Shown in pieces: positions 1 to 64,000 of a stretch of DNA of 64,000 bases; position 1 is the first letter of the stretch; the number at the start of each line of letters is the position of its first letter. Where the stretch lies: positions 1 through 64,000 of the forward strand of contig NZ_RXOM01000012.1 in NCBI RefSeq assembly GCF_008692195.1. Reading direction: 5' to 3'. The position numbers and the translations under genes were made by a program. Under the pieces are notes generated by a model. That model was not told the origin of the DNA and searched no databases. It saw nothing but the letters and a program-made list of their open reading frames with translations. The DNA is from Salegentibacter sp. R32 (lineage in GTDB: Bacteria; Bacteroidota; Bacteroidia; Flavobacteriales; Flavobacteriaceae).

Positions 1-66
1 TTAAATAACTAACCGTATGAGAGCCTTTTCTTTGATAACTCATAATACGAAAATATAGATTTTTTC

Positions 67-163
67 GCACTACTAAAGTGCTGCAATAAAATTGCAGGGT
101 TTAAATCCCATTTTTGAGACCAATAAATATTTAAAAGGGTTTGAGTATTTCAAACCCTTTTTT
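67..163 (+). ncRNA. possible small non-coding RNA ending in a terminator
   Basis: Three back-to-back small hairpins are visible: GCACT/AGTGC (67-71, 77-81), TGCAAT/ATTGCA (82-87, 91-96) and GGG/CCC (97-99, 107-109). A strong rho-independent terminator follows (133-163). A fourth hairpin with a 3-base bulge lies at 14-49. A -7-like box, TAGATTTT (about 56-63), stands just before the first hairpin, so a transcript of roughly 95 nt is plausible. No ORF is seen here. It could equally be the structured 3' end of a gene lying before the window, and I cannot assign an RNA family. Confidence 0.3.
133..163 (+). terminator. rho-independent terminator
   Basis: A perfect 12-bp stem (133-144 with 150-161, core AAAAGGGTTTGA) closes a 5-nt loop and runs into a T tract. 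It ends whatever is transcribed from the left edge of the window. Confidence 0.8.
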
Positions 164-194
164 ATTTTTAGCAACTTATTGCAAACCCCAATAG

Positions 195-566
195 TTGAGC
201 TTACAAAAACATAAATATTTTAAAAAGTTTACCTTCTATTTAGCTTTATTACTTCTAAATATAAGTGTCGACGCTCCAATTTCAAATAATATTACTTACC
301 GCGAAAACTTAAATTATAACAAGCAAGAAAGTATTGTTGAGATTATCGTTGAAAAAGTTTTTGGTGAAGAAGATGCTTTTGAAGAGTTTGAAGACTTTGA
401 AAATAATTCGATCAACAAAAAAGATTTCAAATTAGATTTTCACGCCTATATTTCTTCTTCAAATTATTTCAGTATTGAAGTTCAGAAAGAGCAAATCTTT
501 ACAAATTATAGTTTTAATTTAAAGTCTATTTTCCCGGAAGTTACCTCTCCTCCTCCACAGGTTTAA
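195..566 (+). CDS. small exported hypothetical protein
   Basis: A 123-residue protein of unknown function. It starts with TTG, the only start that keeps the hydrophobic N-terminus (residues about 13-24, preceded by basic residues), which reads as a signal peptide or anchor. The middle is acidic (Glu/Asp/Phe-rich near residues 56-70) and the C-terminus ends in a Pro-Pro-Pro-Gln tail. The HAEPLYID barrel gene follows 52 bases later on the same strand, so the two may be co-transcribed and act at the cell envelope. No catalytic motif is visible. The rare start codon leaves the exact N-terminus uncertain. Confidence 0.55.
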   Translation: MSLQKHKYFKKFTFYLALLLLNISVDAPISNNITYRENLNYNKQESIVEIIVEKVFGEEDAFEEFEDFENNSINKKDFKLDFHAYISSSNYFSIEVQKEQIFTNYSFNLKSIFPEVTSPPPQV

Positions 567-618
567 TTATTGAATTTCAAAAATATTAGAAACCTCAATA
601 ATTAAACTATAAATAAAA

Positions 619-1437
619 ATGAAATACAATTTTTTTAAGATTGTAGGTTTAGTGCTATGCCTAAATCTATACCAATATTCCTATGCCCAAAATGAAGAAA
701 CTGAAAACGAAGAAAATCTACCCGATAAGGTAACTCACGCCGAACCGCTTTACATTGATCTTATTCGAGATTTAGGAGCTCGAAAAGGTGAACGAGAATG
801 GAACGTTGGTCTCGGGCTTACCGATCGATCTGATTTTGATGAATACATTACGTTAGTAGAATATGAATGGGCGCCAATAGATCACTTAGGTTTAGAGGTA
901 GAATTACCTTTTTCTTTCCACTCGCCTAATCAAGGAAGTTATGCGCCGGCAAATAACCTAAATAGTATAAAAATGGCAGCGCAATACAGTTTTTTTGTTT
1001 CTAAAAAACACGAGATGTCGATGGCTTTTGGGTACATTCAAGAATTTACGCTAACCGATTTTGAAAATTATGGTGACGGAAAATTATTCACCGGTAATGT
1101 TTACAATCCGTTTTTTATCGCGGCCAAACGTTTAGGAGCTAATTTTCATTCGTTATTATATACGGGTCCTGTTTTTGAACATTATTTTGAAACTAATGCT
1201 ATTGAAACCCATTGGCAAATTAACTCGAACGTTCATTATATGATTCCCGGTTCTAGAAATTTTATCGGAGTCGAATTTAATAAAGAAGTTCACGAACACG
1301 ATTTTGAAATGACCATTAGACCTCAAATGCGTGTTGAAGTTACCAATCAACTTCTTATTGGTATCGTCACAGGTATTCCTATTAGTAAAGAAAATGAACG
1401 TTTTAGTTCTTTTCTGCGATTAATTTATGAGCCTTAA
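619..1437 (+). CDS. HAEPLYID family outer-membrane-like protein
   Basis: The protein has 272 residues, with a signal peptide (residues 1-23, ending SYAQ) and then the family signature HAEPLYIDLIRDLGARKGE just after a Glu/Asn-rich linker. The remainder alternates hydrophobic and polar residues with many aromatics, as expected of an outer-membrane beta-barrel, and ends in a short LRLIYEP strand. The family is widespread in Flavobacteriia and its function is not established. It follows the small exported protein at 195-566 and is closed by the terminator at 1447-1480. I infer envelope localisation; the substrate is unknown. Confidence 0.8.
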   Translation: MKYNFFKIVGLVLCLNLYQYSYAQNEETENEENLPDKVTHAEPLYIDLIRDLGARKGEREWNVGLGLTDRSDFDEYITLVEYEWAPIDHLGLEVELPFSFHSPNQGSYAPANNLNSIKMAAQYSFFVSKKHEMSMAFGYIQEFTLTDFENYGDGKLFTGNVYNPFFIAAKRLGANFHSLLYTGPVFEHYFETNAIETHWQINSNVHYMIPGSRNFIGVEFNKEVHEHDFEMTIRPQMRVEVTNQLLIGIVTGIPISKENERFSSFLRLIYEP

Positions 1438-1446
1438 TTTTGAATT

Positions 1447-1480
1447 AAAAAAAGGGAGAACAATTTGTTCTCCCTTTTTT
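1447..1480. terminator. bidirectional terminator
   Basis: GGGAGAAC pairs with GTTCTCCC and is flanked by A and T runs on both sides, so it can end both the rightward gene at 619-1437 and the leftward gene at 1482-2444. Confidence 0.85.
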
Positions 1481-1481
1481 A

Positions 1482-2444
1482 TTAACCTAAATGTTCTTTG
1501 GTATGTTGCATGGCTTGTTGGCTTTCTTTAAAGTAGCAAACCTTTACGCCCATACTTTTTATATTCTTCAGTATTTTTTTAATCTCTTTTTTCTTCTTCT
1601 TTTTAGTTTGCCTAATGTAAACTGTACTAATATTTTCAGGAAAAATTTTAGTGATGTCTTGATAGATATAAGCGTCTTTTTGAGAATCGTCGCCTAATAA
1701 TACAAATCGTAATTCAGGATAAAATTCAACTAAATGCTTTATTTTATAAAATTTATGGTTGTGATCACCACCTCCGCTAAATAGAAAATCGGCAATCCCG
1801 GTTTTAATATCTTTTAGTTTAAGAACCGCTTTAGGTAATTCATTTAAATCTGCAAACTGACTAATAAAGTTATACAAATTCCACTCGCTGCTACTTACAT
1901 AAAAAAAAGCATTATTGGTAGATTTATCTTCCCTTCCCAATCTGTTTAAGAATTTATAATGGTCTACTGCTTCATCAAAAACATTTCTTTTGTTAATGTT
2001 CTTGGTAAGCATCACATATATCTTCTTAAAGATATTACCTGAATGAGAGATTAAAAAAGTATCATCAATATCGCTAATCACTCCATATTCACCGGGATAA
2101 GGTTTTACAAACTCCCCTTTTTCTTCCCGGATATGCCCTTCTACTTTTGCCGCTACTTTAAACTCGTGCCAACCGCTCCCTATTTCTTCTTGATAAGGAA
2201 TGGTTAACCTAAAATGACCGTCGCCTAAAGTTTTAGAAGCAATCTCCCTTCCCCTATATTTGAAGGTTATTTCAGCATTAGATATCGTTTTAATCCTAAA
2301 CATTCTAATTACCGCCCAAGCGTGTTTATACCAACGTTTATCTAAGTCGAAAACATCCGGGGCATGTTTTTTAAATAAATGGCCCATGACCACGATTTCA
2401 CGTTCATTGGCATAGCTTCGGTAAATCTTTAGGTCAAGTTTCAT
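1482..2444 (-). CDS. App1-like phosphatidate phosphatase domain protein (DUF2183)
   Basis: This 320-residue protein has a beta-rich N-terminal half (residues 1-115) and a C-terminal HAD-like catalytic domain. The nucleophile motif DIDDT is at residues 125-129 (the DxDxT form typical of App1 phosphatases). YVSSS lies in the middle, and an LLGDDSQKD loop provides the late Asp residues. Yeast App1 dephosphorylates phosphatidate; bacterial members are presumed lipid or other phosphatases, but their substrate is unproven. A Lys-rich stretch near residues 280-290 may contact membrane or nucleic acid. It faces away from the lipid kinase at 2513, so the two share an intergenic promoter region and possibly a phospholipid theme. 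Confidence 0.8.
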   Translation of the reverse strand: MKLDLKIYRSYANEREIVVMGHLFKKHAPDVFDLDKRWYKHAWAVIRMFRIKTISNAEITFKYRGREIASKTLGDGHFRLTIPYQEEIGSGWHEFKVAAKVEGHIREEKGEFVKPYPGEYGVISDIDDTFLISHSGNIFKKIYVMLTKNINKRNVFDEAVDHYKFLNRLGREDKSTNNAFFYVSSSEWNLYNFISQFADLNELPKAVLKLKDIKTGIADFLFSGGGDHNHKFYKIKHLVEFYPELRFVLLGDDSQKDAYIYQDITKIFPENISTVYIRQTKKKKKKEIKKILKNIKSMGVKVCYFKESQQAMQHTKEHLG

Positions 2445-2512
2445 AAATTAAGGAAAGTATAACTCATTTTAAATGGGAAAATAAATATTTTTACGCACAA
2501 TAAAGTATAAGT

Positions 2513-3373
2513 ATGAAGTTTTTATTCATTATAAATCCTATTAGTGGCAATGAAGATAAAAGCCACTTGTTAAAACAGGTCAAAAATAATCTCCATAAAG
2601 GTGATGAAATTGAAGTATTTAAAACTTCAGGAGAAAATGATATTCAAAAATTAAGGGACGAATTATCACAAACAGATTTTGATAGGGTTTTAGTTGCGGG
2701 TGGCGACGGAACCATAAAATTAGCCGCTGAAGCTATGGGAAAAGATTCTTTACCTATTGGCATTTTACCCGCAGGGTCTGCTAACGGACTGGCCAACGAT
2801 TTAAATTTACCTTTGGAACCCAAAAACTTTGTTCCTATAGCTTTATACGGAGATACCCGAAAAATTGATGCTATCAATATTAATGACCAACTAGGACTTC
2901 ATATTAGTGATTTTGGCTTAAATGCTGAATTAATTAAAGAATATGAAAGTAGCTCTTTACGAGGAAAATTGGGATATGCTATTAACAGTATTAGCACGCT
3001 ATTTCAAAGTAAAGGTCCTTATGAATTTGAAATAAAAACCGAAAAAGAAACCTTTCATAAAAAAGGAATTATGCTCGCTTTGGCCAACAGTAAGAAATTC
3101 GGAACTGGAGCTGTAGTCAACCCAAAAGGAAAAATTGACGATGGTATTTTTGAAATACTTTTATTTAAAAAATTAGACCTTATTGAAATTTTAAAAACAT
3201 TGAATGAAGGAAACGAACTTTCTACAGATTTCGTAGAATGTTTTCCGGTAAAGGAAGTTATCATAACCACTAAAAAACCGGTAAATTTTCAGATAGATGG
3301 AGAGTATTGTAATTCTCTTCAAGAAGTGAAGGCTAAAATTCTTCCCAAGAAATTAGAAGTTGCAGTAAAATAG
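2513..3373 (+). CDS. diacylglycerol/lipid kinase family protein
   Basis: A 286-residue protein of the YegS/DgkB-type lipid kinase family. The ATP-binding signature GGDGT is at residues 63-67, after an INPISG motif at residues 8-13. A second conserved loop reads ILPAGSANGLANDL. The C-terminal part (GIFEILLFKK, then QIDGEYC) matches the beta-sandwich half of the family. Length is normal. Enzymes of this family phosphorylate diacylglycerol or related lipids at the inner membrane, recycling lipid headgroup turnover products. It is divergent from the App1-like phosphatase, which would act in the opposite chemical direction; that pairing is suggestive only. Confidence 0.88.
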   Translation: MKFLFIINPISGNEDKSHLLKQVKNNLHKGDEIEVFKTSGENDIQKLRDELSQTDFDRVLVAGGDGTIKLAAEAMGKDSLPIGILPAGSANGLANDLNLPLEPKNFVPIALYGDTRKIDAININDQLGLHISDFGLNAELIKEYESSSLRGKLGYAINSISTLFQSKGPYEFEIKTEKETFHKKGIMLALANSKKFGTGAVVNPKGKIDDGIFEILLFKKLDLIEILKTLNEGNELSTDFVECFPVKEVIITTKKPVNFQIDGEYCNSLQEVKAKILPKKLEVAVK

Positions 3374-3411
3374 AATTCCACCTATATTTTTCAATTCGAC
3401 TATCCATTAGT

Positions 3412-3462
3412 GTTAAGCTTAATATAAAATATTTTTGGAATAAGCTTAACGTCTTAAATTTG
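3412..3462 (+). promoter_or_regulatory. sodC promoter with paired TTAAGCTTAA palindromes
   Basis: A consensus Bacteroidota promoter is present: TTTG at 3434-3437, 17 bases, TAAATTTG at 3455-3462, about 27 bases before the sodC start. Two copies of GTTAAGCTTA / TAAGCTTAAC (3412-3421 and 3441-3450) bracket the -33 box as an inverted repeat. The second falls between the two promoter elements, a position where a bound protein would block polymerase. It might instead be a weak terminator of the lipid kinase gene, but there is no T tract. Confidence 0.5.
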
Positions 3463-3488
3463 AATGAAAACAATTAAACCAAATTTTT

Positions 3489-4106
3489 ATGAAGAAAGTA
3501 AGCTTAATGTTAGCTTCTGCAATGGTAATTTTTGCTACCTCTTGTAAAGAAAACAAGAAAGAAGCTGAAAACGATATGGAAAACTCTACCATGACAGAAG
3601 AAACCACGGAAGAAGGTTCTATGGATTCTGAAATGGAAGAAGATTCTAAAACGAAAAAAGCAGTTGCCAACTTACAGGCCGAAAGTGACAGTAAACTTTC
3701 CGGAAAAGTTACTTTTACTGAAGAAAACGGAAAAGTAATGATGAAAGCAGAAATCATGGGACTTGAAGAAGGTAAACATGCCATTCACATTCACGAAAAA
3801 GGAGATTGCTCTGCCCCTGATGGAAAATCGGCTGGAGGTCATTGGAACCCAACTGACCAACCTCACGGTAAATGGGGAAGCGAAGAAGGATACCACAAAG
3901 GTGATATAGGTAATTTCACCACAGACGCCAGCGGTAAAGGAACTATTTCTTTATCTACAGATGAATGGTGTATAGGATGTGATGATGAAAATAAAAACAT
4001 CGTTGATAAAGCCATCATCGTACACAACGGTCAAGACGATTTCACTAGCCAACCTTCCGGTGCTGCCGGCACTAGAATGGGATGTGGTGTAATCGAGATG
4101 CAATAA
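3489..4106 (+). CDS. sodC: superoxide dismutase [Cu-Zn], lipoprotein form
   Basis: The protein has 205 residues and converts superoxide to hydrogen peroxide and oxygen outside the inner membrane. A lipoprotein signal ends at Cys19. An acidic, low-complexity spacer (about 20-58) then precedes the SOD fold. Metal ligands are visible: His100 and His102 (HIHEKGDC), bridging His118, His126, His136, Asp139 and His179. Cys107 and Cys199 can form the conserved disulfide, and Arg196 is the active-site guide residue. An extra Cys-Ile-Gly-Cys pair (161-164) is not part of the usual SodC pattern. The start matches the signal peptide, and transcription should come from the promoter at 3434-3462. Confidence 0.93.
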   Translation: MKKVSLMLASAMVIFATSCKENKKEAENDMENSTMTEETTEEGSMDSEMEEDSKTKKAVANLQAESDSKLSGKVTFTEENGKVMMKAEIMGLEEGKHAIHIHEKGDCSAPDGKSAGGHWNPTDQPHGKWGSEEGYHKGDIGNFTTDASGKGTISLSTDEWCIGCDDENKNIVDKAIIVHNGQDDFTSQPSGAAGTRMGCGVIEMQ

Positions 4107-4125
4107 ACTATTTCTTAATAGATTT

Positions 4126-4154
4126 AAAAAGGCTGCCGGTTGGCAGCCTTTTTT
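4126..4154 (+). terminator. terminator after sodC
   Basis: GGCTGCC (4131-4137) pairs with GGCAGCC (4142-4148) across a GGTT loop, flanked by A5 and T6. It separates sodC from the sigma factor gene. Confidence 0.85.
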
Positions 4155-4208
4155 GTGGAGTAATCAATTTATTTTCCTATTTTTATAAAAACGACTAACC
4201 AAATTTTT

Positions 4209-4745
4209 ATGCAAGAACAGCCCGATGGATTAATTGCAGAACTTCAAGCTAAAAACCCTAAAGCCTTTGAACGAATTTACGAACGCTATTCAGAAAGCAC
4301 TTTTGGTGTAATTTATAGTGTTATAGGGGATAAACATGTGGCTGAAGAAGTCCTGCAAGACGTATTCTTAAAAATTTGGGATAATGCAGAATCTTATAAT
4401 TCTTCTAAAGGCAGGTTTTTTACTTGGGTATTAAATATAGCCAGAAATGCAGCCATAGATAAAACCAGGTCCAAAGCCTATAAGAACAAAAAGAAAAACT
4501 TAACCGCAGAATATTTCGTAGATATTATTGAAGAAAAAACAAACTTATCCAGTAAAGTAGATGCGATTGGGATAAAAAAATACATTGAAGTACTTAAACC
4601 CTATTGTAAAAAGATTATCGACCTACTCTACTTCAAAGGATTTACCCAATCTGAAGCTTCTGAGGAGTTGGATATGCCTTTAGGAACCATTAAGACCAGA
4701 AACCGTAACTGTATTAATAAACTTAGAGAGATTTTAACTGCATAA
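4209..4745 (+). CDS. ECF-type RNA polymerase sigma-70 factor
   Basis: This 178-residue protein has the two-domain architecture of extracytoplasmic-function sigma factors. Region 2 (about 15-85; EEVLQDVFLKIWDNAESYN and then FTWVLNIARNAAIDKTR) binds -10-type DNA. Region 4 (about 120-178; FTQSEASEELDMPLGTIKTRNR) is the helix-turn-helix. The next gene encodes an anti-sigma factor and overlaps it by one base (TAATG), the normal arrangement for a regulated ECF pair. The inducing signal is not evident. sodC lies just upstream, but a terminator intervenes, so an oxidative-stress role is only a guess. Confidence 0.9.
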   Translation: MQEQPDGLIAELQAKNPKAFERIYERYSESTFGVIYSVIGDKHVAEEVLQDVFLKIWDNAESYNSSKGRFFTWVLNIARNAAIDKTRSKAYKNKKKNLTAEYFVDIIEEKTNLSSKVDAIGIKKYIEVLKPYCKKIIDLLYFKGFTQSEASEELDMPLGTIKTRNRNCINKLREILTA

Positions 4746-5551
4746 TGGAACTAAATCAATACATATCTTCTGGAATATTAGAACTATACGTGTACGGTGC
4801 TTTACCTGAAGAAGAAAGTATAAAGGTAACGCAAGAACTTAAACAACATCCTGAAATTGTGAAGGAAGTTGAAGAAATTGAAGGTGCATTAACACAACTT
4901 TCTACAGCAGCAGCTCCATACAATCCTGAAGCTTTATTGTATACCCTTCAACAAAAAATTACCGAAAAACAAAAATCGGGAGTGGTAGAACATCCTGCCA
5001 AAAGAAAGAGAACAAATCTTGTTCTTTATATTGGTTGGGCAGCAAGTATCGCTCTTTTAATTGGATTGGTAAGTGTAATTAGTGACCGCAATGAGCTGAG
5101 GGACTCTTTAGAAACTGCTCAAGCCAAAAACGCTACCTTAGAACAACAAATTACAGATGCCCGACAAAGCGCTGAGAAAAACAAACAACTTCTAGAAGTA
5201 TTTAGGGATAAAGAAATTATTACCGTTCCGTTGGGCGGCCAAGATGTAGCTCCTGAAGCTTATGCTGAAGTTCATTGGGATGAAAAAACCAATCAAGTTT
5301 ACGTAGATGCAAAAGACCTCCCTACTCCACCGGAAGGAAAAGAATACCAAGTGTGGTCGCTTACTTTAGACCCGCTTACACCAACAAGTATAGGTTTACT
5401 ATCTAACTTTAGTGAGGACGAAAACAAAATTTTTATACTGGAAAATCCAAACTCTTCTCAAGGTTTTGGTATTACTTTAGAGCCTAAAGGAGGTAGTGAA
5501 ACTCCAACAATGGAGCAACTTTACACTTTAGGAACTGTACAAAGTTCATAA
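4745..5551 (+). CDS. anti-sigma factor, RskA-like
   Basis: This 268-residue membrane protein is co-translated with the sigma factor through a TAATG overlap. Residues 1-75 form the cytoplasmic sigma-binding part. A single transmembrane helix spans about 91-112. A coiled coil (about 115-155) leads to the extracytoplasmic RskA-type domain (165-268; AYAEVHWDEKTNQVYV and PPEGKEYQVWSL are recognisable). Such proteins hold the sigma factor at the membrane until an envelope signal or proteolysis frees it. No CHCC zinc motif is seen, consistent with the zinc-free RskA class. A strong terminator follows. Confidence 0.88.
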   Translation: MELNQYISSGILELYVYGALPEEESIKVTQELKQHPEIVKEVEEIEGALTQLSTAAAPYNPEALLYTLQQKITEKQKSGVVEHPAKRKRTNLVLYIGWAASIALLIGLVSVISDRNELRDSLETAQAKNATLEQQITDARQSAEKNKQLLEVFRDKEIITVPLGGQDVAPEAYAEVHWDEKTNQVYVDAKDLPTPPEGKEYQVWSLTLDPLTPTSIGLLSNFSEDENKIFILENPNSSQGFGITLEPKGGSETPTMEQLYTLGTVQSS

Positions 5552-5564
5552 ATAAATGAATAAA

Positions 5565-5597
5565 AAAATGCCTGTTCAAAAACTGAACAGGCATTTT
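5565..5597 (+). terminator. terminator of the sigma/anti-sigma operon
   Basis: A perfect 14-bp stem (5565-5578 with 5584-5597, core ATGCCTGTTCA) closes an AAAAC loop and ends in TTTT. From here to the next gene at 5827 the sequence is AT-rich; I see no further feature. Confidence 0.85.
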
Positions 5598-5826
5598 CAA
5601 CAACTAACAAAAAACTTGAAAAAACCAATATTTCAATTAATTATTAAAAACAAAAAACATAGCAATTTTCTCCCTTCAATAATTTGAAAATTGAAATCGT
5701 TAAATTTCAACTTCATAAATAAATACGAAAGAAAGTTTTCTTCGGTTTTCCTATCTTTAAAATTTTAACAGTTACGATAATTTCGATAGTCATCCTTTTA
5801 AATATTTTAGCTGAAATTTTAAAATT

Positions 5827-7023
5827 ATGAATCCCTCTGCCGGTGGTTGGATCAATAAACACTTTTCCCATCTTCAACAATATGTTTTAGACCAATATTT
5901 CACGGAAGAAAGCTTCTACCAACAATTACAGCAAACAGGATTCATTTACGCACATAGCACCAGAACAATGAGTTATCCAAATCCGTTGAAGATAAAATGG
6001 ACCTTAGAAGAACTCACCAAAATCAATTTGTTTGACGCGTTGGCGTATGTCTATTTTGCTGAAGTTGAACATGCCAACAAACAAGACTTTATTAAAGAGA
6101 CTATTCAGTTTTATGAATTGCTGGAAAAAGAATCTATCTGGAAAATAAAAATTTCATTTTTCAAATCAAAACCGGAAGATACGCTAGAGAAAATCCTTCA
6201 ACAGCGAATTCAGATTAACGAGTCTTATATTCAAAAAAACTTTAGCCATTTAATTACCAACGCCTTACTTTTTATAGATGTTTTAGCTTTCAGAGAATAT
6301 TTAGCGCATAAAAAACATCCTAAAACTTATCTTACTGAATTGGAAAGTTTTATTACCAATGTGGTGATTCTAGCTTTTCAGAAAAAAACGATTAAAGATA
6401 ACTATGAAAATTTGGTAATTAAGTTGTTGGAAAGTTCATTGCGTTATCATAAAATTCAACCTCAACCCAAAAGTTTTGATGAGCTGAATTTTGAAAACTT
6501 CAAAACTCATTTTGAACGAAAATATATTTTAGATTTAGCATCTATCACTATTTACAGCGATGAAGAAATCGAAAAGAAAGAATACGCGTTCATTGAAAAA
6601 CTGGGAAATGAATTAGGATTTGCCACTACTGAAGTAGATGAAAACATAGCACAAATGCTTCAGTTTTTAAAACGGCATAAAAGCGAAATTTCTTATTTTA
6701 ACTATAGTAATTCTATTCAGCATTTTTACAAAAACACCAACCGAATGGTAAAAGTGTTAATTATGCGGAATAAAAACCGATTGCTTAAAGAAATTCTGGA
6801 AAGCAAAGAACTGGTGATTTTACTTACAAAATCTACTCACAAAGATCTATCGGAAGAAGAAAAACATAAGGTAAAAGAACAGTTGCTGGATATTTGCAAA
6901 ACCATCCCATCATTAGCGATTTTTATTTTACCCGGGGGAAGTGTTTTGTTACCTATTCTCATTAAATTTATTCCGCAACTTCTGCCCTCTTCTTTTAATG
7001 AAAATAGAATTGAAAAACCCTAA
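5827..7023 (+). CDS. LETM1-related biofilm-associated protein
   Basis: The protein has 398 residues and its last 80 resemble the LETM1 ribosome-binding-like domain: LLTKSTHKDLSEEEKHKVKEQL, then a hydrophobic run DICKTIPSLAIFILPGGSVLLPIL and a Pro-rich end. The N-terminal 300 residues are alpha-helical with no recognisable enzyme motif. Mitochondrial LETM1 is an inner-membrane cation-exchange and translation factor; bacterial relatives named for biofilm association have no defined biochemistry. The single C-terminal hydrophobic stretch (about 355-385) may anchor it to the membrane. It converges with the LytTR regulator gene, and their ends overlap by four bases. Confidence 0.75.
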   Translation: MNPSAGGWINKHFSHLQQYVLDQYFTEESFYQQLQQTGFIYAHSTRTMSYPNPLKIKWTLEELTKINLFDALAYVYFAEVEHANKQDFIKETIQFYELLEKESIWKIKISFFKSKPEDTLEKILQQRIQINESYIQKNFSHLITNALLFIDVLAFREYLAHKKHPKTYLTELESFITNVVILAFQKKTIKDNYENLVIKLLESSLRYHKIQPQPKSFDELNFENFKTHFERKYILDLASITIYSDEEIEKKEYAFIEKLGNELGFATTEVDENIAQMLQFLKRHKSEISYFNYSNSIQHFYKNTNRMVKVLIMRNKNRLLKEILESKELVILLTKSTHKDLSEEEKHKVKEQLLDICKTIPSLAIFILPGGSVLLPILIKFIPQLLPSSFNENRIEKP

Positions 7024-7781
7024 TTGGAGAGCCATTCTTTAAAATCTTTTACACGTTCGCGGGCAACAATAATTTCTTGTTCGTTAAAATGATTCAGTTT
7101 TACTTTAAGTCGGCTATTGGTGTAACTTACCATATCTTCAATGGCGTTGATGTTTACAAAAAACTTTCGGCTAACCCGGTAAAATTTTACAGGATTCAGT
7201 TCTTCCTCTAAATTTTCTAAGGTGGTTTCTAGCAAATAACTTCGGTTGTCTTTGGTATGTAAATAGGTGCCTTTGTTTTCACTATAAAAACATTCAATTT
7301 CTTCTACAGAAAACATTTTTAAATGCTGACCTACTCTTACGGTAAAACGCTTTTTGTAGGTTTTAGTTGAAATTTCAGCTCCTAATAATTTCTTTAATTC
7401 AGAAAGATTAGCGGTTACTTCATTGGTGTTAGCAAATTTGGTTTTAAACTTTTTCAGTGCAGCTTCTAATTCCTCTTCGTCAATTGGTTTCAGTAAATAA
7501 TCTACACTATTCAGCTTAAAAGCTTTCAACGCATATTCATCATAAGCTGTAGTAAAAATGATAGCGCTTTCAATTTCAATTTCTTCAAAAATTTCGAAGG
7601 AAAGTCCGTCACTTAATTGAATATCCAAAAAAATTAAATCGGGTTGTTTATTCTCTAAAAGCCATTGAATGGAATCGTTTACCGAATGTAAAATTTTTTT
7701 TACCGGAACTTCCAGTTTTTCAAGCATTCTTTCCAATCGTCTTGCCGATGGTTTTTCGTCTTCAATAATTATTGCTCTCAT
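7020..7781 (-). CDS. LytTR-type response regulator
   Basis: A 253-residue response regulator with an N-terminal receiver domain (1-120) and a LytTR DNA-binding domain (about 140-253). The acid pocket is Glu7-Asp8, the phosphoacceptor is Asp53 (IFLDIQLSDG), and the switch Lys lies in YLLKPID. The LytTR part contains FTVRVGQHLKMF and RVSRKFFVNINAIE. It is the last gene of a leftward operon with a 2TM protein (13 bases upstream) and a LytS-type histidine kinase, its likely partner. The target promoters are not visible. Confidence 0.92.
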   Translation of the reverse strand: MRAIIIEDEKPSARRLERMLEKLEVPVKKILHSVNDSIQWLLENKQPDLIFLDIQLSDGLSFEIFEEIEIESAIIFTTAYDEYALKAFKLNSVDYLLKPIDEEELEAALKKFKTKFANTNEVTANLSELKKLLGAEISTKTYKKRFTVRVGQHLKMFSVEEIECFYSENKGTYLHTKDNRSYLLETTLENLEEELNPVKFYRVSRKFFVNINAIEDMVSYTNSRLKVKLNHFNEQEIIVARERVKDFKEWLSN

Positions 7782-7794
7782 AGTTATTTTAAAA

Positions 7795-8100
7795 TTATTC
7801 CCAACGTTGTTGCGTGTTTTCTTCTTCCTCTAAAAACTGTTTCAACTTTTTCTCTTCCCATTCTTTGCTAAAACCGGGATTAATCCTAAACGCGTGAGCG
7901 GCGTTAAATAGAAGTCCTATTCCCCAGCCTGCCAACGACCACAACATCCAAGGGTAAGTATCGAAACCGTGCCTGAAATTTATGAAGGCTAACAGCCCAT
8001 TTACAACAATGTAAATAAATAAATGAACGTAAAAATCTCGTAAATCTTTCACTCGCTTCTTAGCTTCAAAATAACGTTTTTCTTTTTCTGACATTTCCAT
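7795..8100 (-). CDS. 2TM domain protein
   Basis: A 101-residue protein that is essentially one 2TM domain: a charged N-terminal helix (EAKKRVKDLRDFY), two transmembrane helices (about 26-45 and 52-72, with the conserved PWML/WGIGL segment), and a charged tail (FSKEWEEKKLKQFLEEEE). It lies 20 bases after the histidine kinase gene and 13 before the response regulator. The kinase itself carries a homologous 2TM domain at its C-terminus, which suggests domain pairing in the membrane. The biochemical role of the domain is unknown. Confidence 0.88.
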   Translation of the reverse strand: MEMSEKEKRYFEAKKRVKDLRDFYVHLFIYIVVNGLLAFINFRHGFDTYPWMLWSLAGWGIGLLFNAAHAFRINPGFSKEWEEKKLKQFLEEEENTQQRWE

Positions 8101-8120
8101 GATAAATAGTTTTTTGTTGA

Positions 8121-9467
8121 TTAGTATCTATCTTCTTCTTCCATAAACTGCTTAATCTTTCGCTCTTCCCAATCTTTAGAAAAGAATGGATTTTTGTTGA
8201 AAGCTTCCATATACTGAAATACCAAGCCTATTCCCCAGCCTGCCGCTGCAAATAAAAACCAAGGGAAACCAAAGCCCATCGTGAACCAGTTGATAAAAGC
8301 TAAAAACGGAATTACAATGATATAAGCGGTTAAACTGGAATAAAATTCTTTTTGTTTTTTCACCATTTCTCTGGCGCGGTCTAATTTTTCGTAATCTTTC
8401 ATATTTGCATTCATTTTTGGTTGTTTTTTAATGAAACTTAATTGTTTGGTTAAAATGGGTAACTTCACTTGAAAGGAAGTTTTATCTTTCTCGATAAATA
8501 CTTTTCTATCGGTCAATAATTGATAGCGTTGTTGAATATTCATTAATCCATAACCGGAGCTTTTTCCCAAGACATTTTTAGTTTGAAGGTTATTTTTCAC
8601 CACTAAACATCCGTTTTCTTCTAAAATTGAAATGTGTAAAGGGTTTTCTTCGGAAACGATATTATGCTTGACGGCATTTTCTAATAATAATTGAAGCGAC
8701 AATGGAACTATTTTAGCTTCAGCATTACTAATTTCTTCAGGAAACGTATAAACGATGCTATTTTCAAACCTCATCTTCAGTAAACCAATGTAGCGTTTGG
8801 CGAAAGCTAATTCATCTTCAATATTTACCAGTTCCTTATTTTTCTGTTCCAAGACATATCGATAAACTTTTGAAAGTGAAGTCGTAAATTTTTGTGCTTG
8901 ATCTGGGTTCTCTTCAATTAACGAAGTGAGCACATTTAAACTATTGAACAAAAAGTGCGGATCTAACTGATTTTTTAAGGCATCAAACTTGGCTGAAGCG
9001 GTTCCTGCAATGAGTTTCTGCTCGGTTACTTTATTTTCCTGTATGGATTTATAGAAGTAAAAAGCGTGCAGAAAAAGACTTACGATGAGCGAAATCATAA
9101 ACGGAAAGAAATACCTGCTCATCGTTTCTTGTTCAATAAATTCAGTTATCGTTTTACTTTGTTCAATAAGTACTAGATGAATAATCCTACATAATCCAAA
9201 AGCAATAAGTGTAACTAAGGTTGAACCTACCACCCCAATGACAAACCTCTTTTTACTTTCAGTTTGCCAATCGTATTTATTTTCTAACCAAACGAAATAA
9301 GCAAAGTTGAAAAGTGTAATCAAGAAACTATAAGAAAATTGAATCAATAACTTTTTCCAATAAAAAGAAGTGGTATCAAAACCGTTAAAAACAAACTCCA
9401 GCAAAACAATAAGTGCCGTAACTGCCAGCGATATCCTAAATAATATTCTAAAATGTTTTGTTTTCAT
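8121..9467 (-). CDS. sensor histidine kinase with C-terminal 2TM domain
   Basis: The protein has 448 residues. Four N-terminal membrane helices (about 10-30, 41-60, 76-100, 120-140) precede a LytS/His_kinase-type transmitter: the phosphorylated His171 in LDPHFLFNSLNVL, the N-box LLLENAVKHN (about 260-269) and a glycine-rich GKSSGYGLMNIQQR. The kinase core ends near residue 337. A complete 2TM domain follows (about 356-448), homologous to the separate protein encoded next. Two internal methionines (352 and 356) at the junction suggest fusion of formerly separate genes. It should autophosphorylate and pass phosphate to the LytTR regulator at 7020-7781. Confidence 0.9.
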   Translation of the reverse strand: MKTKHFRILFRISLAVTALIVLLEFVFNGFDTTSFYWKKLLIQFSYSFLITLFNFAYFVWLENKYDWQTESKKRFVIGVVGSTLVTLIAFGLCRIIHLVLIEQSKTITEFIEQETMSRYFFPFMISLIVSLFLHAFYFYKSIQENKVTEQKLIAGTASAKFDALKNQLDPHFLFNSLNVLTSLIEENPDQAQKFTTSLSKVYRYVLEQKNKELVNIEDELAFAKRYIGLLKMRFENSIVYTFPEEISNAEAKIVPLSLQLLLENAVKHNIVSEENPLHISILEENGCLVVKNNLQTKNVLGKSSGYGLMNIQQRYQLLTDRKVFIEKDKTSFQVKLPILTKQLSFIKKQPKMNANMKDYEKLDRAREMVKKQKEFYSSLTAYIIVIPFLAFINWFTMGFGFPWFLFAAAGWGIGLVFQYMEAFNKNPFFSKDWEERKIKQFMEEEDRY

Positions 9468-9731
9468 TAAATAACTAATTACAGGACAAATATCTTTTAA
9501 AAGTAAAGCGAATAAAAATAGACTTGACCCAATTGTAAAATTTAAGGTACGAAATGTAAATATCTTTTCATTTTAAAAAATTAAACATTAAATGAACGTT
9601 TAGAAAATGTTACAAAGGCTTTTTAAAGATACTTTTTTACACTAAAAGTAAAATTTAGTTAATTTTTAATTTAAGTCTTTGAGAGAAGTAGAAAGTAATT
9701 TTACGTAAATTTTTAATCAACATTTATTCTT

Positions 9732-12437
9732 ATGAAAAAAGCTTACTTCAGTGTTTTATTGGCACTTATATCTTTTGCTTCTTTTGCTCAAGAAACTTTA
9801 ATTACGGGGTATGTAGATTCTACCTGTAGTGGAGCCGAGGGTCGGGTTCTTGAGATTTACGTAGATGGAACCATCGATTTCACGGGATGGAACGTAGTGA
9901 GACAATCTAATGGTGGCGGATATACTTCTAACATAGATATCTCTTCGTTTGGAACTATTACTGACGATTTTATTTACTTAACCAACAATCAAACTATTTT
10001 TGAAACTGAATTTGGTATTCAAACTTACGTGATTGAAAACAGTTCTATTAATTCTAATGGTGATGATGCTTTTCAAATTATCGATGATAACAGCACGGTT
10101 ATTGACAGGTTTGGAGAAGAAAATGTAGATGGAAGTGGAACCGCTTGGGAACACGAAAATTCTTATTACTTAAGAAACAATGGTTCAACAGCAAACGGAG
10201 GAAATTTTGATGCTTCAAATTGGACATTTGGAGCTATCGATGCTTTAAATGGTGAAGGGCTTTGTAATAGTGCGAATGCTTTTAGCCAAATGGTCACTTT
10301 AGGAAGTTTTATGCCGGCACAAAATTTACCAGAGGTTAATTTTAAAGAATCTTACGCCAGTGTAAATGAAGATGCAGGAACTATTAATATAGAAGTTTCT
10401 TTATCGGCTGCCCCTTTAAGTAATGTAAATATTCAAGTGAATCCTATTAATTCAGAAAGCACAGCTATTGAAGGGCAACATTTTAATTTCTCTCAGCAAA
10501 CCTTAACTTTTACCCCAACAGGAGATTTAACTCAAGAAGTAACCATCAATATCGTTAACAACAGTGATGCTGAACCCGATACCTTCTTAGTGCTAGGTTT
10601 AGGAATTAATAATAGTGCAGTAGTAAATCTTGGAGAAGATTTTATTAATGTAATCTATATTTTAGATGATGAACTACACACGCCAACGGCAGTAGAAAAC
10701 TTAGGCATTACTTTTGGAACAAGTTATGCTATTGAAGGTAATAATCCCGGATCTGAAATAGTAGCACACGATCCGACTACCGAAAGATTATTTGTAATAA
10801 ATAGTGGCAATGCTTCCGTAGAAATATTAGATTTCAGTAATCCTTTAAATATTTCAGCAATCACTACCGTAGATCTTTCGGCTTATGGTGAAGAAAGCAC
10901 GAGTGTAGCTCATTATAACGGATTAGTTGCTGCTACTGCTGTACCGGATGCTGTAGATGATAACGGAACTATCATTTTCATGGATACCGACGGTACAATA
11001 CTTTCTACAGTAGAAGTAGGATCTTTGCCTGATATGATTACTTTCTCTCACGATGGAAATATGTTACTGGTAGCTAATGAGGGACAACCCAATGATGACT
11101 ATACAATTGATCCTGAAGGCTCCATATCTGTGATTGACCTTACTGTAGGTGCTACTAACTTAACGCAAGCTAACGTAACTACCTTAGATTTCCATGCATT
11201 TAACACCCAAGAAACTCAATTAAAAACAGCGGGAGTAAGAATTTTTGGCCCTAATGCTTCCGTATCACAAGATTTAGAACCGGAATATATTACTGTTTCT
11301 GAAGACAATACCAAAGCTTGGGTAACCTTACAGGAAAACAATGCTATTGCAGTTATCAATTTGATAAACCTTCAAATAACCGACATTTGGCCTTTAGGTT
11401 ACAAAGACCACAGCTTAGCAGAAAATGCATTAGATACTTCTAACGAGCAAGATTTTATCTTTATGGCTAATTGGCCAATTAAAGGAATGTATATGCCAGA
11501 TGCAATTGCTAACTACACCGTAAATGGTAATACTTATTTTGTTACCGCTAATGAAGGTGATGCAAGAGAATACGATGCCTACGAAGAAGAAGTAGATTTA
11601 GAAGATTTGATTTTAGATACAAGTGTTTTCACCAATCAGGCTTTCTTAGAGATAGAAGAAAACTTAGGAAAGTTGACATTTACCAATGCTAATGGAGATA
11701 TTGACAATGATAATGAGTATGAAGAACTTTACGTTTTCGGAGGAAGATCATTCAGTATTTATGATGCTACTAGCGGAACTCAAGTATATGATAGTGGTTC
11801 TGATTTTGAAAGAATTATTAAAGAAGATCCTGCTTACAACGCTATTTTTAACGCTAACGATGATGAAAACGAACTAAAAAACCGTAGTGATAATAAAGGT
11901 CCTGAACCGGAAGCTGTGATTGTACAAGAAATTGATGGTACTTTCTATGCTTTCATCGGTTTAGAAAGAGTTGGTGGTTTTATGGTCTATGATATCACCA
12001 ATCCCAATACGCCGGTTTTTGAAGGGTATTACAACAATAGAAGTGTTACTCCGGGAGAAGACAACATCGAGAACTTAGGAGATTTGGCTCCAGAAAGTAT
12101 AGTGTATGTTGCTCCAGAAAATAATGCTGAAGAAAAAGGATTAATTGTGCTAGCCAATGAAGTAAGCGCCACCATTAGTGTTTATACATTAGATAATGAT
12201 GTCCTTTCTACTAATGATTTTGAATTGGCTACAAATAATTTTGTAATCTACCCAAACCCGGCAACATCTGAAAGAGTATTTTTTAATGAACCAACAGATT
12301 ATATGCTTTTTGATATCCAAGGAAGAAAGTTACAAGAAGCTTCTCAAGCCACTCATATAAATGTAAGTACATTAACCACTGGAACCTATTTAGTAAGAAA
12401 TGCTAAAGGACAAATTCAAAAATTAGTAATTAAGTAA
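9732..12437 (+). CDS. choice-of-anchor I family secreted protein with T9SS sorting domain
   Basis: The protein has 901 residues. A signal peptide (1-19) is followed by a lamin-tail-like module (about 20-185), a Calx-beta-like module (about 200-310; NFKESYASVNEDAGTINIEV) and a large beta-propeller-like domain of the choice-of-anchor I family (about 320-820; repeated FSHDGNMLLVANEGQPNDDY and VTANEGDAREYD segments). The end is a type IX secretion signal (about 828-901; FVIYPNPAT through a Lys-rich final strand). It should be secreted through the T9SS and anchored at the cell surface. The substrate is unknown; relatives are sometimes annotated as alkaline-phosphatase-like. PorQ of the same export system is encoded at 52954-53973. 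Confidence 0.87.
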   Translation: MKKAYFSVLLALISFASFAQETLITGYVDSTCSGAEGRVLEIYVDGTIDFTGWNVVRQSNGGGYTSNIDISSFGTITDDFIYLTNNQTIFETEFGIQTYVIENSSINSNGDDAFQIIDDNSTVIDRFGEENVDGSGTAWEHENSYYLRNNGSTANGGNFDASNWTFGAIDALNGEGLCNSANAFSQMVTLGSFMPAQNLPEVNFKESYASVNEDAGTINIEVSLSAAPLSNVNIQVNPINSESTAIEGQHFNFSQQTLTFTPTGDLTQEVTINIVNNSDAEPDTFLVLGLGINNSAVVNLGEDFINVIYILDDELHTPTAVENLGITFGTSYAIEGNNPGSEIVAHDPTTERLFVINSGNASVEILDFSNPLNISAITTVDLSAYGEESTSVAHYNGLVAATAVPDAVDDNGTIIFMDTDGTILSTVEVGSLPDMITFSHDGNMLLVANEGQPNDDYTIDPEGSISVIDLTVGATNLTQANVTTLDFHAFNTQETQLKTAGVRIFGPNASVSQDLEPEYITVSEDNTKAWVTLQENNAIAVINLINLQITDIWPLGYKDHSLAENALDTSNEQDFIFMANWPIKGMYMPDAIANYTVNGNTYFVTANEGDAREYDAYEEEVDLEDLILDTSVFTNQAFLEIEENLGKLTFTNANGDIDNDNEYEELYVFGGRSFSIYDATSGTQVYDSGSDFERIIKEDPAYNAIFNANDDENELKNRSDNKGPEPEAVIVQEIDGTFYAFIGLERVGGFMVYDITNPNTPVFEGYYNNRSVTPGEDNIENLGDLAPESIVYVAPENNAEEKGLIVLANEVSATISVYTLDNDVLSTNDFELATNNFVIYPNPATSERVFFNEPTDYMLFDIQGRKLQEASQATHINVSTLTTGTYLVRNAKGQIQKLVIK

Positions 12438-12461
12438 CCAACTAAAACTAATTCTATCCTC

Positions 12462-12493
12462 AGGACTGAACTTCAAAGTTCAGTCCTTTTTTT
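12462..12493 (+). terminator. terminator after the T9SS cargo gene
   Basis: AGGACTGAAC pairs with GTTCAGTCCT, followed by nine T residues. Confidence 0.85.
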
Positions 12494-12550
12494 TTAAGAA
12501 TGTTAAACTTTCATTCATAACAAATTAGCTTTCTATTATTATTTATTTTA

Positions 12551-13288
12551 GTGAAAAAGAATGAGATGAACTGGTCTAAAACAAATGTAGAAGAGCAGCT
12601 AATCAAAGCTAGAAATAAAAAAAATTCAGAAGAAGATTTACTTCATCAGGTAAAGCAAATTCTTCAGCAAGATGAAAGAAATGAAGAAGAAATTCTTCGC
12701 AAAATCGAAGAAAATGATGGCCAAGCTATCAGTAATAATTTTAATTTTGACTTGTTAGAAAATGATAAAATCTATCATATAGATCAAATTAAAGATATTT
12801 GTATCACTTATCGTTTACGATTTTTAAATTCTCATTACTTTAAAGCAGAGTTACCTTATGAGGCAATTCAGCAAATAAAACAACTTCAAAAAAAGCATCA
12901 AAATACCTTATCAGGATTGAAGATTATTGCTCCCTCTAAATCATTTAGACTGGAAAACGCAGACGACCCACTTCTCTTCGCTCCCATTGGAAACGATTAT
13001 TATTACCTAATTCACAAATGGGGAAACGATTTGCATCCCTTGAGAAAACTGTATGTCTGGCCTTTCAAAAATTTAGAAAACCTAATTCTGTTAATTATCG
13101 TATTAAGCATAGTAATTACTGCGATTTTACCTGATGATCTATTCTCAAAAAACCAAACCACTGCAGAATTTATAATGATTGCTTTCTTTATGGTAAAATG
13201 GATTGGCGGTATGGTGATATTCTATGGTTTTAAAAAAGGAAAAAACTTTAATGGCGCCATTTGGGACAGTAAATTCTATAACGCCTAA
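12551..13288 (+). CDS. hypothetical protein with two C-terminal membrane helices
   Basis: A 245-residue protein I do not recognise beyond a general resemblance to conserved flavobacterial proteins. Residues 1-60 are charged and coiled-coil-like, and 60-165 form a soluble domain. Two transmembrane helices follow (about 176-194 and 208-228), with a short basic tail. It starts with GTG; an in-frame ATG five codons later (MNWSKTN) is an equally good start. It stands alone between the T9SS cargo gene and lysA. No enzymatic motif is visible. Confidence 0.72.
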   Translation: MKKNEMNWSKTNVEEQLIKARNKKNSEEDLLHQVKQILQQDERNEEEILRKIEENDGQAISNNFNFDLLENDKIYHIDQIKDICITYRLRFLNSHYFKAELPYEAIQQIKQLQKKHQNTLSGLKIIAPSKSFRLENADDPLLFAPIGNDYYYLIHKWGNDLHPLRKLYVWPFKNLENLILLIIVLSIVITAILPDDLFSKNQTTAEFIMIAFFMVKWIGGMVIFYGFKKGKNFNGAIWDSKFYNA

Positions 13289-13397
13289 AACAAAATATAT
13301 ATTGATTAGAAGACATTGATATTTTCGGTGCTTTTTTATGAAATATATTGTAAGCGATTTTAAAATTTAAAAAACTCGAAAAAACCAAAAAAGTAAG

Positions 13398-13405
13398 TAT
13401 TTTCG
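13398..13405 (+). promoter_or_regulatory. candidate -7 box of lysA
   Basis: TATTTTCG fits the Bacteroidota TAnnTTTG box and is followed by CAC, as in other promoters here. It lies 36 bases before the lysA start. Confidence 0.4.
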
Positions 13406-13441
13406 CACTTTTAAAATTTTATTGATTAACCTAATTTACTA

Positions 13442-14647
13442 ATGAAAAATAAAGACCTTTTACAGATTGCAGAAGATTTTGGAAGTCCGGTTTATGTGTA
13501 TGATAGCGAAAAAATTGTTTCTCAATACAAACGATTAACTAAAGCTTTCAAACACGTAAAACAGGTAAAAATCAATTATGCTGTAAAAGCGCTTTCTAAC
13601 ATTAACATCCTTAAGCTACTTACCAACTGCGGAAGTGGTTTAGACACAGTGTCCATTCAAGAAGTAAAATTAGGATTAAAAACCGGTGTTGCTCCTGAAA
13701 AAATTATTTTCACGCCTAATGGAGTTTCTATCAACGAAATTGAAGAAGCCGTGAAGTTAGGAGTACAAATAAATATAGATAACCTTTCTATTTTGGAACA
13801 ATTTGGGACAATTCATCCCGATGTTCCCGTTTGTATTCGAATAAACCCACACGTTATGGCTGGGGGAAACACCAATATTTCGGTAGGACATATCGATTCT
13901 AAATTCGGTATTTCAATACATCAAATGCCACACTTACTTAGGATTGTAGAAAATACCGGAATGAATATTAACGGAATTCACATGCATACTGGAAGCGATA
14001 TTTTAGATGTAGAAGTTTTCCTGTATGCTTCTGAAATTTTATTTGAAGCTGCCGAAAACTTTAAAGACCTAGAATTTATAGATTTTGGTAGTGGCTTTAA
14101 AGTTCCTTATCATGAAAATGACATTGAAACAGATATTGAAGAATTCGGAAAAAAATTAGGAAAACGCTTCAATGAATTCTGTAAAAATTATGGCAAAGAA
14201 TTAACCCTCTCTTTTGAACCGGGAAAATTCTTAGTTAGTGAATCAGGTTACTTTCTAGTAAAAGTGAATTCAGTAAAACAAACCACCTCTACTGTTTTTG
14301 CACAGGTTGATTCTGGTTTTAATCACTTTATAAGACCTATGTTTTATGGTTCTAAACACGAAGTAGTAAATATTAGCCACCCTACTAAACACAAACGTTT
14401 TTATTCCGTTGTGGGTTACATTTGTGAAACCGATACATTTGCCAATAATAAACGCATTGCAGAAATAAGCGAAGGCGACATATTAGCATTTAAAAATGCC
14501 GGAGCTTACTGTTTTTCTATGGCCAGCAATTATAATTCAAGATTTAGACCTGCTGAAGTTTTATGGTATAACGGAGAAGCCAAATTGATTAGAAAACGGG
14601 AAACTTTTCAAGATTTAATTGCCAATCAAGTTGAAGTAGAGCTTTAG
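13442..14647 (+). CDS. lysA: diaminopimelate decarboxylase
   Basis: The protein has 401 residues and catalyses the last step of lysine synthesis, meso-diaminopimelate to L-lysine plus CO2. It is a fold-III PLP enzyme: Lys49 (NYAVKALSN) binds PLP, HMHTGSD and the glycine-rich DFGSGFKVPY bind its phosphate, EPGKFLVSESG supplies substrate contacts, and CETDTF contains the active-site Cys contributed across the dimer. GAYCFSMASNYNSR is the usual C-terminal signature. Length is typical. It is a single gene with its own promoter, followed 67 bases later by a small DUF2007 gene. Confidence 0.93.
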   Translation: MKNKDLLQIAEDFGSPVYVYDSEKIVSQYKRLTKAFKHVKQVKINYAVKALSNINILKLLTNCGSGLDTVSIQEVKLGLKTGVAPEKIIFTPNGVSINEIEEAVKLGVQINIDNLSILEQFGTIHPDVPVCIRINPHVMAGGNTNISVGHIDSKFGISIHQMPHLLRIVENTGMNINGIHMHTGSDILDVEVFLYASEILFEAAENFKDLEFIDFGSGFKVPYHENDIETDIEEFGKKLGKRFNEFCKNYGKELTLSFEPGKFLVSESGYFLVKVNSVKQTTSTVFAQVDSGFNHFIRPMFYGSKHEVVNISHPTKHKRFYSVVGYICETDTFANNKRIAEISEGDILAFKNAGAYCFSMASNYNSRFRPAEVLWYNGEAKLIRKRETFQDLIANQVEVEL

Positions 14648-14714
14648 TTAATTTCAGCTTAAATGAATGAGGTTTTCAGGTTGAAAGATGTATTTTAGAA
14701 ATAAACTTTAAGTT

Positions 14715-14960
14715 ATGAGTACAGAAAATTCAACTTACCAAAATATTTATACCGGCTCTGAAGTAAATGTTCAATATTTACAAGAATTATTTCATAAAGC
14801 AGGTATAGAATCTATTTCTAAAAATAATTTCGAATCTGGTTTACGCGCAGGATTCGGTGGCGGTTTGCCGGGACAAGTTCAACTTCAGGTAAAAAAATCT
14901 CATTATGAGGAAGCCTTAAAAATTGTGAAAGCAACTTTTCCTAACAATTCAAAAGAATAG
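14715..14960 (+). CDS. DUF2007 domain protein
   Basis: An 81-residue protein that is one DUF2007 (putative signal-transducing) domain: YTGSEVNVQYLQELFHKAGI, then GGLPGQVQLQVKKSHYEEAL. The family is a small ferredoxin-like fold of unproven role. It lies after lysA and ends at a strong bidirectional terminator. It has no signal peptide and is likely cytoplasmic. Confidence 0.8.
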   Translation: MSTENSTYQNIYTGSEVNVQYLQELFHKAGIESISKNNFESGLRAGFGGGLPGQVQLQVKKSHYEEALKIVKATFPNNSKE

Positions 14961-14974
14961 GGAAGAAAATATAA

Positions 14975-15024
14975 AAGATTATAAAAAATAGCCGGAAGAA
15001 ATTCCGGCTATTTTTTATAATCTT
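14975..15024. terminator. long bidirectional terminator
   Basis: A perfect 23-bp stem (14975-14997 with 15002-15024; core AATAGCCGGAA) closes a GAAA tetraloop. A and T runs on both sides let it serve both the DUF2007 gene and the leftward M48 gene. Confidence 0.88.
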
Positions 15025-15043
15025 ATCTTAAATCATCTCTAAT

Positions 15044-15859
15044 TTAACCCTGAAAATTATTAACTCCATATTTTCTCGCTTCAGCTTTCGCCCCAGCGGC
15101 CCATTGTTCTAAATTATTAATTCTTGTATCATTAGACGGATGCGTGCTTAAAAATTCAGGTGGTGCTTGTCCACCACTTTCAGCTTTCATTCTTCTCCAT
15201 AACTCTGCTGCTTCATCAGGATTATACCCTGCAATCGCCATTAAAGTTAATCCTATTTTATCGGCTTCAGTTTCGTGACTTCTACTAAATGGTAACATCA
15301 CTCCAACTTGAGTTCCTAAACCATAAGCCGTTTGGAAAATTTGCTGATTCTCTTCACTAACTGCCACTGCACCCGCTACAGCTCCTAATTGCTGCAATTG
15401 TCCTGCGCTCATACGCTGTTGTCCGTGATTTGCCAAAGCGTGGGCAACTTCGTGACCCATCACAACTGCTAATCCTGCTTCATCTTGAGCAATAGGCATT
15501 AAACCTGTATAAACTACAATTTTACCACCCGGCATACACCACGCATTTACCGCATCATCTTTTACTAAATTATATTCCCATTTATAATTCTCTAAATAAC
15601 TCTGATAACCATTTGCATTTAAATAACGTTCAGCTGCAGTGGCAATTTTTTGTCCAACTTCCTTCACCATGCTAGCTTCAGAAGTCCCTCTAACCACTTG
15701 GTTTTCTTTTAAAAACTGGTCATATTGCTTAAAAGCCATTGGTAAAATTTGTGAGTTAGGCACTAATGCCAAAGTTTTTTTTCCCGTAAAAGGATTTTGA
15801 TTGCAAGAAAAAAATACAAAAAGCATCGCCGCGACTACACTAAGATTTCTAATTTTCAT
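15044..15859 (-). CDS. M48 family metallopeptidase lipoprotein
   Basis: A 271-residue lipoprotein peptidase. The signal peptide ends at Cys19 (FFSC), so it is lipid-anchored outside the cytoplasm. The zinc motif HEVAH lies near residue 131, and ETEADKIGL supplies the third ligand Glu. GRxx-type loops follow (SRSHETEADK, THPSNDTRI), typical of the LoiP/YcaL/BepA-like M48 group. Such enzymes act in envelope protein quality control. It is a single gene, read leftwards, ending at the terminator at 14975-15024. Confidence 0.92.
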   Translation of the reverse strand: MKIRNLSVVAAMLFVFFSCNQNPFTGKKTLALVPNSQILPMAFKQYDQFLKENQVVRGTSEASMVKEVGQKIATAAERYLNANGYQSYLENYKWEYNLVKDDAVNAWCMPGGKIVVYTGLMPIAQDEAGLAVVMGHEVAHALANHGQQRMSAGQLQQLGAVAGAVAVSEENQQIFQTAYGLGTQVGVMLPFSRSHETEADKIGLTLMAIAGYNPDEAAELWRRMKAESGGQAPPEFLSTHPSNDTRINNLEQWAAGAKAEARKYGVNNFQG

Positions 15860-15985
15860 GATAAATTATTTTTATTAGCTAAAACTACGAAATTGATAAT
15901 CTTAAAAAATAAAGTTTATCATCGCTTTAACAATTTGAGAATTTAATAAACGGCACAAACTTTGTAGATTTAACCAAAAATAACT

Positions 15986-16471
15986 ATGAAAAAGTCTTTT
16001 TACTTCTTAATAGGCATTTGTTTAAGCTTGATAAGCTGTAATGGTAATGCACAGAAAAAGCCTAAAAGCGAACAATTTGAAATTCAAAAAACAGAAGCCG
16101 AATGGAAAAAAGAACTTTCAACAGAAGAATATTATATTTTAAGGCAAGCAGGAACCGAGAAACCTTTTTCCAGTGAATTAAATAAAATTAAAGAACCTGG
16201 AACTTTTATATGTGCAGCTTGCGAAAATCCACTTTATAAAACTAAAAACAAATTTGATAGTGGTACAGGTTGGCCAAGTTTTGACCAACCAATTGAGGGT
16301 GGAGTTTTTTATTCAACAGACAATAAATTAGGTTACACTAGAAATGAAGTTCTCTGTGCTAAGGGCGGTGGACATTTAGGTCACGTTTTTAACGACGGAC
16401 CTCCTGAAACAACAGGTAAAAGATATTGTATGAATGGTGATGCCATGGATTTTATTCCTGCGGAAAAATAA
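15986..16471 (+). CDS. msrB: peptide-methionine (R)-S-oxide reductase, exported lipoprotein
   Basis: The protein has 161 residues and reduces methionine-R-sulfoxide in proteins. A lipoprotein signal ends at Cys18, so this copy works in the periplasm or at the outer membrane. The MsrB fold follows: CAAC zinc pair, GTGWPSFDQP, GHLGHVFNDGP and catalytic Cys in RYCMNG. The second zinc pair is incomplete (LCAKGG, one Cys), and the usual resolving Cys before GWPSF is Thr. It may therefore lack structural zinc and need a different reductant. A second, cytoplasmic msrB starts 10 bases downstream. Confidence 0.9.
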   Translation: MKKSFYFLIGICLSLISCNGNAQKKPKSEQFEIQKTEAEWKKELSTEEYYILRQAGTEKPFSSELNKIKEPGTFICAACENPLYKTKNKFDSGTGWPSFDQPIEGGVFYSTDNKLGYTRNEVLCAKGGGHLGHVFNDGPPETTGKRYCMNGDAMDFIPAEK

Positions 16472-16481
16472 AAAGATAGAA

Positions 16482-16874
16482 ATGAAAAAATATAGTGTAG
16501 AAAAATCTGAACAAGAGTGGAAAGAGCAACTCTCTGAAGAACAATATAAAATTTTAAGGAAAAAAGGAACCGAAGCCCCGCATATCGGAAAATACAATCT
16601 TCACTTTGAAGATGGAAAATATAAATGTGCTGGTTGTGGCAACGTCCTTTTTGAAAGTGAAGCTAAATTTAAAAGTAATTGTGGTTGGCCAAGTTTTGAC
16701 CAATCTATAGAAGGTAGTATTGAATATGTAAAAGACACCACCTTCGGAATGATTAGAACTGAAATTTTGTGTAGTAATTGTGGTGGACATATTGGTCACG
16801 TTTTTGACGACGGCCCTACTGAAACCGGACAGCGTTATTGCGTAAATTCAGCTAGTATAGAGTTTAATCAATAA
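16482..16874 (+). CDS. msrB: peptide-methionine (R)-S-oxide reductase, cytoplasmic
   Basis: This 130-residue protein is a second MsrB without a signal peptide. I take the ATG at 16482, giving MKKYSVEKSEQEW; a longer frame from 16434 would overlap the upstream gene and add residues with no family counterpart. Both zinc Cys pairs are intact (CAGC and CSNC), a Cys precedes GWPSF, and the catalytic Cys is in RYCVNS. It probably shares a transcript with the exported copy, providing the same repair on both sides of the membrane. The collagen-like lipoprotein gene follows 7 bases later. Confidence 0.9.
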   Translation: MKKYSVEKSEQEWKEQLSEEQYKILRKKGTEAPHIGKYNLHFEDGKYKCAGCGNVLFESEAKFKSNCGWPSFDQSIEGSIEYVKDTTFGMIRTEILCSNCGGHIGHVFDDGPTETGQRYCVNSASIEFNQ

Positions 16875-16881
16875 ATATAAA

Positions 16882-17439
16882 ATGATGAATAAAATAAAAA
16901 TTTTAGCAATAGCACTAGTAGCAATTATCGGCTTAAATAGTTGTGAGGGAGACCGTGGACCACAAGGTCCTCCGGGACAAGATGGTATGACATTATTAGG
17001 AACTACCATAGACCTATATAATATTGATTTAGATAGTAATGGGGAATTTCAATATGTATTTGCAGATGATGGGATTGAAGTTTTTGAAGATGATGCTATT
17101 CTAGTATATCATTCCGGAGACTTTATTGAAGATCCTGATGGAGATATAAATATTTGGAAATTAATGCCACAAACTATTTATTATGACCCTGACGGATCTG
17201 GAGAGGTTGTTTACAACTTTGATTATACTTTTAATGATGTAGTTATATTCCTCCAAAGTAATTTCGATCTTAATGAGCTATCTATTGAAGAATATAACAG
17301 TCTCACTCAAAACCAATATTTCAGAATCGTAGTGGTTCCTTCGGCTTTTGCTAATGACCCAAACAACAACTTAGAAACTTACCAAGGATTATTAAATGAA
17401 GTTAATAATCAAGGTTACGAAATACAGATGAAGAAATAA
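16882..17439 (+). CDS. lipoprotein with collagen-like triplets
   Basis: A 185-residue protein. The lipoprotein signal ends at Cys21, directly followed by a short run of collagen-like Gly-X-Y triplets (residues about 22-35, RGPQGPPGQDG). A soluble beta-rich, acidic domain follows (Asp/Tyr/Asn-rich). This arrangement is common in surface lipoproteins of Bacteroidota, with no known activity. Only about four triplets are present, too few for a stable triple helix on their own. It follows the msrB pair with 7 bases between and probably belongs to the same transcript. Confidence 0.78.
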   Translation: MMNKIKILAIALVAIIGLNSCEGDRGPQGPPGQDGMTLLGTTIDLYNIDLDSNGEFQYVFADDGIEVFEDDAILVYHSGDFIEDPDGDINIWKLMPQTIYYDPDGSGEVVYNFDYTFNDVVIFLQSNFDLNELSIEEYNSLTQNQYFRIVVVPSAFANDPNNNLETYQGLLNEVNNQGYEIQMKK

Positions 17440-17463
17440 CAGAGCCCTACTTTGTTATTTAAG

Positions 17464-17519
17464 ATGCCCATAACTAAAAGAAACACTTTAAAACTGTGTA
17501 GGCTTTTAGTTATGGGTAT
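17464..17519 (+). terminator. long hairpin before lpdA, probable terminator
   Basis: CCCATAACTAAAAG (17467-17480) pairs with CTTTTAGTTATGGG (17503-17516), and the pairing extends through a G-T pair to 17464/17519. A 22-nt loop can form an inner ACAC/GTGT stem. The T tract after it is weak, so an alternative role as a 5' element of lpdA is possible. Confidence 0.5.
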
Positions 17520-17563
17520 TATTGTTTAAATTCGCAATTCATTTCAGGTTAAAAAATATAACT

Positions 17564-18955
17564 ATGAGTAAATACGATATTATTGTTTTAGGTAGTGGCC
17601 CAGGAGGTTATGTAACTGCCATTCGCGCTTCACAATTAGGTTTTAAAACCGCAGTAATCGAAAAAGAAAATCTTGGTGGAGTTTGTTTAAACTGGGGATG
17701 TATTCCAACTAAAGCGCTTTTAAAAAGTGCCGAAGTTTTTAGCTACCTGAACCACGCTGAAGATTATGGTTTAAAAGCCGAAAAAGTTGATAAAGATTTT
17801 GATGCGGTAGTTAAAAGAAGTCGTGATGTTGCTGGTGGAATGAGCAAAGGAGTTCAGTTTTTAATGAAGAAGAACAAAATTGATGTAATTAATGGCTTCG
17901 GAAAATTAAAATCTGGTAAGAAAGTAGAAGTAAAAGATAAAGATGGTAATACTAAAGATTACCAAGCAGACCATATTATTGTAGCTACCGGGGCTAGATC
18001 TAGAGAGTTACCTAATTTACCTCAAGATGGCGAAAAAGTAATCGGGTATCGTGAAGCTATGAGCTTAAAGAAACAACCTAAAAAAATGATTGTGGTTGGT
18101 TCTGGAGCTATCGGGGTAGAGTTTGCTCATTTCTACAGTACGATGGGTACTGAAGTTACTATTGTAGAGTTTTTACCAAACTTAGTGCCGTTAGAAGACG
18201 AAGAAGTTTCTAAACAATTTGAAAAATCTTTCAAAAAAGCAGGGATAAAGGTAATGACCAATTCTTCTGTAGAAAGTGTAGATACTTCCGGTGATGGAGT
18301 TAAAGCGAAAGTAAAAACCAAAAAAGGTGAAGAAACTTTAGAAGCAGATGTGGTACTTTCTGCTGTTGGAATTAAAACTAATATCGAAAAAATTGGTCTA
18401 GAAGATTTAGGCATCAAAACAGATAAAGATAAAATTGTGGTGAATGAATGGTACCAAACCAATGTTCCCGGAATTTATGCAATTGGTGATGTAATTGCCG
18501 GTCCTGCTTTAGCACACGTTGCTTCTGCAGAAGGAATTATCTGTGTTGAAAAAATTAAAGGAATGAAAGTAGAAGCCTTAGACTACGGCAACATTCCTGG
18601 TTGTACTTACGCCACTCCTGAAATTGCCAGTGTTGGTTTAACTGAAAAACAAGCCAAAGAACAAGGTTATGATATTAAAGTTGGTAAATTCCCGTTCTCT
18701 GCTTCCGGTAAAGCAAGTGCTGCCGGTAAAAAAGAAGGTTTTGTAAAAGTAATTTACGATGCCAAATATGGTGAATGGCTAGGTTGCCATATGATTGGTG
18801 CCGGTGTAACCGATATGATTGCTGAAGCCGTTGTTGCCAGAAAACTAGAAACAACCGGTCACGAAATATTAAAAGCAGTTCACCCTCACCCAACAATGAG
18901 TGAAGCCGTCATGGAAGCTACTGCTGCTGCATATGATGAAGTAATTCATATTTAA
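17564..18955 (+). CDS. lpdA: dihydrolipoyl dehydrogenase
   Basis: The protein has 463 residues and is the E3 subunit of 2-oxoacid dehydrogenase complexes, reoxidising dihydrolipoamide with NAD+. FAD-binding GSGPGGYVTAIRA is at the N-terminus, the redox disulfide is in GGVCLNWGCIPTKAL, the NAD-binding loop is GSGAIGVEFA, the FAD contact is YAIGDV, and the catalytic His-Glu pair lies in HPHPTMSE. I take ATG at 17564 because the flavin fold starts at once; a TTG at 17522 would add 14 odd residues. No E1/E2 genes are adjacent, so it may serve several complexes. Confidence 0.94.
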   Translation: MSKYDIIVLGSGPGGYVTAIRASQLGFKTAVIEKENLGGVCLNWGCIPTKALLKSAEVFSYLNHAEDYGLKAEKVDKDFDAVVKRSRDVAGGMSKGVQFLMKKNKIDVINGFGKLKSGKKVEVKDKDGNTKDYQADHIIVATGARSRELPNLPQDGEKVIGYREAMSLKKQPKKMIVVGSGAIGVEFAHFYSTMGTEVTIVEFLPNLVPLEDEEVSKQFEKSFKKAGIKVMTNSSVESVDTSGDGVKAKVKTKKGEETLEADVVLSAVGIKTNIEKIGLEDLGIKTDKDKIVVNEWYQTNVPGIYAIGDVIAGPALAHVASAEGIICVEKIKGMKVEALDYGNIPGCTYATPEIASVGLTEKQAKEQGYDIKVGKFPFSASGKASAAGKKEGFVKVIYDAKYGEWLGCHMIGAGVTDMIAEAVVARKLETTGHEILKAVHPHPTMSEAVMEATAAAYDEVIHI

Positions 18956-18975
18956 AAAATCAGATAATTTTAAAT

Positions 18976-19013
18976 AAAAAATCCCGATGAAATTTCTTTC
19001 ATCGGGATTTTTT
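18976..19013. terminator. bidirectional terminator
   Basis: A 17-bp stem (core ATCCCGATGAAA) closes a TTTC loop with A and T runs on both sides. It serves lpdA and the leftward lipoprotein gene. Confidence 0.85.
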
Positions 19014-19028
19014 ATAACATTAATTCGC

Positions 19029-19586
19029 TTACAAGGAAGGATTTACTTTTGCATCGAATTCCATATCTAAACGAATCTCTAGATTATTAGCATCCTCGAC
19101 ACTTTCAAATTGGACCACTAACTTCAAACTTTCAGATTTTGCATAATCATCCACATACTCGTCTGTGGTAGAGAGTTCAATCATTGTTTGTCCAGAAGGT
19201 ACTTCATCTAAATGTGCGATTTCCATATATTCTAAATCATCTGTTCGTACTCCCAAAGTAACAGAGTTTACAAAATCAAAATTTTCCTGATCATCGGCAC
19301 TTACCAATGTAATATCTAAATCGTCTAATTGAATTTCTTCAACTTGTTCAATAGTTTCATCGGTGCCCGTTTCATCTTCAAGAGCTTGACGTAAATTAAC
19401 ATCTGTTTCAATAGGGATTTCAAAAATATTTATGGGCAAATAGTCTATACTAGCTGTTTCACTAACCGGAATATCATCTATCGTTCTAATTCTATCTACA
19501 ACTTCTTCTACATCATCATCGCTACATGATCCCAAAAATAGACTTACAAATAAAATTGGTAATAAAAAAAGTTTCTTGTTCTTCAT
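19029..19586 (-). CDS. small acidic lipoprotein, unknown function
   Basis: A protein of 185 residues from the ATG at 19586; start codons at 19592 and 19610 would only lengthen the basic N-terminus. The signal is typical of a lipoprotein (LFLGSC, then SDDD). The mature part is acidic and beta-rich, with a conserved-looking IPI.TDV segment and no catalytic motif. The Ser-Asp-Asp-Asp after the Cys resembles surface-export signals of Bacteroidota lipoproteins. It is monocistronic. I do not recognise the family. Confidence 0.7.
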   Translation of the reverse strand: MKNKKLFLLPILFVSLFLGSCSDDDVEEVVDRIRTIDDIPVSETASIDYLPINIFEIPIETDVNLRQALEDETGTDETIEQVEEIQLDDLDITLVSADDQENFDFVNSVTLGVRTDDLEYMEIAHLDEVPSGQTMIELSTTDEYVDDYAKSESLKLVVQFESVEDANNLEIRLDMEFDAKVNPSL

Positions 19587-19700
19587 AATCATAGTTTTTA
19601 TTTTTGACAAATGAAATAAAAACCTAAATAATCTACCGTTAAAAGGAAACTAAAAAGAAATAAGGAAAAATTAATTTATTGAAACATTTGCAAATTATTG

Positions 19701-20420
19701 TTAATTCAACTCTAACAAGTCGGCATACCAAAACTTGTAATCCCAAGATTGAGGTTCTTGGTGGCAATCATCTTCATCAGACGGAGAGTAATCTCTAAGT
19801 ACTTTTTCACCTAATTCAAACTCAACAGGAAAAGTAAATAAAGGACCGTCAAAAACAAAAGTGTGGAATTCTCCGTTCTCTCCACAGGGATCTACATTTG
19901 AAGGTAAATCGTTTAGAAAATCGTGATCTATAATTCTTCCGCAGAAAGATTCATCTAATTTATTGGCATTGGTACAAACCACGATAGCTTTATATCCCGA
20001 ATCTATAAATTCTTCAACCAAAGTTAAAGTATCTTTCTTCCATAGTGGAAAAATAGGTTGAATTTGAACTTCCTGAAGTTGTTGCTCTCGGTAGCTCTTT
20101 AAATCTTCTAAAAAAATATCACCAAAAACTGAATGGGTAAAGCCTTCTGATTTTAATTTTAAAACATGCTTCTGCATAGTTTCATTATAGGTTTGCATCG
20201 ACACATTTCCACTTAATGGGATTTGATGGAGCGGCAATTGCAAACTTTTGGCTTGCTTTTCTAACAAAGAAATGGGTAAACCGTGCATCGAAACACGGTT
20301 AAAATCGGTATTGACTGTTGTGACCAATTTTTCAATAGCTACTTCTTGTGAGGATTGAAGTTGATGCAAAGCTAACATTGCATCTTTGCCACTACTCCAA
20401 TTTAAGTAAGCTTTAGGCAT
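19701..20420 (-). CDS. Dph6-like ATP-dependent ligase (PP-loop family)
   Basis: A 239-residue protein of the adenine nucleotide alpha-hydrolase superfamily, related to diphthine-ammonia ligase. The ATP-binding PP-loop is WSSGKDAMLAL (residues 8-18). Further matches are SVFGDIFLEDLKSYRE, PIFPLWKKDT, and GENGEFHTFVFDGPLF near the C-terminus. Bacteria lack diphthamide, so the true substrate is unknown. Its start overlaps the end of aroQ by 8 bases, so the two are translationally coupled. Confidence 0.85.
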   Translation of the reverse strand: MPKAYLNWSSGKDAMLALHQLQSSQEVAIEKLVTTVNTDFNRVSMHGLPISLLEKQAKSLQLPLHQIPLSGNVSMQTYNETMQKHVLKLKSEGFTHSVFGDIFLEDLKSYREQQLQEVQIQPIFPLWKKDTLTLVEEFIDSGYKAIVVCTNANKLDESFCGRIIDHDFLNDLPSNVDPCGENGEFHTFVFDGPLFTFPVEFELGEKVLRDYSPSDEDDCHQEPQSWDYKFWYADLLELN

Positions 20421-20847
20421 CTTTTTCAGGTAAATCTAGAAAACTTAAAATAGCAAGTTCATAACTTTTCAAACCAAATCCAGCAATTACTCCTTTCGCA
20501 TTTGGAGCAATATAAGAATGATGTCTAAATTTTTCCCTTGCTGAAGTATTAGAAATATGAACCTCTACCACCGGAATTTGAATCGCTTTTACTGCATCGG
20601 CAATTGCTACAGAAGTATGCGTATAAGCAGCGGCATTTAAAATAATGCCATCAAAATTATCTTGTGCTTGATGAAGTTCATCTATTATTTTCCCCTCGTG
20701 ATTTGACTGAAAATGAGATAATTCTACATCTCTAAACTTAAACTGAAGGGAAGAAAAGTAATCCTCAAAAGTAGAACTGCCATAAATTTCAGGTTCACGA
20801 GAACCTAATAAATTTAAATTTGGACCATTTATAATAAGTATTTTCAT
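20413..20847 (-). CDS. aroQ: type II 3-dehydroquinate dehydratase
   Basis: A 144-residue enzyme that dehydrates 3-dehydroquinate to 3-dehydroshikimate in the shikimate pathway. NGPNLNLLGSREPEIYG at the N-terminus carries the catalytic Arg and Tyr. FDGIILNAAAYTHTSVAIADA holds the substrate-binding Asn, VEVHISNTSAREKFRH the catalytic His, and GVIAGFG is at the end. Length is right for type II. aroE (42775) and aroK (57573) are elsewhere in the window. It starts 11 bases after the stop of a barrel gene at 20859, so the three leftward genes may be one transcript. Confidence 0.93.
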   Translation of the reverse strand: MKILIINGPNLNLLGSREPEIYGSSTFEDYFSSLQFKFRDVELSHFQSNHEGKIIDELHQAQDNFDGIILNAAAYTHTSVAIADAVKAIQIPVVEVHISNTSAREKFRHHSYIAPNAKGVIAGFGLKSYELAILSFLDLPEKDA

Positions 20848-20858
20848 ATTTAAATTAT

Positions 20859-21356
20859 TTACAGTCCTATAGAAAGACCAATCATCAAGCTATTAAAATC
20901 TGCAGAAGAGAAAGTCTCGTTATTTTGAGCTATTTTAAAACCATAACGGGCCTGCACATAAATATTATGCAAAATATCATAACCAATCCCAACAGCAAGA
21001 TCTAAGCCTAATTGGTCTTTAAACTCTACATCATCAATATTAGAATCATCAAAAAAATAAGTGGCTTGTGGCCCTGCTTGTATATTTAAATCTGAACCTC
21101 CTACATAATATTTTAACATCACCGGTAAATACAATAAATTTTCATCTCCGGCATTTCCATAAAGAAGTTCTGGCTGAAATTTAAAAGAATTACTAAAAGA
21201 GAATTCAGCATAGAATCCACCATAAAACCCTGATTCGCCTTCATCACTGCCATCAGCCGTTACATTTAAATAACCTCCGGTAATACCTGTTTCAACTTGA
21301 GAGAAAGAAATTTGGGCAGTAAAAATTAGAATGGCAAGTATTAAAATATTTTTCAT
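20859..21356 (-). CDS. outer-membrane beta-barrel protein 1 of 6
   Basis: A 165-residue protein with a signal peptide (1-19, FSQ) and alternating strands ending in a short barrel strand (NSLMIGLSIGL). LNIQAGPQATYFF is shared almost word for word with the barrels at 22852 and 24411 (VQVGPQVGFL, IQAGPQIGFL), showing they are paralogues of the porin-like OMP_b-brl_2 family. At 165 residues it is the shortest of the group, with a shorter first half. It runs into aroQ with an 11-base gap. Confidence 0.8.
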   Translation of the reverse strand: MKNILILAILIFTAQISFSQVETGITGGYLNVTADGSDEGESGFYGGFYAEFSFSNSFKFQPELLYGNAGDENLLYLPVMLKYYVGGSDLNIQAGPQATYFFDDSNIDDVEFKDQLGLDLAVGIGYDILHNIYVQARYGFKIAQNNETFSSADFNSLMIGLSIGL

Positions 21357-21405
21357 AAAAATAGCTGTTGCTCTGTTTTTCTTATCACAAACTTAGCAAA
21401 TATGT

Positions 21406-22020
21406 TTAAAATAAATAACCTACTGAAAATTGAATTACTCGTTGTTTTAATTCTAATTGATTTTTAATTGCTCCTTCAAAATCATTCAAATCATTAATTC
21501 CCAAATAATAATTTGCACTCAAAAATACACCAAGCTCAAACTGATAGCCTAAACCACTCATGAGACCATAATCAAATTCTTTTATACCATACTTATCTTT
21601 TTCAGAAATTAAATAAGAAAATTGGAGTCCGGCAAAAATATTGAAACCATCTATTAAATAAAATTTAGCAAGTATGGGTAAATTTATAAAATCAAGTTTA
21701 TAATCATTCTGTACATTTTTCACAAAAATAGGATCGTTAGGAGTAGAACCGGGAAATGTTAAATCTACTAGTTCTATTTCTAAGACGGAATTCTGTTTAG
21801 AATATAAAAGTTGCGGTTCTAAAGCAAATCTGTCACTAATTTTAAACTCAACAAGACCGCCTATATAAAATCCGGTCTTCATTTCAGATTTTACTAAATC
21901 GCTATAGCCGTTTATGTTAATTTTAGAAAAATTTGCTCCGGCTTTAAAACCATATTTAATTTCTTGCGCTTCTAAAGAAAATACTATAAGGAAGCTAGAA
22001 AGAAATAATAATTTTTTCAT
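21406..22020 (-). CDS. outer-membrane beta-barrel protein 2 of 6
   Basis: A 204-residue protein with a signal peptide (1-18) and an eight-strand-type barrel. Family marks are IKYGFKAGANFSKI near the N-terminus, ALEPQLLYSKQ, DFINLPILAKFYLIDGFNIFAGLQFSYL and VIQFSVGYLF at the end. It is a paralogue of the genes at 22852 and 24411. Function is unknown; these small barrels are abundant surface proteins in Flavobacteriia. Confidence 0.83.
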   Translation of the reverse strand: MKKLLFLSSFLIVFSLEAQEIKYGFKAGANFSKININGYSDLVKSEMKTGFYIGGLVEFKISDRFALEPQLLYSKQNSVLEIELVDLTFPGSTPNDPIFVKNVQNDYKLDFINLPILAKFYLIDGFNIFAGLQFSYLISEKDKYGIKEFDYGLMSGLGYQFELGVFLSANYYLGINDLNDFEGAIKNQLELKQRVIQFSVGYLF

Positions 22021-22062
22021 TATTTTATTTTTTAAATTTATTGATTCAATCTCAAAATGACT

Positions 22063-22096
22063 AAAAAAAAAGTAAGAAATAAAATTCTTACTTTTT
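22063..22096 (-). terminator. terminator of the barrel gene at 22125
   Basis: AAAAAGTAAGAA pairs with TTCTTACTTTTT. Read leftwards the stem ends in a T9 run. Confidence 0.75.
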
Positions 22097-22124
22097 GTGC
22101 TAGATAAAAATTAGGATTGCTTAA

Positions 22125-22742
22125 TTAAAAATAAATATTAAAACCAATCCCAGCCCCAATAGTATTATTTTTTATTTTATAATCATCATTTTCATCACTT
22201 ACTAAGGATGTGTGCAAATATTCTACTAAAAAATCTACTGATACATTTTTATTGATAAAATATGCTAAGCCAGCTTCAAAACCATAAGCTAAACCTCCAA
22301 ATTTAGATTCGGAATAATCAATATCGGTTGATGGTGAAATATATTCTGTTTTCCTACTGAAGTAACCTACTTTAGCACCTATAAACGGGGCTAATTGATC
22401 ACTCTTAAAATAATAAGCAATTTGCGGTAGTACACCCAAATTATTCTGTTTAATTTCTAATTCACCCGCAAACACATCTTGTTTATTTTTAGTACCTGTA
22501 TAAACTAATTGCATACCTACAGCCAAATTTTCAATCACAAAATAATTAGCATCTGTAGCTAAAGATAAGGTAGTGACCTTATAATCAGATTCTGATTCTT
22601 CACCATCGTATTCAGGTGTTTCTTTATTTGAAGCAAAAGAAAATGTTGAAGTTCCTCCAAACATCCAATTTCCTTTTTCTGTTTGAGCGTTAGTGAATAG
22701 GATACCAAAACATGCAATTAAAGTAATAAGTAATTTTTTCAT
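22125..22742 (-). CDS. outer-membrane beta-barrel protein 3 of 6
   Basis: A 205-residue protein with a signal peptide ending at FTNAQ. Its sequence differs from barrels 1, 2, 4 and 6 and resembles the rightward gene at 23740: YFVIENLAVGMQLVYTGTKN, APFIGAKVGYFSRK and a final IGAGIGFNIYF strand are typical of the OmpA-like or OmpW-like outer-membrane barrel group. A terminator ends it before the next gene. No function can be assigned. Confidence 0.82.
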   Translation of the reverse strand: MKKLLITLIACFGILFTNAQTEKGNWMFGGTSTFSFASNKETPEYDGEESESDYKVTTLSLATDANYFVIENLAVGMQLVYTGTKNKQDVFAGELEIKQNNLGVLPQIAYYFKSDQLAPFIGAKVGYFSRKTEYISPSTDIDYSESKFGGLAYGFEAGLAYFINKNVSVDFLVEYLHTSLVSDENDDYKIKNNTIGAGIGFNIYF

Positions 22743-22795
22743 TTTTAAATTAGTATTAGATATTTCAACAAAAATGTTTTTATTTATAGCTTATT

Positions 22796-22826
22796 AAAAA
22801 AAAACGAGAACCGAAGTTCTCGTTTT
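22796..22826 (-). terminator. terminator of the barrel gene at 22852
   Basis: ACGAGAAC pairs with GTTCTCGT across a CGAA loop. Read leftwards it ends in a T9 run. Confidence 0.8.
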
Positions 22827-22851
22827 ATAATTTTATATTGAATTAAATTGA

Positions 22852-23499
22852 TTAGAATTTGTAACCTAATGACAGTTGAATCATATTATTTTGTATAGAA
22901 TAATCATCTGAAAATTCAGAATCATCCACATTTGAAAGACCTAAGTAATAACGAGCTTGGAAAAATACTCCCATGTCTAATTCATAACCTAATCCAGCTG
23001 CAACTCCAAAATCGATACTTGATGTTTCATCTTTCACATCTTCATCGAAACTTTCTGATTCTGTCATTCCCGCTGCTGAAGCTGTATACTCACCTTCTCC
23101 TTTAGCTGAAACTAAGAAGCCTACCTGAGGACCTACCTGTACGGAAAGACCTTCTGTTATATAATAATTGGCCATAATTGGGAGAATGATGTAATCTAGT
23201 TTTAGTTCTTCTTCTCCACTTTCAGAAACCTCAATTCCAAATTCAGTATAACTTTCTGAATATTCACTTTTCGCTCCTTGCATAGAGTAAAGTAACTCAG
23301 GCTGAATACTAAAGCTTTCCGTTAACATAAATTCAGCAAGAGCTCCAATATGCAAGCCTGTTCTAGTTTCAGCATCTTCAGCATCACCTCCTAAAGAAGC
23401 GAAGTTAACACCAGCTTTTACACCGAATTTAATGTCTTGTGCATTTGCACTAAAAATACCACAAACAGCAATTGCTGCTACTAGTAAAAATTTTTTCAT
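22852..23499 (-). CDS. outer-membrane beta-barrel protein 4 of 6
   Basis: A 215-residue protein with a signal peptide ending at SANAQ. Family marks are IKFGVKAGVNFASLGGD, FSIQPELLYSMQG, LDYIILPIMANYYITEGLSVQVGPQVGFLVS and IQLSLGYKF. Closest within the window to the gene at 24411. Loops are rich in Glu and Ser, suggesting exposed acidic surfaces. Role unknown. Confidence 0.85.
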   Translation of the reverse strand: MKKFLLVAAIAVCGIFSANAQDIKFGVKAGVNFASLGGDAEDAETRTGLHIGALAEFMLTESFSIQPELLYSMQGAKSEYSESYTEFGIEVSESGEEELKLDYIILPIMANYYITEGLSVQVGPQVGFLVSAKGEGEYTASAAGMTESESFDEDVKDETSSIDFGVAAGLGYELDMGVFFQARYYLGLSNVDDSEFSDDYSIQNNMIQLSLGYKF

Positions 23500-23739
23500 A
23501 ATGTTAATTATTTTAAGATTCGAAGCAAATATATATACATTTTACCAATAACCGTTAAACATAAGTCAACAAATTATTAAAAAAATCATAATATATTACA
23601 TAATAAACTAATTATCAATAACTTAAAATTATTATTTTTTAAAGTTTCCTTAATGTTTTGTGAATTTTAAATTAAGGAATGAATATACCAAAGATGATTA
23701 ATTACTTTTACGCCCTTATTTAAAAAACCCAATATCTAT

Positions 23740-24333
23740 ATGAGAAAATTATTTTTTATTTGTCTTGCTTGTTGTATGGTAAACAATATCTATTCGCAAA
23801 CAGAAGAATCGGTTATATTTGGCTTTGATCAAAATGATTTTTTAGCAACAACTTATGCAGGTTATTTTTCACAAGAAGATGAATTTGAAAAAACAAAAAC
23901 GAATACTTTCGAAATTGCACCAGAAGTTTCTTATTTTATTACAGATCATATTTCATTAGGCTTAAGGGCTAATTACCAACATAGCAAAATTGAAATGGAA
24001 GAAGATAGCAATGAAAGTAAAGAAACTTATATTGGAGGAGGAGTCTTTGGAAGGTATTATTTTTGGCCTCATAAAAGATTTTCACTATTTGGTGAACTTG
24101 GAGGTAATTATAGCGAAATAACTGAAAACAACGGTGGATCCACTAGTTTTCTAGAATTAATGGTAGCACCGGGAATTAATTTTTTCTTATCAAAACGATT
24201 TATAATTTCGGCTAAGATTGGAGCAATAGATTATTCTACTTCCGGAATAAGCGATGGTGATGAAAAAATAAAATCGTTTTCTATTAGCCTCAATCCAGAA
24301 AACTTGAGGTTTGGCTTTGCAATGAAATTTTAA
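23740..24333 (+). CDS. outer-membrane beta-barrel protein 5 of 6
   Basis: A 197-residue protein with a signal peptide (1-19), and the only barrel of the group on the plus strand. It resembles the protein at 22125: EVSYFITDHISLGLRANYQHS, FGRYYFWPHKRFSLFGELGGNYSE and a final FGFAMKF strand. Its own terminator follows. Function unknown. Confidence 0.8.
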   Translation: MRKLFFICLACCMVNNIYSQTEESVIFGFDQNDFLATTYAGYFSQEDEFEKTKTNTFEIAPEVSYFITDHISLGLRANYQHSKIEMEEDSNESKETYIGGGVFGRYYFWPHKRFSLFGELGGNYSEITENNGGSTSFLELMVAPGINFFLSKRFIISAKIGAIDYSTSGISDGDEKIKSFSISLNPENLRFGFAMKF

Positions 24334-24352
24334 GTATATGAACAAGGAAATC

Positions 24353-24387
24353 AAAAAAGCCGACTCACATAAAGTCGGCTTCTTTTT
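24353..24387. terminator. bidirectional terminator
   Basis: AAGCCGACT (24357-24365) pairs with AGTCGGCTT (24373-24381) between an A run and a T run. It lies between convergent barrel genes. Confidence 0.8.
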
Positions 24388-24410
24388 GGTTAGTTAATAT
24401 CTTTTCTATT

Positions 24411-25037
24411 TTAGAACATAAATCCTACACCTACTTGAAAAACTGAGTTTTTAATGTCTGGGTCTCCAAAAAGATCAGATTCTTTAAATACATTGGTGAA
24501 GCCATAATTATATCTTCCTTGAAGAAAAAAACCACCATCAAACTTGTACTCTACTCCGGCAGCTAAGCTAAAATCAATATCTTCAGCCACATCGGTATCT
24601 ATATCACCGGCATCATCAGTGGGTTGATAATCAATTTCTTCATTAATTAAAAATCCAATTTGAGGACCTGCTTGGATATTCAAACCTTTCACTAAATAGA
24701 TTTTTGCTAGTAAAGGTATTTGAATATAATCCAATTGAGCTTCCACATTGTCATCGGTATCAAACTCATTGTTTTGGTCAATTTCTTCAATATCAAAACC
24801 TTGTCCAGAATATAAAACCTCGGGTTGAATAGAAAACCGTTCGCTTATAGGTATCTCTGCTACAAATCCTGCATTAAAACTTGTTCTTGTTTTGGTATCA
24901 CCAATATCATCTCCGGTGAGATTAGCAAAATTCACTCCACCTTTTACTCCAATTTGTACTAAGTCTGAGTCTGCTTGTGCTTTCGCTCCTAAAATTGCAA
25001 ATAATCCTACTAACGAACTTAAAATTACTTTTTTCAT
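24411..25037 (-). CDS. outer-membrane beta-barrel protein 6 of 6
   Basis: A 208-residue protein from the ATG at 25037, which begins a clean signal peptide (MKKVILSSLVGLFAILGAKAQ). A longer frame from 25079 would put 14 hydrophilic residues in front of it. Family marks are VQIGVKGGVNFANLTGDD, FSIQPEVLYSGQGF, LDYIQIPLLAKIYLVKGLNIQAGPQIGFLI and FQVGVGFMF. It is closest to barrel 4. It is divergent from xerD. Confidence 0.85.
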   Translation of the reverse strand: MKKVILSSLVGLFAILGAKAQADSDLVQIGVKGGVNFANLTGDDIGDTKTRTSFNAGFVAEIPISERFSIQPEVLYSGQGFDIEEIDQNNEFDTDDNVEAQLDYIQIPLLAKIYLVKGLNIQAGPQIGFLINEEIDYQPTDDAGDIDTDVAEDIDFSLAAGVEYKFDGGFFLQGRYNYGFTNVFKESDLFGDPDIKNSVFQVGVGFMF

Positions 25038-25150
25038 AATCATCATTGTTTTTTGTTTAGAACAAATGTATAGAAGCAATTCACAAAAAATTCAGAAGCA
25101 AAAACTAAAGTTTACTTAAATTATGGAGCTAATTTTTCTATTTTTAACGT

Positions 25151-26047
25151 ATGAAATGGCAAGAGGCACTTCGGGATTACCAACATTACCTTCGCATAGA
25201 GAGAGGCTTATCTCCCAATTCTATCGAAAATTACGGCTATGATATTGTTAAACTCATTACTTTTTTGGAAGAACATAAAATCCAGGTTTCGCCCTTAAAA
25301 ATTTCCGAAGAAAAAATTCAGGAGTTTATTTATGAGGTTTCCAAAATTCAAAGTGTGCGTTCCCAATCGAGGATAATTTCCGGTTTACGCAGTTTTTTTG
25401 ATTATTTGGTTTTTGAAGATTACCGAAAGGACAATCCTTTAGATCTTATAGAATCGCCCCAAATAGGAAGAAAATTACCAGATACGCTTTCTACGGAAGA
25501 AGTAGACCAACTTATAGAAAGTATAGATTTAAGCCACCCCCAAGGTGAACGCAACCGTTGTATATTAGAAACCCTCTATAGTTGTGGTTTACGGGTTTCA
25601 GAACTAATAACTTTAAAACTATCCGATCTTTATTTTGACGAAGGGTTTATACGGGTGGTTGGAAAAGGAAGTAAACAACGTTTGGTACCTATAAGTACAC
25701 TTACCATTAAATACATCAACATATATATAGATGAAATTAGGGTACATTTACCTATTCAAAAAGGTTTTGAAGATACCCTTTTTTTAAACCGAAGAGGCAA
25801 ACAACTTACCCGGGCAATGATTTTTACCATTGTTAAACAAACCGCCACAAGAGCAGGGATTAAAAAGAAAATAAGCCCGCATACCTTCCGGCATTCTTTT
25901 GCGACTCACTTATTGGAGAACGGAGCAGATTTACGCAGTATTCAGCAAATGTTAGGTCACGAAAGCATCATCACTACAGAAATCTATATGCACATAGATC
26001 GCACTCATCTTAAAGAAGTGTTAGAAAAATTCCATCCCCGAAAATAA
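25151..26047 (+). CDS. xerD: site-specific tyrosine recombinase XerD
   Basis: A 298-residue protein that resolves chromosome dimers with XerC at dif. The N-terminal core-binding domain (1-95) precedes a catalytic domain with all six residues: Arg148, Lys172, His244, Arg247, His270 and nucleophile Tyr279. Length and signature (HTFRHSFATHLLENGADLRSIQQMLGH) match the housekeeping enzyme rather than a phage integrase, and no mobile-element genes are near. A TATTTTTA box (25139-25146) ends four bases before the ATG, so the mRNA may be leaderless. Confidence 0.9.
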   Translation: MKWQEALRDYQHYLRIERGLSPNSIENYGYDIVKLITFLEEHKIQVSPLKISEEKIQEFIYEVSKIQSVRSQSRIISGLRSFFDYLVFEDYRKDNPLDLIESPQIGRKLPDTLSTEEVDQLIESIDLSHPQGERNRCILETLYSCGLRVSELITLKLSDLYFDEGFIRVVGKGSKQRLVPISTLTIKYINIYIDEIRVHLPIQKGFEDTLFLNRRGKQLTRAMIFTIVKQTATRAGIKKKISPHTFRHSFATHLLENGADLRSIQQMLGHESIITTEIYMHIDRTHLKEVLEKFHPRK

Positions 26048-26153
26048 TGAATTGATTTGCGTTAATCCAAGATATTAAAGTTCTGCTAAAGTCACCGCAT
26101 TTCTTTTACAGCTCTTTTTCTTCCTATATATTGAAAGAAAAAGACAAAAAACT

Positions 26154-27104
26154 ATGAGAACTTTAAAATTCAAAAACGGAGATAAAATGCCTGCAGTTGG
26201 GTTGGGAACTTGGAAATCTGAACCTAAAAAAGTAGAAAATGCAGTAGAACACGCTTTAAAAAATGGCTACAGACATATAGATTGTGCTGCTATTTACGGA
26301 AATGAAAATGAAGTTGGAAACGCTTTTAAAAAAGTTTTTGATAGCGGTGAAGTAAAACGTGAAGATGTTTGGGTTACCTCTAAACTTTGGAACAACTCCC
26401 ATAAAAAAGAAGATGTAATTCCGGCATTAAAACAAACTTTAAAAGATTTACAGCTTGATTACTTAGACCTTTATTTAATGCACTGGCCGGTAGCATTTAA
26501 ACCGGGAATAACCTTCCCTGAAAAAGATGAAGAATTTTTATCCTTAGAAGAAGTACCGCTAAGCGAAACTTGGGAAGCTATGCTCGAAGCCAAAAAGCAA
26601 GGATTGGTAAAACACGTAGGAGTTTCTAATTTTAGTTCAACCAAACTAGAAAATCTTAGAAAAGAAACCACAGAAATGCCGGAGATGAATCAGGTTGAAT
26701 TGCATCCATATTTACAACAAAACGATCTTTTAGAATATTGCAGCGAACACGGAATTAACCTTACCGCATATTCTCCACTAGGAAGTGGCGACAGAACCGA
26801 AGATATGAAAGCCGATGATGAACCGATTTTATTAGAGAATGAAGTGATTCAAAAAATAGCTAAAAAGCACAATGCAAGTCCTGCACAAATTTTGATTAAA
26901 TGGGCAGAATTACGCGGAACTGCCGTGATCCCGAAATCGACCAATGAAGGTAGAATCGAACAAAATTTACAAAGTGTAGGTTACGAGTTAGACAAAGAAG
27001 ACTTTCAAGAAATCGCTAAACTCGACAAACATTATCGTTATGTAAAAGGTGATGCGCAATTTGCCACCGAAGGAAATTCTTACGAGAATATTTTTGATGA
27101 GTAG
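26154..27104 (+). CDS. aldo/keto reductase
   Basis: A 316-residue NADPH-dependent reductase with the full catalytic tetrad: Asp43, Tyr48, Lys77 and His110 (in LYLMHWPVAF). VGVSNFSSTKLENL and IPKSTNEGRIEQN are the family's substrate and cofactor loops. Length is typical. The physiological aldehyde or ketone cannot be read from sequence. It is monocistronic; a dispersed repeat and a bidirectional terminator follow. Confidence 0.92.
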   Translation: MRTLKFKNGDKMPAVGLGTWKSEPKKVENAVEHALKNGYRHIDCAAIYGNENEVGNAFKKVFDSGEVKREDVWVTSKLWNNSHKKEDVIPALKQTLKDLQLDYLDLYLMHWPVAFKPGITFPEKDEEFLSLEEVPLSETWEAMLEAKKQGLVKHVGVSNFSSTKLENLRKETTEMPEMNQVELHPYLQQNDLLEYCSEHGINLTAYSPLGSGDRTEDMKADDEPILLENEVIQKIAKKHNASPAQILIKWAELRGTAVIPKSTNEGRIEQNLQSVGYELDKEDFQEIAKLDKHYRYVKGDAQFATEGNSYENIFDE

Positions 27105-27152
27105 ACGTGAGTGGTGAGATTTGAGTTGTGATATTTCAAAATAAGAAATCTC

Positions 27153-27202
27153 GTCATTCCGGACCTGCCCGTCCGGCAGGCGGGCTTGATCTGGAATCTC
27201 AT
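27153..27202 (+). repeat. dispersed hairpin repeat, copy A, with 21-bp palindromic insert
   Basis: The arms ATTCCGGA (27156-27163) and TCTGGAAT (27190-27197) belong to the GTCAT...CTTGAT...ATCtCAT repeat family. Between arm 1 and CTTGA sits a 21-bp GC-rich palindrome (27164-27184, CCTGCC at its left end and GGCAGGCGGG at its right). Copy D at 46420 shows the same site without the insert. Confidence 0.8.
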
Positions 27203-27231
27203 CCTGCTAAGAAAATCTAAATATTGAGTAT

Positions 27232-27262
27232 AAAAAACTCCCGAAATGATCGGGAGTTTTTT
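27232..27262. terminator. bidirectional terminator
   Basis: A 13-bp stem (core ACTCCCGA / TCGGGAGT, loop AATGA) with A6 and T6 flanks, between the convergent aldo/keto reductase and pepD genes. Confidence 0.85.
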
Positions 27263-27289
27263 GTTATGCTGAATTTAATTAATTCAATA

Positions 27290-28750
27290 TTATTTCTTTG
27301 GAATGTTTTGAAGCACTTCTTTTAAAAACTTCCAAATTTTTTGGGTAGAAGAAATACTTGCACGTTCATCGGGAGAATGCGCTCCTCGAATAGTTGGTCC
27401 AAAAGAAATCATATCCATTTTTGGATAATGGCTTCCAATGATTCCACATTCTAATCCAGCATGGCAAGCAGCAATATGTGCTTTTTCACCAGTTTGTTTT
27501 TGGTATAATTCATCTAAAACTTTCAATATTGCTGAATCTGGGTTTGGTGCCCATCCCGGATAATCTCCGCTAAAGTCAACTTCAAAACCGGCCAATTCAA
27601 AACCGGAACGTAAACTAAATGATAAATCCCATTTCCCTGATTCTACGGAAGAACGGGTTAAGCAAGAAACTTCGGCTTTTCCATTGGCAATACTCACTTT
27701 AGCAACATTGTTGGAAGTTTCCACTAACTCATCAATGTCAGGACTCATTCTAAAAACTCCATTGTGCGCTGCGTAAAGTGCTTTTAAAATTGCTGCTTGA
27801 GCCTCTTTTCCCATCACTTTTTCTGGAGTTGAAATCACCTCCGCTGTAATGCTAAGATTTTTTTCTAATGATTTAAATTCAGTTTCAATAGAAGTTTTTA
27901 TCAATTCAAAAGCTTTTTCAAATTCCGATTGGTTTGTCTTTTCAACCACAATTGTCGCTACACTTTCCCGCGGAATCGCATTTCTTAATCCACCACCGTT
28001 TACTTCAGCAATCCTAACATCAGCTTCCACAAAACAATTATAAAGAATACGGTTCATCAATTTATTGGCATTCCCCAGACCTTTGATAATGTCCATTCCT
28101 GAATGTCCGCCATTTAATCCTTTTACTGTAAGTTGAAAAGCTTCAACTTCTCCACTCACCTGCTCTTCTTCGTAGGGTTTTGTCGCGGTAATATCTACTC
28201 CACCGGCGCATCCAATACCAATTTCATCGTCTTCTTCCGTATCAAGATTCAATAAAATTTCACCTTCTAAAACCGAATCATCTAGATTCTTTGCCCCCGT
28301 CATTCCAGTTTCTTCATCAATAGTAAATAAAGCTTCGATCGCCGGATGCGGAATATCGGTGCTTTCTAAAATAGCCATTGCCGCGGCAGCGCCTAAACCA
28401 TTATCGGCACCAAGTGTAGTTCCTTTCGCACGAACCCAATCGCCATCGACATACATATCGATACCTTGAGTGGCAAAATCAAAATCGGTATCGTTATTTT
28501 TTTGATGAACCATGTCTAAATGCGATTGCAATACAATCTTTGCACGGTCTTCCATTCCCGAAGTTGCCGGTTTTTTGATAATGACATTTCCGGCTGAATC
28601 GACAACAGTTTCTAAACCTAAGTTTTCACCAAAATCTTTCATAAAAGCAATTACCTTTTCTTCTTTTTTAGAAGGACGTGGCACTGCGTTTAAATCGGCA
28701 AACTTACTCCAAACCGCTTTGGGCTCTAAATTTCTTATTTCTTGACTCAT
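27290..28750 (-). CDS. pepD: aminoacyl-histidine dipeptidase
   Basis: A 486-residue cytoplasmic M20-family zinc dipeptidase that hydrolyses Xaa-His and other dipeptides. HLDMVHQK supplies the first metal His and following Asp. GADNGLGAAA has the bridging Asp, DEETGMTGA the catalytic Glu pair, and ACHAGLECGII lies in the C-terminal half. The mid-protein GGHSGMDI marks the lid/dimerisation domain. Length is right for PepD. It is monocistronic and read leftwards. Confidence 0.93.
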   Translation of the reverse strand: MSQEIRNLEPKAVWSKFADLNAVPRPSKKEEKVIAFMKDFGENLGLETVVDSAGNVIIKKPATSGMEDRAKIVLQSHLDMVHQKNNDTDFDFATQGIDMYVDGDWVRAKGTTLGADNGLGAAAAMAILESTDIPHPAIEALFTIDEETGMTGAKNLDDSVLEGEILLNLDTEEDDEIGIGCAGGVDITATKPYEEEQVSGEVEAFQLTVKGLNGGHSGMDIIKGLGNANKLMNRILYNCFVEADVRIAEVNGGGLRNAIPRESVATIVVEKTNQSEFEKAFELIKTSIETEFKSLEKNLSITAEVISTPEKVMGKEAQAAILKALYAAHNGVFRMSPDIDELVETSNNVAKVSIANGKAEVSCLTRSSVESGKWDLSFSLRSGFELAGFEVDFSGDYPGWAPNPDSAILKVLDELYQKQTGEKAHIAACHAGLECGIIGSHYPKMDMISFGPTIRGAHSPDERASISSTQKIWKFLKEVLQNIPKK

Positions 28751-28797
28751 GAGTAATGTTTTATTATTAATAAAAATAATGATTAAAGTTAATGATC

Positions 28798-28875
28798 GTC
28801 ACCCTGAACTTGATTGAGGGTCTCATAACAAATTTTAAAATATATGATGAGATGCTGAATCAAGTTCAGCATGAC
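28798..28875. repeat. head-to-head pair of dispersed hairpin repeats (copies B and B')
   Basis: Copy B (28798-28826) reads GTCA CCCTGAA CTTGA TTGAGGG TCTCAT on the plus strand. Copy B' (28846-28875) is the same design on the minus strand, with arms ATGCTGAA (28852-28859) and TTCAGCAT (28865-28872). The spacer is 19 AT-rich bases. The pair lies in the promoter-side gap between pepD and the DUF3810 gene. Confidence 0.8.
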
Positions 28876-28935
28876 GCTTAAACCATATTATTTTCAATTT
28901 TCGCAAAGGTATTGTTTCTCTAAGCAATTATAAAA

Positions 28936-28966
28936 TTTGTCGCAGAAGCTTTAGTTTGTATTTTTA
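28936..28966 (+). promoter_or_regulatory. promoter of the DUF3810 gene, possibly leaderless
   Basis: TTTG (28936-28939), 19 bases, TATTTTTA (28959-28966). The GTG start at 28971 is four bases after the -7 box, so transcription would begin at or very near the start codon. Confidence 0.5.
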
Positions 28967-28970
28967 GCTC

Positions 28971-30038
28971 GTGAAACAACGTCGTCATTTTATACTTGCC
29001 CTTTTATTGCCCCTCCAAGTTGCATTAATTTCTATTGCAGCTCGGTTTCCGCAGTTTATTGAAACCTATTACAGCAATGGAATTTATCCGTTTATCTCGA
29101 AATTTGAACGATACGCTTTAGGTTGGTTACCATTTTCTTTTGGTGACTTATTGTATAGCATTTTGGTGATTGGTTTAATCCGATGGATTTATTTACGGAT
29201 GAAGACCCGCTTCAAAAAACCTAAACTTTGGATTTTAGAAGGGATTGCCACACTTTCTCTTCTTTATTTTTGCTTTCATGCGTTTTGGGGGATGAATTAT
29301 TACCGACTCCCACTCCACCAATCTTTAAAAATCAACGATGAATATTCACAAGAACAATTGGTTTCGTTCACCAAAAAATTGGCAAAAAAAGCTAATGAAC
29401 TTCATTTAAATTTAGTGGAAAGCGACACGCTGAAAGTTGATTTCCCATTTAAAAACTCTGCTATCAGAAAAATGGCAATTGAAGGATATCATAATATTGA
29501 AAGCGATTATCCCGAATTGAGCTACCAAGGAAACAGCGTAAAACCTTCACTTTTCAGCATTCCTTTAACGTATATGGGATTTAATGGTTATTTGAATCCG
29601 CTTACCAACGAGGCGCAAATTAATAACCAGATTCGGAAATTTAAACTACCCAGTACAACCAGTCACGAAATGGGGCATCAAATAGGTTTTGCTAAAGAAA
29701 ATGAAGCCAATTTTATGGCGTGCTTAACGACGATGAATCATCCCGACCCTTATTTTAAATATGGCGGATATACCTTTGCCCTCAAATATTGCATAGGTGA
29801 AGTTTACTTAACCGACCCCTGTGAAGCACAAAATATTATCGGAATGCTAAATTTAGGAATTAGAAAGAATTATCGGGAAGTTCAGCAATTTTGGGATGAA
29901 CACGAAAATCCTTTTGAACCATTTTTTAAAATTTTCTACGGAGGTTATTTAAAAGCCAACAACCAACCTCAAGGCATTAAAAGTTATAACTATGTTGTGG
30001 CATTGTTGGTAAATTATTTTGAAGAAGACCAATTATAA
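28971..30038 (+). CDS. DUF3810 membrane protein with HExxH motif
   Basis: The protein has 355 residues. Three N-terminal membrane helices (about 7-25, 53-75, 88-107) precede a soluble domain carrying His232-Glu-x-x-His236 (TSHEMGHQIGF) followed by acidic residues at 243/245 (AKENEANF). This is the gluzincin pattern, so a membrane-bound zinc peptidase is a fair inference, though DUF3810 has no proven activity. It starts with GTG; the start is fixed by the promoter just upstream. The methyltransferase gene follows 69 bases later. Confidence 0.83.
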   Translation: MKQRRHFILALLLPLQVALISIAARFPQFIETYYSNGIYPFISKFERYALGWLPFSFGDLLYSILVIGLIRWIYLRMKTRFKKPKLWILEGIATLSLLYFCFHAFWGMNYYRLPLHQSLKINDEYSQEQLVSFTKKLAKKANELHLNLVESDTLKVDFPFKNSAIRKMAIEGYHNIESDYPELSYQGNSVKPSLFSIPLTYMGFNGYLNPLTNEAQINNQIRKFKLPSTTSHEMGHQIGFAKENEANFMACLTTMNHPDPYFKYGGYTFALKYCIGEVYLTDPCEAQNIIGMLNLGIRKNYREVQQFWDEHENPFEPFFKIFYGGYLKANNQPQGIKSYNYVVALLVNYFEEDQL

Positions 30039-30107
30039 AAAGACAATTTCTCCAAATCTCATTGATTACCTAAAAATTGCTTATTTTGCCCGCTAGATTA
30101 AAATTGT

Positions 30108-30905
30108 ATGCGCAAGCAAATTAGCAGTACTCAAAATAAAACCGTCAAGCAAATCCTTCAGCTTCAAGAAAAGTCACGAAACCGCAGAAAAGAAGGACTT
30201 TTTGTCATCGAAGGAATTCGAGAAATTCAGTTGGCCCAAAAAGCGAATTACGAATTTGAAGCCGTTTATATTTGTCCCGAAGTTTTTACGGAAGATAAAT
30301 TAAAAAATTTCAATTTTACAGAAGATCAACTTACAGAAACCACACAGGAAATTTACCAAAAAATCGCTTACCGAAGCAGTACCGAAGGAATTTTAGCAAT
30401 TGCGAAAGTAAAAACTCACGATTTACAAGCAATTCAATTTGAAACTGAAAACCCATTAGTTTTAGTAGCTGAAGCTCCTGAAAAACCAGGAAACATAGGT
30501 GCTATCTTAAGAACCGCCGATGCTGCAAAAGTTGATACGGTAATTATTGCCAACCCAAAAACCGATTTGTACAATCCCAATATCATTCGGTCGAGTGTAG
30601 GTTGTGTATTTACCAATCAAATTGCTACGGGAAACACTTCAGAAATTATTCAGTTTTTAAAAGAAAAAAATATTGCAATTTATTCAGCGATTTTACAAGA
30701 ATCTGAAATCTATACCAAGCAAGATTTTAAAAAAGCTTCAGCGATTGTTGTTGGTACCGAAGCTGATGGATTAAGCGAAGAATGGCGAATAAATTCAACT
30801 CAAAATATTCACATCCCGATGCAAGGTGAAATTGATTCGATGAACGTTTCAGTAGCTGCAGGAATCCTTATTTTTGAAGCGAAAAGACAAAGAGGATTTT
30901 TATAA
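30108..30905 (+). CDS. TrmH/SpoU family RNA 2'-O-methyltransferase
   Basis: This 265-residue SPOUT methyltransferase uses S-adenosylmethionine to methylate a ribose of rRNA or tRNA. The N-terminal substrate-binding domain (1-100; SRNRRKEGLFVIEGIREIQLA) precedes the knotted catalytic domain with motif 1 PEKPGNIGAILRTADA, motif 2 VVGTEADGLSEEW and motif 3 IPMQGEIDSMNVSVAAGILIFE. Which nucleotide it modifies cannot be told; RlmB-type 23S rRNA is most likely. Confidence 0.88.
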   Translation: MRKQISSTQNKTVKQILQLQEKSRNRRKEGLFVIEGIREIQLAQKANYEFEAVYICPEVFTEDKLKNFNFTEDQLTETTQEIYQKIAYRSSTEGILAIAKVKTHDLQAIQFETENPLVLVAEAPEKPGNIGAILRTADAAKVDTVIIANPKTDLYNPNIIRSSVGCVFTNQIATGNTSEIIQFLKEKNIAIYSAILQESEIYTKQDFKKASAIVVGTEADGLSEEWRINSTQNIHIPMQGEIDSMNVSVAAGILIFEAKRQRGFL

Positions 30906-30934
30906 GGTGATAGGTTTTAGGAAAAATTTAACTC

Positions 30935-30963
30935 GTCATGCTGAACTTGATTCAGCATCCCAT
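30935..30963 (+). repeat. dispersed hairpin repeat, copy C
   Basis: GTCATGCTGAA CTTGA TTCAGCATCCCAT: arms ATGCTGAA and TTCAGCAT around CTTGA, the same design as copies A, B, B' and D. Confidence 0.8.
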
Positions 30964-31012
30964 ACAGAAAGAAGAAACATTTTATAGAATAAATAATTGC
31001 TAATTTTCAAGT

Positions 31013-32248
31013 ATGACTGCAGAAACAGTTTTTTATATCATTATTGCCATTTTAGTCCTCGATTTTATATTCGACCAAATATTAGATGCGTTAAATGCTA
31101 AACATTTTGAGGACAATTTACCGCCACAACTTCAAGACGTTTATGAAGAGGAAGAATACGAACGTTCACAGTCTTATAAAAAGACACGCTATAAATTCGG
31201 GGTTCTTACTTCTGCCTTTTCGTTGGTGTTAACGCTAGCTTTTTTCTTTTTAGATGGTTTTGCTTGGGTAGATGGAATAGCCCGTTCAATTACAGATAAC
31301 GAAATATTAATCGCTCTTATTTTCTTCGGAATCATTATGATTGGTAGCGATATCCTCACCACTCCATTTTCCTATTACAGCACGTTTGTTATTGAAGAAA
31401 AATTCGGTTTCAATAAAACCACGAAAAAGACTTTTTTCTTCGATAAAATCAAAGATTGGCTGATGATGGCTATTATCGGCGGCGGAATTTTAGCACTCAT
31501 TATTTGGTTTTATCAATTTGCCGGTGAAAACTTCTGGATTTATACTTGGGCATTGGTTACCGTTTTTTCAGTAGTAATGAACATGTTTTACAGTAAACTT
31601 ATCGTTCCGCTTTTCAACAAACAAACTCCACTAGAAGAAGGCAGTTTGCGAAGTAAAATTGAAGCCTACGCCAAGACGGTTGGTTTTACGCTAGATAAAA
31701 TATTTATTATCGATGGTTCCAAACGAAGTACCAAAGCCAATGCTTATTTTTCAGGATTTGGAAGTGAAAAAAGAATTACGCTTTTCGATACCTTAGTGAA
31801 CGATCTTGAAGAAGATGAAATTGTTGCCGTATTGGCTCACGAAGTAGGTCATTACAAGAAAAAACATATCATTTTTAATCTTTTTGCGGGAATTATCACT
31901 ACCGGATTCACCCTTTGGTTATTGTCGCTATTTGTGAGCAGTCCATTACTTTCGCAGGCTTTAGGAGTCGAAGAAACCAGTTTTCATATTGGTTTAATCG
32001 CTTTCGGAATTTTATATTCTCCTATTTCAGAAATTACGGGATTATTAATGAATTTACTCAGCCGCAAATTTGAATATCAAGCCGATGATTATGCCAAAAA
32101 AACTTTTGGAAGCGCACCACTGGTGAGCAGCCTTAAAAAACTATCCAGCAACAGTTTAAGTAACCTCACACCGCATCCAGCTTATGTTTTCTTTCATTAT
32201 TCGCATCCTACACTTTTACAACGAATTCAGAATTTAAAGCTGAAATAA
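31013..32248 (+). CDS. M48 family metallopeptidase, Ste24/CAAX protease-like
   Basis: A 411-residue membrane protease. Multiple helices (about 3-20, 62-80, 92-112, 150-172, 178-195, 290-312, 325-350) surround the zinc site HEVGH (near residue 276) with the later Glu in FEYQADDYAKK. KLSSNSLSNLTPHPAYVFFHYSHPTLLQRI is the characteristic end of the Ste24 family. In bacteria, which lack prenylated CAAX proteins, it probably degrades membrane proteins. It is followed 25 bases later by the relA/spoT gene. Confidence 0.9.
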   Translation: MTAETVFYIIIAILVLDFIFDQILDALNAKHFEDNLPPQLQDVYEEEEYERSQSYKKTRYKFGVLTSAFSLVLTLAFFFLDGFAWVDGIARSITDNEILIALIFFGIIMIGSDILTTPFSYYSTFVIEEKFGFNKTTKKTFFFDKIKDWLMMAIIGGGILALIIWFYQFAGENFWIYTWALVTVFSVVMNMFYSKLIVPLFNKQTPLEEGSLRSKIEAYAKTVGFTLDKIFIIDGSKRSTKANAYFSGFGSEKRITLFDTLVNDLEEDEIVAVLAHEVGHYKKKHIIFNLFAGIITTGFTLWLLSLFVSSPLLSQALGVEETSFHIGLIAFGILYSPISEITGLLMNLLSRKFEYQADDYAKKTFGSAPLVSSLKKLSSNSLSNLTPHPAYVFFHYSHPTLLQRIQNLKLK

Positions 32249-32273
32249 TCGCATACTTTAGTATATTAGTCGT

Positions 32274-34487
32274 ATGGTTTTGACGGAAGAAGAAATAGAA
32301 AAAGAAAACAAAAGAATTGCCAAGCAATACAAAGAATTGCTGCGAATAAGTTATCGCACCTTAACAGATGATGATAAAACCCTTATTCGCCAAGCTTTTG
32401 AAATTGCGGTCGATGCGCATAAAGACCAACGTAGAAAATCGGGAGAAGCTTATATTTTTCATCCCATCGCGGTGGCAAAAATTGTAGCTTCAGAAATTGG
32501 TTTGGATGCTACTTCTATCGCTGCGGCGTTATTACACGATGTGGTTGAAGATACGGAATACACGCTCAATGACATTGAACAAATGTTTGGAGAAACCGTG
32601 GCAAGGATTGTTGACGGACTTACCAAAATAAGTCATTTAAAACCGGAACGTGACGTTTCACTTCAAGCGGAAAATTTCCGTAAAATGTTGCTTACATTGA
32701 ATGATGATGTTAGGGTAATTATTATCAAAATTGCCGATCGTCTTCATAATATGCAAACAATGGATGCGATGCGTGCCGATAAGCAAGTAAAAATTGCTTC
32801 GGAAACGCTTTATATTTACGCACCACTTGCTCATAGGATTGGACTTTATAATATTAAAACCGAGTTAGAAGATTTGAGTTTAAAATATACTGAACCGGAA
32901 GTGTATCAGGATATTTTAATGAAAATGAAGGAAAGTAAGGAAGAGCAAGATGTTTACATTCAGGATTTCACCAAAATCATAGCCGATTCTTTAGATAGGG
33001 AGCAATTAGATTATGAAATTAAAGGAAGACCAAAATCGGTTTTTTCTATCCGTAAAAAAATTCTGAAGCAAAATATCACTTTTGATGAAGTATATGACAA
33101 ATTTGCTATCCGGATTATTTATAGAAGTTCCCCGGAAGACGAAAAGTTTTTAGCTTGGAAAATTTACTCCATCGTTACCGATCATTTCCGCCCTAACCCC
33201 ACCCGATTACGGGACTGGATTTCTTCACCTAAATCTACCGGTTACGAAGCGCTTCATATTACCGTGATGGGCCCAAAAGGACGTTGGGTGGAAGTTCAGA
33301 TAAGAAGTGAGCGTATGAACGAAATTGCCGAAAAAGGTTATGCTGCGCATTATAAATATAAAAATGAAGGAGAACAAGAAGACCAAAATTTAGACCAATG
33401 GCTTAATAAATTACAGGAAGCCTTAGAAAATAACGAAGTAAATGCGGTCGATTTTGTCGAGCAATTTAAACTGAACCTTTACTCCAAAGAAATTTTTGTA
33501 TTCACTCCTAAAGGAGATTTAAAATCCTTACCAAAAGGAGCCACGCCACTGGATTTTGCTTTCAGTATTCATACAGAAATTGGTTTAAAAACTCGTGGAG
33601 CAAGAGTAAACGGAAAACTGGTTCCGTTAAGTCATGAGTTAAAAAGTGGCGATCAGGTAGATATTATTACTTCAGAAAAAACAAAACCTACTAACAACTG
33701 GCTAGATTACGCAAATACGGCTAGGGCACGTTCCAAAATTAAATCATCACTAAAAGATGAAAAAAGGCAAATTGCTGAAGAAGGTAAAGCCATTTTAACC
33801 CGAAAGTTAAAAGCGCAAAAAATACCTTTCAACGATAAAACCATCGCCCAATTGGTAAAATATTTCAAACTTAAAACTAGTTTAGATTTATTTTACAGAG
33901 TTGGTATAGGTACGATTGACAACACCAAATTAAAAGATTTTGCTGCTTCCAGAAGCAATGCATTTGTTTCGTTCTTCAAAAATAAAATAAGGAAACCAAG
34001 TGTTCCTCAGGATATTAATAAAGAAGAAATCACCCAAAATTATGACCAACTGGTTTTTGGGAAAGATGAGGAAAAACTGGAGTATAAATTCGCCAATTGT
34101 TGCAATCCTATTCCTGGTGACCCTGTATTTGGTTTCATCACGGTAAATGATGGAATAAAAGTTCATAAAAAAGATTGCCCCAATGCTATTCAGCTTCAAA
34201 GTAATTATGCTTACAGAATTATTCAGGCAAAATGGATAGATTCATCACAACAAGAATTTAGCGCTGTAATTCACCTCAACGGGTTAGACGACCTTGGATT
34301 GGTAAGTGAAATCACCAAAGAAATCTCCAATAATCTTCACGTAGATATGCGAAAAATTTCTTTTGAGAGCCACGACAGCGTTTTTAAAGGTCAAATTACA
34401 GTCGTCGTTAAAAATAAATCCATTCTGAAAAAATTAATGGACCGACTGAAAAAAATAAACGGAATTGATAAGGTTACCCGTGAATAA
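32274..34487 (+). CDS. bifunctional (p)ppGpp synthetase/hydrolase, RelA/SpoT family
   Basis: A 737-residue stringent-response enzyme. The HD hydrolase domain (about 50-195) has [12 protein letters not shown] and [10 protein letters not shown]. The synthetase domain (about 245-365) has [25 protein letters not shown] domain follows (about 405-465; [29 protein letters not shown]). A helical segment then leads to an ACT domain (about 660-737). Both active sites look intact, so it can make and degrade the alarmone. The fur gene follows 23 bases later with its own promoter box. Confidence 0.95.
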
Positions 34488-34491
34488 AGTT

Positions 34492-34499
34492 TAAATTTG
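34492..34499 (+). promoter_or_regulatory. -7 box of the fur gene
   Basis: TAAATTTG, a perfect Bacteroidota -7 match, sits between the relA/spoT stop and the fur start 12 bases later, so fur-purA can be transcribed separately. I could not find a convincing TTTG at the right spacing. Confidence 0.45.
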
Positions 34500-34510
34500 C
34501 AGGCAGAGTT

Positions 34511-34966
34511 ATGGAAGAAACAGAAAAACAAAAAAACGACCAGGCCGTAGTTAAAAACGTCTTTACGAAGTTTTTAGAAGAAAAAAAACATCGTAAAACA
34601 CCAGAACGTTTTGCTATACTTCAGGAAATATATGATAGTGACGAACATTTTGATATCGAGTCACTTTATATTACTATGAAGAACAAAAACTACCGCGTAA
34701 GTCGTGCTACTTTATACAATACGATTGAACTTTTACTCGAATGTGGTTTAGTGAGAAAACACCAGTTTGGTAAAAATCAGGCACAATACGAAAAATCTTA
34801 TTTCGACCGCCAGCATGACCACGTTATTTTAACCGATACCGGTGAAGTAATCGAATTTTGTGACCCTAGAATTCAATCGATCAAACAAACAATAGAAGAG
34901 GTTTTTGATATTGAAATCAGTAACCACTCATTATACTTTTACGGAACCAAAAAATCATCCAAATAA
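34511..34966 (+). CDS. Fur family transcriptional regulator
   Basis: A 151-residue metal-responsive repressor. The winged helix (about 15-85) contains [26 protein letters not shown] and [14 protein letters not shown]. The dimerisation part has the metal site RQHDHVIL. The two CxxC pairs that hold structural zinc in many Fur proteins are absent (single Cys at about 80 and 118), so this is the Cys-poor subclass. Whether it senses iron, zinc or peroxide cannot be told. purA starts 9 bases downstream, the usual flavobacterial arrangement. Confidence 0.9.
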
Positions 34967-34975
34967 AATATTTAT

Positions 34976-36247
34976 ATGGCAGTAGATTTGCTATTAGGAC
35001 TACAGTGGGGAGACGAAGGAAAAGGTAAAATTGTAGACGTACTCACCGCTAACTATAACATTATTGCTCGCTTTCAAGGAGGACCAAACGCAGGGCACAC
35101 CTTAGAATTTGATGGTATTAAACACGTTTTGCACACTATTCCTTCCGGGATTTTTCACGAAAACGCCATTAACCTTGTAGGAAACGGAGTCGTGATAGAC
35201 CCGGTAATCTTTAAAAAGGAATTGGACAACCTCAAAAAATTCGATTTAGATTATAAGTCTAAGCTACTAATTTCTAGAAAAGCGCATATCATTCTGCCTA
35301 CGCATCGTTTATTAGATGCGGCTTCAGAAACTGCCAAAGGAAAAGCTAAAATTGGTTCAACCTTAAAAGGTATTGGTCCAACTTATATGGATAAAACCGG
35401 TCGTAATGGCTTACGCATTGGTGATTTAGAAATGAGCGACTGGAAAGAGAAATATAGAAATTTGGCCAATAAGCATGAGTCGATGATTTCTTACTATGGC
35501 GTAGATATTCAGTACAATTTAAGAGAATTAGAAAAAGATTTTTTTGAAGCTGTAGAAGTTTTAAAAACCCTTACTTTTATTGATTCTGAAGAATATTTGC
35601 ACCGTGCTCAAAAAGATAGCAAAACAATTTTGGCTGAAGGTGCGCAAGGTTCTTTACTGGATATTGATTTTGGAACCTATCCTTTTGTGACCTCAAGCAA
35701 CACCACTGCTGCCGGAGCTTGTACCGGGTTAGGAATCGCTCCCAACCAAATTGGCGAAGTTTTCGGGATTTTTAAAGCGTACGCCACTCGTGTAGGTAGC
35801 GGCCCTTTCCCCACTGAATTATTCGACGAAGACGGTAAACGAATGGCTAAAATCGGAAACGAATTTGGAGCAACTACCGGAAGACCAAGGCGATGTGGTT
35901 GGTTAGATTTGGTAGCATTAAAATATGCCGTTCAGGTTAACGGAGTTACCCAATTAATGATGATGAAAGGTGATGTGTTAAGTGGATTCGATACACTTAA
36001 AGTTTGTACGGGCTACAACTATAAAGGTGAAGAAATAGAACATTTACCATATAATATTGAAGAAGATAACTTATCTCCTATTTACAAAGAAATAAAAGGC
36101 TGGAAAGAAGACCTCACCAAAATGAGTGACGAATCTCAATTTCCGCAGGCTTTCAAAGATTACATCGCATTTATTGAAGAAGAATTGCAAGTACCTATTA
36201 AAATTGTTTCAGTGGGACCAGATAGAAAGCAAACCATTATGCGGTAA
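34976..36247 (+). CDS. purA: adenylosuccinate synthetase
   Basis: A 423-residue enzyme that joins IMP and aspartate with GTP to make adenylosuccinate, the first committed step to AMP. The P-loop GDEGKGK is at residues 12-18, GGPNAGHTLEF holds the catalytic His, and VTSSNTTAAGACTGLGI plus TTGRPRRCGWLDLVAL match the IMP site. Length is normal. It is probably co-transcribed with fur. Confidence 0.95.
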   Translation: MAVDLLLGLQWGDEGKGKIVDVLTANYNIIARFQGGPNAGHTLEFDGIKHVLHTIPSGIFHENAINLVGNGVVIDPVIFKKELDNLKKFDLDYKSKLLISRKAHIILPTHRLLDAASETAKGKAKIGSTLKGIGPTYMDKTGRNGLRIGDLEMSDWKEKYRNLANKHESMISYYGVDIQYNLRELEKDFFEAVEVLKTLTFIDSEEYLHRAQKDSKTILAEGAQGSLLDIDFGTYPFVTSSNTTAAGACTGLGIAPNQIGEVFGIFKAYATRVGSGPFPTELFDEDGKRMAKIGNEFGATTGRPRRCGWLDLVALKYAVQVNGVTQLMMMKGDVLSGFDTLKVCTGYNYKGEEIEHLPYNIEEDNLSPIYKEIKGWKEDLTKMSDESQFPQAFKDYIAFIEEELQVPIKIVSVGPDRKQTIMR

Positions 36248-36257
36248 TTTCAATTGA

Positions 36258-36304
36258 AATCAAAAAACATTTTACGCTTCAACTTTTTTGGAGCGTTTTT
36301 TGAT
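36258..36304 (+). terminator. bulged terminator after purA
   Basis: AATCAAAAAA (36258-36267) pairs with TTTTTTGATT (36295-36304), with an inner CGCT/AGCG stem and a 7-nt bulge on the left side. Confidence 0.6.
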
Positions 36305-36356
36305 TAAAAGCCTTTCAGAAAAAAGATTTCTTTATTTTTGAATAAAATCTAACTTT

Positions 36357-38099
36357 TTGAAAAATATAATTCGGTACACATTTTTAATTAGTTGCTTACT
36401 ATTTGTTGGCTTTGGCTTTTCGCAAACCAAAAAAATAGATTACACCAGTGACCGTTCCTATAAAGATGAACAGAAATATCCTGGAGCATTTATATTAAGT
36501 AAGGTCAATAAGCAAGTTTATTTTAACCATGAAGGAATTGAAGTTTGGTGTGACCAAGCCATCTTTTACAAAGAAGATGACTTTTTTAAAGCCTACGGAA
36601 ATGTAAGGATGAAACAAGGCGACACCATCACTATGACCAGTAAATATGCCGAATACAATGGTCAAACCAAATTTGCCTTTGCCAGTACCGATGTCCGTTT
36701 AAAAACTCCAAGCAACACGCTAACTACAGATTCTTTATTTTTCGATAGGATAAAACAACAATCTTTTTACCGAAGCGGCGGGAAGGTTCAAGATACCGCC
36801 AGTACGATTACCAGCATAGTAGGAAGGTATTATATGGAACAAAAAAAATATTCGTTTGTCAACGATGTGGTGGTGACCAATCCAGATTACATTATCAATT
36901 CTCAGCAACTCGATTTTTATTCAGAAACAGGAAATGCCTATCTCTACGGACCTTCGACCATCACCAGTGAAACCAGTAAAATTTACTGTGAACGTGGTTA
37001 TTACGATACCCGAAATGACAAAGGCTATTTTGTAAAAAAATCGACGGTTTATTACGAAAACCGAAAACTTGAAGGTGACAGTATTTATTTCAACAGAAAT
37101 GAGAGTTTTGCTTCCGCCACCAATAACATAAAAGTAACCGATACTGCCAATCAATCGGTGATTCGGGGACATTATGCAGAAGTGTTTCGGGACCGGGATT
37201 CTCTTTTTATTACAAAAAGAGCATTAGCTTCGATGAAACAGGAGCAAGATTCCATTCATATTCATAGCGATACCTTAATGATTACAGGAAAACCGGAAAA
37301 TAGAATTATCCGAGGCTTTTATCATTCCAAAATGTATAAAAGTGATATGAGCGGAAAATGTGATTCCATTCATATTAACGAAAAAACCGGCTTAACCCAA
37401 ATGATTGGAAACCCGGTCGTTTGGTCGGCAAATAGTCAAATGACGGGTGATAGCATTCATTTAATCAATGACCCAAAAACTGAAAAAATGGATTCTTTAA
37501 AAGTATTCTACAATGCTTTTATGATTCAAAAAGATAGCATTGAAGGCTACAATCAGGTGAAAGGAAAAGAAATGTATGGGCTGTTTAGCGATGATAATGA
37601 ACTTAAAGAAGCAAATTTCATCAAAAACACAGAAACCATTTATTATAGTAGAAATGAAGACGGTTCGCTAATTGGGATAGACAAAGCTATTTCTTCTTCT
37701 ATCAAAATTTTATTTGAAGAGCGCGGCATTTCAGATATTTACTATTACACCGATGTTGAAAGTACGCTTTATCAAGAAAGCGATTTTCCTAAAAATGCAA
37801 GAAGATTAAAAAACTTTAATTGGCGTGGCGATGAACAACTAACCCGTAAAGAAGATTTATTTGCAGATGAAGGCCCTATTGATTTACCCAAAATTAAAGG
37901 AATACCTTTACCAACAGATGAAAATTTCTTTGATGAAAGAAAAGAGGAAGATCCGCAATTGCTCAATGAAAATTCGAGGTTAACTCCTGATATTTTAGAA
38001 CATCGGGAAACTGATACCGCTACGAAGGACAGTATTCCTCCGAATAAAAAGAAAATTAAGAAGCTGTCCCCTTTAAAAAAAGTAAAAACCGATAATTAA
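36357..38099 (+). CDS. OstA-like/LptA-family protein
   Basis: A 580-residue exported protein starting at TTG, the only start that gives the full signal peptide (about 1-22, FGFSQ). Repeated short segments such as VWCDQAIFYKEDDFFKAYGNVRMKQGD and SKYAEYNG are the OstA/LptA beta-jellyroll repeats that carry lipopolysaccharide between the membranes. The last 100 residues are charged and Lys/Pro-rich. It is therefore a likely LPS-transport component, larger than E. coli LptA. The aminotransferase gene starts two bases after its stop. Confidence 0.83.
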   Translation: MKNIIRYTFLISCLLFVGFGFSQTKKIDYTSDRSYKDEQKYPGAFILSKVNKQVYFNHEGIEVWCDQAIFYKEDDFFKAYGNVRMKQGDTITMTSKYAEYNGQTKFAFASTDVRLKTPSNTLTTDSLFFDRIKQQSFYRSGGKVQDTASTITSIVGRYYMEQKKYSFVNDVVVTNPDYIINSQQLDFYSETGNAYLYGPSTITSETSKIYCERGYYDTRNDKGYFVKKSTVYYENRKLEGDSIYFNRNESFASATNNIKVTDTANQSVIRGHYAEVFRDRDSLFITKRALASMKQEQDSIHIHSDTLMITGKPENRIIRGFYHSKMYKSDMSGKCDSIHINEKTGLTQMIGNPVVWSANSQMTGDSIHLINDPKTEKMDSLKVFYNAFMIQKDSIEGYNQVKGKEMYGLFSDDNELKEANFIKNTETIYYSRNEDGSLIGIDKAISSSIKILFEERGISDIYYYTDVESTLYQESDFPKNARRLKNFNWRGDEQLTRKEDLFADEGPIDLPKIKGIPLPTDENFFDERKEEDPQLLNENSRLTPDILEHRETDTATKDSIPPNKKKIKKLSPLKKVKTDN

Positions 38100-38101
38100 T
38101 A

Positions 38102-39295
38102 TTGAATAAAGATTTTCTTACATACCAAGCACAAACCACTCCGCATCCATTAGGGTTGGAAGTAAAAAAAGCAAAAGGAAGCTATATTTACACCACCGAG
38201 GGCAAAGCTCATTTAGATTTTGTCGCCGGCGTTTCAGCTTGTAGTTTAGGGCATTGTCACCCAAAAGTAGTAGAAGCCATTCACACCCAAAGCGAGAATT
38301 ATTTGCATGTAATGGTTTATGGGGAATATGCGCAAAGCCCGGCGGTAGAATACACAAAATTATTAAGTGAAAAAGTACAAATCCCAAACGCCAAAACTTA
38401 CTTGGTCAATAGCGGAACCGAAGCTATCGAAGGTGCTTTAAAACTTGCCAGACGTTATACTGGTAAAAAAGAAATTATCGCAGCACATCACGCTTATCAC
38501 GGCAATACGATGGGTTCCTTAAGTTTAATGGACTTTGAAGAACGCAAAAAACCTTTTGAACCTTTATTGCCGGAAATTTCATTCTTAGATTTCAATGAGG
38601 AAAGTTCAATTAAAAAAATCACATCACATACAGCAGCGGTAATTTTAGAAACCATTCAGGGAGGCGCAGGATTCATTCAACCTGAAAATGATTTTCTCAA
38701 AAAAGTAAAACAGAAATGTGAAGAAGTAGGTGCCTTGCTCATTTTAGATGAAATTCAGCCGGGATTTGGACGTACAGGAACACTTTTCGCTTATGAACAT
38801 TATGGAATTGTTCCCGATATTTTAGTGATTGGTAAAGGAATGGCAGGCGGATTACCGGCCGGTGCGTTTGTAGCTTCCGCAGAAATTATGGACTCACTTA
38901 GCGATAACCCAAAAATGGGACACATTACTACTTTTGGAGGAAATCCTGTTGTTGCTGCCGCTAGTTTAGCCACTTTAAAAGAAATCACTTCTTCCACATT
39001 AATAGAAGAAAGCCTTCAAAAAGAACAACTTTTCAGAAAGCTTTTAGTACATCCGTTAATTCAAGAAATACGCGGAAAAGGATTAATGTTAGCTCCTATC
39101 CTTTCTTCCGACGAAGTTGCTAACGAATTGATTTTAAAAGCTAAAGAACGTGAATTGATTCTCTTTTGGCTATTGTTTGAAAAAAGAGCCGTGAGAATTA
39201 CACCACCTTTAACTATTTCAGAAGAAGAAATAAAAAAAGGCTGTGCAATCATCTTGGATATTTTAAATGAAATTCAACAAAAAGCAAGCTGTTAA
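38102..39295 (+). CDS. class III aspartate aminotransferase family protein
   Basis: A 397-residue PLP-dependent transaminase. The cofactor Lys is in LVIGKGMAGGLPAGAFVA, the PLP-ring Asp in LLILDEIQPGFGRTG, and the phosphate-binding segment is LVNSGTEAIEGALKLARRYT. It starts with TTG two bases after the OstA-like gene. Class III enzymes include acetylornithine, GABA and 4-aminobutyrate-type transaminases; the substrate cannot be assigned and no arg genes are near. Confidence 0.88.
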   Translation: MNKDFLTYQAQTTPHPLGLEVKKAKGSYIYTTEGKAHLDFVAGVSACSLGHCHPKVVEAIHTQSENYLHVMVYGEYAQSPAVEYTKLLSEKVQIPNAKTYLVNSGTEAIEGALKLARRYTGKKEIIAAHHAYHGNTMGSLSLMDFEERKKPFEPLLPEISFLDFNEESSIKKITSHTAAVILETIQGGAGFIQPENDFLKKVKQKCEEVGALLILDEIQPGFGRTGTLFAYEHYGIVPDILVIGKGMAGGLPAGAFVASAEIMDSLSDNPKMGHITTFGGNPVVAAASLATLKEITSSTLIEESLQKEQLFRKLLVHPLIQEIRGKGLMLAPILSSDEVANELILKAKERELILFWLLFEKRAVRITPPLTISEEEIKKGCAIILDILNEIQQKASC

Positions 39296-39385
39296 TTACT
39301 TTGTTAACAACAAAAATACGAATCACGTAAAGCATTCGTTATACATAGTAACTTTAATACAGTAGAAATCCGTAAAATTTCGTGT

Positions 39386-40777
39386 ATGCATCTAAGTCAA
39401 AACGAAGACAACAATTTCTCTCTTACCAAATTTGAATCTATGCTCAAAACCAATGACGTTTTGTTCTTTGATTCTAACGAGTTTGAAGGTATTATTTTTC
39501 ATTACCTAGAAAGCGGAAAATTTGCTTTAGCAAAGAAAGCCGTAAAATTAGGATTAGAACAGCATCCGCATGCGAGTGTCCTTCAACTTTTCAAAGTAGA
39601 GATTTTAATTTTTGAAAATAAACTTACCGAAGCAGATTCACTTTTAAACAGCTTACACGATTTAGAACCTTCCAACGAAGAAGTTTATATACAAAAAGCC
39701 AATATTTTTTCTAAGCGCGATAACCATAAAATGGCAATTCAAACCTTAGAAACGGCCTTGGATTTTGCTCCCGATGCTGCTGAAATATATTCCTTAATTG
39801 CTATGGAATATATGTTTATGGAAGATTACGACAATGCAAAATTCAATTTCATGAAGTGTTTGGAACTGGAGGAAGAAGATTTTGCCGCGTTGTATAATAT
39901 TATTTACTGTTTCGACTTTTTAGAGCAACACCAAGAAGCTATCGATTACCTTAATATGTTTTTAAATAAACACCCTTATTGCGAGGTGGCTTGGCATCAA
40001 ATAGGGAAAGAATATTTCAATTTAAAAGATTACGAAAAAGCCTTAACTGCTTTTGATTTTGCGATTATTTCAGATGAATATTTCGTAGGTGCTTACATGG
40101 AAAAAGGTAAAGTGCTCGAGAAACTGAAAAGACACCAAGAAGCCATCGAAAATTATATGGTTACCTTGGAGTTGGACGACCCCATGGCTTACGCCTACCT
40201 AAGAATAGGAAAGTGCTACGAGAAACTGAAAATGAAAAAAGAGGCCTTAACTTTTTACGAGAAAGCCGTAGATGAAGACCCACTTTTAGATAAAGCTTGG
40301 ATTGCCATTACTGATTTTTACCTGAGAAAACTTGACTATCAAAATGCTTTATATTACATCAACAAAGCCATAAGTATTGATAGTGAAAACGTATTGTATT
40401 GGAAACGTTACGCTAAAATCAATAACCGATTGAATTTTGTGGAAGAAGCCGAAAAAGGCTACCGTAAAACTTTAGAATTAGGTAATTACGAACTGGAAAC
40501 TTGGATTACCCGTTGTGATTTGTTGATCAATTTAGGAGAATACGAAACTGCACTCGACGTACTTTTTCAAGCTATCGAATTTTATCCCGAAACTGCTGAA
40601 ATTGAATACCGTATGGCAGGACTTTACTTTAGCTTAAATGAAGGCGAAAAAGGTTATTATCATTTAAGGAAGGCTCTAAAAATAGATGTAGAATATTCTA
40701 TAATTGTAGAAGAACTTTTTCCGATGATTTTTAGAAGGAACAGCGTTCAAAACCTTATTGAAAAGTATTCCCAATAA
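39386..40777 (+). CDS. tetratricopeptide repeat protein
   Basis: A 463-residue protein without a signal peptide, built almost wholly of about 11-12 TPR helical pairs (for example NEEVYIQKANIFSKRDNHKMAIQTLETAL, VAWHQIGKEYFNLKDYEKALTAFDFAI). These form a superhelical scaffold for protein partners. Family members are conserved in Bacteroidota with no defined partner. It precedes the tandem DUF368 genes with a 60-base gap. Confidence 0.85.
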   Translation: MHLSQNEDNNFSLTKFESMLKTNDVLFFDSNEFEGIIFHYLESGKFALAKKAVKLGLEQHPHASVLQLFKVEILIFENKLTEADSLLNSLHDLEPSNEEVYIQKANIFSKRDNHKMAIQTLETALDFAPDAAEIYSLIAMEYMFMEDYDNAKFNFMKCLELEEEDFAALYNIIYCFDFLEQHQEAIDYLNMFLNKHPYCEVAWHQIGKEYFNLKDYEKALTAFDFAIISDEYFVGAYMEKGKVLEKLKRHQEAIENYMVTLELDDPMAYAYLRIGKCYEKLKMKKEALTFYEKAVDEDPLLDKAWIAITDFYLRKLDYQNALYYINKAISIDSENVLYWKRYAKINNRLNFVEEAEKGYRKTLELGNYELETWITRCDLLINLGEYETALDVLFQAIEFYPETAEIEYRMAGLYFSLNEGEKGYYHLRKALKIDVEYSIIVEELFPMIFRRNSVQNLIEKYSQ

Positions 40778-40837
40778 ACCAATCAAGTTCTTACAAATCA
40801 TCTATAAATTGCTACTTTTGTCTTTTTAACAATCACT

Positions 40838-41782
40838 ATGCAAAGAAGTTTTAAAGACTATTTAACCATTGTCTTAAAAGGTGTAGCTATGGGAGCAGCA
40901 GACACCGTTCCCGGCGTTTCTGGTGGAACCATCGCTTTCATTTCAGGAATTTACGAAGAATTAATTACCACTATAGGAAATATAGACTTGTCCCTTTTCA
41001 GTACTTGGAAAGAACATGGCTTTAAAAGTTTCTGGGAAAAATTAAACGGAAATTTCATTGTAGCCTTAATCCTCGGAATTTTATTCAGTGTATTTACTTT
41101 TATGCGATTGGCCAATTATCTGTTGAAAGAACATCCCATTCTTATTTGGTCTTTTTTCTTTGGATTGGTCATTGCCAGCATTTGGTTCGTTGCCAAGCAA
41201 ATTGAAAAATGGAAAATCTCGACCATCATTGCCGCAATTTTGGGAGCGGTAATAGCCTTTTACCTTACTTCCCTTCCACCGGCAACTTCATCCAATAGTA
41301 ATTTATACCTTTTACTTTGTGGTGCTTTAGCTGTTTGCGCTATGATTTTACCGGGAATTTCAGGAGCATTTATCTTAGTACTGCTAGGAGCTTACAGAAA
41401 TATCACCCAAGCTGTTCATGATTTTGATTTCAAAAAAATAGCTTTGGTGGGTTTAGGTGCTATTGTAGGTTTGCTTACTTTCTCTAAAATATTAAAATGG
41501 TTATTTAAGCACTACAGAAATTTAACTTTGGCAGTGTTAACAGGCTTTATTACCGGTTCTTTAAATAAAATCTGGCCTTGGAAAGAAGTCTTGGAAAGCA
41601 CAAAAATTGAAGAAAAAGTAATTGTCCTAAAAGATAAATCTGTGTTACCTTGGAATTACGATGGAGATTCGCATTTACTTTTTGCCGGACTATTAATGCT
41701 TGCCGGATTCTTTTTAATTATTATCTTAGAAAAATTAGCCGACCAGAAGCCAGACGGAGATGCAGCAAACCCGGACGTTTAA
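40838..41782 (+). CDS. DUF368 protein, polyprenyl-phosphate translocase-like (copy 1)
   Basis: A 314-residue multi-helix membrane protein. The family signature GAADTVPGVSGGTIAFISGIYEEL is at about 20-43, and its inverted-repeat partner LPGISGAFILVLLGAY is near 178-193. DUF368 proteins have been shown to return undecaprenyl phosphate to the inner face of the membrane. It overlaps the second DUF368 gene by 23 bases, so the two are translationally coupled. Copy 2 differs in the signature (GAANKVPGVSGGVVAF). Confidence 0.87.
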   Translation: MQRSFKDYLTIVLKGVAMGAADTVPGVSGGTIAFISGIYEELITTIGNIDLSLFSTWKEHGFKSFWEKLNGNFIVALILGILFSVFTFMRLANYLLKEHPILIWSFFFGLVIASIWFVAKQIEKWKISTIIAAILGAVIAFYLTSLPPATSSNSNLYLLLCGALAVCAMILPGISGAFILVLLGAYRNITQAVHDFDFKKIALVGLGAIVGLLTFSKILKWLFKHYRNLTLAVLTGFITGSLNKIWPWKEVLESTKIEEKVIVLKDKSVLPWNYDGDSHLLFAGLLMLAGFFLIIILEKLADQKPDGDAANPDV

Positions 41783-42782
41783 AGATAAATTATTTTTAGT
41801 ATTAAAAGGGCTCGCCATGGGAGCTGCCAATAAAGTCCCGGGAGTTTCCGGCGGAGTCGTTGCTTTTGTGGCAGGCTTCTACGAAGAATTTATTTATTCC
41901 CTTCAAAAAATAAATTACAAAGCCTTTTTATTACTTATCAACGGAAGATTTAAAAGTCTCTACCATTATATAAACGGCAAATTCTTAAGCTTGCTCATTT
42001 TAGGAATGGTAATAAGCTACTTTAGCGTTTCTAAAGTATTGGATTTTCTTATTGACCATTTTGAATTATATGTTTGGGCTTCTTTCTTCGGAATGATCGT
42101 TGGATCCATTTACTACATTTCCAAAGATTTCAAACTCAAATCGGCCAGTAACTTATTGTTCATCGCATTAGGAATTATCGCCGGTGTCGGAATAAGCTTA
42201 ATGGAACCCGCCACGGAAAATGATAATCTCTGGTTTGTATTTTTATGCGGAATTATAGGTGTTTCGGGAATGACACTTCCGGGACTTTCCGGTTCATTCA
42301 TTTTAATTCTTATTGGCAACTACGTGTTGTTATTGGTAGATTCTGTGAACGCACTCTTTAATACTTTAACCGATATTGCCAAATGGGATTTTTCATTTAC
42401 CGATAATACTGAAAGAATGAGTCTCTTAAAAGTTTTAGCTTCATTTACTTTAGGCTCTTTGGTTGGTATGGTTACTTTATCACACATTTTAGGTTTCGTC
42501 CTCAAGCATTATAAAAACATAACTTACGCGATAATTATTGGTTTTATCACTGGTTCGTTGGGAGTGGTTTGGCCGTGGAAAGAAAAAATTTTCAAAGTAA
42601 ATTCAGCAGGAGAATACCTAAAAGATGCCAACGGAAATCTAATTTTAGACAATTACGACAGATATTTACCGCATTTAACCGACCTATCCACGTGGATAGC
42701 CATTTTTTTCATAATTTTGGGAATCTTAATAGTGTTCGGGTTAGAACGCTACGGAAATAAAAACGCCAATACCAATGGATAA
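41760..42782 (+). CDS. DUF368 protein, polyprenyl-phosphate translocase-like (copy 2)
   Basis: A 340-residue paralogue of the preceding protein with the same two signatures (GAANKVPGVSGGVVAFVAGFYEEF; LPGLSGSFILILIGNYVLL). It has extra loop residues in the last third. It overlaps copy 1 by 23 bases and aroE by 8 bases, so three genes form one tightly packed operon. The pair may act as a heterodimer, or the two may move different lipid carriers; this is inference. Confidence 0.87.
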   Translation: MQQTRTFKDKLFLVLKGLAMGAANKVPGVSGGVVAFVAGFYEEFIYSLQKINYKAFLLLINGRFKSLYHYINGKFLSLLILGMVISYFSVSKVLDFLIDHFELYVWASFFGMIVGSIYYISKDFKLKSASNLLFIALGIIAGVGISLMEPATENDNLWFVFLCGIIGVSGMTLPGLSGSFILILIGNYVLLLVDSVNALFNTLTDIAKWDFSFTDNTERMSLLKVLASFTLGSLVGMVTLSHILGFVLKHYKNITYAIIIGFITGSLGVVWPWKEKIFKVNSAGEYLKDANGNLILDNYDRYLPHLTDLSTWIAIFFIILGILIVFGLERYGNKNANTNG

Positions 42783-43506
42783 ATACGGATTAGTAGGAAA
42801 AAACATCTCTTATTCGTTTTCTAAGAGTCATTTCGAAAAAAAATTTGCTGCGGAAGGAATTCGTGCTACTTATCAAAATTTTGACTTACCCAGCCTCACC
42901 GATTTTCGGGAAATTGTAGCGCACGAAAAAGATTTAAAAGGATTAAACGTTACCATTCCCTACAAACAAACAATTTTACCATTTTTAGACCAGTTGGATG
43001 AGCAAGCCGCCAAAATTGGTGCCGTAAATACCATTCAGGTAAAAAACAAAAAACTCGTAGGTTACAATACCGACTGTTTTGGGTTTATGAAATCTTTATT
43101 TCCCTTATTGGAGAAACAACATACCGAGGCCTTAATTTTAGGAACCGGCGGAGCCTCAAAAGCAGTAGCACACGCGTTACGCTCATTAGGAATTGAATAT
43201 CAGTTTGTTTCCAGAAATCCTACTAAAAACGATTTTTCTTACGCCGGAGTTACCAAAGAAGTACTAGAAAAACACTTTTTAATTATCAATTGCACTCCTT
43301 TGGGAACCCATCCCAATTTAGATGAAGTCCCGGAAATCCCTTATGAATATTTAGACCATCGCCACTTATTATACGATTTAGTTTACAACCCGCCATTAAC
43401 TACCTTTTTAGCTAACGGAAAAGTACGCGGATGCAAACTTTATAACGGTCAGAAAATGCTGGAATATCAAGCAGAGCGTTCTTGGGAAATCTGGAACGAA
43501 ATCTAA
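42775..43506 (+). CDS. aroE: shikimate dehydrogenase
   Basis: A 243-residue enzyme that reduces 3-dehydroshikimate to shikimate with NADPH. SFSKSHFEKKF binds shikimate, GLNVTIPYK carries the catalytic Lys, YNTDCFGF the catalytic Asp, and LGTGGASKAVAHAL is the NADPH loop. It is about 25 residues shorter than E. coli AroE, as is common in this phylum. Its start overlaps the second DUF368 gene by 8 bases. Confidence 0.92.
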   Translation: MDKYGLVGKNISYSFSKSHFEKKFAAEGIRATYQNFDLPSLTDFREIVAHEKDLKGLNVTIPYKQTILPFLDQLDEQAAKIGAVNTIQVKNKKLVGYNTDCFGFMKSLFPLLEKQHTEALILGTGGASKAVAHALRSLGIEYQFVSRNPTKNDFSYAGVTKEVLEKHFLIINCTPLGTHPNLDEVPEIPYEYLDHRHLLYDLVYNPPLTTFLANGKVRGCKLYNGQKMLEYQAERSWEIWNEI

Positions 43507-43586
43507 ACCTTCATTTCCCCTATCGCAAGATTTTTTTCTTTTTTTTGCAGAGTAGCTTAGGAGTTACTATCTTTCAAAACTAAATA

Positions 43587-45647
43587 ATGATGAACTTAAC
43601 ATTGAAAGATATGTCTGACAAGGAAAAATCTCAAAATCAAGAAGAAGAGCAAAAACAAGCTCAAAACCCTTCAGAAAATACAGATAATCAAGAAGCTACA
43701 GAAAATCCTACTTCTGAAGCCGAACAATCCATGATTGATGAATCTGAAAAGAAGCCTGTTGATAATAATAACGAGCAACTCACTACAGAAGGTTCTTCAG
43801 ATGAAGAGGATGATACTCATGAAAATTCTGAAGAAAAAGAAAGCAACAGCGAAGACTCTTCCCATCAAGATGAACTAGACGATGCTATTGCTGAAGATAG
43901 CGAAGATGAGGATTCTCACGAACGTCATGGCATAGAAATGAAAGATTATCATTCTATGACAATGCAGGAGTTGGTGAAAGAACTTTCCGGACTTATTAAA
44001 AATGAAAAAGTTCAGCACATACGTGAACACGTTCAAGAAATAAAAACTGAATTTGATGCGAAGTTTGAAGAAGAAATGGAGCAGAAAAAAGAGGAGTTTT
44101 TAGAAGAAGGGGGTAACATTATAGACTTCCACTACTCTACTCCGCTTAAAAAAGAATTCAATTCAGTTTACTTCGACTATAAAGAAAAACGAAATAATTA
44201 TTACCAACAGCTAAAGAAAAACCTTCAAAAAAACCTAGAAGACCGTTTAGCTATTATTGAAGAGTTAAAAGGAATGATTGGTGCCGGCGCAGATATGAAT
44301 GCCAATTTCAATCAATTTAAAGAACTTCAAGAACGTTGGAAAAAAGCCGGACCGGTTCCCCGGGAAAGCTATAAAGATATTTGGCGAACTTACCATCACC
44401 ACGTAGAACATTTTTACGATTTCTTACACTTAGACCGTGAGTTTAGGGATATGGATTTTAAACATAACCTTGAACAGAAACTAAAAATGATTGCCCGTGC
44501 TGAAGAATTAGCTGAAGAAAAAGACATTAACCGCTCTTTTAGGGAATTACAGATGCTCCATAAAATGTGGAAAGAAGATGTAGGCCCGGTCGCTAAAGAA
44601 TACCGAGAAGATATCTGGGAAAAATTTAGTGAAGCTACCAAAAAAATTCACGAAAACCGTCAGGAACATTTTGCTGAGCTCGATAAAGAAAAAGAAAAAA
44701 ATCTAGAGGTTAAGAACAACATTATCGAGCAAATTAAGGTAATTGCCGATGCTGAAATTACTTCTCATAATCAAGCTCAACAACGCATTAAACTTGTTGA
44801 AGAATTACGGGAACAATTCTTTAAAGCAGGAAAAGTACCTAGAAATGTAAATGAAGAAACTTGGCAATTATTCAAACAAACGGTGAGAACTTTTAACCGT
44901 AAGAAAAATGCCTTCTACAAAAACCTTAAGAAAGACCAATACGATAATTTAGAGAAAAAACTTGAATTAATTGAAATTGCCGAAGCTAATAAAGACAACG
45001 AAGACTTTAAAAGCACAACACCGGTAATGAAGAAAATTCAAGCCGAGTGGAAAAAAATTGGTCACGTCCCAAGAAAAGACAGTGATAAAATCTGGAAACG
45101 ATTTAAAGCCGCTTGTAATCATTATTTTGATAGGTTACATTCTGTAAGAAACGAAGAAAACAAAGAAGAAAATGAAGCTTTTGATAAAAAGAAAGAACTT
45201 CTAGATGCAGCGAGAGAGATAGAACTTTCAGGAGATCCTAAAGAAGATATCAAAATCATTAAGGCAAAAATCGCTGAATGGAAAGAAGTAGGCCGCGTAC
45301 CATACAACCGTCGCTATATTGAAGGAAAATTTAACAAAGTGCTTGACAAACTTTTTGAACAAGTGGATATTGGAAGAAAAGAGGCTGAAATGATGAAATA
45401 CGAAAATCGTGTTCAGGCCTTAGATGAAGCTGATGATGACAGAAAAATTGAAAAAGAAGAAAACTTTTTACGCAAGAAAATTTCTGAAACAAAAGCAGAA
45501 ATTACGCAGTTGGAAAATAACTTGCAATTTTTCTCTAATGTAGATGAAACTAATCCGATGGTAAGGGATGTGCTTAAAAATATAGAAAGACACAAAGTAC
45601 AACTGGAAACCTGGAAAGAAAAATTGAAAAAAGTAAGGTCTTTATAA
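43587..45647 (+). CDS. DUF349 repeat protein
   Basis: A protein of up to 686 residues. The first 110 are an acidic Glu/Ser/Asn-rich disordered tail, and the remainder holds about five DUF349 repeats, each with a W-K-x-x-G-x-V-P-R core (for example ERWKKAGPVPRESYKDIWR, AEWKKIGHVPRKDSDKIWK). These form helical bundles of unknown role, sometimes linked to nucleic acid or stress. The start may be the ATG at 43611 (MSDKEKSQ) rather than 43587. It is monocistronic, with a structured terminator after it. Confidence 0.87.
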   Translation: MMNLTLKDMSDKEKSQNQEEEQKQAQNPSENTDNQEATENPTSEAEQSMIDESEKKPVDNNNEQLTTEGSSDEEDDTHENSEEKESNSEDSSHQDELDDAIAEDSEDEDSHERHGIEMKDYHSMTMQELVKELSGLIKNEKVQHIREHVQEIKTEFDAKFEEEMEQKKEEFLEEGGNIIDFHYSTPLKKEFNSVYFDYKEKRNNYYQQLKKNLQKNLEDRLAIIEELKGMIGAGADMNANFNQFKELQERWKKAGPVPRESYKDIWRTYHHHVEHFYDFLHLDREFRDMDFKHNLEQKLKMIARAEELAEEKDINRSFRELQMLHKMWKEDVGPVAKEYREDIWEKFSEATKKIHENRQEHFAELDKEKEKNLEVKNNIIEQIKVIADAEITSHNQAQQRIKLVEELREQFFKAGKVPRNVNEETWQLFKQTVRTFNRKKNAFYKNLKKDQYDNLEKKLELIEIAEANKDNEDFKSTTPVMKKIQAEWKKIGHVPRKDSDKIWKRFKAACNHYFDRLHSVRNEENKEENEAFDKKKELLDAAREIELSGDPKEDIKIIKAKIAEWKEVGRVPYNRRYIEGKFNKVLDKLFEQVDIGRKEAEMMKYENRVQALDEADDDRKIEKEENFLRKKISETKAEITQLENNLQFFSNVDETNPMVRDVLKNIERHKVQLETWKEKLKKVRSL

Positions 45648-45666
45648 GAAAGACAATTCATATTCT

Positions 45667-45740
45667 AAAACTGTCTTAGAAGTTACAAATGACAATTGTA
45701 CCCATAATATGTCATATAAAAACTTTTAAGGCAGTTTTTT
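45667..45740 (+). terminator. branched terminator after the DUF349 gene
   Basis: AAAACTGTCTTA (45667-45678) pairs with TAAGGCAGTTTT (45727-45738), enclosing an inner ATGACA/TGTCAT stem (45689-45715). A T run follows. Confidence 0.6.
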
Positions 45741-45811
45741 ATTTTGTAGCTGACATTTACTTAAAAAGGCACTTTTTTTGATAACAAGTTTTTCAAAAAA
45801 CAGTAAATATC

Positions 45812-46330
45812 ATGAAAAAGTTAACATTAGTTGTTTTGAGTTTAGGCTTTTTCTGGTCTTGTTCTTCACAAACTGAAAAAGCAGAACCTTCTAAGAATTA
45901 TGAAGATATAAAAGGTAAAAGTCCGCAAGGTAATTGGGAAGTTCATAAAGAATTTGACGAACACGGAAATTTAATTAGAAAAGACTCAACCTACTCTTAT
46001 TCCTGGTCGTCGGTAAATGGCCAGCAAGTGAATCCACAAGAAATGGATAGCTTAATGGCAAATGCGCGAAAAATGATGCAAGCGCATATGCAAAGTTTTA
46101 ATATGTCTGGTTTTGAGAGTTCTTTTGATGATGACTTTTTTGGTGAATCAATGATGAGTATGAATCCTGATGAAATTAGAAAACAAATGATGCAACGCAT
46201 GCAACAAATGCAAGCCCAGTTTTTTGGTAACCAAAATTTCCCAGAACCTGAAACCCCAGAAAACGATTCTAATTCAACAGAAGCTGAAGCTGAAAAAACT
46301 TCTTACTCGACTTCGAATCAAAAAATTTAA
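45812..46330 (+). CDS. Met/Gln-rich lipoprotein, unknown function
   Basis: A 172-residue protein with a lipoprotein signal ending at Cys17 (FFWSC). The middle (about 75-150) is unusually rich in Met and Gln: MMQAHMQSFNMSG, SMMSMNPDEIRKQMMQR, MQQMQAQ. The C-terminus is acidic and Ser-rich. Met-rich segments outside the inner membrane can bind copper or scavenge oxidants, but no such role is shown here. I do not recognise a domain. Confidence 0.7.
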   Translation: MKKLTLVVLSLGFFWSCSSQTEKAEPSKNYEDIKGKSPQGNWEVHKEFDEHGNLIRKDSTYSYSWSSVNGQQVNPQEMDSLMANARKMMQAHMQSFNMSGFESSFDDDFFGESMMSMNPDEIRKQMMQRMQQMQAQFFGNQNFPEPETPENDSNSTEAEAEKTSYSTSNQKI

Positions 46331-46353
46331 TTTTTTAACTTAGAATACTAAAT

Positions 46354-46390
46354 AATATCCTGCAAGGTCTTTTTTGACCTTGTAGGTATT
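46354..46390 (+). terminator. terminator after the Met-rich lipoprotein
   Basis: CCTGCAAGGTC pairs with GACCTTGTAGG across a T6 loop (one G-T pair), with further pairing to TATT and a T run after it. Confidence 0.75.
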
Positions 46391-46419
46391 TTTTATAATT
46401 TTTGATAGTTAAAGTTGCC

Positions 46420-46447
46420 GTCATTCCGGACTTGATCCGGAATCACA
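46420..46447 (+). repeat. dispersed hairpin repeat, copy D
   Basis: GTCATTCCGGA CTTGA TCCGGAATCACA: perfect 8-bp arms ATTCCGGA / TCCGGAAT around CTTGA. This is the uninterrupted form of copy A. Confidence 0.8.
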
Positions 46448-46558
46448 TACTCAACTGAAAAAAATCTTAAGAATGATATGCTAAAAAGGGAAGGTTCAAC
46501 GTAGCTAATGAAGTTCAAGAAAACGTTGATATATTAAATTGTAATACAGACAATTAGA

Positions 46559-46583
46559 TTATAATACCTACAAACCTTGCAGT
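46559..46583 (-). repeat. inverted partial copy of the 46354-46390 hairpin
   Basis: On the minus strand it reads CTGCAAGGTTTGTAGGTATT then ATAA. This equals the two outer parts of the hairpin at 46361-46397 with its loop and inner stem missing. Confidence 0.5.
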
Positions 46584-46636
46584 AATAGAGAACATTAAAA
46601 AATTGCTTGTTTTTCTTATCATTAATTCTGTTAGGG

Positions 46637-46762
46637 ATTGTAGTGAAAAGCCCGTAAAGCAAGACTTCTTAAAAAATTTGCCTTTTAGAAAGCGACGAAA
46701 GAAGCTTTTTAAAAGGCTTTATTTTTTTGAAGTTTTACTGCGTACTTGTAACGGAAAGCCCG
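46637..46762 (+). ncRNA. putative structured element with paired AAAGCCCG boxes
   Basis: Two direct copies of TTGTArYGrAAAGCCCG (46638-46654 and 46746-46762) flank a long hairpin. AAGACTTC (46661-46668) pairs with GAAGTTTT (46729-46736). An A6/T6 segment follows, then CCTTTTA with TAAAAGG (46681-46687, 46710-46716) and AAAGC with GCTTT (46689-46693, 46704-46708). The pattern resembles recurring structured repeats of Flavobacteriia; it may belong to a described motif such as Flavo-1, which I cannot confirm. There is no ORF with support. Confidence 0.45.
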
Positions 46763-46861
46763 CTCGAACAGCATCAATCAGGAGGCAGTATTAGCAGTGA
46801 ACAGTTATTAGTATAATATAATTATTGACACTTGCTAGAAGTAACATTTAAAGTTTATAAT

Positions 46862-46888
46862 TCACACTTCGACAAGCTCAGTGCGACA
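46862..46888 (-). repeat. dispersed hairpin repeat, copy E (divergent)
   Basis: On the minus strand: GTCG CACTGAG CTTGT CGAAGTG, then TGAA. It keeps the GTC..arm..CTTG..arm plan of the other copies with different arms (CACT/AGTG). Confidence 0.6.
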
Positions 46889-46902
46889 TAATAAATATTA
46901 AA

Positions 46903-46932
46903 AAATCCCTTCCGGTAAACCGAAAGGGATTT
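46903..46932 (-). terminator. rpsA terminator
   Basis: AAATCCCTT pairs with AAGGGATTT around an inner CGG/CCG stem. Read leftwards it ends in T6, 27 bases after the rpsA stop. Confidence 0.85.
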
Positions 46933-46958
46933 GATTTATTGGATAAGATTTCCGGAAA

Positions 46959-48782
46959 TTATTTTCCTTCCATTCTATCTTTTAAAGCTTGAAGATCTGC
47001 GTTAGCATCACCTAATGTAGGTTTGTTATCTTCTTGTGCTTTTTTGGCAGCTTGCTTAACGATTTTTGCCTCTTCTTCTTTGTGAATTGACATATGTGAA
47101 GCGACTACTCTCTTGAATTCTTTATTGAACTCGATAATTACAAATTCTGCTTCTTCACCTTTTCCAAGTTTAGAACCATCTTCTTTTTCTAAGTGACGGG
47201 TTGGAACAAATGCAGTGATATCATCATTAAATTTGATGGTTGCACCTTTGTCTACCATTTCGTCGATAGTTGCGGTGTGTTTTGTACCTACTGCAAATTC
47301 GCTTTCGTACTTATCCCAAGGGTTTTCCTCTGTTTGTTTGTGACCTAAGCTTAGTTTACGTCCTTCAACATCAAGTTCAAGAACTACAACGTCTAACTTA
47401 TCACCTACGTTACAGAATTCTGATGGGTGCTTAATTTTCTTAGTCCAAGAAAGGTCTGAAATATATATTAAACCATCGATACCTTCTTCCAATTCTACGA
47501 ATACACCAAAGTTAGTAAAGTTTCTTACTACTCCTGTGTGACGAGAACCAACTGGGTATTTAGAGGTAATATCTGTCCAAGGGTCTGGAGTTAATTGCTT
47601 AATACCAAGTGACATTTTACGCTCTTCTCTATCTAAAGTTAAGATTTGAGCTTCAACCTCATCACCAACATTCACGAAATCTTGAGCTGAACGTAAGTGA
47701 GTACTCCAAGACATTTCTGAAACGTGGATTAACCCCTCTACTCCTTCTGCAACTTCGATAAATGCACCGTAATCTGCGATTACAACTACTTTACCTTTTA
47801 CTTTGTCTCCAACTTTAAGTTCGTTATCAAGAGCTTCCCAAGGATGCTTGCTTAATTGCTTAAGACCTAATTGAATTCTTGTTTTAGCTTCATCGAAGTC
47901 TAAGATTACTACGTTTAATTTCTGGTCTAATTCAACAATCTCATTTGGATGGTTGATTCTTGACCAAGAAAGATCGGTAATGTGAACTAATCCGTCAACT
48001 CCTCCAAGATCAACAAACACACCGTAAGAAGTGATGTTCTTCACAGTACCTTCTAATACTTGACCTTTTTCTAATTGACCGATAATTTCTTTCTTCTGCT
48101 CTTCGATATCTGCTTCGATAAGTGCTTTGTGAGAAACTACTACGTTTTTGAACTCGTGGTTGATTTTCACCACTTTAAATTCCATAGTTTTACCAACGTA
48201 AGCATCGTAATCTCTAATTGGCTTCACATCTATTTGTGAACCTGGCAAGAAGGCTTCGATACCAAACACGTCTACAATCATACCACCTTTAGTACGGCAT
48301 TTTACAAATCCGTTAACGATAGTACCTTCATCGTGGGCAGCGTTTACACGGTCCCAAGCTTTGATTACACGAGCTTTACGGTGAGATAATACTAATTGTC
48401 CTGTTGCATCTTCACGAACATCAATTAATACTTCTACTTTGTCTCCTTCTTTTAAATCTGGATTGTAACGAAATTCGTTAAGCGAAATAACCCCTTCACT
48501 CTTTGCATTGATATCGATAATAGCATCACGATCTGTAATGTTAATTACAGTACCTTCCACTACTTCATCATCTAAAGTGTCTACGAAGTTTTCTTCTACT
48601 AATTTTTCGAATTCTTCTAGCTTATCCTCATCAATAGGGTCAATCCCTTCTTCATAATTGTGCCAGTTGAATTCTTTAAGGAATTTCTCAGGATTTTCTT
48701 GTTGCTTCTCTGCTTCCGGTTGAGAATCAGTAGCCATTCCTGCTACATCCTTTACTTCTAAATCTTTGTTTTCTTCAGCCAT
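46959..48782 (-). CDS. rpsA: 30S ribosomal protein S1
   Basis: A 607-residue protein with an acidic N-terminal segment and six consecutive S1 RNA-binding domains (each about 70-85 residues with V.G.V......G.FV.L.....GL.H.S, for example EGTVKNITSYGVFVDLGGVDGLVHITDLSW). It binds mRNA on the small ribosomal subunit and helps initiation, which matters here because genes lack Shine-Dalgarno sites. The C-terminus is Ala/Lys-rich. Its promoter is at 48910-48940, giving a 120-nt leader. Confidence 0.95.
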   Translation of the reverse strand: MAEENKDLEVKDVAGMATDSQPEAEKQQENPEKFLKEFNWHNYEEGIDPIDEDKLEEFEKLVEENFVDTLDDEVVEGTVINITDRDAIIDINAKSEGVISLNEFRYNPDLKEGDKVEVLIDVREDATGQLVLSHRKARVIKAWDRVNAAHDEGTIVNGFVKCRTKGGMIVDVFGIEAFLPGSQIDVKPIRDYDAYVGKTMEFKVVKINHEFKNVVVSHKALIEADIEEQKKEIIGQLEKGQVLEGTVKNITSYGVFVDLGGVDGLVHITDLSWSRINHPNEIVELDQKLNVVILDFDEAKTRIQLGLKQLSKHPWEALDNELKVGDKVKGKVVVIADYGAFIEVAEGVEGLIHVSEMSWSTHLRSAQDFVNVGDEVEAQILTLDREERKMSLGIKQLTPDPWTDITSKYPVGSRHTGVVRNFTNFGVFVELEEGIDGLIYISDLSWTKKIKHPSEFCNVGDKLDVVVLELDVEGRKLSLGHKQTEENPWDKYESEFAVGTKHTATIDEMVDKGATIKFNDDITAFVPTRHLEKEDGSKLGKGEEAEFVIIEFNKEFKRVVASHMSIHKEEEAKIVKQAAKKAQEDNKPTLGDANADLQALKDRMEGK

Positions 48783-48909
48783 AGTGCTGATTTAAAAATT
48801 TGTATTCTATATTTTTTGAAAAAATTTCCCGGCAAAAACATAGAAGAATTAAAAATTATTTTTCTTATATTTCCCTTTTCTTTTTCAATAAAGCCGGTTA
48901 AAAGGGCTG

Positions 48910-48940
48910 CAAAAATACAACTTATTTTTTGATATTCAAA
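48910..48940 (-). promoter_or_regulatory. rpsA promoter with long leader
   Basis: Leftward TTTG (48940-48937), 19 bases, TATTTTTG (48917-48910): a perfect Bacteroidota promoter. Transcription should start near 48903, giving an AU-rich 5' leader of about 120 nt. Confidence 0.7.
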
Positions 48941-48977
48941 TATTTAAAAATCATTATGTATAAATATTTTTAAAGAT

Positions 48978-49031
48978 TATTTTTGCCTCAAATTCTATTC
49001 TGAATAGTTTTCACTAAATAGCTATTCAGAA
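48978..49031 (+). promoter_or_regulatory. promoter box and leader hairpin of the 49044 gene
   Basis: TATTTTTG (48978-48985) is a perfect -7 box. The short leader can form a hairpin of TTCTGAATAG (48998-49007) with CTATTCAGAA (49022-49031), ending 12 bases before the ATG. Confidence 0.45.
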
Positions 49032-49043
49032 ATCAGGCTAAAA

Positions 49044-49736
49044 ATGAAAAATATTTTCGTCCTCGGATTATTGGTTTGTTTTTCTATGAATGCACAAACT
49101 GAAAAATTGAAAGGTGATTTGATAACGTTTGATTTATTATCTCCTTTTTATTTTCATTATGAAGCGTTTGATTATCCTACTCCACGTTGGCGTTTAGGTT
49201 ATATTAAAGAAATAAGTGAAAAACGAAAACTGGGAGTAGAAATTGGCTTTGGCCATGCCTCTATTTCTTCTGTAAAGAAAGGGAATCTATTAAATACGGG
49301 TGAGCACTATACCCTTGTTGAAATTAGACCTCAGTATTATTTTATTTTGAATCCTAAAAAGAAAGCTAATTTTTACACATCTATTGAGTTATTCTACATC
49401 TACCACTATGAGAAGTTTTACAATGAAGAATTTTTTGCTGAAGAAAATAATTATCTAAAATTTGACGAAGCTGATTATCACCGTCAAAAATTTGGATTGG
49501 TAGGAAACTTGGGATGGTTTTGGTCTTTAAGCAAACGTATAGGACTCAATTTTTATATGGGAGGCGGGATTAAATTCAGGCATAATAATTATTCTAACTT
49601 TATTGGTTTAGCGAATGGAGATCATGATGAAGAACATTTTTCTCCTTATTACAGAAAAGAAGGCTTAAAATTTAATGCTGAATTTAGTTTAGGGCTTAAA
49701 CTCTTTTATAGAATGAAAAAGAAAATGCTTGATTAA
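49044..49736 (+). CDS. outer-membrane beta-barrel-like protein
   Basis: A 230-residue protein with a signal peptide ending at MNAQ and repeated amphipathic strands rich in Tyr and Phe (YTLVEIRPQYYFIL, YTSIELFYIYHYEKFY, RIGLNFYMGGGIKFRHN). It ends with a barrel-like strand and a Lys-rich tail, and is not closely similar to the six barrels at 20859-25037. It is convergent with cmk, 7 bases apart. Function unknown. Confidence 0.77.
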   Translation: MKNIFVLGLLVCFSMNAQTEKLKGDLITFDLLSPFYFHYEAFDYPTPRWRLGYIKEISEKRKLGVEIGFGHASISSVKKGNLLNTGEHYTLVEIRPQYYFILNPKKKANFYTSIELFYIYHYEKFYNEEFFAEENNYLKFDEADYHRQKFGLVGNLGWFWSLSKRIGLNFYMGGGIKFRHNNYSNFIGLANGDHDEEHFSPYYRKEGLKFNAEFSLGLKLFYRMKKKMLD

Positions 49737-49743
49737 ACTTTTA

Positions 49744-50436
49744 TTAAGCGTTTTTAATGGCTTGTTGAGCCAATTGCAAAATTTTACTGAATTGTTCGTC
49801 TAAGCTCATTTTGGAATTATCAATAACAATAGCGTCTGTTGCCTGTATTAATGGAGAGTCTTTTCTAGAAGTATCTATTTGGTCCCTGGATTTTACGTTT
49901 TCCAATACTTCATCATAAGTAACTTTTTCTCCTTTTTGCTGAAGTTCTTCAAATCTACGTTGTGCGCGGGTTTCGGCAGAAGCGGTCATAAATAATTTTA
50001 ATTCGGCATTTGGAAAAACCACGGTGCCGATATCACGACCGTCCATCACGATTCCTTTTTCTTTTCCTAATTCGTGCTGTTGCTGTACTTGTTTTTTTCT
50101 TACTTCAGGCACTGCTGCTACTTGACTTACAAAATTAGAAACTTCCATCGTTCTGATTTCATTTTCTACATTTTCACCATTCAGGTACATTTCAGCAAAA
50201 CCTCTTTCGGCATTAAAATGAAAATGAAGTTGAATATCTTTTAAACTTTCAACAAGCTTTTCTTTCTGAAAAAAATCTTTCCCAATAAAGTTATTCCGCA
50301 TCGCAAATAAGGTAACCGCACGGTACATCGCCCCGGTATCTACATACACATAACCCAACGCTCGGGCTAATTGCTTAGCTACTGTACTTTTTCCCGTGGA
50401 AGAATAACCGTCGATGGCGATGATGATTTTTTTCAT
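49744..50436 (-). CDS. cmk: (d)CMP kinase
   Basis: A 230-residue enzyme that phosphorylates CMP and dCMP with ATP. The P-loop GYSSTGKST is at residues 10-18. VDTGAMYRAVTL binds the nucleotide, VMDGRDIGTVVFPNAELKLFMTA is the core signature, and RDQIDTSRKDSPLIQATDA follows. Length is typical. A DUF5686 gene lies between it and porQ, on the opposite strand. Confidence 0.94.
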   Translation of the reverse strand: MKKIIIAIDGYSSTGKSTVAKQLARALGYVYVDTGAMYRAVTLFAMRNNFIGKDFFQKEKLVESLKDIQLHFHFNAERGFAEMYLNGENVENEIRTMEVSNFVSQVAAVPEVRKKQVQQQHELGKEKGIVMDGRDIGTVVFPNAELKLFMTASAETRAQRRFEELQQKGEKVTYDEVLENVKSRDQIDTSRKDSPLIQATDAIVIDNSKMSLDEQFSKILQLAQQAIKNA

Positions 50437-50573
50437 TTGAAAATTTTTGGCTGAATTTTTGTTTGTCGAATTTTAAGTATACTAATATCTAGTAAAGACG
50501 TTATTTAATAGAATAACTAGTCTTGCGAAAATATAAAAAAACGAACCAACTATTCCGCTAAACTTACAATCTT

Positions 50574-52952
50574 ATGCTAAAAAAATTACTAAGGCTATTG
50601 CTGTTTTTTATAGTCTCTTCCTCCTTTGCTCAGCAAACTATTTCAGGAATTATTAGTAATGAAAACACAGAAGAACCTTTAGCTTTTGTGAACGTTACTT
50701 TAAAAAACAGTCCTCATCAAGGAACAATTAGTGATATTGATGGTAAATTCTCCATACAAATAAATAAAAACCCCATAGAACTCCAATTAAGCTACATTGG
50801 TTTTGAAACCAGAATTATTGAAGCTACTACGAGTGATTCTCCGCTCTACCTTTCCCTAAAACCTTCTGAAGAACAATTGGATGAAGTTTTATTAAAAACC
50901 GGAAATCCTGCCCTCCCAATTATAAAAAAAGTGATTGCCCACCGAGAGAAAAACCATCCACAACATTTACCGGAATATTCACACGATTACTATAACAAGG
51001 TAATTTTTGATATTGAAAGTGACGGAAAAGAGGTTGATTCAGCACTCAACAAAGTGTTAAAGGGCGGCCATATTTTGGTGATGGAATCAATTACTAAAAA
51101 GGAGTTTAAAAACCCCAGACTAAAAAATGAAACTGTTATTGCCAATAGAGTTTCCGGTTTTAAAAACCCGATGTTTACGGCTTTAGCATCAGATATGCAG
51201 CCTTTTTCTTTTTATGATGAAGTAATCGATCTTCTTGATATGCACTTTTTAAACCCGATCAGTAATGGAGCTATCAACAAATACGATTATCAATTAAAAG
51301 AAACACTTTTTCAAAATAAAGATACTATTCATCTTATTTCATTTCAGCCTAAAGAAGGTAAAAATATTGAAGGGCTGAAAGGATTACTTTATATTAATAC
51401 GAAAAATTACGCTATACAAAACGTAATTGCGAGCCCGTTTGAAGATTTAAAGATCGATTTAAAAATTCAGCAGCAATACCAATATTTACCGGAAGAAGTT
51501 TGGTTTCCCGAGCAATTAAATTACTCGTTAAAGCTTTCAACCAATGCCGGTGGAAATAATGATTTTGTCATTGCTGAAGGAAAGAGTTATATCCGTAATG
51601 TTAATCTACAACCTAATTTAACCACAAAAGATTTTTCTGCTGTAGTTTTAAAAATAGATGAGGAAGCCCCTAAAAAAGATAGCGTATATTGGCAAACCCA
51701 CCGAACCGTCCCGTTAAGCGAAGAAGAAACCATTACTTACCGTGTGATAGACAGTTTAGGCGAAGAATTAAAGTTTGATAAAATTATTTCTTATACCCAT
51801 AAACTTCCGCAGGGTAAAATACCAATTGGCAAAATAGATTTAGACCTAACAAAATTATTTGGTTACAATAAACATGAAGGTACAAGGCTTGGTGCAGGAC
51901 TTTACACAAATGAAAAATTAATTAAAGATTTAGAGTTAGGCGGCTATTTTGGATATGGATTTAAAGATTATGAATGGAAATATGGCTTAAGTGCCAAATA
52001 CATCATTTCTAAAGATGACGATATTTTTGTGAAAGCAGCCTATCAAGATGATATTAAAGAAATTGGTAGTTACGGTTTACCCTTATCTGAAAATCTTTAT
52101 AATGGTTTACGGGATTTTATGATTGAAAAAGTAGATCATATTCAAAAATATAGCATCTCCGGAGGGTTTAGAAGCTTTAAGTATTTACAAACTGAAATTG
52201 AATTAAATCAGGCTAAAATTACTCCGCTTAACAATTATGCTTTCAAAGCAACCGATTATAATTTGAATCCATTTCATCATACAAGTGCTTCTATAAAATT
52301 ACGCTATGCGTATGCCGAAAGGTTTATACAAACTCCTTATCAAAAAATGAGTTTGGGCACTAAATTCCCGATTGTCACTTTGCAATACACTCATGGATTT
52401 GACGGTTTACTTGAAGGTGATTTTAATTACCAAAAAGTAGAAGCAAGAATTGAACAGAATGTTTTTCTAAAAAATTTCGGAAAGACTTCTTATAGAATTC
52501 AAGCCGGTTATGTAGATGAAATTTTACCTAGAAGTTTATTATTTACCGGTGAAGGAAGTCACGATGATGATTTTCCTGTAGTTATTGAAAATACTTTTCA
52601 GACCATGTTGCCCTATGAATTTTTAAGTGATCGTTATCTAGATGTATTTTTGAGTCATAACTTTGGTTCTTTATTATTTAAATCGGAAAAATTTAATCCT
52701 GAAATTATTGTTCATCATAATTTAAGTTGGGGAGATTTACGTGACGACTACACTCTTTATAATTTCAAAACCAAAGAAAATGTTTATTTAGAAGGTGGAT
52801 TAGAATTAGGAAGGCTTTTAAAATTGAATTACCTAGACATAGCTTATGTTACTTTTGGTGCCGGAGCTTTTTATCGCTATGGAAATTATCATCTCGAAGA
52901 TTTTGACGATAATATTGCTTTAAAATTTAATGTAGGATTCAGCTTTAACTAA
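50574..52952 (+). CDS. DUF5686 outer-membrane protein with carboxypeptidase-regulatory-like plug
   Basis: A 792-residue protein. After a signal peptide (1-20) comes a CarboxypepD_reg-like domain (about 21-100; ISGIISNENTEEPLAFVNVTLKNS), as in TonB-dependent receptors. A large DUF5686 region (about 120-792) follows, with a C-terminal barrel typified by strands such as KFPIVTLQYTHGFDGLL and an IALKFNVGFSFN end. No TonB box or plug fold is recognised, so it is probably not a classic TonB receptor. Its stop lies one base from the porQ stop, the genes converging. Confidence 0.87.
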   Translation: MLKKLLRLLLFFIVSSSFAQQTISGIISNENTEEPLAFVNVTLKNSPHQGTISDIDGKFSIQINKNPIELQLSYIGFETRIIEATTSDSPLYLSLKPSEEQLDEVLLKTGNPALPIIKKVIAHREKNHPQHLPEYSHDYYNKVIFDIESDGKEVDSALNKVLKGGHILVMESITKKEFKNPRLKNETVIANRVSGFKNPMFTALASDMQPFSFYDEVIDLLDMHFLNPISNGAINKYDYQLKETLFQNKDTIHLISFQPKEGKNIEGLKGLLYINTKNYAIQNVIASPFEDLKIDLKIQQQYQYLPEEVWFPEQLNYSLKLSTNAGGNNDFVIAEGKSYIRNVNLQPNLTTKDFSAVVLKIDEEAPKKDSVYWQTHRTVPLSEEETITYRVIDSLGEELKFDKIISYTHKLPQGKIPIGKIDLDLTKLFGYNKHEGTRLGAGLYTNEKLIKDLELGGYFGYGFKDYEWKYGLSAKYIISKDDDIFVKAAYQDDIKEIGSYGLPLSENLYNGLRDFMIEKVDHIQKYSISGGFRSFKYLQTEIELNQAKITPLNNYAFKATDYNLNPFHHTSASIKLRYAYAERFIQTPYQKMSLGTKFPIVTLQYTHGFDGLLEGDFNYQKVEARIEQNVFLKNFGKTSYRIQAGYVDEILPRSLLFTGEGSHDDDFPVVIENTFQTMLPYEFLSDRYLDVFLSHNFGSLLFKSEKFNPEIIVHHNLSWGDLRDDYTLYNFKTKENVYLEGGLELGRLLKLNYLDIAYVTFGAGAFYRYGNYHLEDFDDNIALKFNVGFSFN

Positions 52953-52953
52953 C

Positions 52954-53973
52954 CTAATTCAAATCTAAATTCAACCCGAAGAAACTAGAGCTAGAAGCAC
53001 TATGGTAGCGCGCATAGGTATAGCTTAATCTTAATTTATTAAACTTAATGGAAAGTCCACCGCTTACTCCTGCAAATGATCGTTGATCTAAAATTCTGAG
53101 TTCTTCCCCTCTTCTAAAGCTATAGCCCAACCTTAGGTTAAAACCCCCTTCCGGAAAAATTTCCGCTCCTATGATGGTATGCCTCAATAAATTATTAAAA
53201 AATCCCGGATCATCGGCAATTACATTTCCTTCCAGATCGGTTTCATCACGAGCAGTATTTCTAAAAGCCAATTTCCATTGCTGGAGGTTTTCAAAAGTAA
53301 TATGCCAACGGATAGGAACGCCTTCTGCCAATTGAGAAATTCCTACGTCTACTTCTAAAGGTAGTTTTTCGTAGATTTCATTATAAGGAGTAAATTGGGT
53401 ACCCATATTTCTCACCACCCCTGCAATTACCAAATCCCAATCTTCATAGAAATAAGTAACCCCCAAATCTACCGCTCCTCCAAAAGAATTATACTGTTCT
53501 AACTTAGAAGAAATTAATTTTACATTGGCTCCTACATAAAAATCTGTCCAAGGGATATTATACGCATATCCTACAGACAGAGCTACTTCTCCTCCACTAA
53601 AATCGCCGGTAGCTTCTCCAAACTCATTATAGCCATTAAAGGTGCCATAATTCACATAGGTTACTCCGGCGTGTACTACCTGTGTGTGCCTATCGATTAA
53701 ATAAGCATAAGAAGCCGTACCATAATTTACATCTCCTAGATAATTTACATAATTTAAAGAGACATTATTATCCATTCTATAATTGATGGTGGAAGGATTA
53801 TAAATTCCTGAAGTAGGATCGTAATCGTAGATCGTGATGTTTTTTCCGCCTAAAGCTGCTTGACGGGGACTTGCCACTAAATTCAAAAACTGATAGGTAC
53901 TTTTACCCCCTATTTGTGCATAAATGGATGGAGTAGCAAGGATGAAAAAAAAGTAAATCCAATTTTTTGGCAT
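52954..53973 (-). CDS. porQ: type IX secretion system protein PorQ
   Basis: A 339-residue outer-membrane barrel of the PorV/PorP-like superfamily. A signal peptide (1-19) is followed by the PorQ signature YQFLNLVASPRQAALGGKNITIYDYD and SGIYNPSTINYRMDNNVSLNYVNYLGDVNYG. PorQ works with PorZ, PorU and PorV in the surface attachment complex that processes T9SS cargo such as the protein at 9732-12437. Its TACTTTTG promoter box (53986-53979) ends five bases before the ATG. Confidence 0.92.
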   Translation of the reverse strand: MPKNWIYFFFILATPSIYAQIGGKSTYQFLNLVASPRQAALGGKNITIYDYDPTSGIYNPSTINYRMDNNVSLNYVNYLGDVNYGTASYAYLIDRHTQVVHAGVTYVNYGTFNGYNEFGEATGDFSGGEVALSVGYAYNIPWTDFYVGANVKLISSKLEQYNSFGGAVDLGVTYFYEDWDLVIAGVVRNMGTQFTPYNEIYEKLPLEVDVGISQLAEGVPIRWHITFENLQQWKLAFRNTARDETDLEGNVIADDPGFFNNLLRHTIIGAEIFPEGGFNLRLGYSFRRGEELRILDQRSFAGVSGGLSIKFNKLRLSYTYARYHSASSSSFFGLNLDLN

Positions 53974-54291
53974 AGGGGCAAAAGTAGTTATTTACATTTC
54001 TTAAACGGAATACTTACTTTATTATTTTCTAAGGAACAATGTTAATAATTCCTGATTTTAGAAGAAACTATGATCACTAATTTTTCAAACGAAGCCACTT
54101 ATAAAAGTTACAGAATACAGATTTAATATTTTTCATCCTCAAAAATTATATTTTTCATTTTTAAATTGAAAAATTTTACGAAAGCATTCAATCCCAAAAA
54201 GCGTTAACAACTAAATTTCAAATACTTACAATTAATACTTATATTGCTCTCTTAACATTTTAACGACTTACACCCTAAAAAAACTTAATTC
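53974..54291. other. 318-base AT-rich gap between porQ and amt
   Basis: Apart from the porQ -7 box at 53979-53986 I see only AT-rich DNA with no convincing hairpin, repeat or ORF. Divergent promoters of porQ and amt must lie here. Confidence 0.6.
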
Positions 54292-55569
54292 ATGAAGAAA
54301 AAAATCTACTTCATTGTACTTGCAATTCTAGTGATTATCAACATGTTTAACATTCCGGGTACGACCGAAAGTGCTGCTGAAATTGATAGTGGTGATACGG
54401 CCTGGATGTTAGTTTCTGCCGCATTGGTACTCTTAATGACGCCCGGGCTAGCCTTTTTCTATGGCGGAATGGTCAACAAGAAAAATATCATTTCTACCAT
54501 GCTACAGAGCTTCGTTGCCTTAGGGGTAGTGAGTATTCTTTGGGTAACGGTGGGTTTTAGTTTAGCTTTTGGTGATAGTATTGGAGGTATTATTGGAAAC
54601 CCAATGACTTATTTTAATTTCAACGGAGTTTCACTTGCTCCCAATCCGGATTTTTCTGAAACAATTCCATTTTTACTGTTTGCTTTATTTCAATTGAAGT
54701 TTGCGATTATCACTCCTGCTTTAATCACGGGGAGCTTTGCTGAACGTGTACGATTTAGAAGCTACATTTTATTTATGATCATTTTTGTATTGTTTATTTA
54801 CACCCCTTTAGCGCATATGACTTGGCATCCAGACGGATTATTAAGAAATTGGGATGTATTGGATTTTGCCGGTGGAACTGTGGTACATATGTCGGCTGGA
54901 TTTGCTGCTTTAGCCGGAGCGGTTTACTTAGGTAAAAGAAAACGGAATGTACACAATCCATCACAAGTACCTTATATTATTTTAGGAACTGCTTTATTAT
55001 GGTTTGGATGGTTTGGTTTTAATGCCGGTTCTGCCCTGGGAGCTAATCTTGACGCAGTAAGCGCATTTGCCAACACAAATTTTGCTTCTGCAGCAGCCAT
55101 GATTGCTTGGATTTTCTTTGATATGTTCAATAAAAAGAAAATGTCGGCCACCGGAGCTTGTATTGGTGCGGTAGTTGGATTAGTGGCCATTACCCCTGCA
55201 GCCGGTTTTGTAACTATTGGACAAAGTATTTTTATAGGATTTATTTCGGCAATAATCAGTTGGTATGCTGTACAGGTGAAAAACAAATCTGGTTTAGACG
55301 ATACCTTAGATGTTTTTCCTTGTCACGGTATTGGAGGAGTTTCAGGAATGATTTTAACGGCTGTCTTTGCTAAAGATGTAGGGTTGGTTTACGGTGAAAC
55401 GACTACTTTCTTACACCATATGGCGGCATTGCTAGGAGTAAGTATTTTCACTTTCTTCGGAAGTTTATTACTCTATAAAATTACAGATTTAATTACTCCA
55501 ATTCGTGTTATTGAAGAAAAGGAATTAGAAGGATTGGATCTTTCCCAGCACGGAGAAAGTGTGGATTAG
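54292..55569 (+). CDS. amt: ammonium transporter
   Basis: A 425-residue Amt/Rh channel with eleven membrane helices after a short N-terminal hydrophobic signal. Signatures are DTAWMLVSAALVLLMTPGLAFFYGGMV, FAGGTVVHMSAGFAALAGAV with the first pore His, and FPCHGIGGVSGMILTA with the second. It moves ammonium or ammonia into the cell. No glnB/glnK gene follows, unusual for bacterial amt genes but seen in this phylum. The C-terminus is short and acidic. Confidence 0.94.
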   Translation: MKKKIYFIVLAILVIINMFNIPGTTESAAEIDSGDTAWMLVSAALVLLMTPGLAFFYGGMVNKKNIISTMLQSFVALGVVSILWVTVGFSLAFGDSIGGIIGNPMTYFNFNGVSLAPNPDFSETIPFLLFALFQLKFAIITPALITGSFAERVRFRSYILFMIIFVLFIYTPLAHMTWHPDGLLRNWDVLDFAGGTVVHMSAGFAALAGAVYLGKRKRNVHNPSQVPYIILGTALLWFGWFGFNAGSALGANLDAVSAFANTNFASAAAMIAWIFFDMFNKKKMSATGACIGAVVGLVAITPAAGFVTIGQSIFIGFISAIISWYAVQVKNKSGLDDTLDVFPCHGIGGVSGMILTAVFAKDVGLVYGETTTFLHHMAALLGVSIFTFFGSLLLYKITDLITPIRVIEEKELEGLDLSQHGESVD

Positions 55570-55595
55570 ATGACCACTTCTACGTTATAGAAATA

Positions 55596-55627
55596 AATAA
55601 AGCCTGCAGTTTTCAGCAGGCTTTATT
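55596..55627. terminator. bidirectional terminator
   Basis: AATAAAGCCTGC pairs with GCAGGCTTTATT across an 8-nt loop, between the convergent amt and FKBP-lipoprotein genes. Confidence 0.8.
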
Positions 55628-55667
55628 ATTTTTTGATATTAACTATTGTTGAATTGAAAAAGTAATT

Positions 55668-56618
55668 TTACTCTTGTTCAATTGCGATATCAGGATCCAG
55701 ATAATCCGGGGTACCATCGTTATTGGTATCGGTAAAAATAATTTCGTCCTCTGTAATTATTCCGTCTTCATTGGCATCATTTACTTCAATTTCATCAGCT
55801 GTTAAAACCCCATCACCATCATCATCAACATCTAAATAATTAGGGGTACCATCGTTATCCATATCTTCATCTTGCTCAAAATAAATCCCATCATTATCGG
55901 TGTCTTCTAGATAAGAGGGTATCCCATCTCCATCATGATCCATTTGTACACCTGAAAGCAGTTTAAACTCAAACATAATAGGCTCATAATTACTTGGAGC
56001 TCCATTAAAATAAGCCAAGCCAGCAGGGATAAACACCACACCCATTCCAAAATCATCAGAGTAATTTATTGAACCGTCAGTATTTTCTTCAAAACTGGAA
56101 GATCCTTGAAATTCTATCAATGCTTCTGCAAATCCTGTGATGATACCAGGGCCTTGATTTCCTAATAAGTTAAAACTAACAGGAACATCACTTTCATCAA
56201 AGGTGTTCTCTTGTAAATTTTCGCCGGTATAAGTTACGATAACACGATCTGCTTTGGTGGGTTGATAGGTTTCTTCAGCTCCTTTTCTCACTTGAATATA
56301 ATAGAGCCTATAGGTAAGATCTCCTTGCTCAACTTCCTTCATTTTTAACTCGTCTGAGTCCATAATAGAAGTCCTATCTGCATTTTCTCCTGCAATAGTA
56401 TCTATCACTATTTCCTGTAATAAGGGATTGCTAGTTAAAGAAGGGATTACTTCAAAATAATGACTAGCCAGATAAGCCTCAATAGTTTCTTCATTCTCTA
56501 AATAGACTTCTGTTTCATCTCTCAACTGAATCGAAGCACCATCATCCTCAGTACCATTACAACTTATCATAAAGGCTGAAGATATAATTAATAATCCAAA
56601 AAATTTACAGTATTTCAT
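55668..56618 (-). CDS. FKBP-type lipoprotein with calcium-type aspartate repeats
   Basis: A 316-residue protein from the ATG at 56618; ATG at 56621 or 56642 would lengthen it. A lipoprotein signal ends at the Cys in MISCNG. An FKBP-like peptidyl-prolyl isomerase domain (about 80-225; [42 protein letters not shown]) follows. The last 80 residues are four or five Asp-rich thrombospondin-3-like repeats ([32 protein letters not shown]) that normally bind calcium. Joining the two is unusual. Gliding-linked lipoprotein PPIases exist in this family, but the role here is unknown. Confidence 0.82.
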
Positions 56619-56657
56619 CATTGCTTTAAATTTAGCCCGCAAGATACAATTTTCTTA

Positions 56658-56665
56658 TATTTTTG
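56658..56665 (+). promoter_or_regulatory. -7 box before the S4 protein gene
   Basis: TATTTTTG, a perfect match to TAnnTTTG, 23 bases before the ATG at 56689. Confidence 0.45.
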
Positions 56666-56688
56666 TATAACGAAATAAATTCTCTTTT

Positions 56689-57078
56689 ATGCGTGTAGAT
56701 AAATATTTATGGTGTGTTCGATATTTTAAAACTCGGAGTATTGCTACCAAGGCTTGCAAAAAAAGTCACGTAAAGGTAAATGGCGATCCCGTAAAGCCTT
56801 CTAGAGAAGTTTACCTTACAGATAAGATTGAAATAAGAAAAAACCAAATTAATTATAAAATTGAAGTATTAGATCTTCCGCCTTCCAGGGTGGGTGCCAA
56901 ATTGGTGAATATTTATTTAACTGATATTACCCCCAAAGAAAATCTTGAAAAATTAGATTTATTGAAATATTCTCAAGATTATTACCGAAAAAAAGGAACG
57001 GGAAGACCTACCAAAAAAGACCGAAGGGAAATTGACGATTGGTTTGATATAGATAATAAAGACGAAGAAGAAATATAA
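56689..57078 (+). CDS. S4 RNA-binding domain protein, Hsp15-like
   Basis: A 129-residue basic protein with one S4 domain at the N-terminus (MRVDKYLWCVRYFKTRSIATKACKKSHVKVNGDPVKPSREV), the fold used by Hsp15 and RluA-family leaders to bind ribosomal RNA. A Lys/Arg-rich middle (KGTGRPTKKDRREIDDW) is characteristic of Hsp15-like proteins, which rescue stalled 50S subunits. The phosphoribosyltransferase gene begins two bases after its stop. Confidence 0.88.
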   Translation: MRVDKYLWCVRYFKTRSIATKACKKSHVKVNGDPVKPSREVYLTDKIEIRKNQINYKIEVLDLPPSRVGAKLVNIYLTDITPKENLEKLDLLKYSQDYYRKKGTGRPTKKDRREIDDWFDIDNKDEEEI

Positions 57079-57080
57079 TT

Positions 57081-57584
57081 ATGACTGCAAAAAAAACGCT
57101 TATACTCGATCATCAACAGATTGAGCATAAAATTAAAAGAATGGCTTATCAGATTTATGAGAGCAATGTAAACGAATCTGAAATAATTATTGCCGGCATC
57201 GCAAAAAACGGTTTTGTTTTAGCTCAAAAATTAACCACTGCTTTACAGGAAATTTCAGATATAAAAATTGAATTATGTGAAGTAAAGCTCGATAAGAAAA
57301 ACCCGCTAGCGGGAGCAAAGACCTCTCTTGATGCTGAGGAATATAAAAATAAATCTATTATTTTGGTAGATGACGTACTTAACTCGGGTTCTACACTTAT
57401 CTATGGAGTTAAACATTTTCTAGAAGTTCCTTTAAAGAAATTCCAGACCGCTGTGTTGGTAGACAGGAGCCATAAAAAGTTTCCGGTGAAAGCAGATGTA
57501 AAAGGTATTTCTTTATCTACTTCACTTAATGAAACCATTAAGGTAAGCTTTGGCAAAAACAATAAAGCGGAATTAGTGGAGTAA
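57081..57584 (+). CDS. phosphoribosyltransferase family protein
   Basis: A 167-residue type I PRTase. The PRPP motif is IILVDDVLNSGSTLIYGV (residues about 93-110), preceded by an N-terminal hood with EIIIAGIAKNGFVLAQKL. It is close in size to PyrR and hypoxanthine PRTases; with no pyr genes near, the base substrate is open. It is co-transcribed with the S4 protein and converges with aroK, their ends overlapping by 12 bases. Confidence 0.87.
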   Translation: MTAKKTLILDHQQIEHKIKRMAYQIYESNVNESEIIIAGIAKNGFVLAQKLTTALQEISDIKIELCEVKLDKKNPLAGAKTSLDAEEYKNKSIILVDDVLNSGSTLIYGVKHFLEVPLKKFQTAVLVDRSHKKFPVKADVKGISLSTSLNETIKVSFGKNNKAELVE

Positions 57585-58094
57585 TTTTATTATTTCTTCA
57601 CCCAGTTCTTCCACAGTTTTGGTATTTGCATCGATAATAAAATCACTTTGCAAGTAATAAAACTGTCTTTCAAAAAGGTGTTTTCTTATGTATTCTTCCA
57701 ACTCTTCCTCTGTTTGGAGATGATTAATGATAGGCCTCTTTTGTTTTTCTTGAATCAATCGCGCAGTTAAATTCTGCGCAGTCATTTTTAAATAAAAAAG
57801 CTTTACTTCTTCATTGCTCTTCAATAAATGCAAATTATTGGCATAACATGGCGTTCCTCCACCTAAAGAAATCACTTCATTTTTTGAAGACCCTAACACT
57901 TCTTTTAGTACCCTATTTTCAACTTTTCTGAAATAAATCTCTCCATTTTTTTGAAAAATATCGGTAATCGAAGAATTTTCTTTTTTTTCAATTTCGGTAT
58001 CAGTTTCCACAAAATCGAAGTTCATTTTTTTTGATAACAATTGACCCCCAGTACTTTTACCGCAGCCCATATAACCACACAAAACTATTTTCAT
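57573..58094 (-). CDS. aroK: shikimate kinase
   Basis: A 173-residue protein from the ATG at 58094 (MKIVLCGYMGCGKSTGG); starts at 58097 and 58112 only add a few residues before the P-loop. It phosphorylates shikimate with ATP. The P-loop GCGKST is followed by FVETDTEIEKK (Mg/shikimate Asp), EIYFRKVENRVL, LGGGTPCYANN (shikimate site) and KRPIINHL (lid Arg). It overlaps the phosphoribosyltransferase 3' end by 12 bases on the other strand. Confidence 0.92.
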   Translation of the reverse strand: MKIVLCGYMGCGKSTGGQLLSKKMNFDFVETDTEIEKKENSSITDIFQKNGEIYFRKVENRVLKEVLGSSKNEVISLGGGTPCYANNLHLLKSNEEVKLFYLKMTAQNLTARLIQEKQKRPIINHLQTEEELEEYIRKHLFERQFYYLQSDFIIDANTKTVEELGEEIIKLLH

Positions 58095-58156
58095 CATTTT
58101 AATTTTATTCAAAAATGAGCAATTTTTAAGAAATCACAAATTTATCTAAAAATAGC

Positions 58157-58187
58157 CTTGGTAAATTGATAAAACACATTATATTTG
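58157..58187 (+). promoter_or_regulatory. promoter of the tRNA cluster
   Basis: CTTG (58157-58160), 19 bases, TATATTTG (58180-58187) and then CACCC: a near-perfect Bacteroidota promoter 30 bases before the first tRNA. Confidence 0.75.
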
Positions 58188-58217
58188 CACCCGCATTCGC
58201 AAAACGAATGTTGGAGA

Positions 58218-58290
58218 GATCTGGTAGCTCAGTTGGTAGAGCATCTCCCTTTTAAGGAGAGGGTCCTGGGTTCGAGCCCCAGCCAGATCA
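58218..58290 (+). tRNA. tRNA-Lys (TTT), copy 1
   Basis: A 73-nt cloverleaf: acceptor GATCTGG/CCAGATC, D-arm GCTCAGTTGGTAGAGC, anticodon loop CTTTTAA (anticodon TTT), T-arm GGTTCGAGCC, discriminator A. CCA is not encoded. The tRNA is followed by a 46-bp insert and an 18-bp copy of its own 3' end. Confidence 0.95.
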
Positions 58291-58355
58291 CTAAAGATAT
58301 GGATGGGCGAGAAGTTTATCTTGAGCGAAGCCGAAAGGAGCCCCAGCCAGATCAC
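58274..58355 (+). repeat. tRNA 3'-end direct repeat with 46-bp insert, copy 1
   Basis: gagccccagccagatcac, the tRNA 3' end plus one base (58274-58291), recurs exactly at 58338-58355. The 46 bases between (58292-58337) contain GGATGGGCGAG and TTGAGCGAAGCCGAAAG. This looks like a target duplication around a mini-insertion at the tRNA 3' end. Confidence 0.8.
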
Positions 58356-58402
58356 TTTCTTTTTTTTATAATTTTTGTAAAAATTATAGTTCTTTTCAAA
58401 AC

Positions 58403-58475
58403 GATCTGGTAGCTCAGTTGGTAGAGCATCTCCCTTTTAAGGAGAGGGTCCTGGGTTCGAGCCCCAGCCAGATCA
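58403..58475 (+). tRNA. tRNA-Lys (TTT), copy 2
   Basis: Identical over all 73 nt to the first tRNA-Lys, anticodon TTT, no encoded CCA. It is part of a 138-bp duplicated unit (58218-58355 and 58403-58540). Confidence 0.95.
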
Positions 58476-58540
58476 CTAAAGATATGGATGGGCGAGAGGT
58501 TTATCTTGAGCGAAGCCGAAAGGAGCCCCAGCCAGATCAC
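58459..58540 (+). repeat. tRNA 3'-end direct repeat with 46-bp insert, copy 2
   Basis: The same 18-bp repeat (58459-58476 and 58523-58540) surrounds an insert that differs from copy 1 by one base (A at 58313, G at 58498). Confidence 0.8.
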
Positions 58541-58559
58541 TTCTTCTTATTTTTATTCA

Positions 58560-58643
58560 GCCCAGGTGCTGGAACTGGTAGACAGGCATGGTTGAGGGCC
58601 ATGTGTCCATTAGGGCGTATGGGTTCGACTCCCATCCTGGGCA
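58560..58643 (+). tRNA. tRNA-Leu (GAG)
   Basis: An 84-nt class II tRNA with a long variable arm: acceptor GCCCAGG/CCTGGGC, anticodon loop TTGAGGG (anticodon GAG), T-arm GGGTTCGACTCCC, discriminator A. CCA is not encoded. No 3'-end duplication follows it. Confidence 0.94.
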
Positions 58644-58663
58644 CTTTAGCTATACATTTAAAA

Positions 58664-59176
58664 CTAAAGTAGCTTGAATTTATTTAATTCATCACCTAAG
58701 TAAACTTTTCCATAATTATCTACTAAGCCATTTTTTCTAATCATCGTTTTTCTAAAATAAGGTGTCGCTGCTTTATATTCATTAGATTTTTTATAGCCTT
58801 GTATAAAGTTATCCTTTGTGATGTGCCCTAATTTAATTACTTTCCTATTTCTAGAAATTTCGATTAAAATTAATTCATCATACTTATTATTAATTTTGGT
58901 AGTACCACCAAATTTGTTTTCTGCTGTAATAGTTTTTACAGATACCTTTGCCTTAGATAAATCATAGCATTTAATATCATAACCTTCATTGTTATTAACA
59001 TTTAAAACCTCAGGTTTCCTGTTAGTTTGTTCCAGAAATGAATGAGCTATAGCTTCTCCTATTCTACCAATAATATTATCATTTCCATTTAAAACTTTAT
59101 CGTTATTAGCAAAATTCAAAAACTCATCTCTTGCTTCTAGATAATTCCTACAAACTTCTTTCCGTTTATCTATCAT
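58664..59176 (-). CDS. PD-(D/E)xK nuclease-like hypothetical protein
   Basis: A 170-residue protein of unknown function. The pattern is that of the restriction-endonuclease-like fold: Glu41 in GRIGEAIAHSFL, Asp67 in NEGYDIKCYD, then KVSVKT with Lys81, where the usual acidic residue two before the Lys is Ser79. N- and C-terminal parts are Asn/Lys-rich. It stands alone beside the tRNA genes, read leftwards, with no methylase partner. Solitary proteins like this occur near tRNAs as acquired restriction or toxin genes; that role is inference. Confidence 0.65.
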   Translation of the reverse strand: MIDKRKEVCRNYLEARDEFLNFANNDKVLNGNDNIIGRIGEAIAHSFLEQTNRKPEVLNVNNNEGYDIKCYDLSKAKVSVKTITAENKFGGTTKINNKYDELILIEISRNRKVIKLGHITKDNFIQGYKKSNEYKAATPYFRKTMIRKNGLVDNYGKVYLGDELNKFKLL

Positions 59177-59208
59177 AATAGTAAATTATTATTTTAATGA
59201 CGATAAGT

Positions 59209-59286
59209 TACAAAGTTTCATAAACCACTTTGTTTAACTATTTAACTTATTTTTTAAACAAAATAAAAAACTTTGTAGTAGGTTTG
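59209..59286 (+). promoter_or_regulatory. operator-promoter region of the CarH-like regulator
   Basis: Three copies of ACTTTGT occur in 67 bases: 59210-59216 (as ACAAAGT), 59227-59233 and 59270-59276. The outer two extend to a perfect inverted repeat, TACAAAGTTT (59209-59218) / AAACTTTGTA (59268-59277). CTTTGTTTAA (59228-59237) and TTAAACAAAA (59254-59263) form an inner one. The -7 box TAGGTTTG (59279-59286) begins two bases after the last repeat arm. This is the layout expected of autorepression. Confidence 0.6.
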
Positions 59287-59304
59287 AAAATATAACCGAA
59301 AACA

Positions 59305-60195
59305 ATGTCTTACATAAAGAAACAATTCAGCATTAAAGACCTTGAAGTTCTTAGTGGTATAAAAGCACATACCTTAAGAATGTGGGAAAAGCGCTATAAA
59401 GTTTTAAAACCAGAGCGTACCGATACCAATATTAGAACCTACGGGTTAGATGATTTACAAAAATTACTGAATATTTCTTTTTTAAATGAAAACGGATATA
59501 AAATTTCCCGTATTTCTAAATTAAAAGATGAAGAGATTGTCAACTTGGTGAAAAGCATTTCCTCTACCAATAACAGCAACGATAGAGCCATCAAGTCTTT
59601 TAAACTATCCATGTACAATTTCGATCAGAACCTATTTTTTAATACCTATAACAGCCTTCTGAAGACCAAAACTTTTCGGGAAATTTTTCAGCAAGTATTT
59701 ATTCCTTTATTAGATAGTATTGGGATGTTATGGCAAACCAATTCCATTCATCCCGTACACGAGCATTTTATTTCCAATCTCATCAAACAGAAGCTCCTGT
59801 TGAACATAGAAAGACTTCAACAAGAAAAGCCACAGAAAGCCGATAAAAATTTTGTGCTTTTTTTACCCGAAAATGAAATGCACGACTTAGCCATCCTTTA
59901 CGTAAACTATGAAATTTTATTACACGGTTATCAAGCAATTTACCTAGGCCAAAGCCTTCCCATGAAAGATTTAACTTTCCTCGATAAAGTTTATAATAAT
60001 CTAAGGTTTATCAGCTATTTTACAGTAGAACCACAAGATCCAGGCAAATATCTAGAAAATTTCAATGAGCAGATTATTAATAAATTAGATTGTGAGTTTT
60101 GGATTTTAGGTCAACGTGCCAATTCTATTTTAAAAATACCTTCAGAGAAAATCAAAGTAATGAAATCTTTAGAAGAATTAGTAAGAAGATTATAA
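59305..60195 (+). CDS. MerR-family regulator with CarH-like cobalamin-binding domain
   Basis: The protein has 296 residues. The N-terminal MerR helix-turn-helix (about 6-75; FSIKDLEVLSGIKAHTLRMWEKRY) is followed by a helical bundle carrying the W-x9-EH signature of CarH/LitR photoreceptors (Trp143, Glu153-His154). A Rossmann-like domain (about 180-296) has Glu191-Met-His193, matching the B12-ligand motif ExHxxG except that Gly is Ala; later Gly motifs are degenerate. It starts one base before crtI and heads the carotenoid genes, so it probably represses them, lifting in light or by B12 state. The cofactor is inference. Confidence 0.87.
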   Translation: MSYIKKQFSIKDLEVLSGIKAHTLRMWEKRYKVLKPERTDTNIRTYGLDDLQKLLNISFLNENGYKISRISKLKDEEIVNLVKSISSTNNSNDRAIKSFKLSMYNFDQNLFFNTYNSLLKTKTFREIFQQVFIPLLDSIGMLWQTNSIHPVHEHFISNLIKQKLLLNIERLQQEKPQKADKNFVLFLPENEMHDLAILYVNYEILLHGYQAIYLGQSLPMKDLTFLDKVYNNLRFISYFTVEPQDPGKYLENFNEQIINKLDCEFWILGQRANSILKIPSEKIKVMKSLEELVRRL

Positions 60196-61653
60196 ATGAA
60201 AAAAGTAATTATCATAGGTTCAGGATTTTCTTCCTTAGCATCCTCCTGCTATCTAGCCCAACAAGGTTATGAAGTCGAAATTTTCGAGAAAAACGATACC
60301 ATTGGCGGAAGGGCAAGACAATATAAAAAAGACGGTTTCACTTTTGATATTGGCCCTACCTGGTACTGGATGCCCGACGTTTTTGAACGCTTTTTTGCCG
60401 ATTTTGGTAAAAAGCCTTCCGATTACTATCAACTTTTAAAACTCAGTCCGGCTTATCAAGTTTACTTTGGGAAAAAAGATAAAATCACCATTGGTGATAC
60501 CTTAGAAAAAATTTACACAGAATTTGATCGTATCGAACCGGGATGCTCTCAAAAACTGAAAAAATTTATTGACCAAGCTAAAGAAAATTACGATATCGCT
60601 ATTAAAGATTTGGTATATCGTCCCGGCGAATCTCCTTTAGAATTAGTTACATTAGAAACAACGAAAAAATTAGGACAATTTTTTAGCACTATAGCCAGAG
60701 AAGTTCGCAAAGAATTTAAAAATCAAAAACTAGTTCAAGTATTAGAATTTCCGGTTTTGTTTTTAGGAGCCAAACCTAGCGATACGCCGGCATTTTATAA
60801 CTTTATGAACTTTGCCGATTTTGGTTTGGGAACGTGGCATCCACAAGGTGGAATGTATCAAGTAATTTTAGGCATTCAAGCTTTAGCAGAATCACTTGGA
60901 GTAAAATTCAATACCAATCAAAATGTTGAAAAGATTTTAGTTGAAAATAAAATCGCTACAGGAATTATCGCCAACGGGACAAAACATCAAGCAGATATTG
61001 TATTAAGCGGCGCCGATTATCACCATTCTGAGACTTTGTTAGATAAACCATATAGACAATATTCTGAAACTTTCTGGGAGAAGAAAACCTTTGCTCCTTC
61101 CTCCCTACTCTTCTATGTTGGTTTCGATAAGAAATTAAAAAATGTAGAACACCATACTTTATTTTTTGATGTCGATTTTGAAAAACATGCACACGCTATT
61201 TATGATGTAAATGAATGGCCGGAAGACCCACTTTTCTACGCGAGTTTTCCTTCAAAAACAGATACAAATTCTGCTCCCGAAGGTAAAGAAGCAGGTATCT
61301 TTCTTATTCCCTTAGCGCCCGGCATAAAAGATGAACAAGCGTTAAGAGAACGTTATTTTGATAAAATAATCACCCGTTTTGAAAAAATAACACAACAAAA
61401 CATCAAAAAAAATATTATATTCAAAAAAAGCTTCTGTGTAAACGATTTTATAAAAGAATATAACTCGTACAAAGGGAACGCTTACGGCTTGGCAAATACA
61501 CTTTTACAAACCGCTTTCTTAAGACCAAAATTAAAAAGCAAAAAAGTAAAAGGGCTGTATTTTACAGGACAGCTAACCGTCCCGGGACCCGGTGTTCCAC
61601 CTGCATTAATTTCAGGAAAATTAGTTTCGGACCTTATTAAAAAATATGAATAA
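60196..61653 (+). CDS. crtI: phytoene desaturase
   Basis: A 485-residue FAD-dependent CrtI-type enzyme that converts phytoene to lycopene in four steps. The Rossmann signature is IIGSGFSSLASSCYLAQQGYEVEIFEKN, GGRARQYKKDGFTFDIGPTWYWMPD is the second conserved block, and GLYFTGQLTVPGPGVPPALISGKLV is the C-terminal FAD block. The start follows the regulator stop directly, and its end overlaps crtB by 8 bases. Length is typical. Confidence 0.94.
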   Translation: MKKVIIIGSGFSSLASSCYLAQQGYEVEIFEKNDTIGGRARQYKKDGFTFDIGPTWYWMPDVFERFFADFGKKPSDYYQLLKLSPAYQVYFGKKDKITIGDTLEKIYTEFDRIEPGCSQKLKKFIDQAKENYDIAIKDLVYRPGESPLELVTLETTKKLGQFFSTIAREVRKEFKNQKLVQVLEFPVLFLGAKPSDTPAFYNFMNFADFGLGTWHPQGGMYQVILGIQALAESLGVKFNTNQNVEKILVENKIATGIIANGTKHQADIVLSGADYHHSETLLDKPYRQYSETFWEKKTFAPSSLLFYVGFDKKLKNVEHHTLFFDVDFEKHAHAIYDVNEWPEDPLFYASFPSKTDTNSAPEGKEAGIFLIPLAPGIKDEQALRERYFDKIITRFEKITQQNIKKNIIFKKSFCVNDFIKEYNSYKGNAYGLANTLLQTAFLRPKLKSKKVKGLYFTGQLTVPGPGVPPALISGKLVSDLIKKYE

Positions 61654-62497
61654 CCCTATGAAATCTATTTTTGATTCCGTATCGAGGCAATGTAGCCAAA
61701 CCGTCACCAACTCCTACAGTACATCGTTTTCGGTAGCCACCAAGTTATTGGCTCCTTCCATTAGGCAGGATATTTACAATATTTATGGCTTCGTACGTTT
61801 TGCCGATGAAATTGTAGATACTTTTCATGATTACGATAAAGAAAAGCTTTTTAATGACTTTGAAGTCGAGATGTATAAAGCCGTCGAAAATAAAATCAGC
61901 TTAAATCCTATTTTAAACGCTTTCCAAGAAACCGTTCATAAATACCATATTCCTGCAGAACTGTATGAAGCTTTTATGAAAAGTATGCGAATGGATTTAC
62001 ACAAATCTACCTACCTTACTACAGAAGAATACGAAACCTATATCTATGGAAGTGCTGATGTTGTTGGCCTAATGTGCCTAAAAGTTTTTGTAAAAGGAAA
62101 TCAAGAAAAATATGACGAATTAAAAAATGATGCGATGAAATTGGGTTCTGCATTTCAAAAAGTGAACTTTTTAAGAGACTTAAAAGCAGATTTTGAAGAT
62201 CTAAGCAGAAGTTATTTCCCCAACACCAACCTAGAACAATTAGATGAAGCTTCTAAACAAAAAATAATTCAAGAAATTGAAGAAGATTTTGCACAAGCCT
62301 TACGTGGTATTGCGAAACTTCCTGTGGAAGCAAAACTTGGAGTTTACACTGCTTATGTGTATTTTTCTAAATTATTAAAAAAACTTAAAGCCGTTCCTTC
62401 TTTAGAAATTAGAAAAAGAAGAGTTCGCGTTCCTAACTATCAAAAAGCAGGACTTTTAGCACAATGTTACGTGTCTTGCCGATTAAACTTAATATAA
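61646..62497 (+). CDS. crtB: phytoene synthase
   Basis: A 283-residue prenyltransferase that condenses two geranylgeranyl diphosphates to phytoene. Two Asp-rich motifs are visible: FADEIVDTFHD (about 47-57) and KVNFLRDLKADFEDL (about 170-185), the squalene/phytoene synthase signatures. The N-terminus (NSYSTSFSVATKLL) matches the family start. It overlaps crtI by 8 bases, so translation is coupled. A short ORF and crtZ follow on the same strand. Confidence 0.94.
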   Translation: MNNPMKSIFDSVSRQCSQTVTNSYSTSFSVATKLLAPSIRQDIYNIYGFVRFADEIVDTFHDYDKEKLFNDFEVEMYKAVENKISLNPILNAFQETVHKYHIPAELYEAFMKSMRMDLHKSTYLTTEEYETYIYGSADVVGLMCLKVFVKGNQEKYDELKNDAMKLGSAFQKVNFLRDLKADFEDLSRSYFPNTNLEQLDEASKQKIIQEIEEDFAQALRGIAKLPVEAKLGVYTAYVYFSKLLKKLKAVPSLEIRKRRVRVPNYQKAGLLAQCYVSCRLNLI

Positions 62498-62502
62498 AAA
62501 TT

Positions 62503-62628
62503 ATGACTATTATATTTTCACTTTTTGTTGTTGCTTGCCTCATTGCAATGGCAAGATTCACTTTTTCAACTCCAAAAGTTAAAGCTGAACGAGTTCGAGT
62601 GCAAAAAAGAAAACACCCCAAATTATAA
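62503..62628 (+). CDS. 41-residue membrane peptide between crtB and crtZ
   Basis: A short ORF five bases after the crtB stop and nine before crtZ. It encodes one hydrophobic helix (residues about 2-16, TIIFSLFVVACLIAM) and then a strongly basic tail (AERVRVQKRKHPK). No protein family is recognised. Its position, spacing and frame integrity inside a tight operon suggest a real gene, possibly a membrane partner of the pigment enzymes. Confidence 0.5.
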   Translation: MTIIFSLFVVACLIAMARFTFSTPKVKAERVRVQKRKHPKL

Positions 62629-62637
62629 ACGTACACT

Positions 62638-63087
62638 ATGCAAACTGTATATTGGATACTTATCTTCTTAGGAACCTTCTTCTTTATGGAATTTATGGCG
62701 TGGTTTACGCATAAATACATTATGCACGGTTTTTTATGGTCTTTACACAAAGATCATCATCATAAAGATCACGGCAGTTGGTGGGAGCGTAACGACTTAT
62801 TTTTTGTGTTTTATGCACTGGTAAGTATCGGTTGCTTTTTACTTTGGCGTTACGAAGATGTTTGGTTTACCTTACCAATTGGTTTAGGCATTCTTGCTTA
62901 CGGTATTGCTTATTTTACCGTTCACGATATTTTTATACATCAGCGTTTTAAAATGTTTAGAAATGCTAATAATTGGTACGCACGCGGCATTAGACGTGCG
63001 CATAAAATGCATCATAAACATTTAGGTAAAGACCACGGTGAAAACTTCGGGATGCTTATTGTACCCTTTAAATATTTTAAGAAGTAG
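62638..63087 (+). CDS. crtZ: beta-carotene hydroxylase
   Basis: A 149-residue membrane di-iron hydroxylase that adds 3-hydroxyl groups to beta-carotene to give zeaxanthin. The His clusters are all present: HKYIMH, HKDHHHKDHG, HDIFIHQRF and HKMHHKHLGKDHG, with about four membrane segments. Length is short for CrtZ but normal in this phylum. It follows the small ORF and precedes crtY with a dispersed repeat between. Confidence 0.94.
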   Translation: MQTVYWILIFLGTFFFMEFMAWFTHKYIMHGFLWSLHKDHHHKDHGSWWERNDLFFVFYALVSIGCFLLWRYEDVWFTLPIGLGILAYGIAYFTVHDIFIHQRFKMFRNANNWYARGIRRAHKMHHKHLGKDHGENFGMLIVPFKYFKK

Positions 63088-63154
63088 TTGATTTAGTTTA
63101 ACCTTCAACTTGTTTCAAGAATCTATAAAAAAATCTACTCATCATATATTTTGA

Positions 63155-63203
63155 TGAGATGCTGAAATCAGCCTGCCTGCCGGACAGGCAGGTTCAGCAT
63201 GAC
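63155..63203 (-). repeat. dispersed hairpin repeat, copy F, with 21-bp palindromic insert
   Basis: The arms ATGCTGAA (63159-63166) and TTCAGCAT (63193-63200) enclose a 21-bp palindrome (63172-63192, beginning CCTGCC and ending GGCAGG). Read on the minus strand, the insert sits directly after arm 1, exactly as in copy A. The repeat separates crtZ from crtY. Confidence 0.8.
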
Positions 63204-63231
63204 GACTATTTTTAGTTAGCTTTACCAAGCA

Positions 63232-64000
63232 ATGAACAAAACTTACGATTATATTATTATAGGAACTGGTTTAGCCGGACTTCAATTAGCTTTGGCATTT
63301 TCTAAAGATGAATATTTTCAGAATAAAAAAATTGCACTTCTCGATAAATCTTCAAAAACCGAAAACGACAAAACTTGGTGTTTTTGGGAACAAGGAAAAG
63401 GAAATTGGGAACGTCTTATCTATAAATCTTGGTCGGCTGGAGAAGTAATCACTTCATCAAAACATATTGAATTTCAATTAGAACCCTACCAATACAAAAT
63501 GGTCAGATCGATTGATTTTTACAACTATGCTTTAGCTGAAATTGAAAAAAATCCAAACCTTCAATTCATCCACGAAGAAGTAACTTATACTGAAGAAAAA
63601 GAAAGCTCAGTAACTATAAAAACTTCAGAAAGTTATTATGAAGCAGCTCAAGTGTTTGATAGTCGAATTCCAAAGGGATATTTCAGTGAAAAAGAAAAGT
63701 ACATTAATATCTATCAACATTTTAAAGGTTGGATGATCGAAACGGAAGAGCCTGTTTTTAATCCTGATCAATTCACGATGATGGATTATCGCCTGAAATG
63801 GAAAGACACGACCAGCTTCACCTATATTTTACCTCTTTCAACAACTAAAGCATTTGTGGAATACACTTTTTTTACTCCATTTACTACCGAAGAAAAAGTT
63901 TACGATGAGAAATTAAAAGAATACATTGAAAATTACCTTAACCTAAAAAATTATAAGGTTACAGAAACAGAAATGGGAACTATTCCTATGACCAATTTTC
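63232..64000 (+). CDS. crtY: lycopene beta-cyclase, cut by window end
   Basis: An open frame of 256 codons runs off the window end. The ATG at 63232 starts the dinucleotide-binding motif (YDYIIIGTGLAGLQLALAF). Later blocks typical of bacterial CrtY are NDKTWCFWE, QHFKGWMIET, FTYILPLSTTKAFVEYTFF and EMGTIPMTNF. It closes both ends of lycopene to beta-carotene, the substrate of crtZ. About a third of the protein should lie beyond the window. Confidence 0.9.
   Translation, partial: MNKTYDYIIIGTGLAGLQLALAFSKDEYFQNKKIALLDKSSKTENDKTWCFWEQGKGNWERLIYKSWSAGEVITSSKHIEFQLEPYQYKMVRSIDFYNYALAEIEKNPNLQFIHEEVTYTEEKESSVTIKTSESYYEAAQVFDSRIPKGYFSEKEKYINIYQHFKGWMIETEEPVFNPDQFTMMDYRLKWKDTTSFTYILPLSTTKAFVEYTFFTPFTTEEKVYDEKLKEYIENYLNLKNYKVTETEMGTIPMTNF

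Follow-up and report, generated by a model that had tools for sequence, protein, structure and literature searches.

A compact element in the tails of flavobacterial tRNA genes reproduces the tRNA 3' end and has an arm complementary to it

Towards the right end of the window, by which we mean the whole 64,000-nucleotide stretch of Salegentibacter sp. R32 analysed here, two tRNA-Lys genes and a tRNA-Leu gene follow one another on the forward strand, and each tRNA-Lys gene is trailed by a short element with the following parts.

58218-58291, + strand: tRNA-Lys(TTT) copy 1, the target (ARAGORN, Rfam); its 3' end from about A58 is restored by the element
58292-58304, + strand: linker of element 1, TAAAGATATGGAT, from the sequence; 58304 lies outside the four-nucleotide arm
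58305-58308, + strand: left arm of element 1, GGGC, complementary to tRNA positions 59-62 (GCCC at 58340-58343)
58309-58319, + strand: conserved GAGAAG-TTTAT of element 1 (alignment, covariance model)
58320-58337, + strand: REP-like hairpin of element 1, CTT-GA-GC-GAA-GCC-GA-AAG (covariation, covariance model)
58338-58355, + strand: exact 18-nucleotide copy of the tRNA-Lys 3' end in element 1 (sequence repeat)
58356-58402, + strand: native trailer of tRNA-Lys 1, resembling the direct tRNA-Lys 1 trailer of the element-free genomes G005, G006 and G001
58403-58476, + strand: tRNA-Lys(TTT) copy 2 (ARAGORN)
58477-58489, + strand: linker of element 2, from the sequence
58490-58493, + strand: left arm of element 2, GGGC (covariance model)
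58494-58504, + strand: GAGAGG-TTTAT of element 2; A to G at 58498 is the sole difference from element 1
58505-58522, + strand: hairpin of element 2 (covariance model)
58523-58540, + strand: exact 18-nucleotide copy of the tRNA-Lys 3' end in element 2 (sequence repeat)
58541-58559, + strand: native trailer of tRNA-Lys 2, beginning CTTCTTCTTATTTTTATTC, resembling the G005, G006 and G013 trailers
58560-58644, + strand: tRNA-Leu(GAG), without an element (ARAGORN, repeat search)

The 18-mer GAGCCCCAGCCAGATCAC, with which both tRNA-Lys genes end, is present at 58274, 58338, 58459 and 58523 but at no other place on either strand of the window, the chance expectation for a given 18-mer in 64 kb being about 2e-6. 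The two 138-bp units (58218-58355 and 58403-58540), spaced by 185, are distinguished by a single mismatch, A at 58313 against G at 58498. The earlier note had described a 46-bp insert and an exact 18-nucleotide copy of the 3' end behind each tRNA-Lys, a 138-bp unit present twice, 185 bases apart with one base different, and a tRNA-Leu lacking such a copy; the sequence repeats bear out this description, as does a repeat search of 57600-59400 (minimum 14 nt), in which no copy of the tRNA-Leu 3' end was found. At curated thresholds Rfam reports the three tRNAs and nothing more. A covariance model trained on 66 relatives, with both window copies held out, recovers copy 1 at 58304-58344 (57.6 bits, E 1.2e-16) and copy 2 at 58489-58529 (50.3 bits, E 3.4e-14), with no further match in the window up to E 1.

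As the tRNA-Lys pair is found in all 16 genomes of the genus, the duplication of tRNA-Lys is ancestral, and it is not part of the element. Intact elements behind tRNA-Lys occur in 3 of the 16 genomes, namely the window's own (G000), G008 and G014, and the covariance model finds no element at the tRNA-Lys loci of the other 13. In the window's genome the sequences beyond both 3'-end copies resemble the trailers found immediately downstream of tRNA-Lys 1 and 2 in G005, G006 and G001, which are element-free, and the linker before the core is unlike those native trailers, so that the 64 bp constitute the exact unit of presence and absence at both tRNAs. Such seamless presence and absence is possible because the unit carries the 3' end that it displaces. 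This comparison of occupied and empty sites, together with the Escherichia coli tyrT-tyrV spacer considered below, supports the earlier idea: the element behaves like something that inserts at a tRNA 3' end and restores it.

The tRNA-Lys spacers of G010, G012 and G015 are long (143-152 nt) and align to the G008 or G014 element with scores close to, or slightly higher than, the top score among 200 shuffles, and on the basis of these alignments they may hold decayed remnants. In a tree built for 15 genomes on two neighbouring proteins, several deep nodes of which are weak (support 36-48), the window's genome is placed next to the empty G006 with support 100. A hand count for intact elements requires 3 gains or 8 losses, and 4 gains or 7 losses when the possible remnants are taken as present. 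The 18-bp direct repeats permit precise deletion and hence an empty site need not be ancestral; gain at tRNA-Lys is favoured over loss, though not proven. Behind tRNA-Gln, degraded or truncated remnants are seen in G000, G003, G006 and G009, which suggests old residence and decay and counts against the insertion model developed below. Three cores of the genus, at G014 Lys2 (L195), G000 Gln (L302) and G009 Gln (L298), are interrupted at GTTTAT or a few bases further on by unrelated sequence, which could represent insertion sequences. In G008 (L192) the first element at each of the two tRNA-Lys copies is backed by another one of a different kind (GACGAGATGTTTGCA...GGGCAGCCAGATCAC).

Within the window's genome the long pattern, with up to 3 mismatches allowed, is found at these two places only; there are tRNA-free REP cores at two further sites besides the remnant behind tRNA-Gln, and the covariance model adds five weak matches, three of which cover the core and not the arms. 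The 64-bp query has matches in 5 of the 16 genus genomes, behind Lys, Gln, Met, Trp and Leu tRNAs and also near a tRNA-Asn. The core is present in 68 of 299 genomes of the family, the window's genome being counted, and a reversed-pattern control gave no match in the same 299. With a stricter pattern, ten of 395 genomes drawn from the phylum have the core, all among the 41 that belong to the window's family, and none of the 354 outside it does. The insert is thus not a local feature of this contig.

The 110 loci L068-L177 contain 169 core copies. A same-strand tRNA lies at most 1.5 kb upstream of 149 of them, and 126 are succeeded by 11 or more bases identical to the upstream tRNA's 3' end; overlapping loci are included in these counts. 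When identical contexts are removed, 135 of 156 cores have a same-strand tRNA within 700 bp upstream and none has an opposite-strand tRNA there. In 121 of these 135 the 3' end of the element's own tRNA fits better than that of every other isotype in a reference set of 70 tRNA ends and 16 isotypes. These figures agree with the earlier suggestion that the insert also stands behind other flavobacterial tRNAs, mostly with a copy of their own 3' end. Twelve isotypes bear elements (Lys, Gln, Met, Trp, Thr, Gly, Asn, His, Leu, Ile, Ala and Arg). Tandem arrays are frequent, one of them (L136) comprising six cores at 109-bp spacing, and a recognisable 3'-end copy is present in at least one unit of 97 of the 105 tRNA-plus-core arrays. 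Core variants match in 68/336 comparisons within an isotype across genomes and in 4/35 across isotypes within a genome, the baseline being 316/2400; they match slightly more within an isotype than across isotypes, and recent jumping between isotypes is accordingly not seen, a point against the insertion model below.

The plan of these loci runs from the tRNA through a linker, which often holds a terminator-like hairpin, to the left arm, GAGAAGTTTAT, the REP-like hairpin, the copied portion of the tRNA, which starts at A58 and extends to the 3' end, and the native trailer. The left arm consists of the four bases before GAGAAG and is complementary to tRNA positions 59-62. Over 96 elements, the first unit of each array, complementarity at 59, 60, 61 and 62 is 0.86, 0.81, 0.93 and 0.82, versus 0.55, 0.46, 0.93 and 0.58 when the arm is paired with another isotype instead; at position 63 it is 0.46 versus 0.25 with other isotypes, and beyond 64 it is at background level. 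The arm tracks changes of the tRNA at 59-60 even inside one isotype. Among tRNA-Gln genes, GC at these positions goes with an arm GC in 11/11 cases, GT with AC in 2/2 and AA with TT in 1/1. Among tRNA-Trp genes GC goes with GC in 5/5, and the nine with GT have the arm AC in four cases, the wobble-compatible GC in three, and an arm that is not fully paired in two.

Covariation was assessed in an alignment of 66 standard-length elements. The other 39 of the 105 arrays, including both window copies, were left out because the copy was missing or because the loop, a base or the length was unusual. Over the ten pairs, 90.8% of cells in the alignment are paired, versus 78.6% in shuffles, and the covariation score of 0.420, versus 0.196 (sd 0.013) for shuffled alignments, is reached by none of 500 shuffles; slid alignments score at most 0.115. 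Two of the five covariation measures fall within the shuffle range (pairs changed on both sides, 97/500; further pair types, 67/500). The inner hairpin also covaries, and in the Alifold structure the T that precedes the hairpin is additionally paired with position 57. Since position 57 pairs inside the element's own hairpin, the copied tRNA is secure from A58 onward only. Distances between tRNA and core, judged by eye, showed no clear ten-base phasing. Judging from these comparisons, we conclude that this is a real, family-wide and structure-selected tRNA-tail element.

The nature of the mismatches indicates in which form the element is selected. At positions 59-62, in 93 elements, the non-Watson-Crick combinations are 19 G.T and four A.C (19 and two without position 61), and at the closing pair of the inner hairpin, in 75 elements, they are 22 G.T and one A.C. 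A requirement acting on double-stranded DNA would be blind to the difference between G.T and A.C; hence the selected form is, on sequence grounds, most likely the tRNA-sense strand folded on itself, be it RNA or single-stranded DNA. At position 63, which lies outside the arm, A.C (10) exceeds G.T (4), and we count this against our main interpretation. The element alone folds weakly (z -1.2 as RNA, -1.6 as DNA); tRNA and element together give z -3.1 as RNA and -4.4 as DNA, values confounded by the tRNA itself.

Repeats behind the tyrT gene of E. coli have been known for decades. The tyrT-tyrV region of strain K-12 contains four additional exact copies of the tRNA-Tyr 3' end. Each unit there has an arm, GGGGAAGGAT or, in the spacer, GGGGAAGGGT, that is an inverted counterpart of this 3' end; GAGAAG or GAGAAC comes after the arm, and the unit closes with tRNA-Tyr from A58 onward. 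The Rfam RtT consensus retains GGAUGAGAA and aAUCC, paired together. Strain CKJ_1000_3.1 (L311) has an RtT downstream of tRNA-Pro that terminates with the tRNA-Pro 3' end, after which the tRNA-Pro terminator appears a second time; this RtT contains CUC-GA-GC-GAA-GC-GA-GAG, the same form as the flavobacterial hairpin. The tyrT-tyrV spacer is a clean case of an empty versus an occupied site: it measures 33 bp in B2.3 and 209 bp in K-12, and the K-12 spacer beyond the 3'-end copy corresponds to the whole B2.3 spacer in nearly the same sequence. The proK site L313 was rejected as an empty site as this lower-copy locus retains a truncated half unit, and proK thus shows a change in copy number. Of 5426 E. 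coli genomes, 4692 have matches to a tyrV-unit query, at 1-10 places each, and 2694 cover a proK query to 80% or more. RefSeq annotates RtT behind tRNA-Pro (L311 and others) as 'processed from tyrT transcript', and 18 RtT places lie on plasmids.

RtT (RF00391; the tyrT 178-bp repeats, rttR/tpr) and the flavobacterial element both lie behind a tRNA with units that end in the exact 3' end of that tRNA from A58. Both have an outer stem of arm and 3'-end copy, the RtT arm, which can reach 10 bp, being GGAT, or GGGT in the spacer between tyrT and tyrV, complementary to position 59 onward and directly followed by GAGAA; both have a hairpin of the GA-GC-GNA-GC-GA type and tandem copies, and the duplicated terminator at tRNA-Pro recurs in some flavobacterial long units. 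They differ in that RtT is 168-178 bp long versus 58-139 bp (median 108) for flavobacterial units and 64 bp for that of the window, has several additional hairpins and no TTTAT, and was encountered only at tRNA-Tyr and tRNA-Pro in the few E. coli loci examined versus twelve isotypes in flavobacteria. The Rfam RtT model, at its gathering score of 45 bits, has no match in the window or in any of the 16 genus genomes, and the best match of the flavobacterial covariance model in E. coli (8.6 bits, E 0.47) is not significant; as the two models do not recognise each other's members, we do not class the element as a member of RtT. We interpret it instead as the flavobacterial, compact version of a tRNA-tail element resembling RtT, the proposed link resting on plan and motifs. 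PMC12306157 lists rttR as containing a REP, and among openly licensed PMC papers we found no description of the flavobacterial element or of its link to RtT.

We searched for an enzyme that could mobilise the element. It resembles REPs with their TnpA-REP (RAYT) transposases in being a small, palindromic, gene-less repeat with a REP-like inner hairpin, which is similar to dispersed flavobacterial REPs. It differs from them in being bound to tRNAs, with a tRNA-specific arm and copy, and in that no cognate RAYT gene flanked by the same hairpin was found. A RAYT match is present in 40 of 68 element-bearing and 85 of 231 other family genomes (Fisher p 0.002, which takes no account of genome size or kinship) and absent from 28 of the 68. 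Of the family's 30 best-scoring RAYT loci, one has the hairpin close by, and five RAYT-type loci of the genus, inspected by eye, have other palindromes in three cases and the element's hairpin in none. We reject RAYT as the mobiliser because its flanks lack the hairpin and those 28 genomes lack a match. Y1 matches occur in all five element-bearing genus genomes, but also in three of the 11 others. GIY-YIG nuclease-like ORFs were found near cores twice (L115, L073), that at L115:3401-3805 lying amid three GTTTAT-type REP copies. The neighbours of tRNA-free cores at 46 loci include no recurrent gene family of interest, and altogether the RAYT, integrase and neighbour-gene searches yielded no mobilising enzyme.

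According to PMC5934647 and PMC8266576, in IS608 of the IS200/IS605 group a tetranucleotide 5' of a hairpin pairs with the tetranucleotide that sets the junction, and an altered guide leads to an altered target. Guide-target pairing in IS608 and TnpA-REP, as those papers present it, is by analogy the nearest known logic for the present element, in which the arm would act as a guide tetranucleotide and is complementary to a candidate target tetranucleotide at positions 59-62. The element differs from IS608 in that 11 nt lie between arm and hairpin and in having no transposase and no demonstrated single-strand transfer.

Our preferred reading is single-strand, arm-guided insertion that restores the tRNA, to which we give about even odds. 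The element would propagate as a folded single strand, DNA or RNA, the four-base arm of which would pair with positions 59-62 on the sense strand of a tRNA gene and so place the junction in the T-arm. It would re-supply all sequence downstream of the junction, leaving the tRNA intact, and arrays might then grow or shrink through recombination between the 3'-end copies. The main rival, which we think unlikely, is that the element is an RNA with a function in the host, its tail being co-transcribed with the tRNA and its folded strand and mock 3' end acting in tRNA processing or as a small RNA, with selection keeping arm, hairpin and copy matched. Covariation and the tolerance of G.U speak for such a role, as do the RefSeq note on E. 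coli RtT and short units that lie close behind tRNAs such as tRNA-Trp with no terminator-like hairpin between. Against it stand the patchy distribution, with the core in 68 of 299 family genomes and an intact element at tRNA-Lys in 3 of the 16 from the genus, the visible decay at tRNA-Gln and the many long units located beyond a terminator-like hairpin. Plain tandem duplication or slippage around a REP palindrome, with identity maintained by gene conversion, would account for exact-period arrays such as the six cores of L136, and is in keeping with the copy-number variation in E. coli, where the lower-copy proK locus retains its truncated unit. We nevertheless regard it as distinctly improbable, for it leaves unexplained the match of the arm to tRNA positions 59-62, the acceptance of G.T where A.C is rare, the occurrence of one core behind twelve isotypes, and a window linker unrelated to the native trailers.

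It is also conceivable that the tail of a pre-tRNA, from A58 to the end of the terminator, was copied by reverse transcription and inserted along with the hairpin. In seven of 84 arrays (L072, L087, L109, L111, L132, L148, L161) the proximal and distal trailers agree through the terminator and diverge within -1 to +5 nt of the end of its T-run, which hints at copying of transcript ends, though not as a general rule, and the fold of the sense strand is compatible with it. Nine arrays, however, agree for 6-23 nt past the T-run (L074, L094, L119, L134, L137, L142, L144, L155, L177), two stop agreeing before its end (L102, L140), and many, including those of the window, have trailers that bear no relation to each other, which makes RNA-templated copying very unlikely in our estimate. 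Least probable of all, and already largely refuted, is that the element is a remnant or passenger of integrase-driven islands. Tyrosine-integrase genomic islands at tRNA 3' ends do restore that end on insertion, as the element does, whereas the latter is gene-less, 64 bp long and without an integrase. When 173 loci and the window were scanned with a strict recombinase motif, the only hits were recombinases by the tRNA-Thr/tuf/tRNA-Trp cluster, which we take to be the housekeeping XerC, and one motif in the window, at 25148-26044, 32 kb from the elements. A looser motif applied to 17 chosen loci brought up two integrases beside cores, both tyrosine integrases at tRNA-Leu (in G014 and G039), and two island-like stretches there (G014:C18, G039:C2) end in a core and the Leu 3' end. 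Among the inspected loci integrases adjoin cores at these two sites only, an integrase gene with arm sites, as expected of an att site, was not found beside the element, and one core serves twelve isotypes. For these reasons we reject an integrase remnant, and the analogy with an integrase att site drawn in the earlier note fails; moreover, we know of no att site that is characterised by four-nucleotide complementarity and a hairpin. Islands can instead acquire cores, because the 3'-end copies are recombination sites.

The island-like stretches at tRNA-Leu (G014:C18, L172 and L173; G039:C2, L107 and L108) apparently lie inside element arrays, with an integrase nearby, the core and Leu 3' end at their right ends and, in G039, repeats of GGTACAACATAGGTACAACA; such islands seem to use element arrays as extra landing sites. 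By eye, the predicted tRNA-Leu at L108:3645-3726 has an intact 3' part and a 5' part that was apparently replaced, with an integrase adjacent.

The repeats of E. coli tyrT are apparently not unique, as a compact element of the same architecture occurs behind twelve isotypes in a large bacterial family. The four-base match offers a direct, testable rule, which renders the origin and role of RtT experimentally tractable, and if real, the guide rule would be a natural addressing code for tRNA genes. Returning to arm-guided insertion, we offer as a tentative and rather speculative extension that Enterobacteria and Flavobacteria share a class of gene-less mobile elements, addressed to tRNAs by a four-nucleotide guide for positions 59-62 on a folded single strand and restoring the tRNA, of which tyrT/RtT might be the first-seen members and which a change of four bases would readdress.

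Some further occurrences of these sequences deserve mention. The terminal loop of the hairpin is variable and may carry extra sequence while the rest is conserved (L130, L131, L157, L009, L019). In flavobacteria and Latescibacteria the REP AGTTTATCTTGAGCGAAGCCGAAAG is found within the loops of other REP palindromes, as a REP within a REP (L022-L067, e.g. L026, L031, L051, L067), and none of its exact-pattern copies in these loci has a same-strand tRNA within 150 bp upstream. Two contigs of a viral collection (L268, L269), on which the looser recombinase motif revealed no integrase, hold elements as well: one lies behind what appears to be a truncated tRNA-Asn end, and the other behind the second of two tRNA-Lys genes, the first of which is without one.
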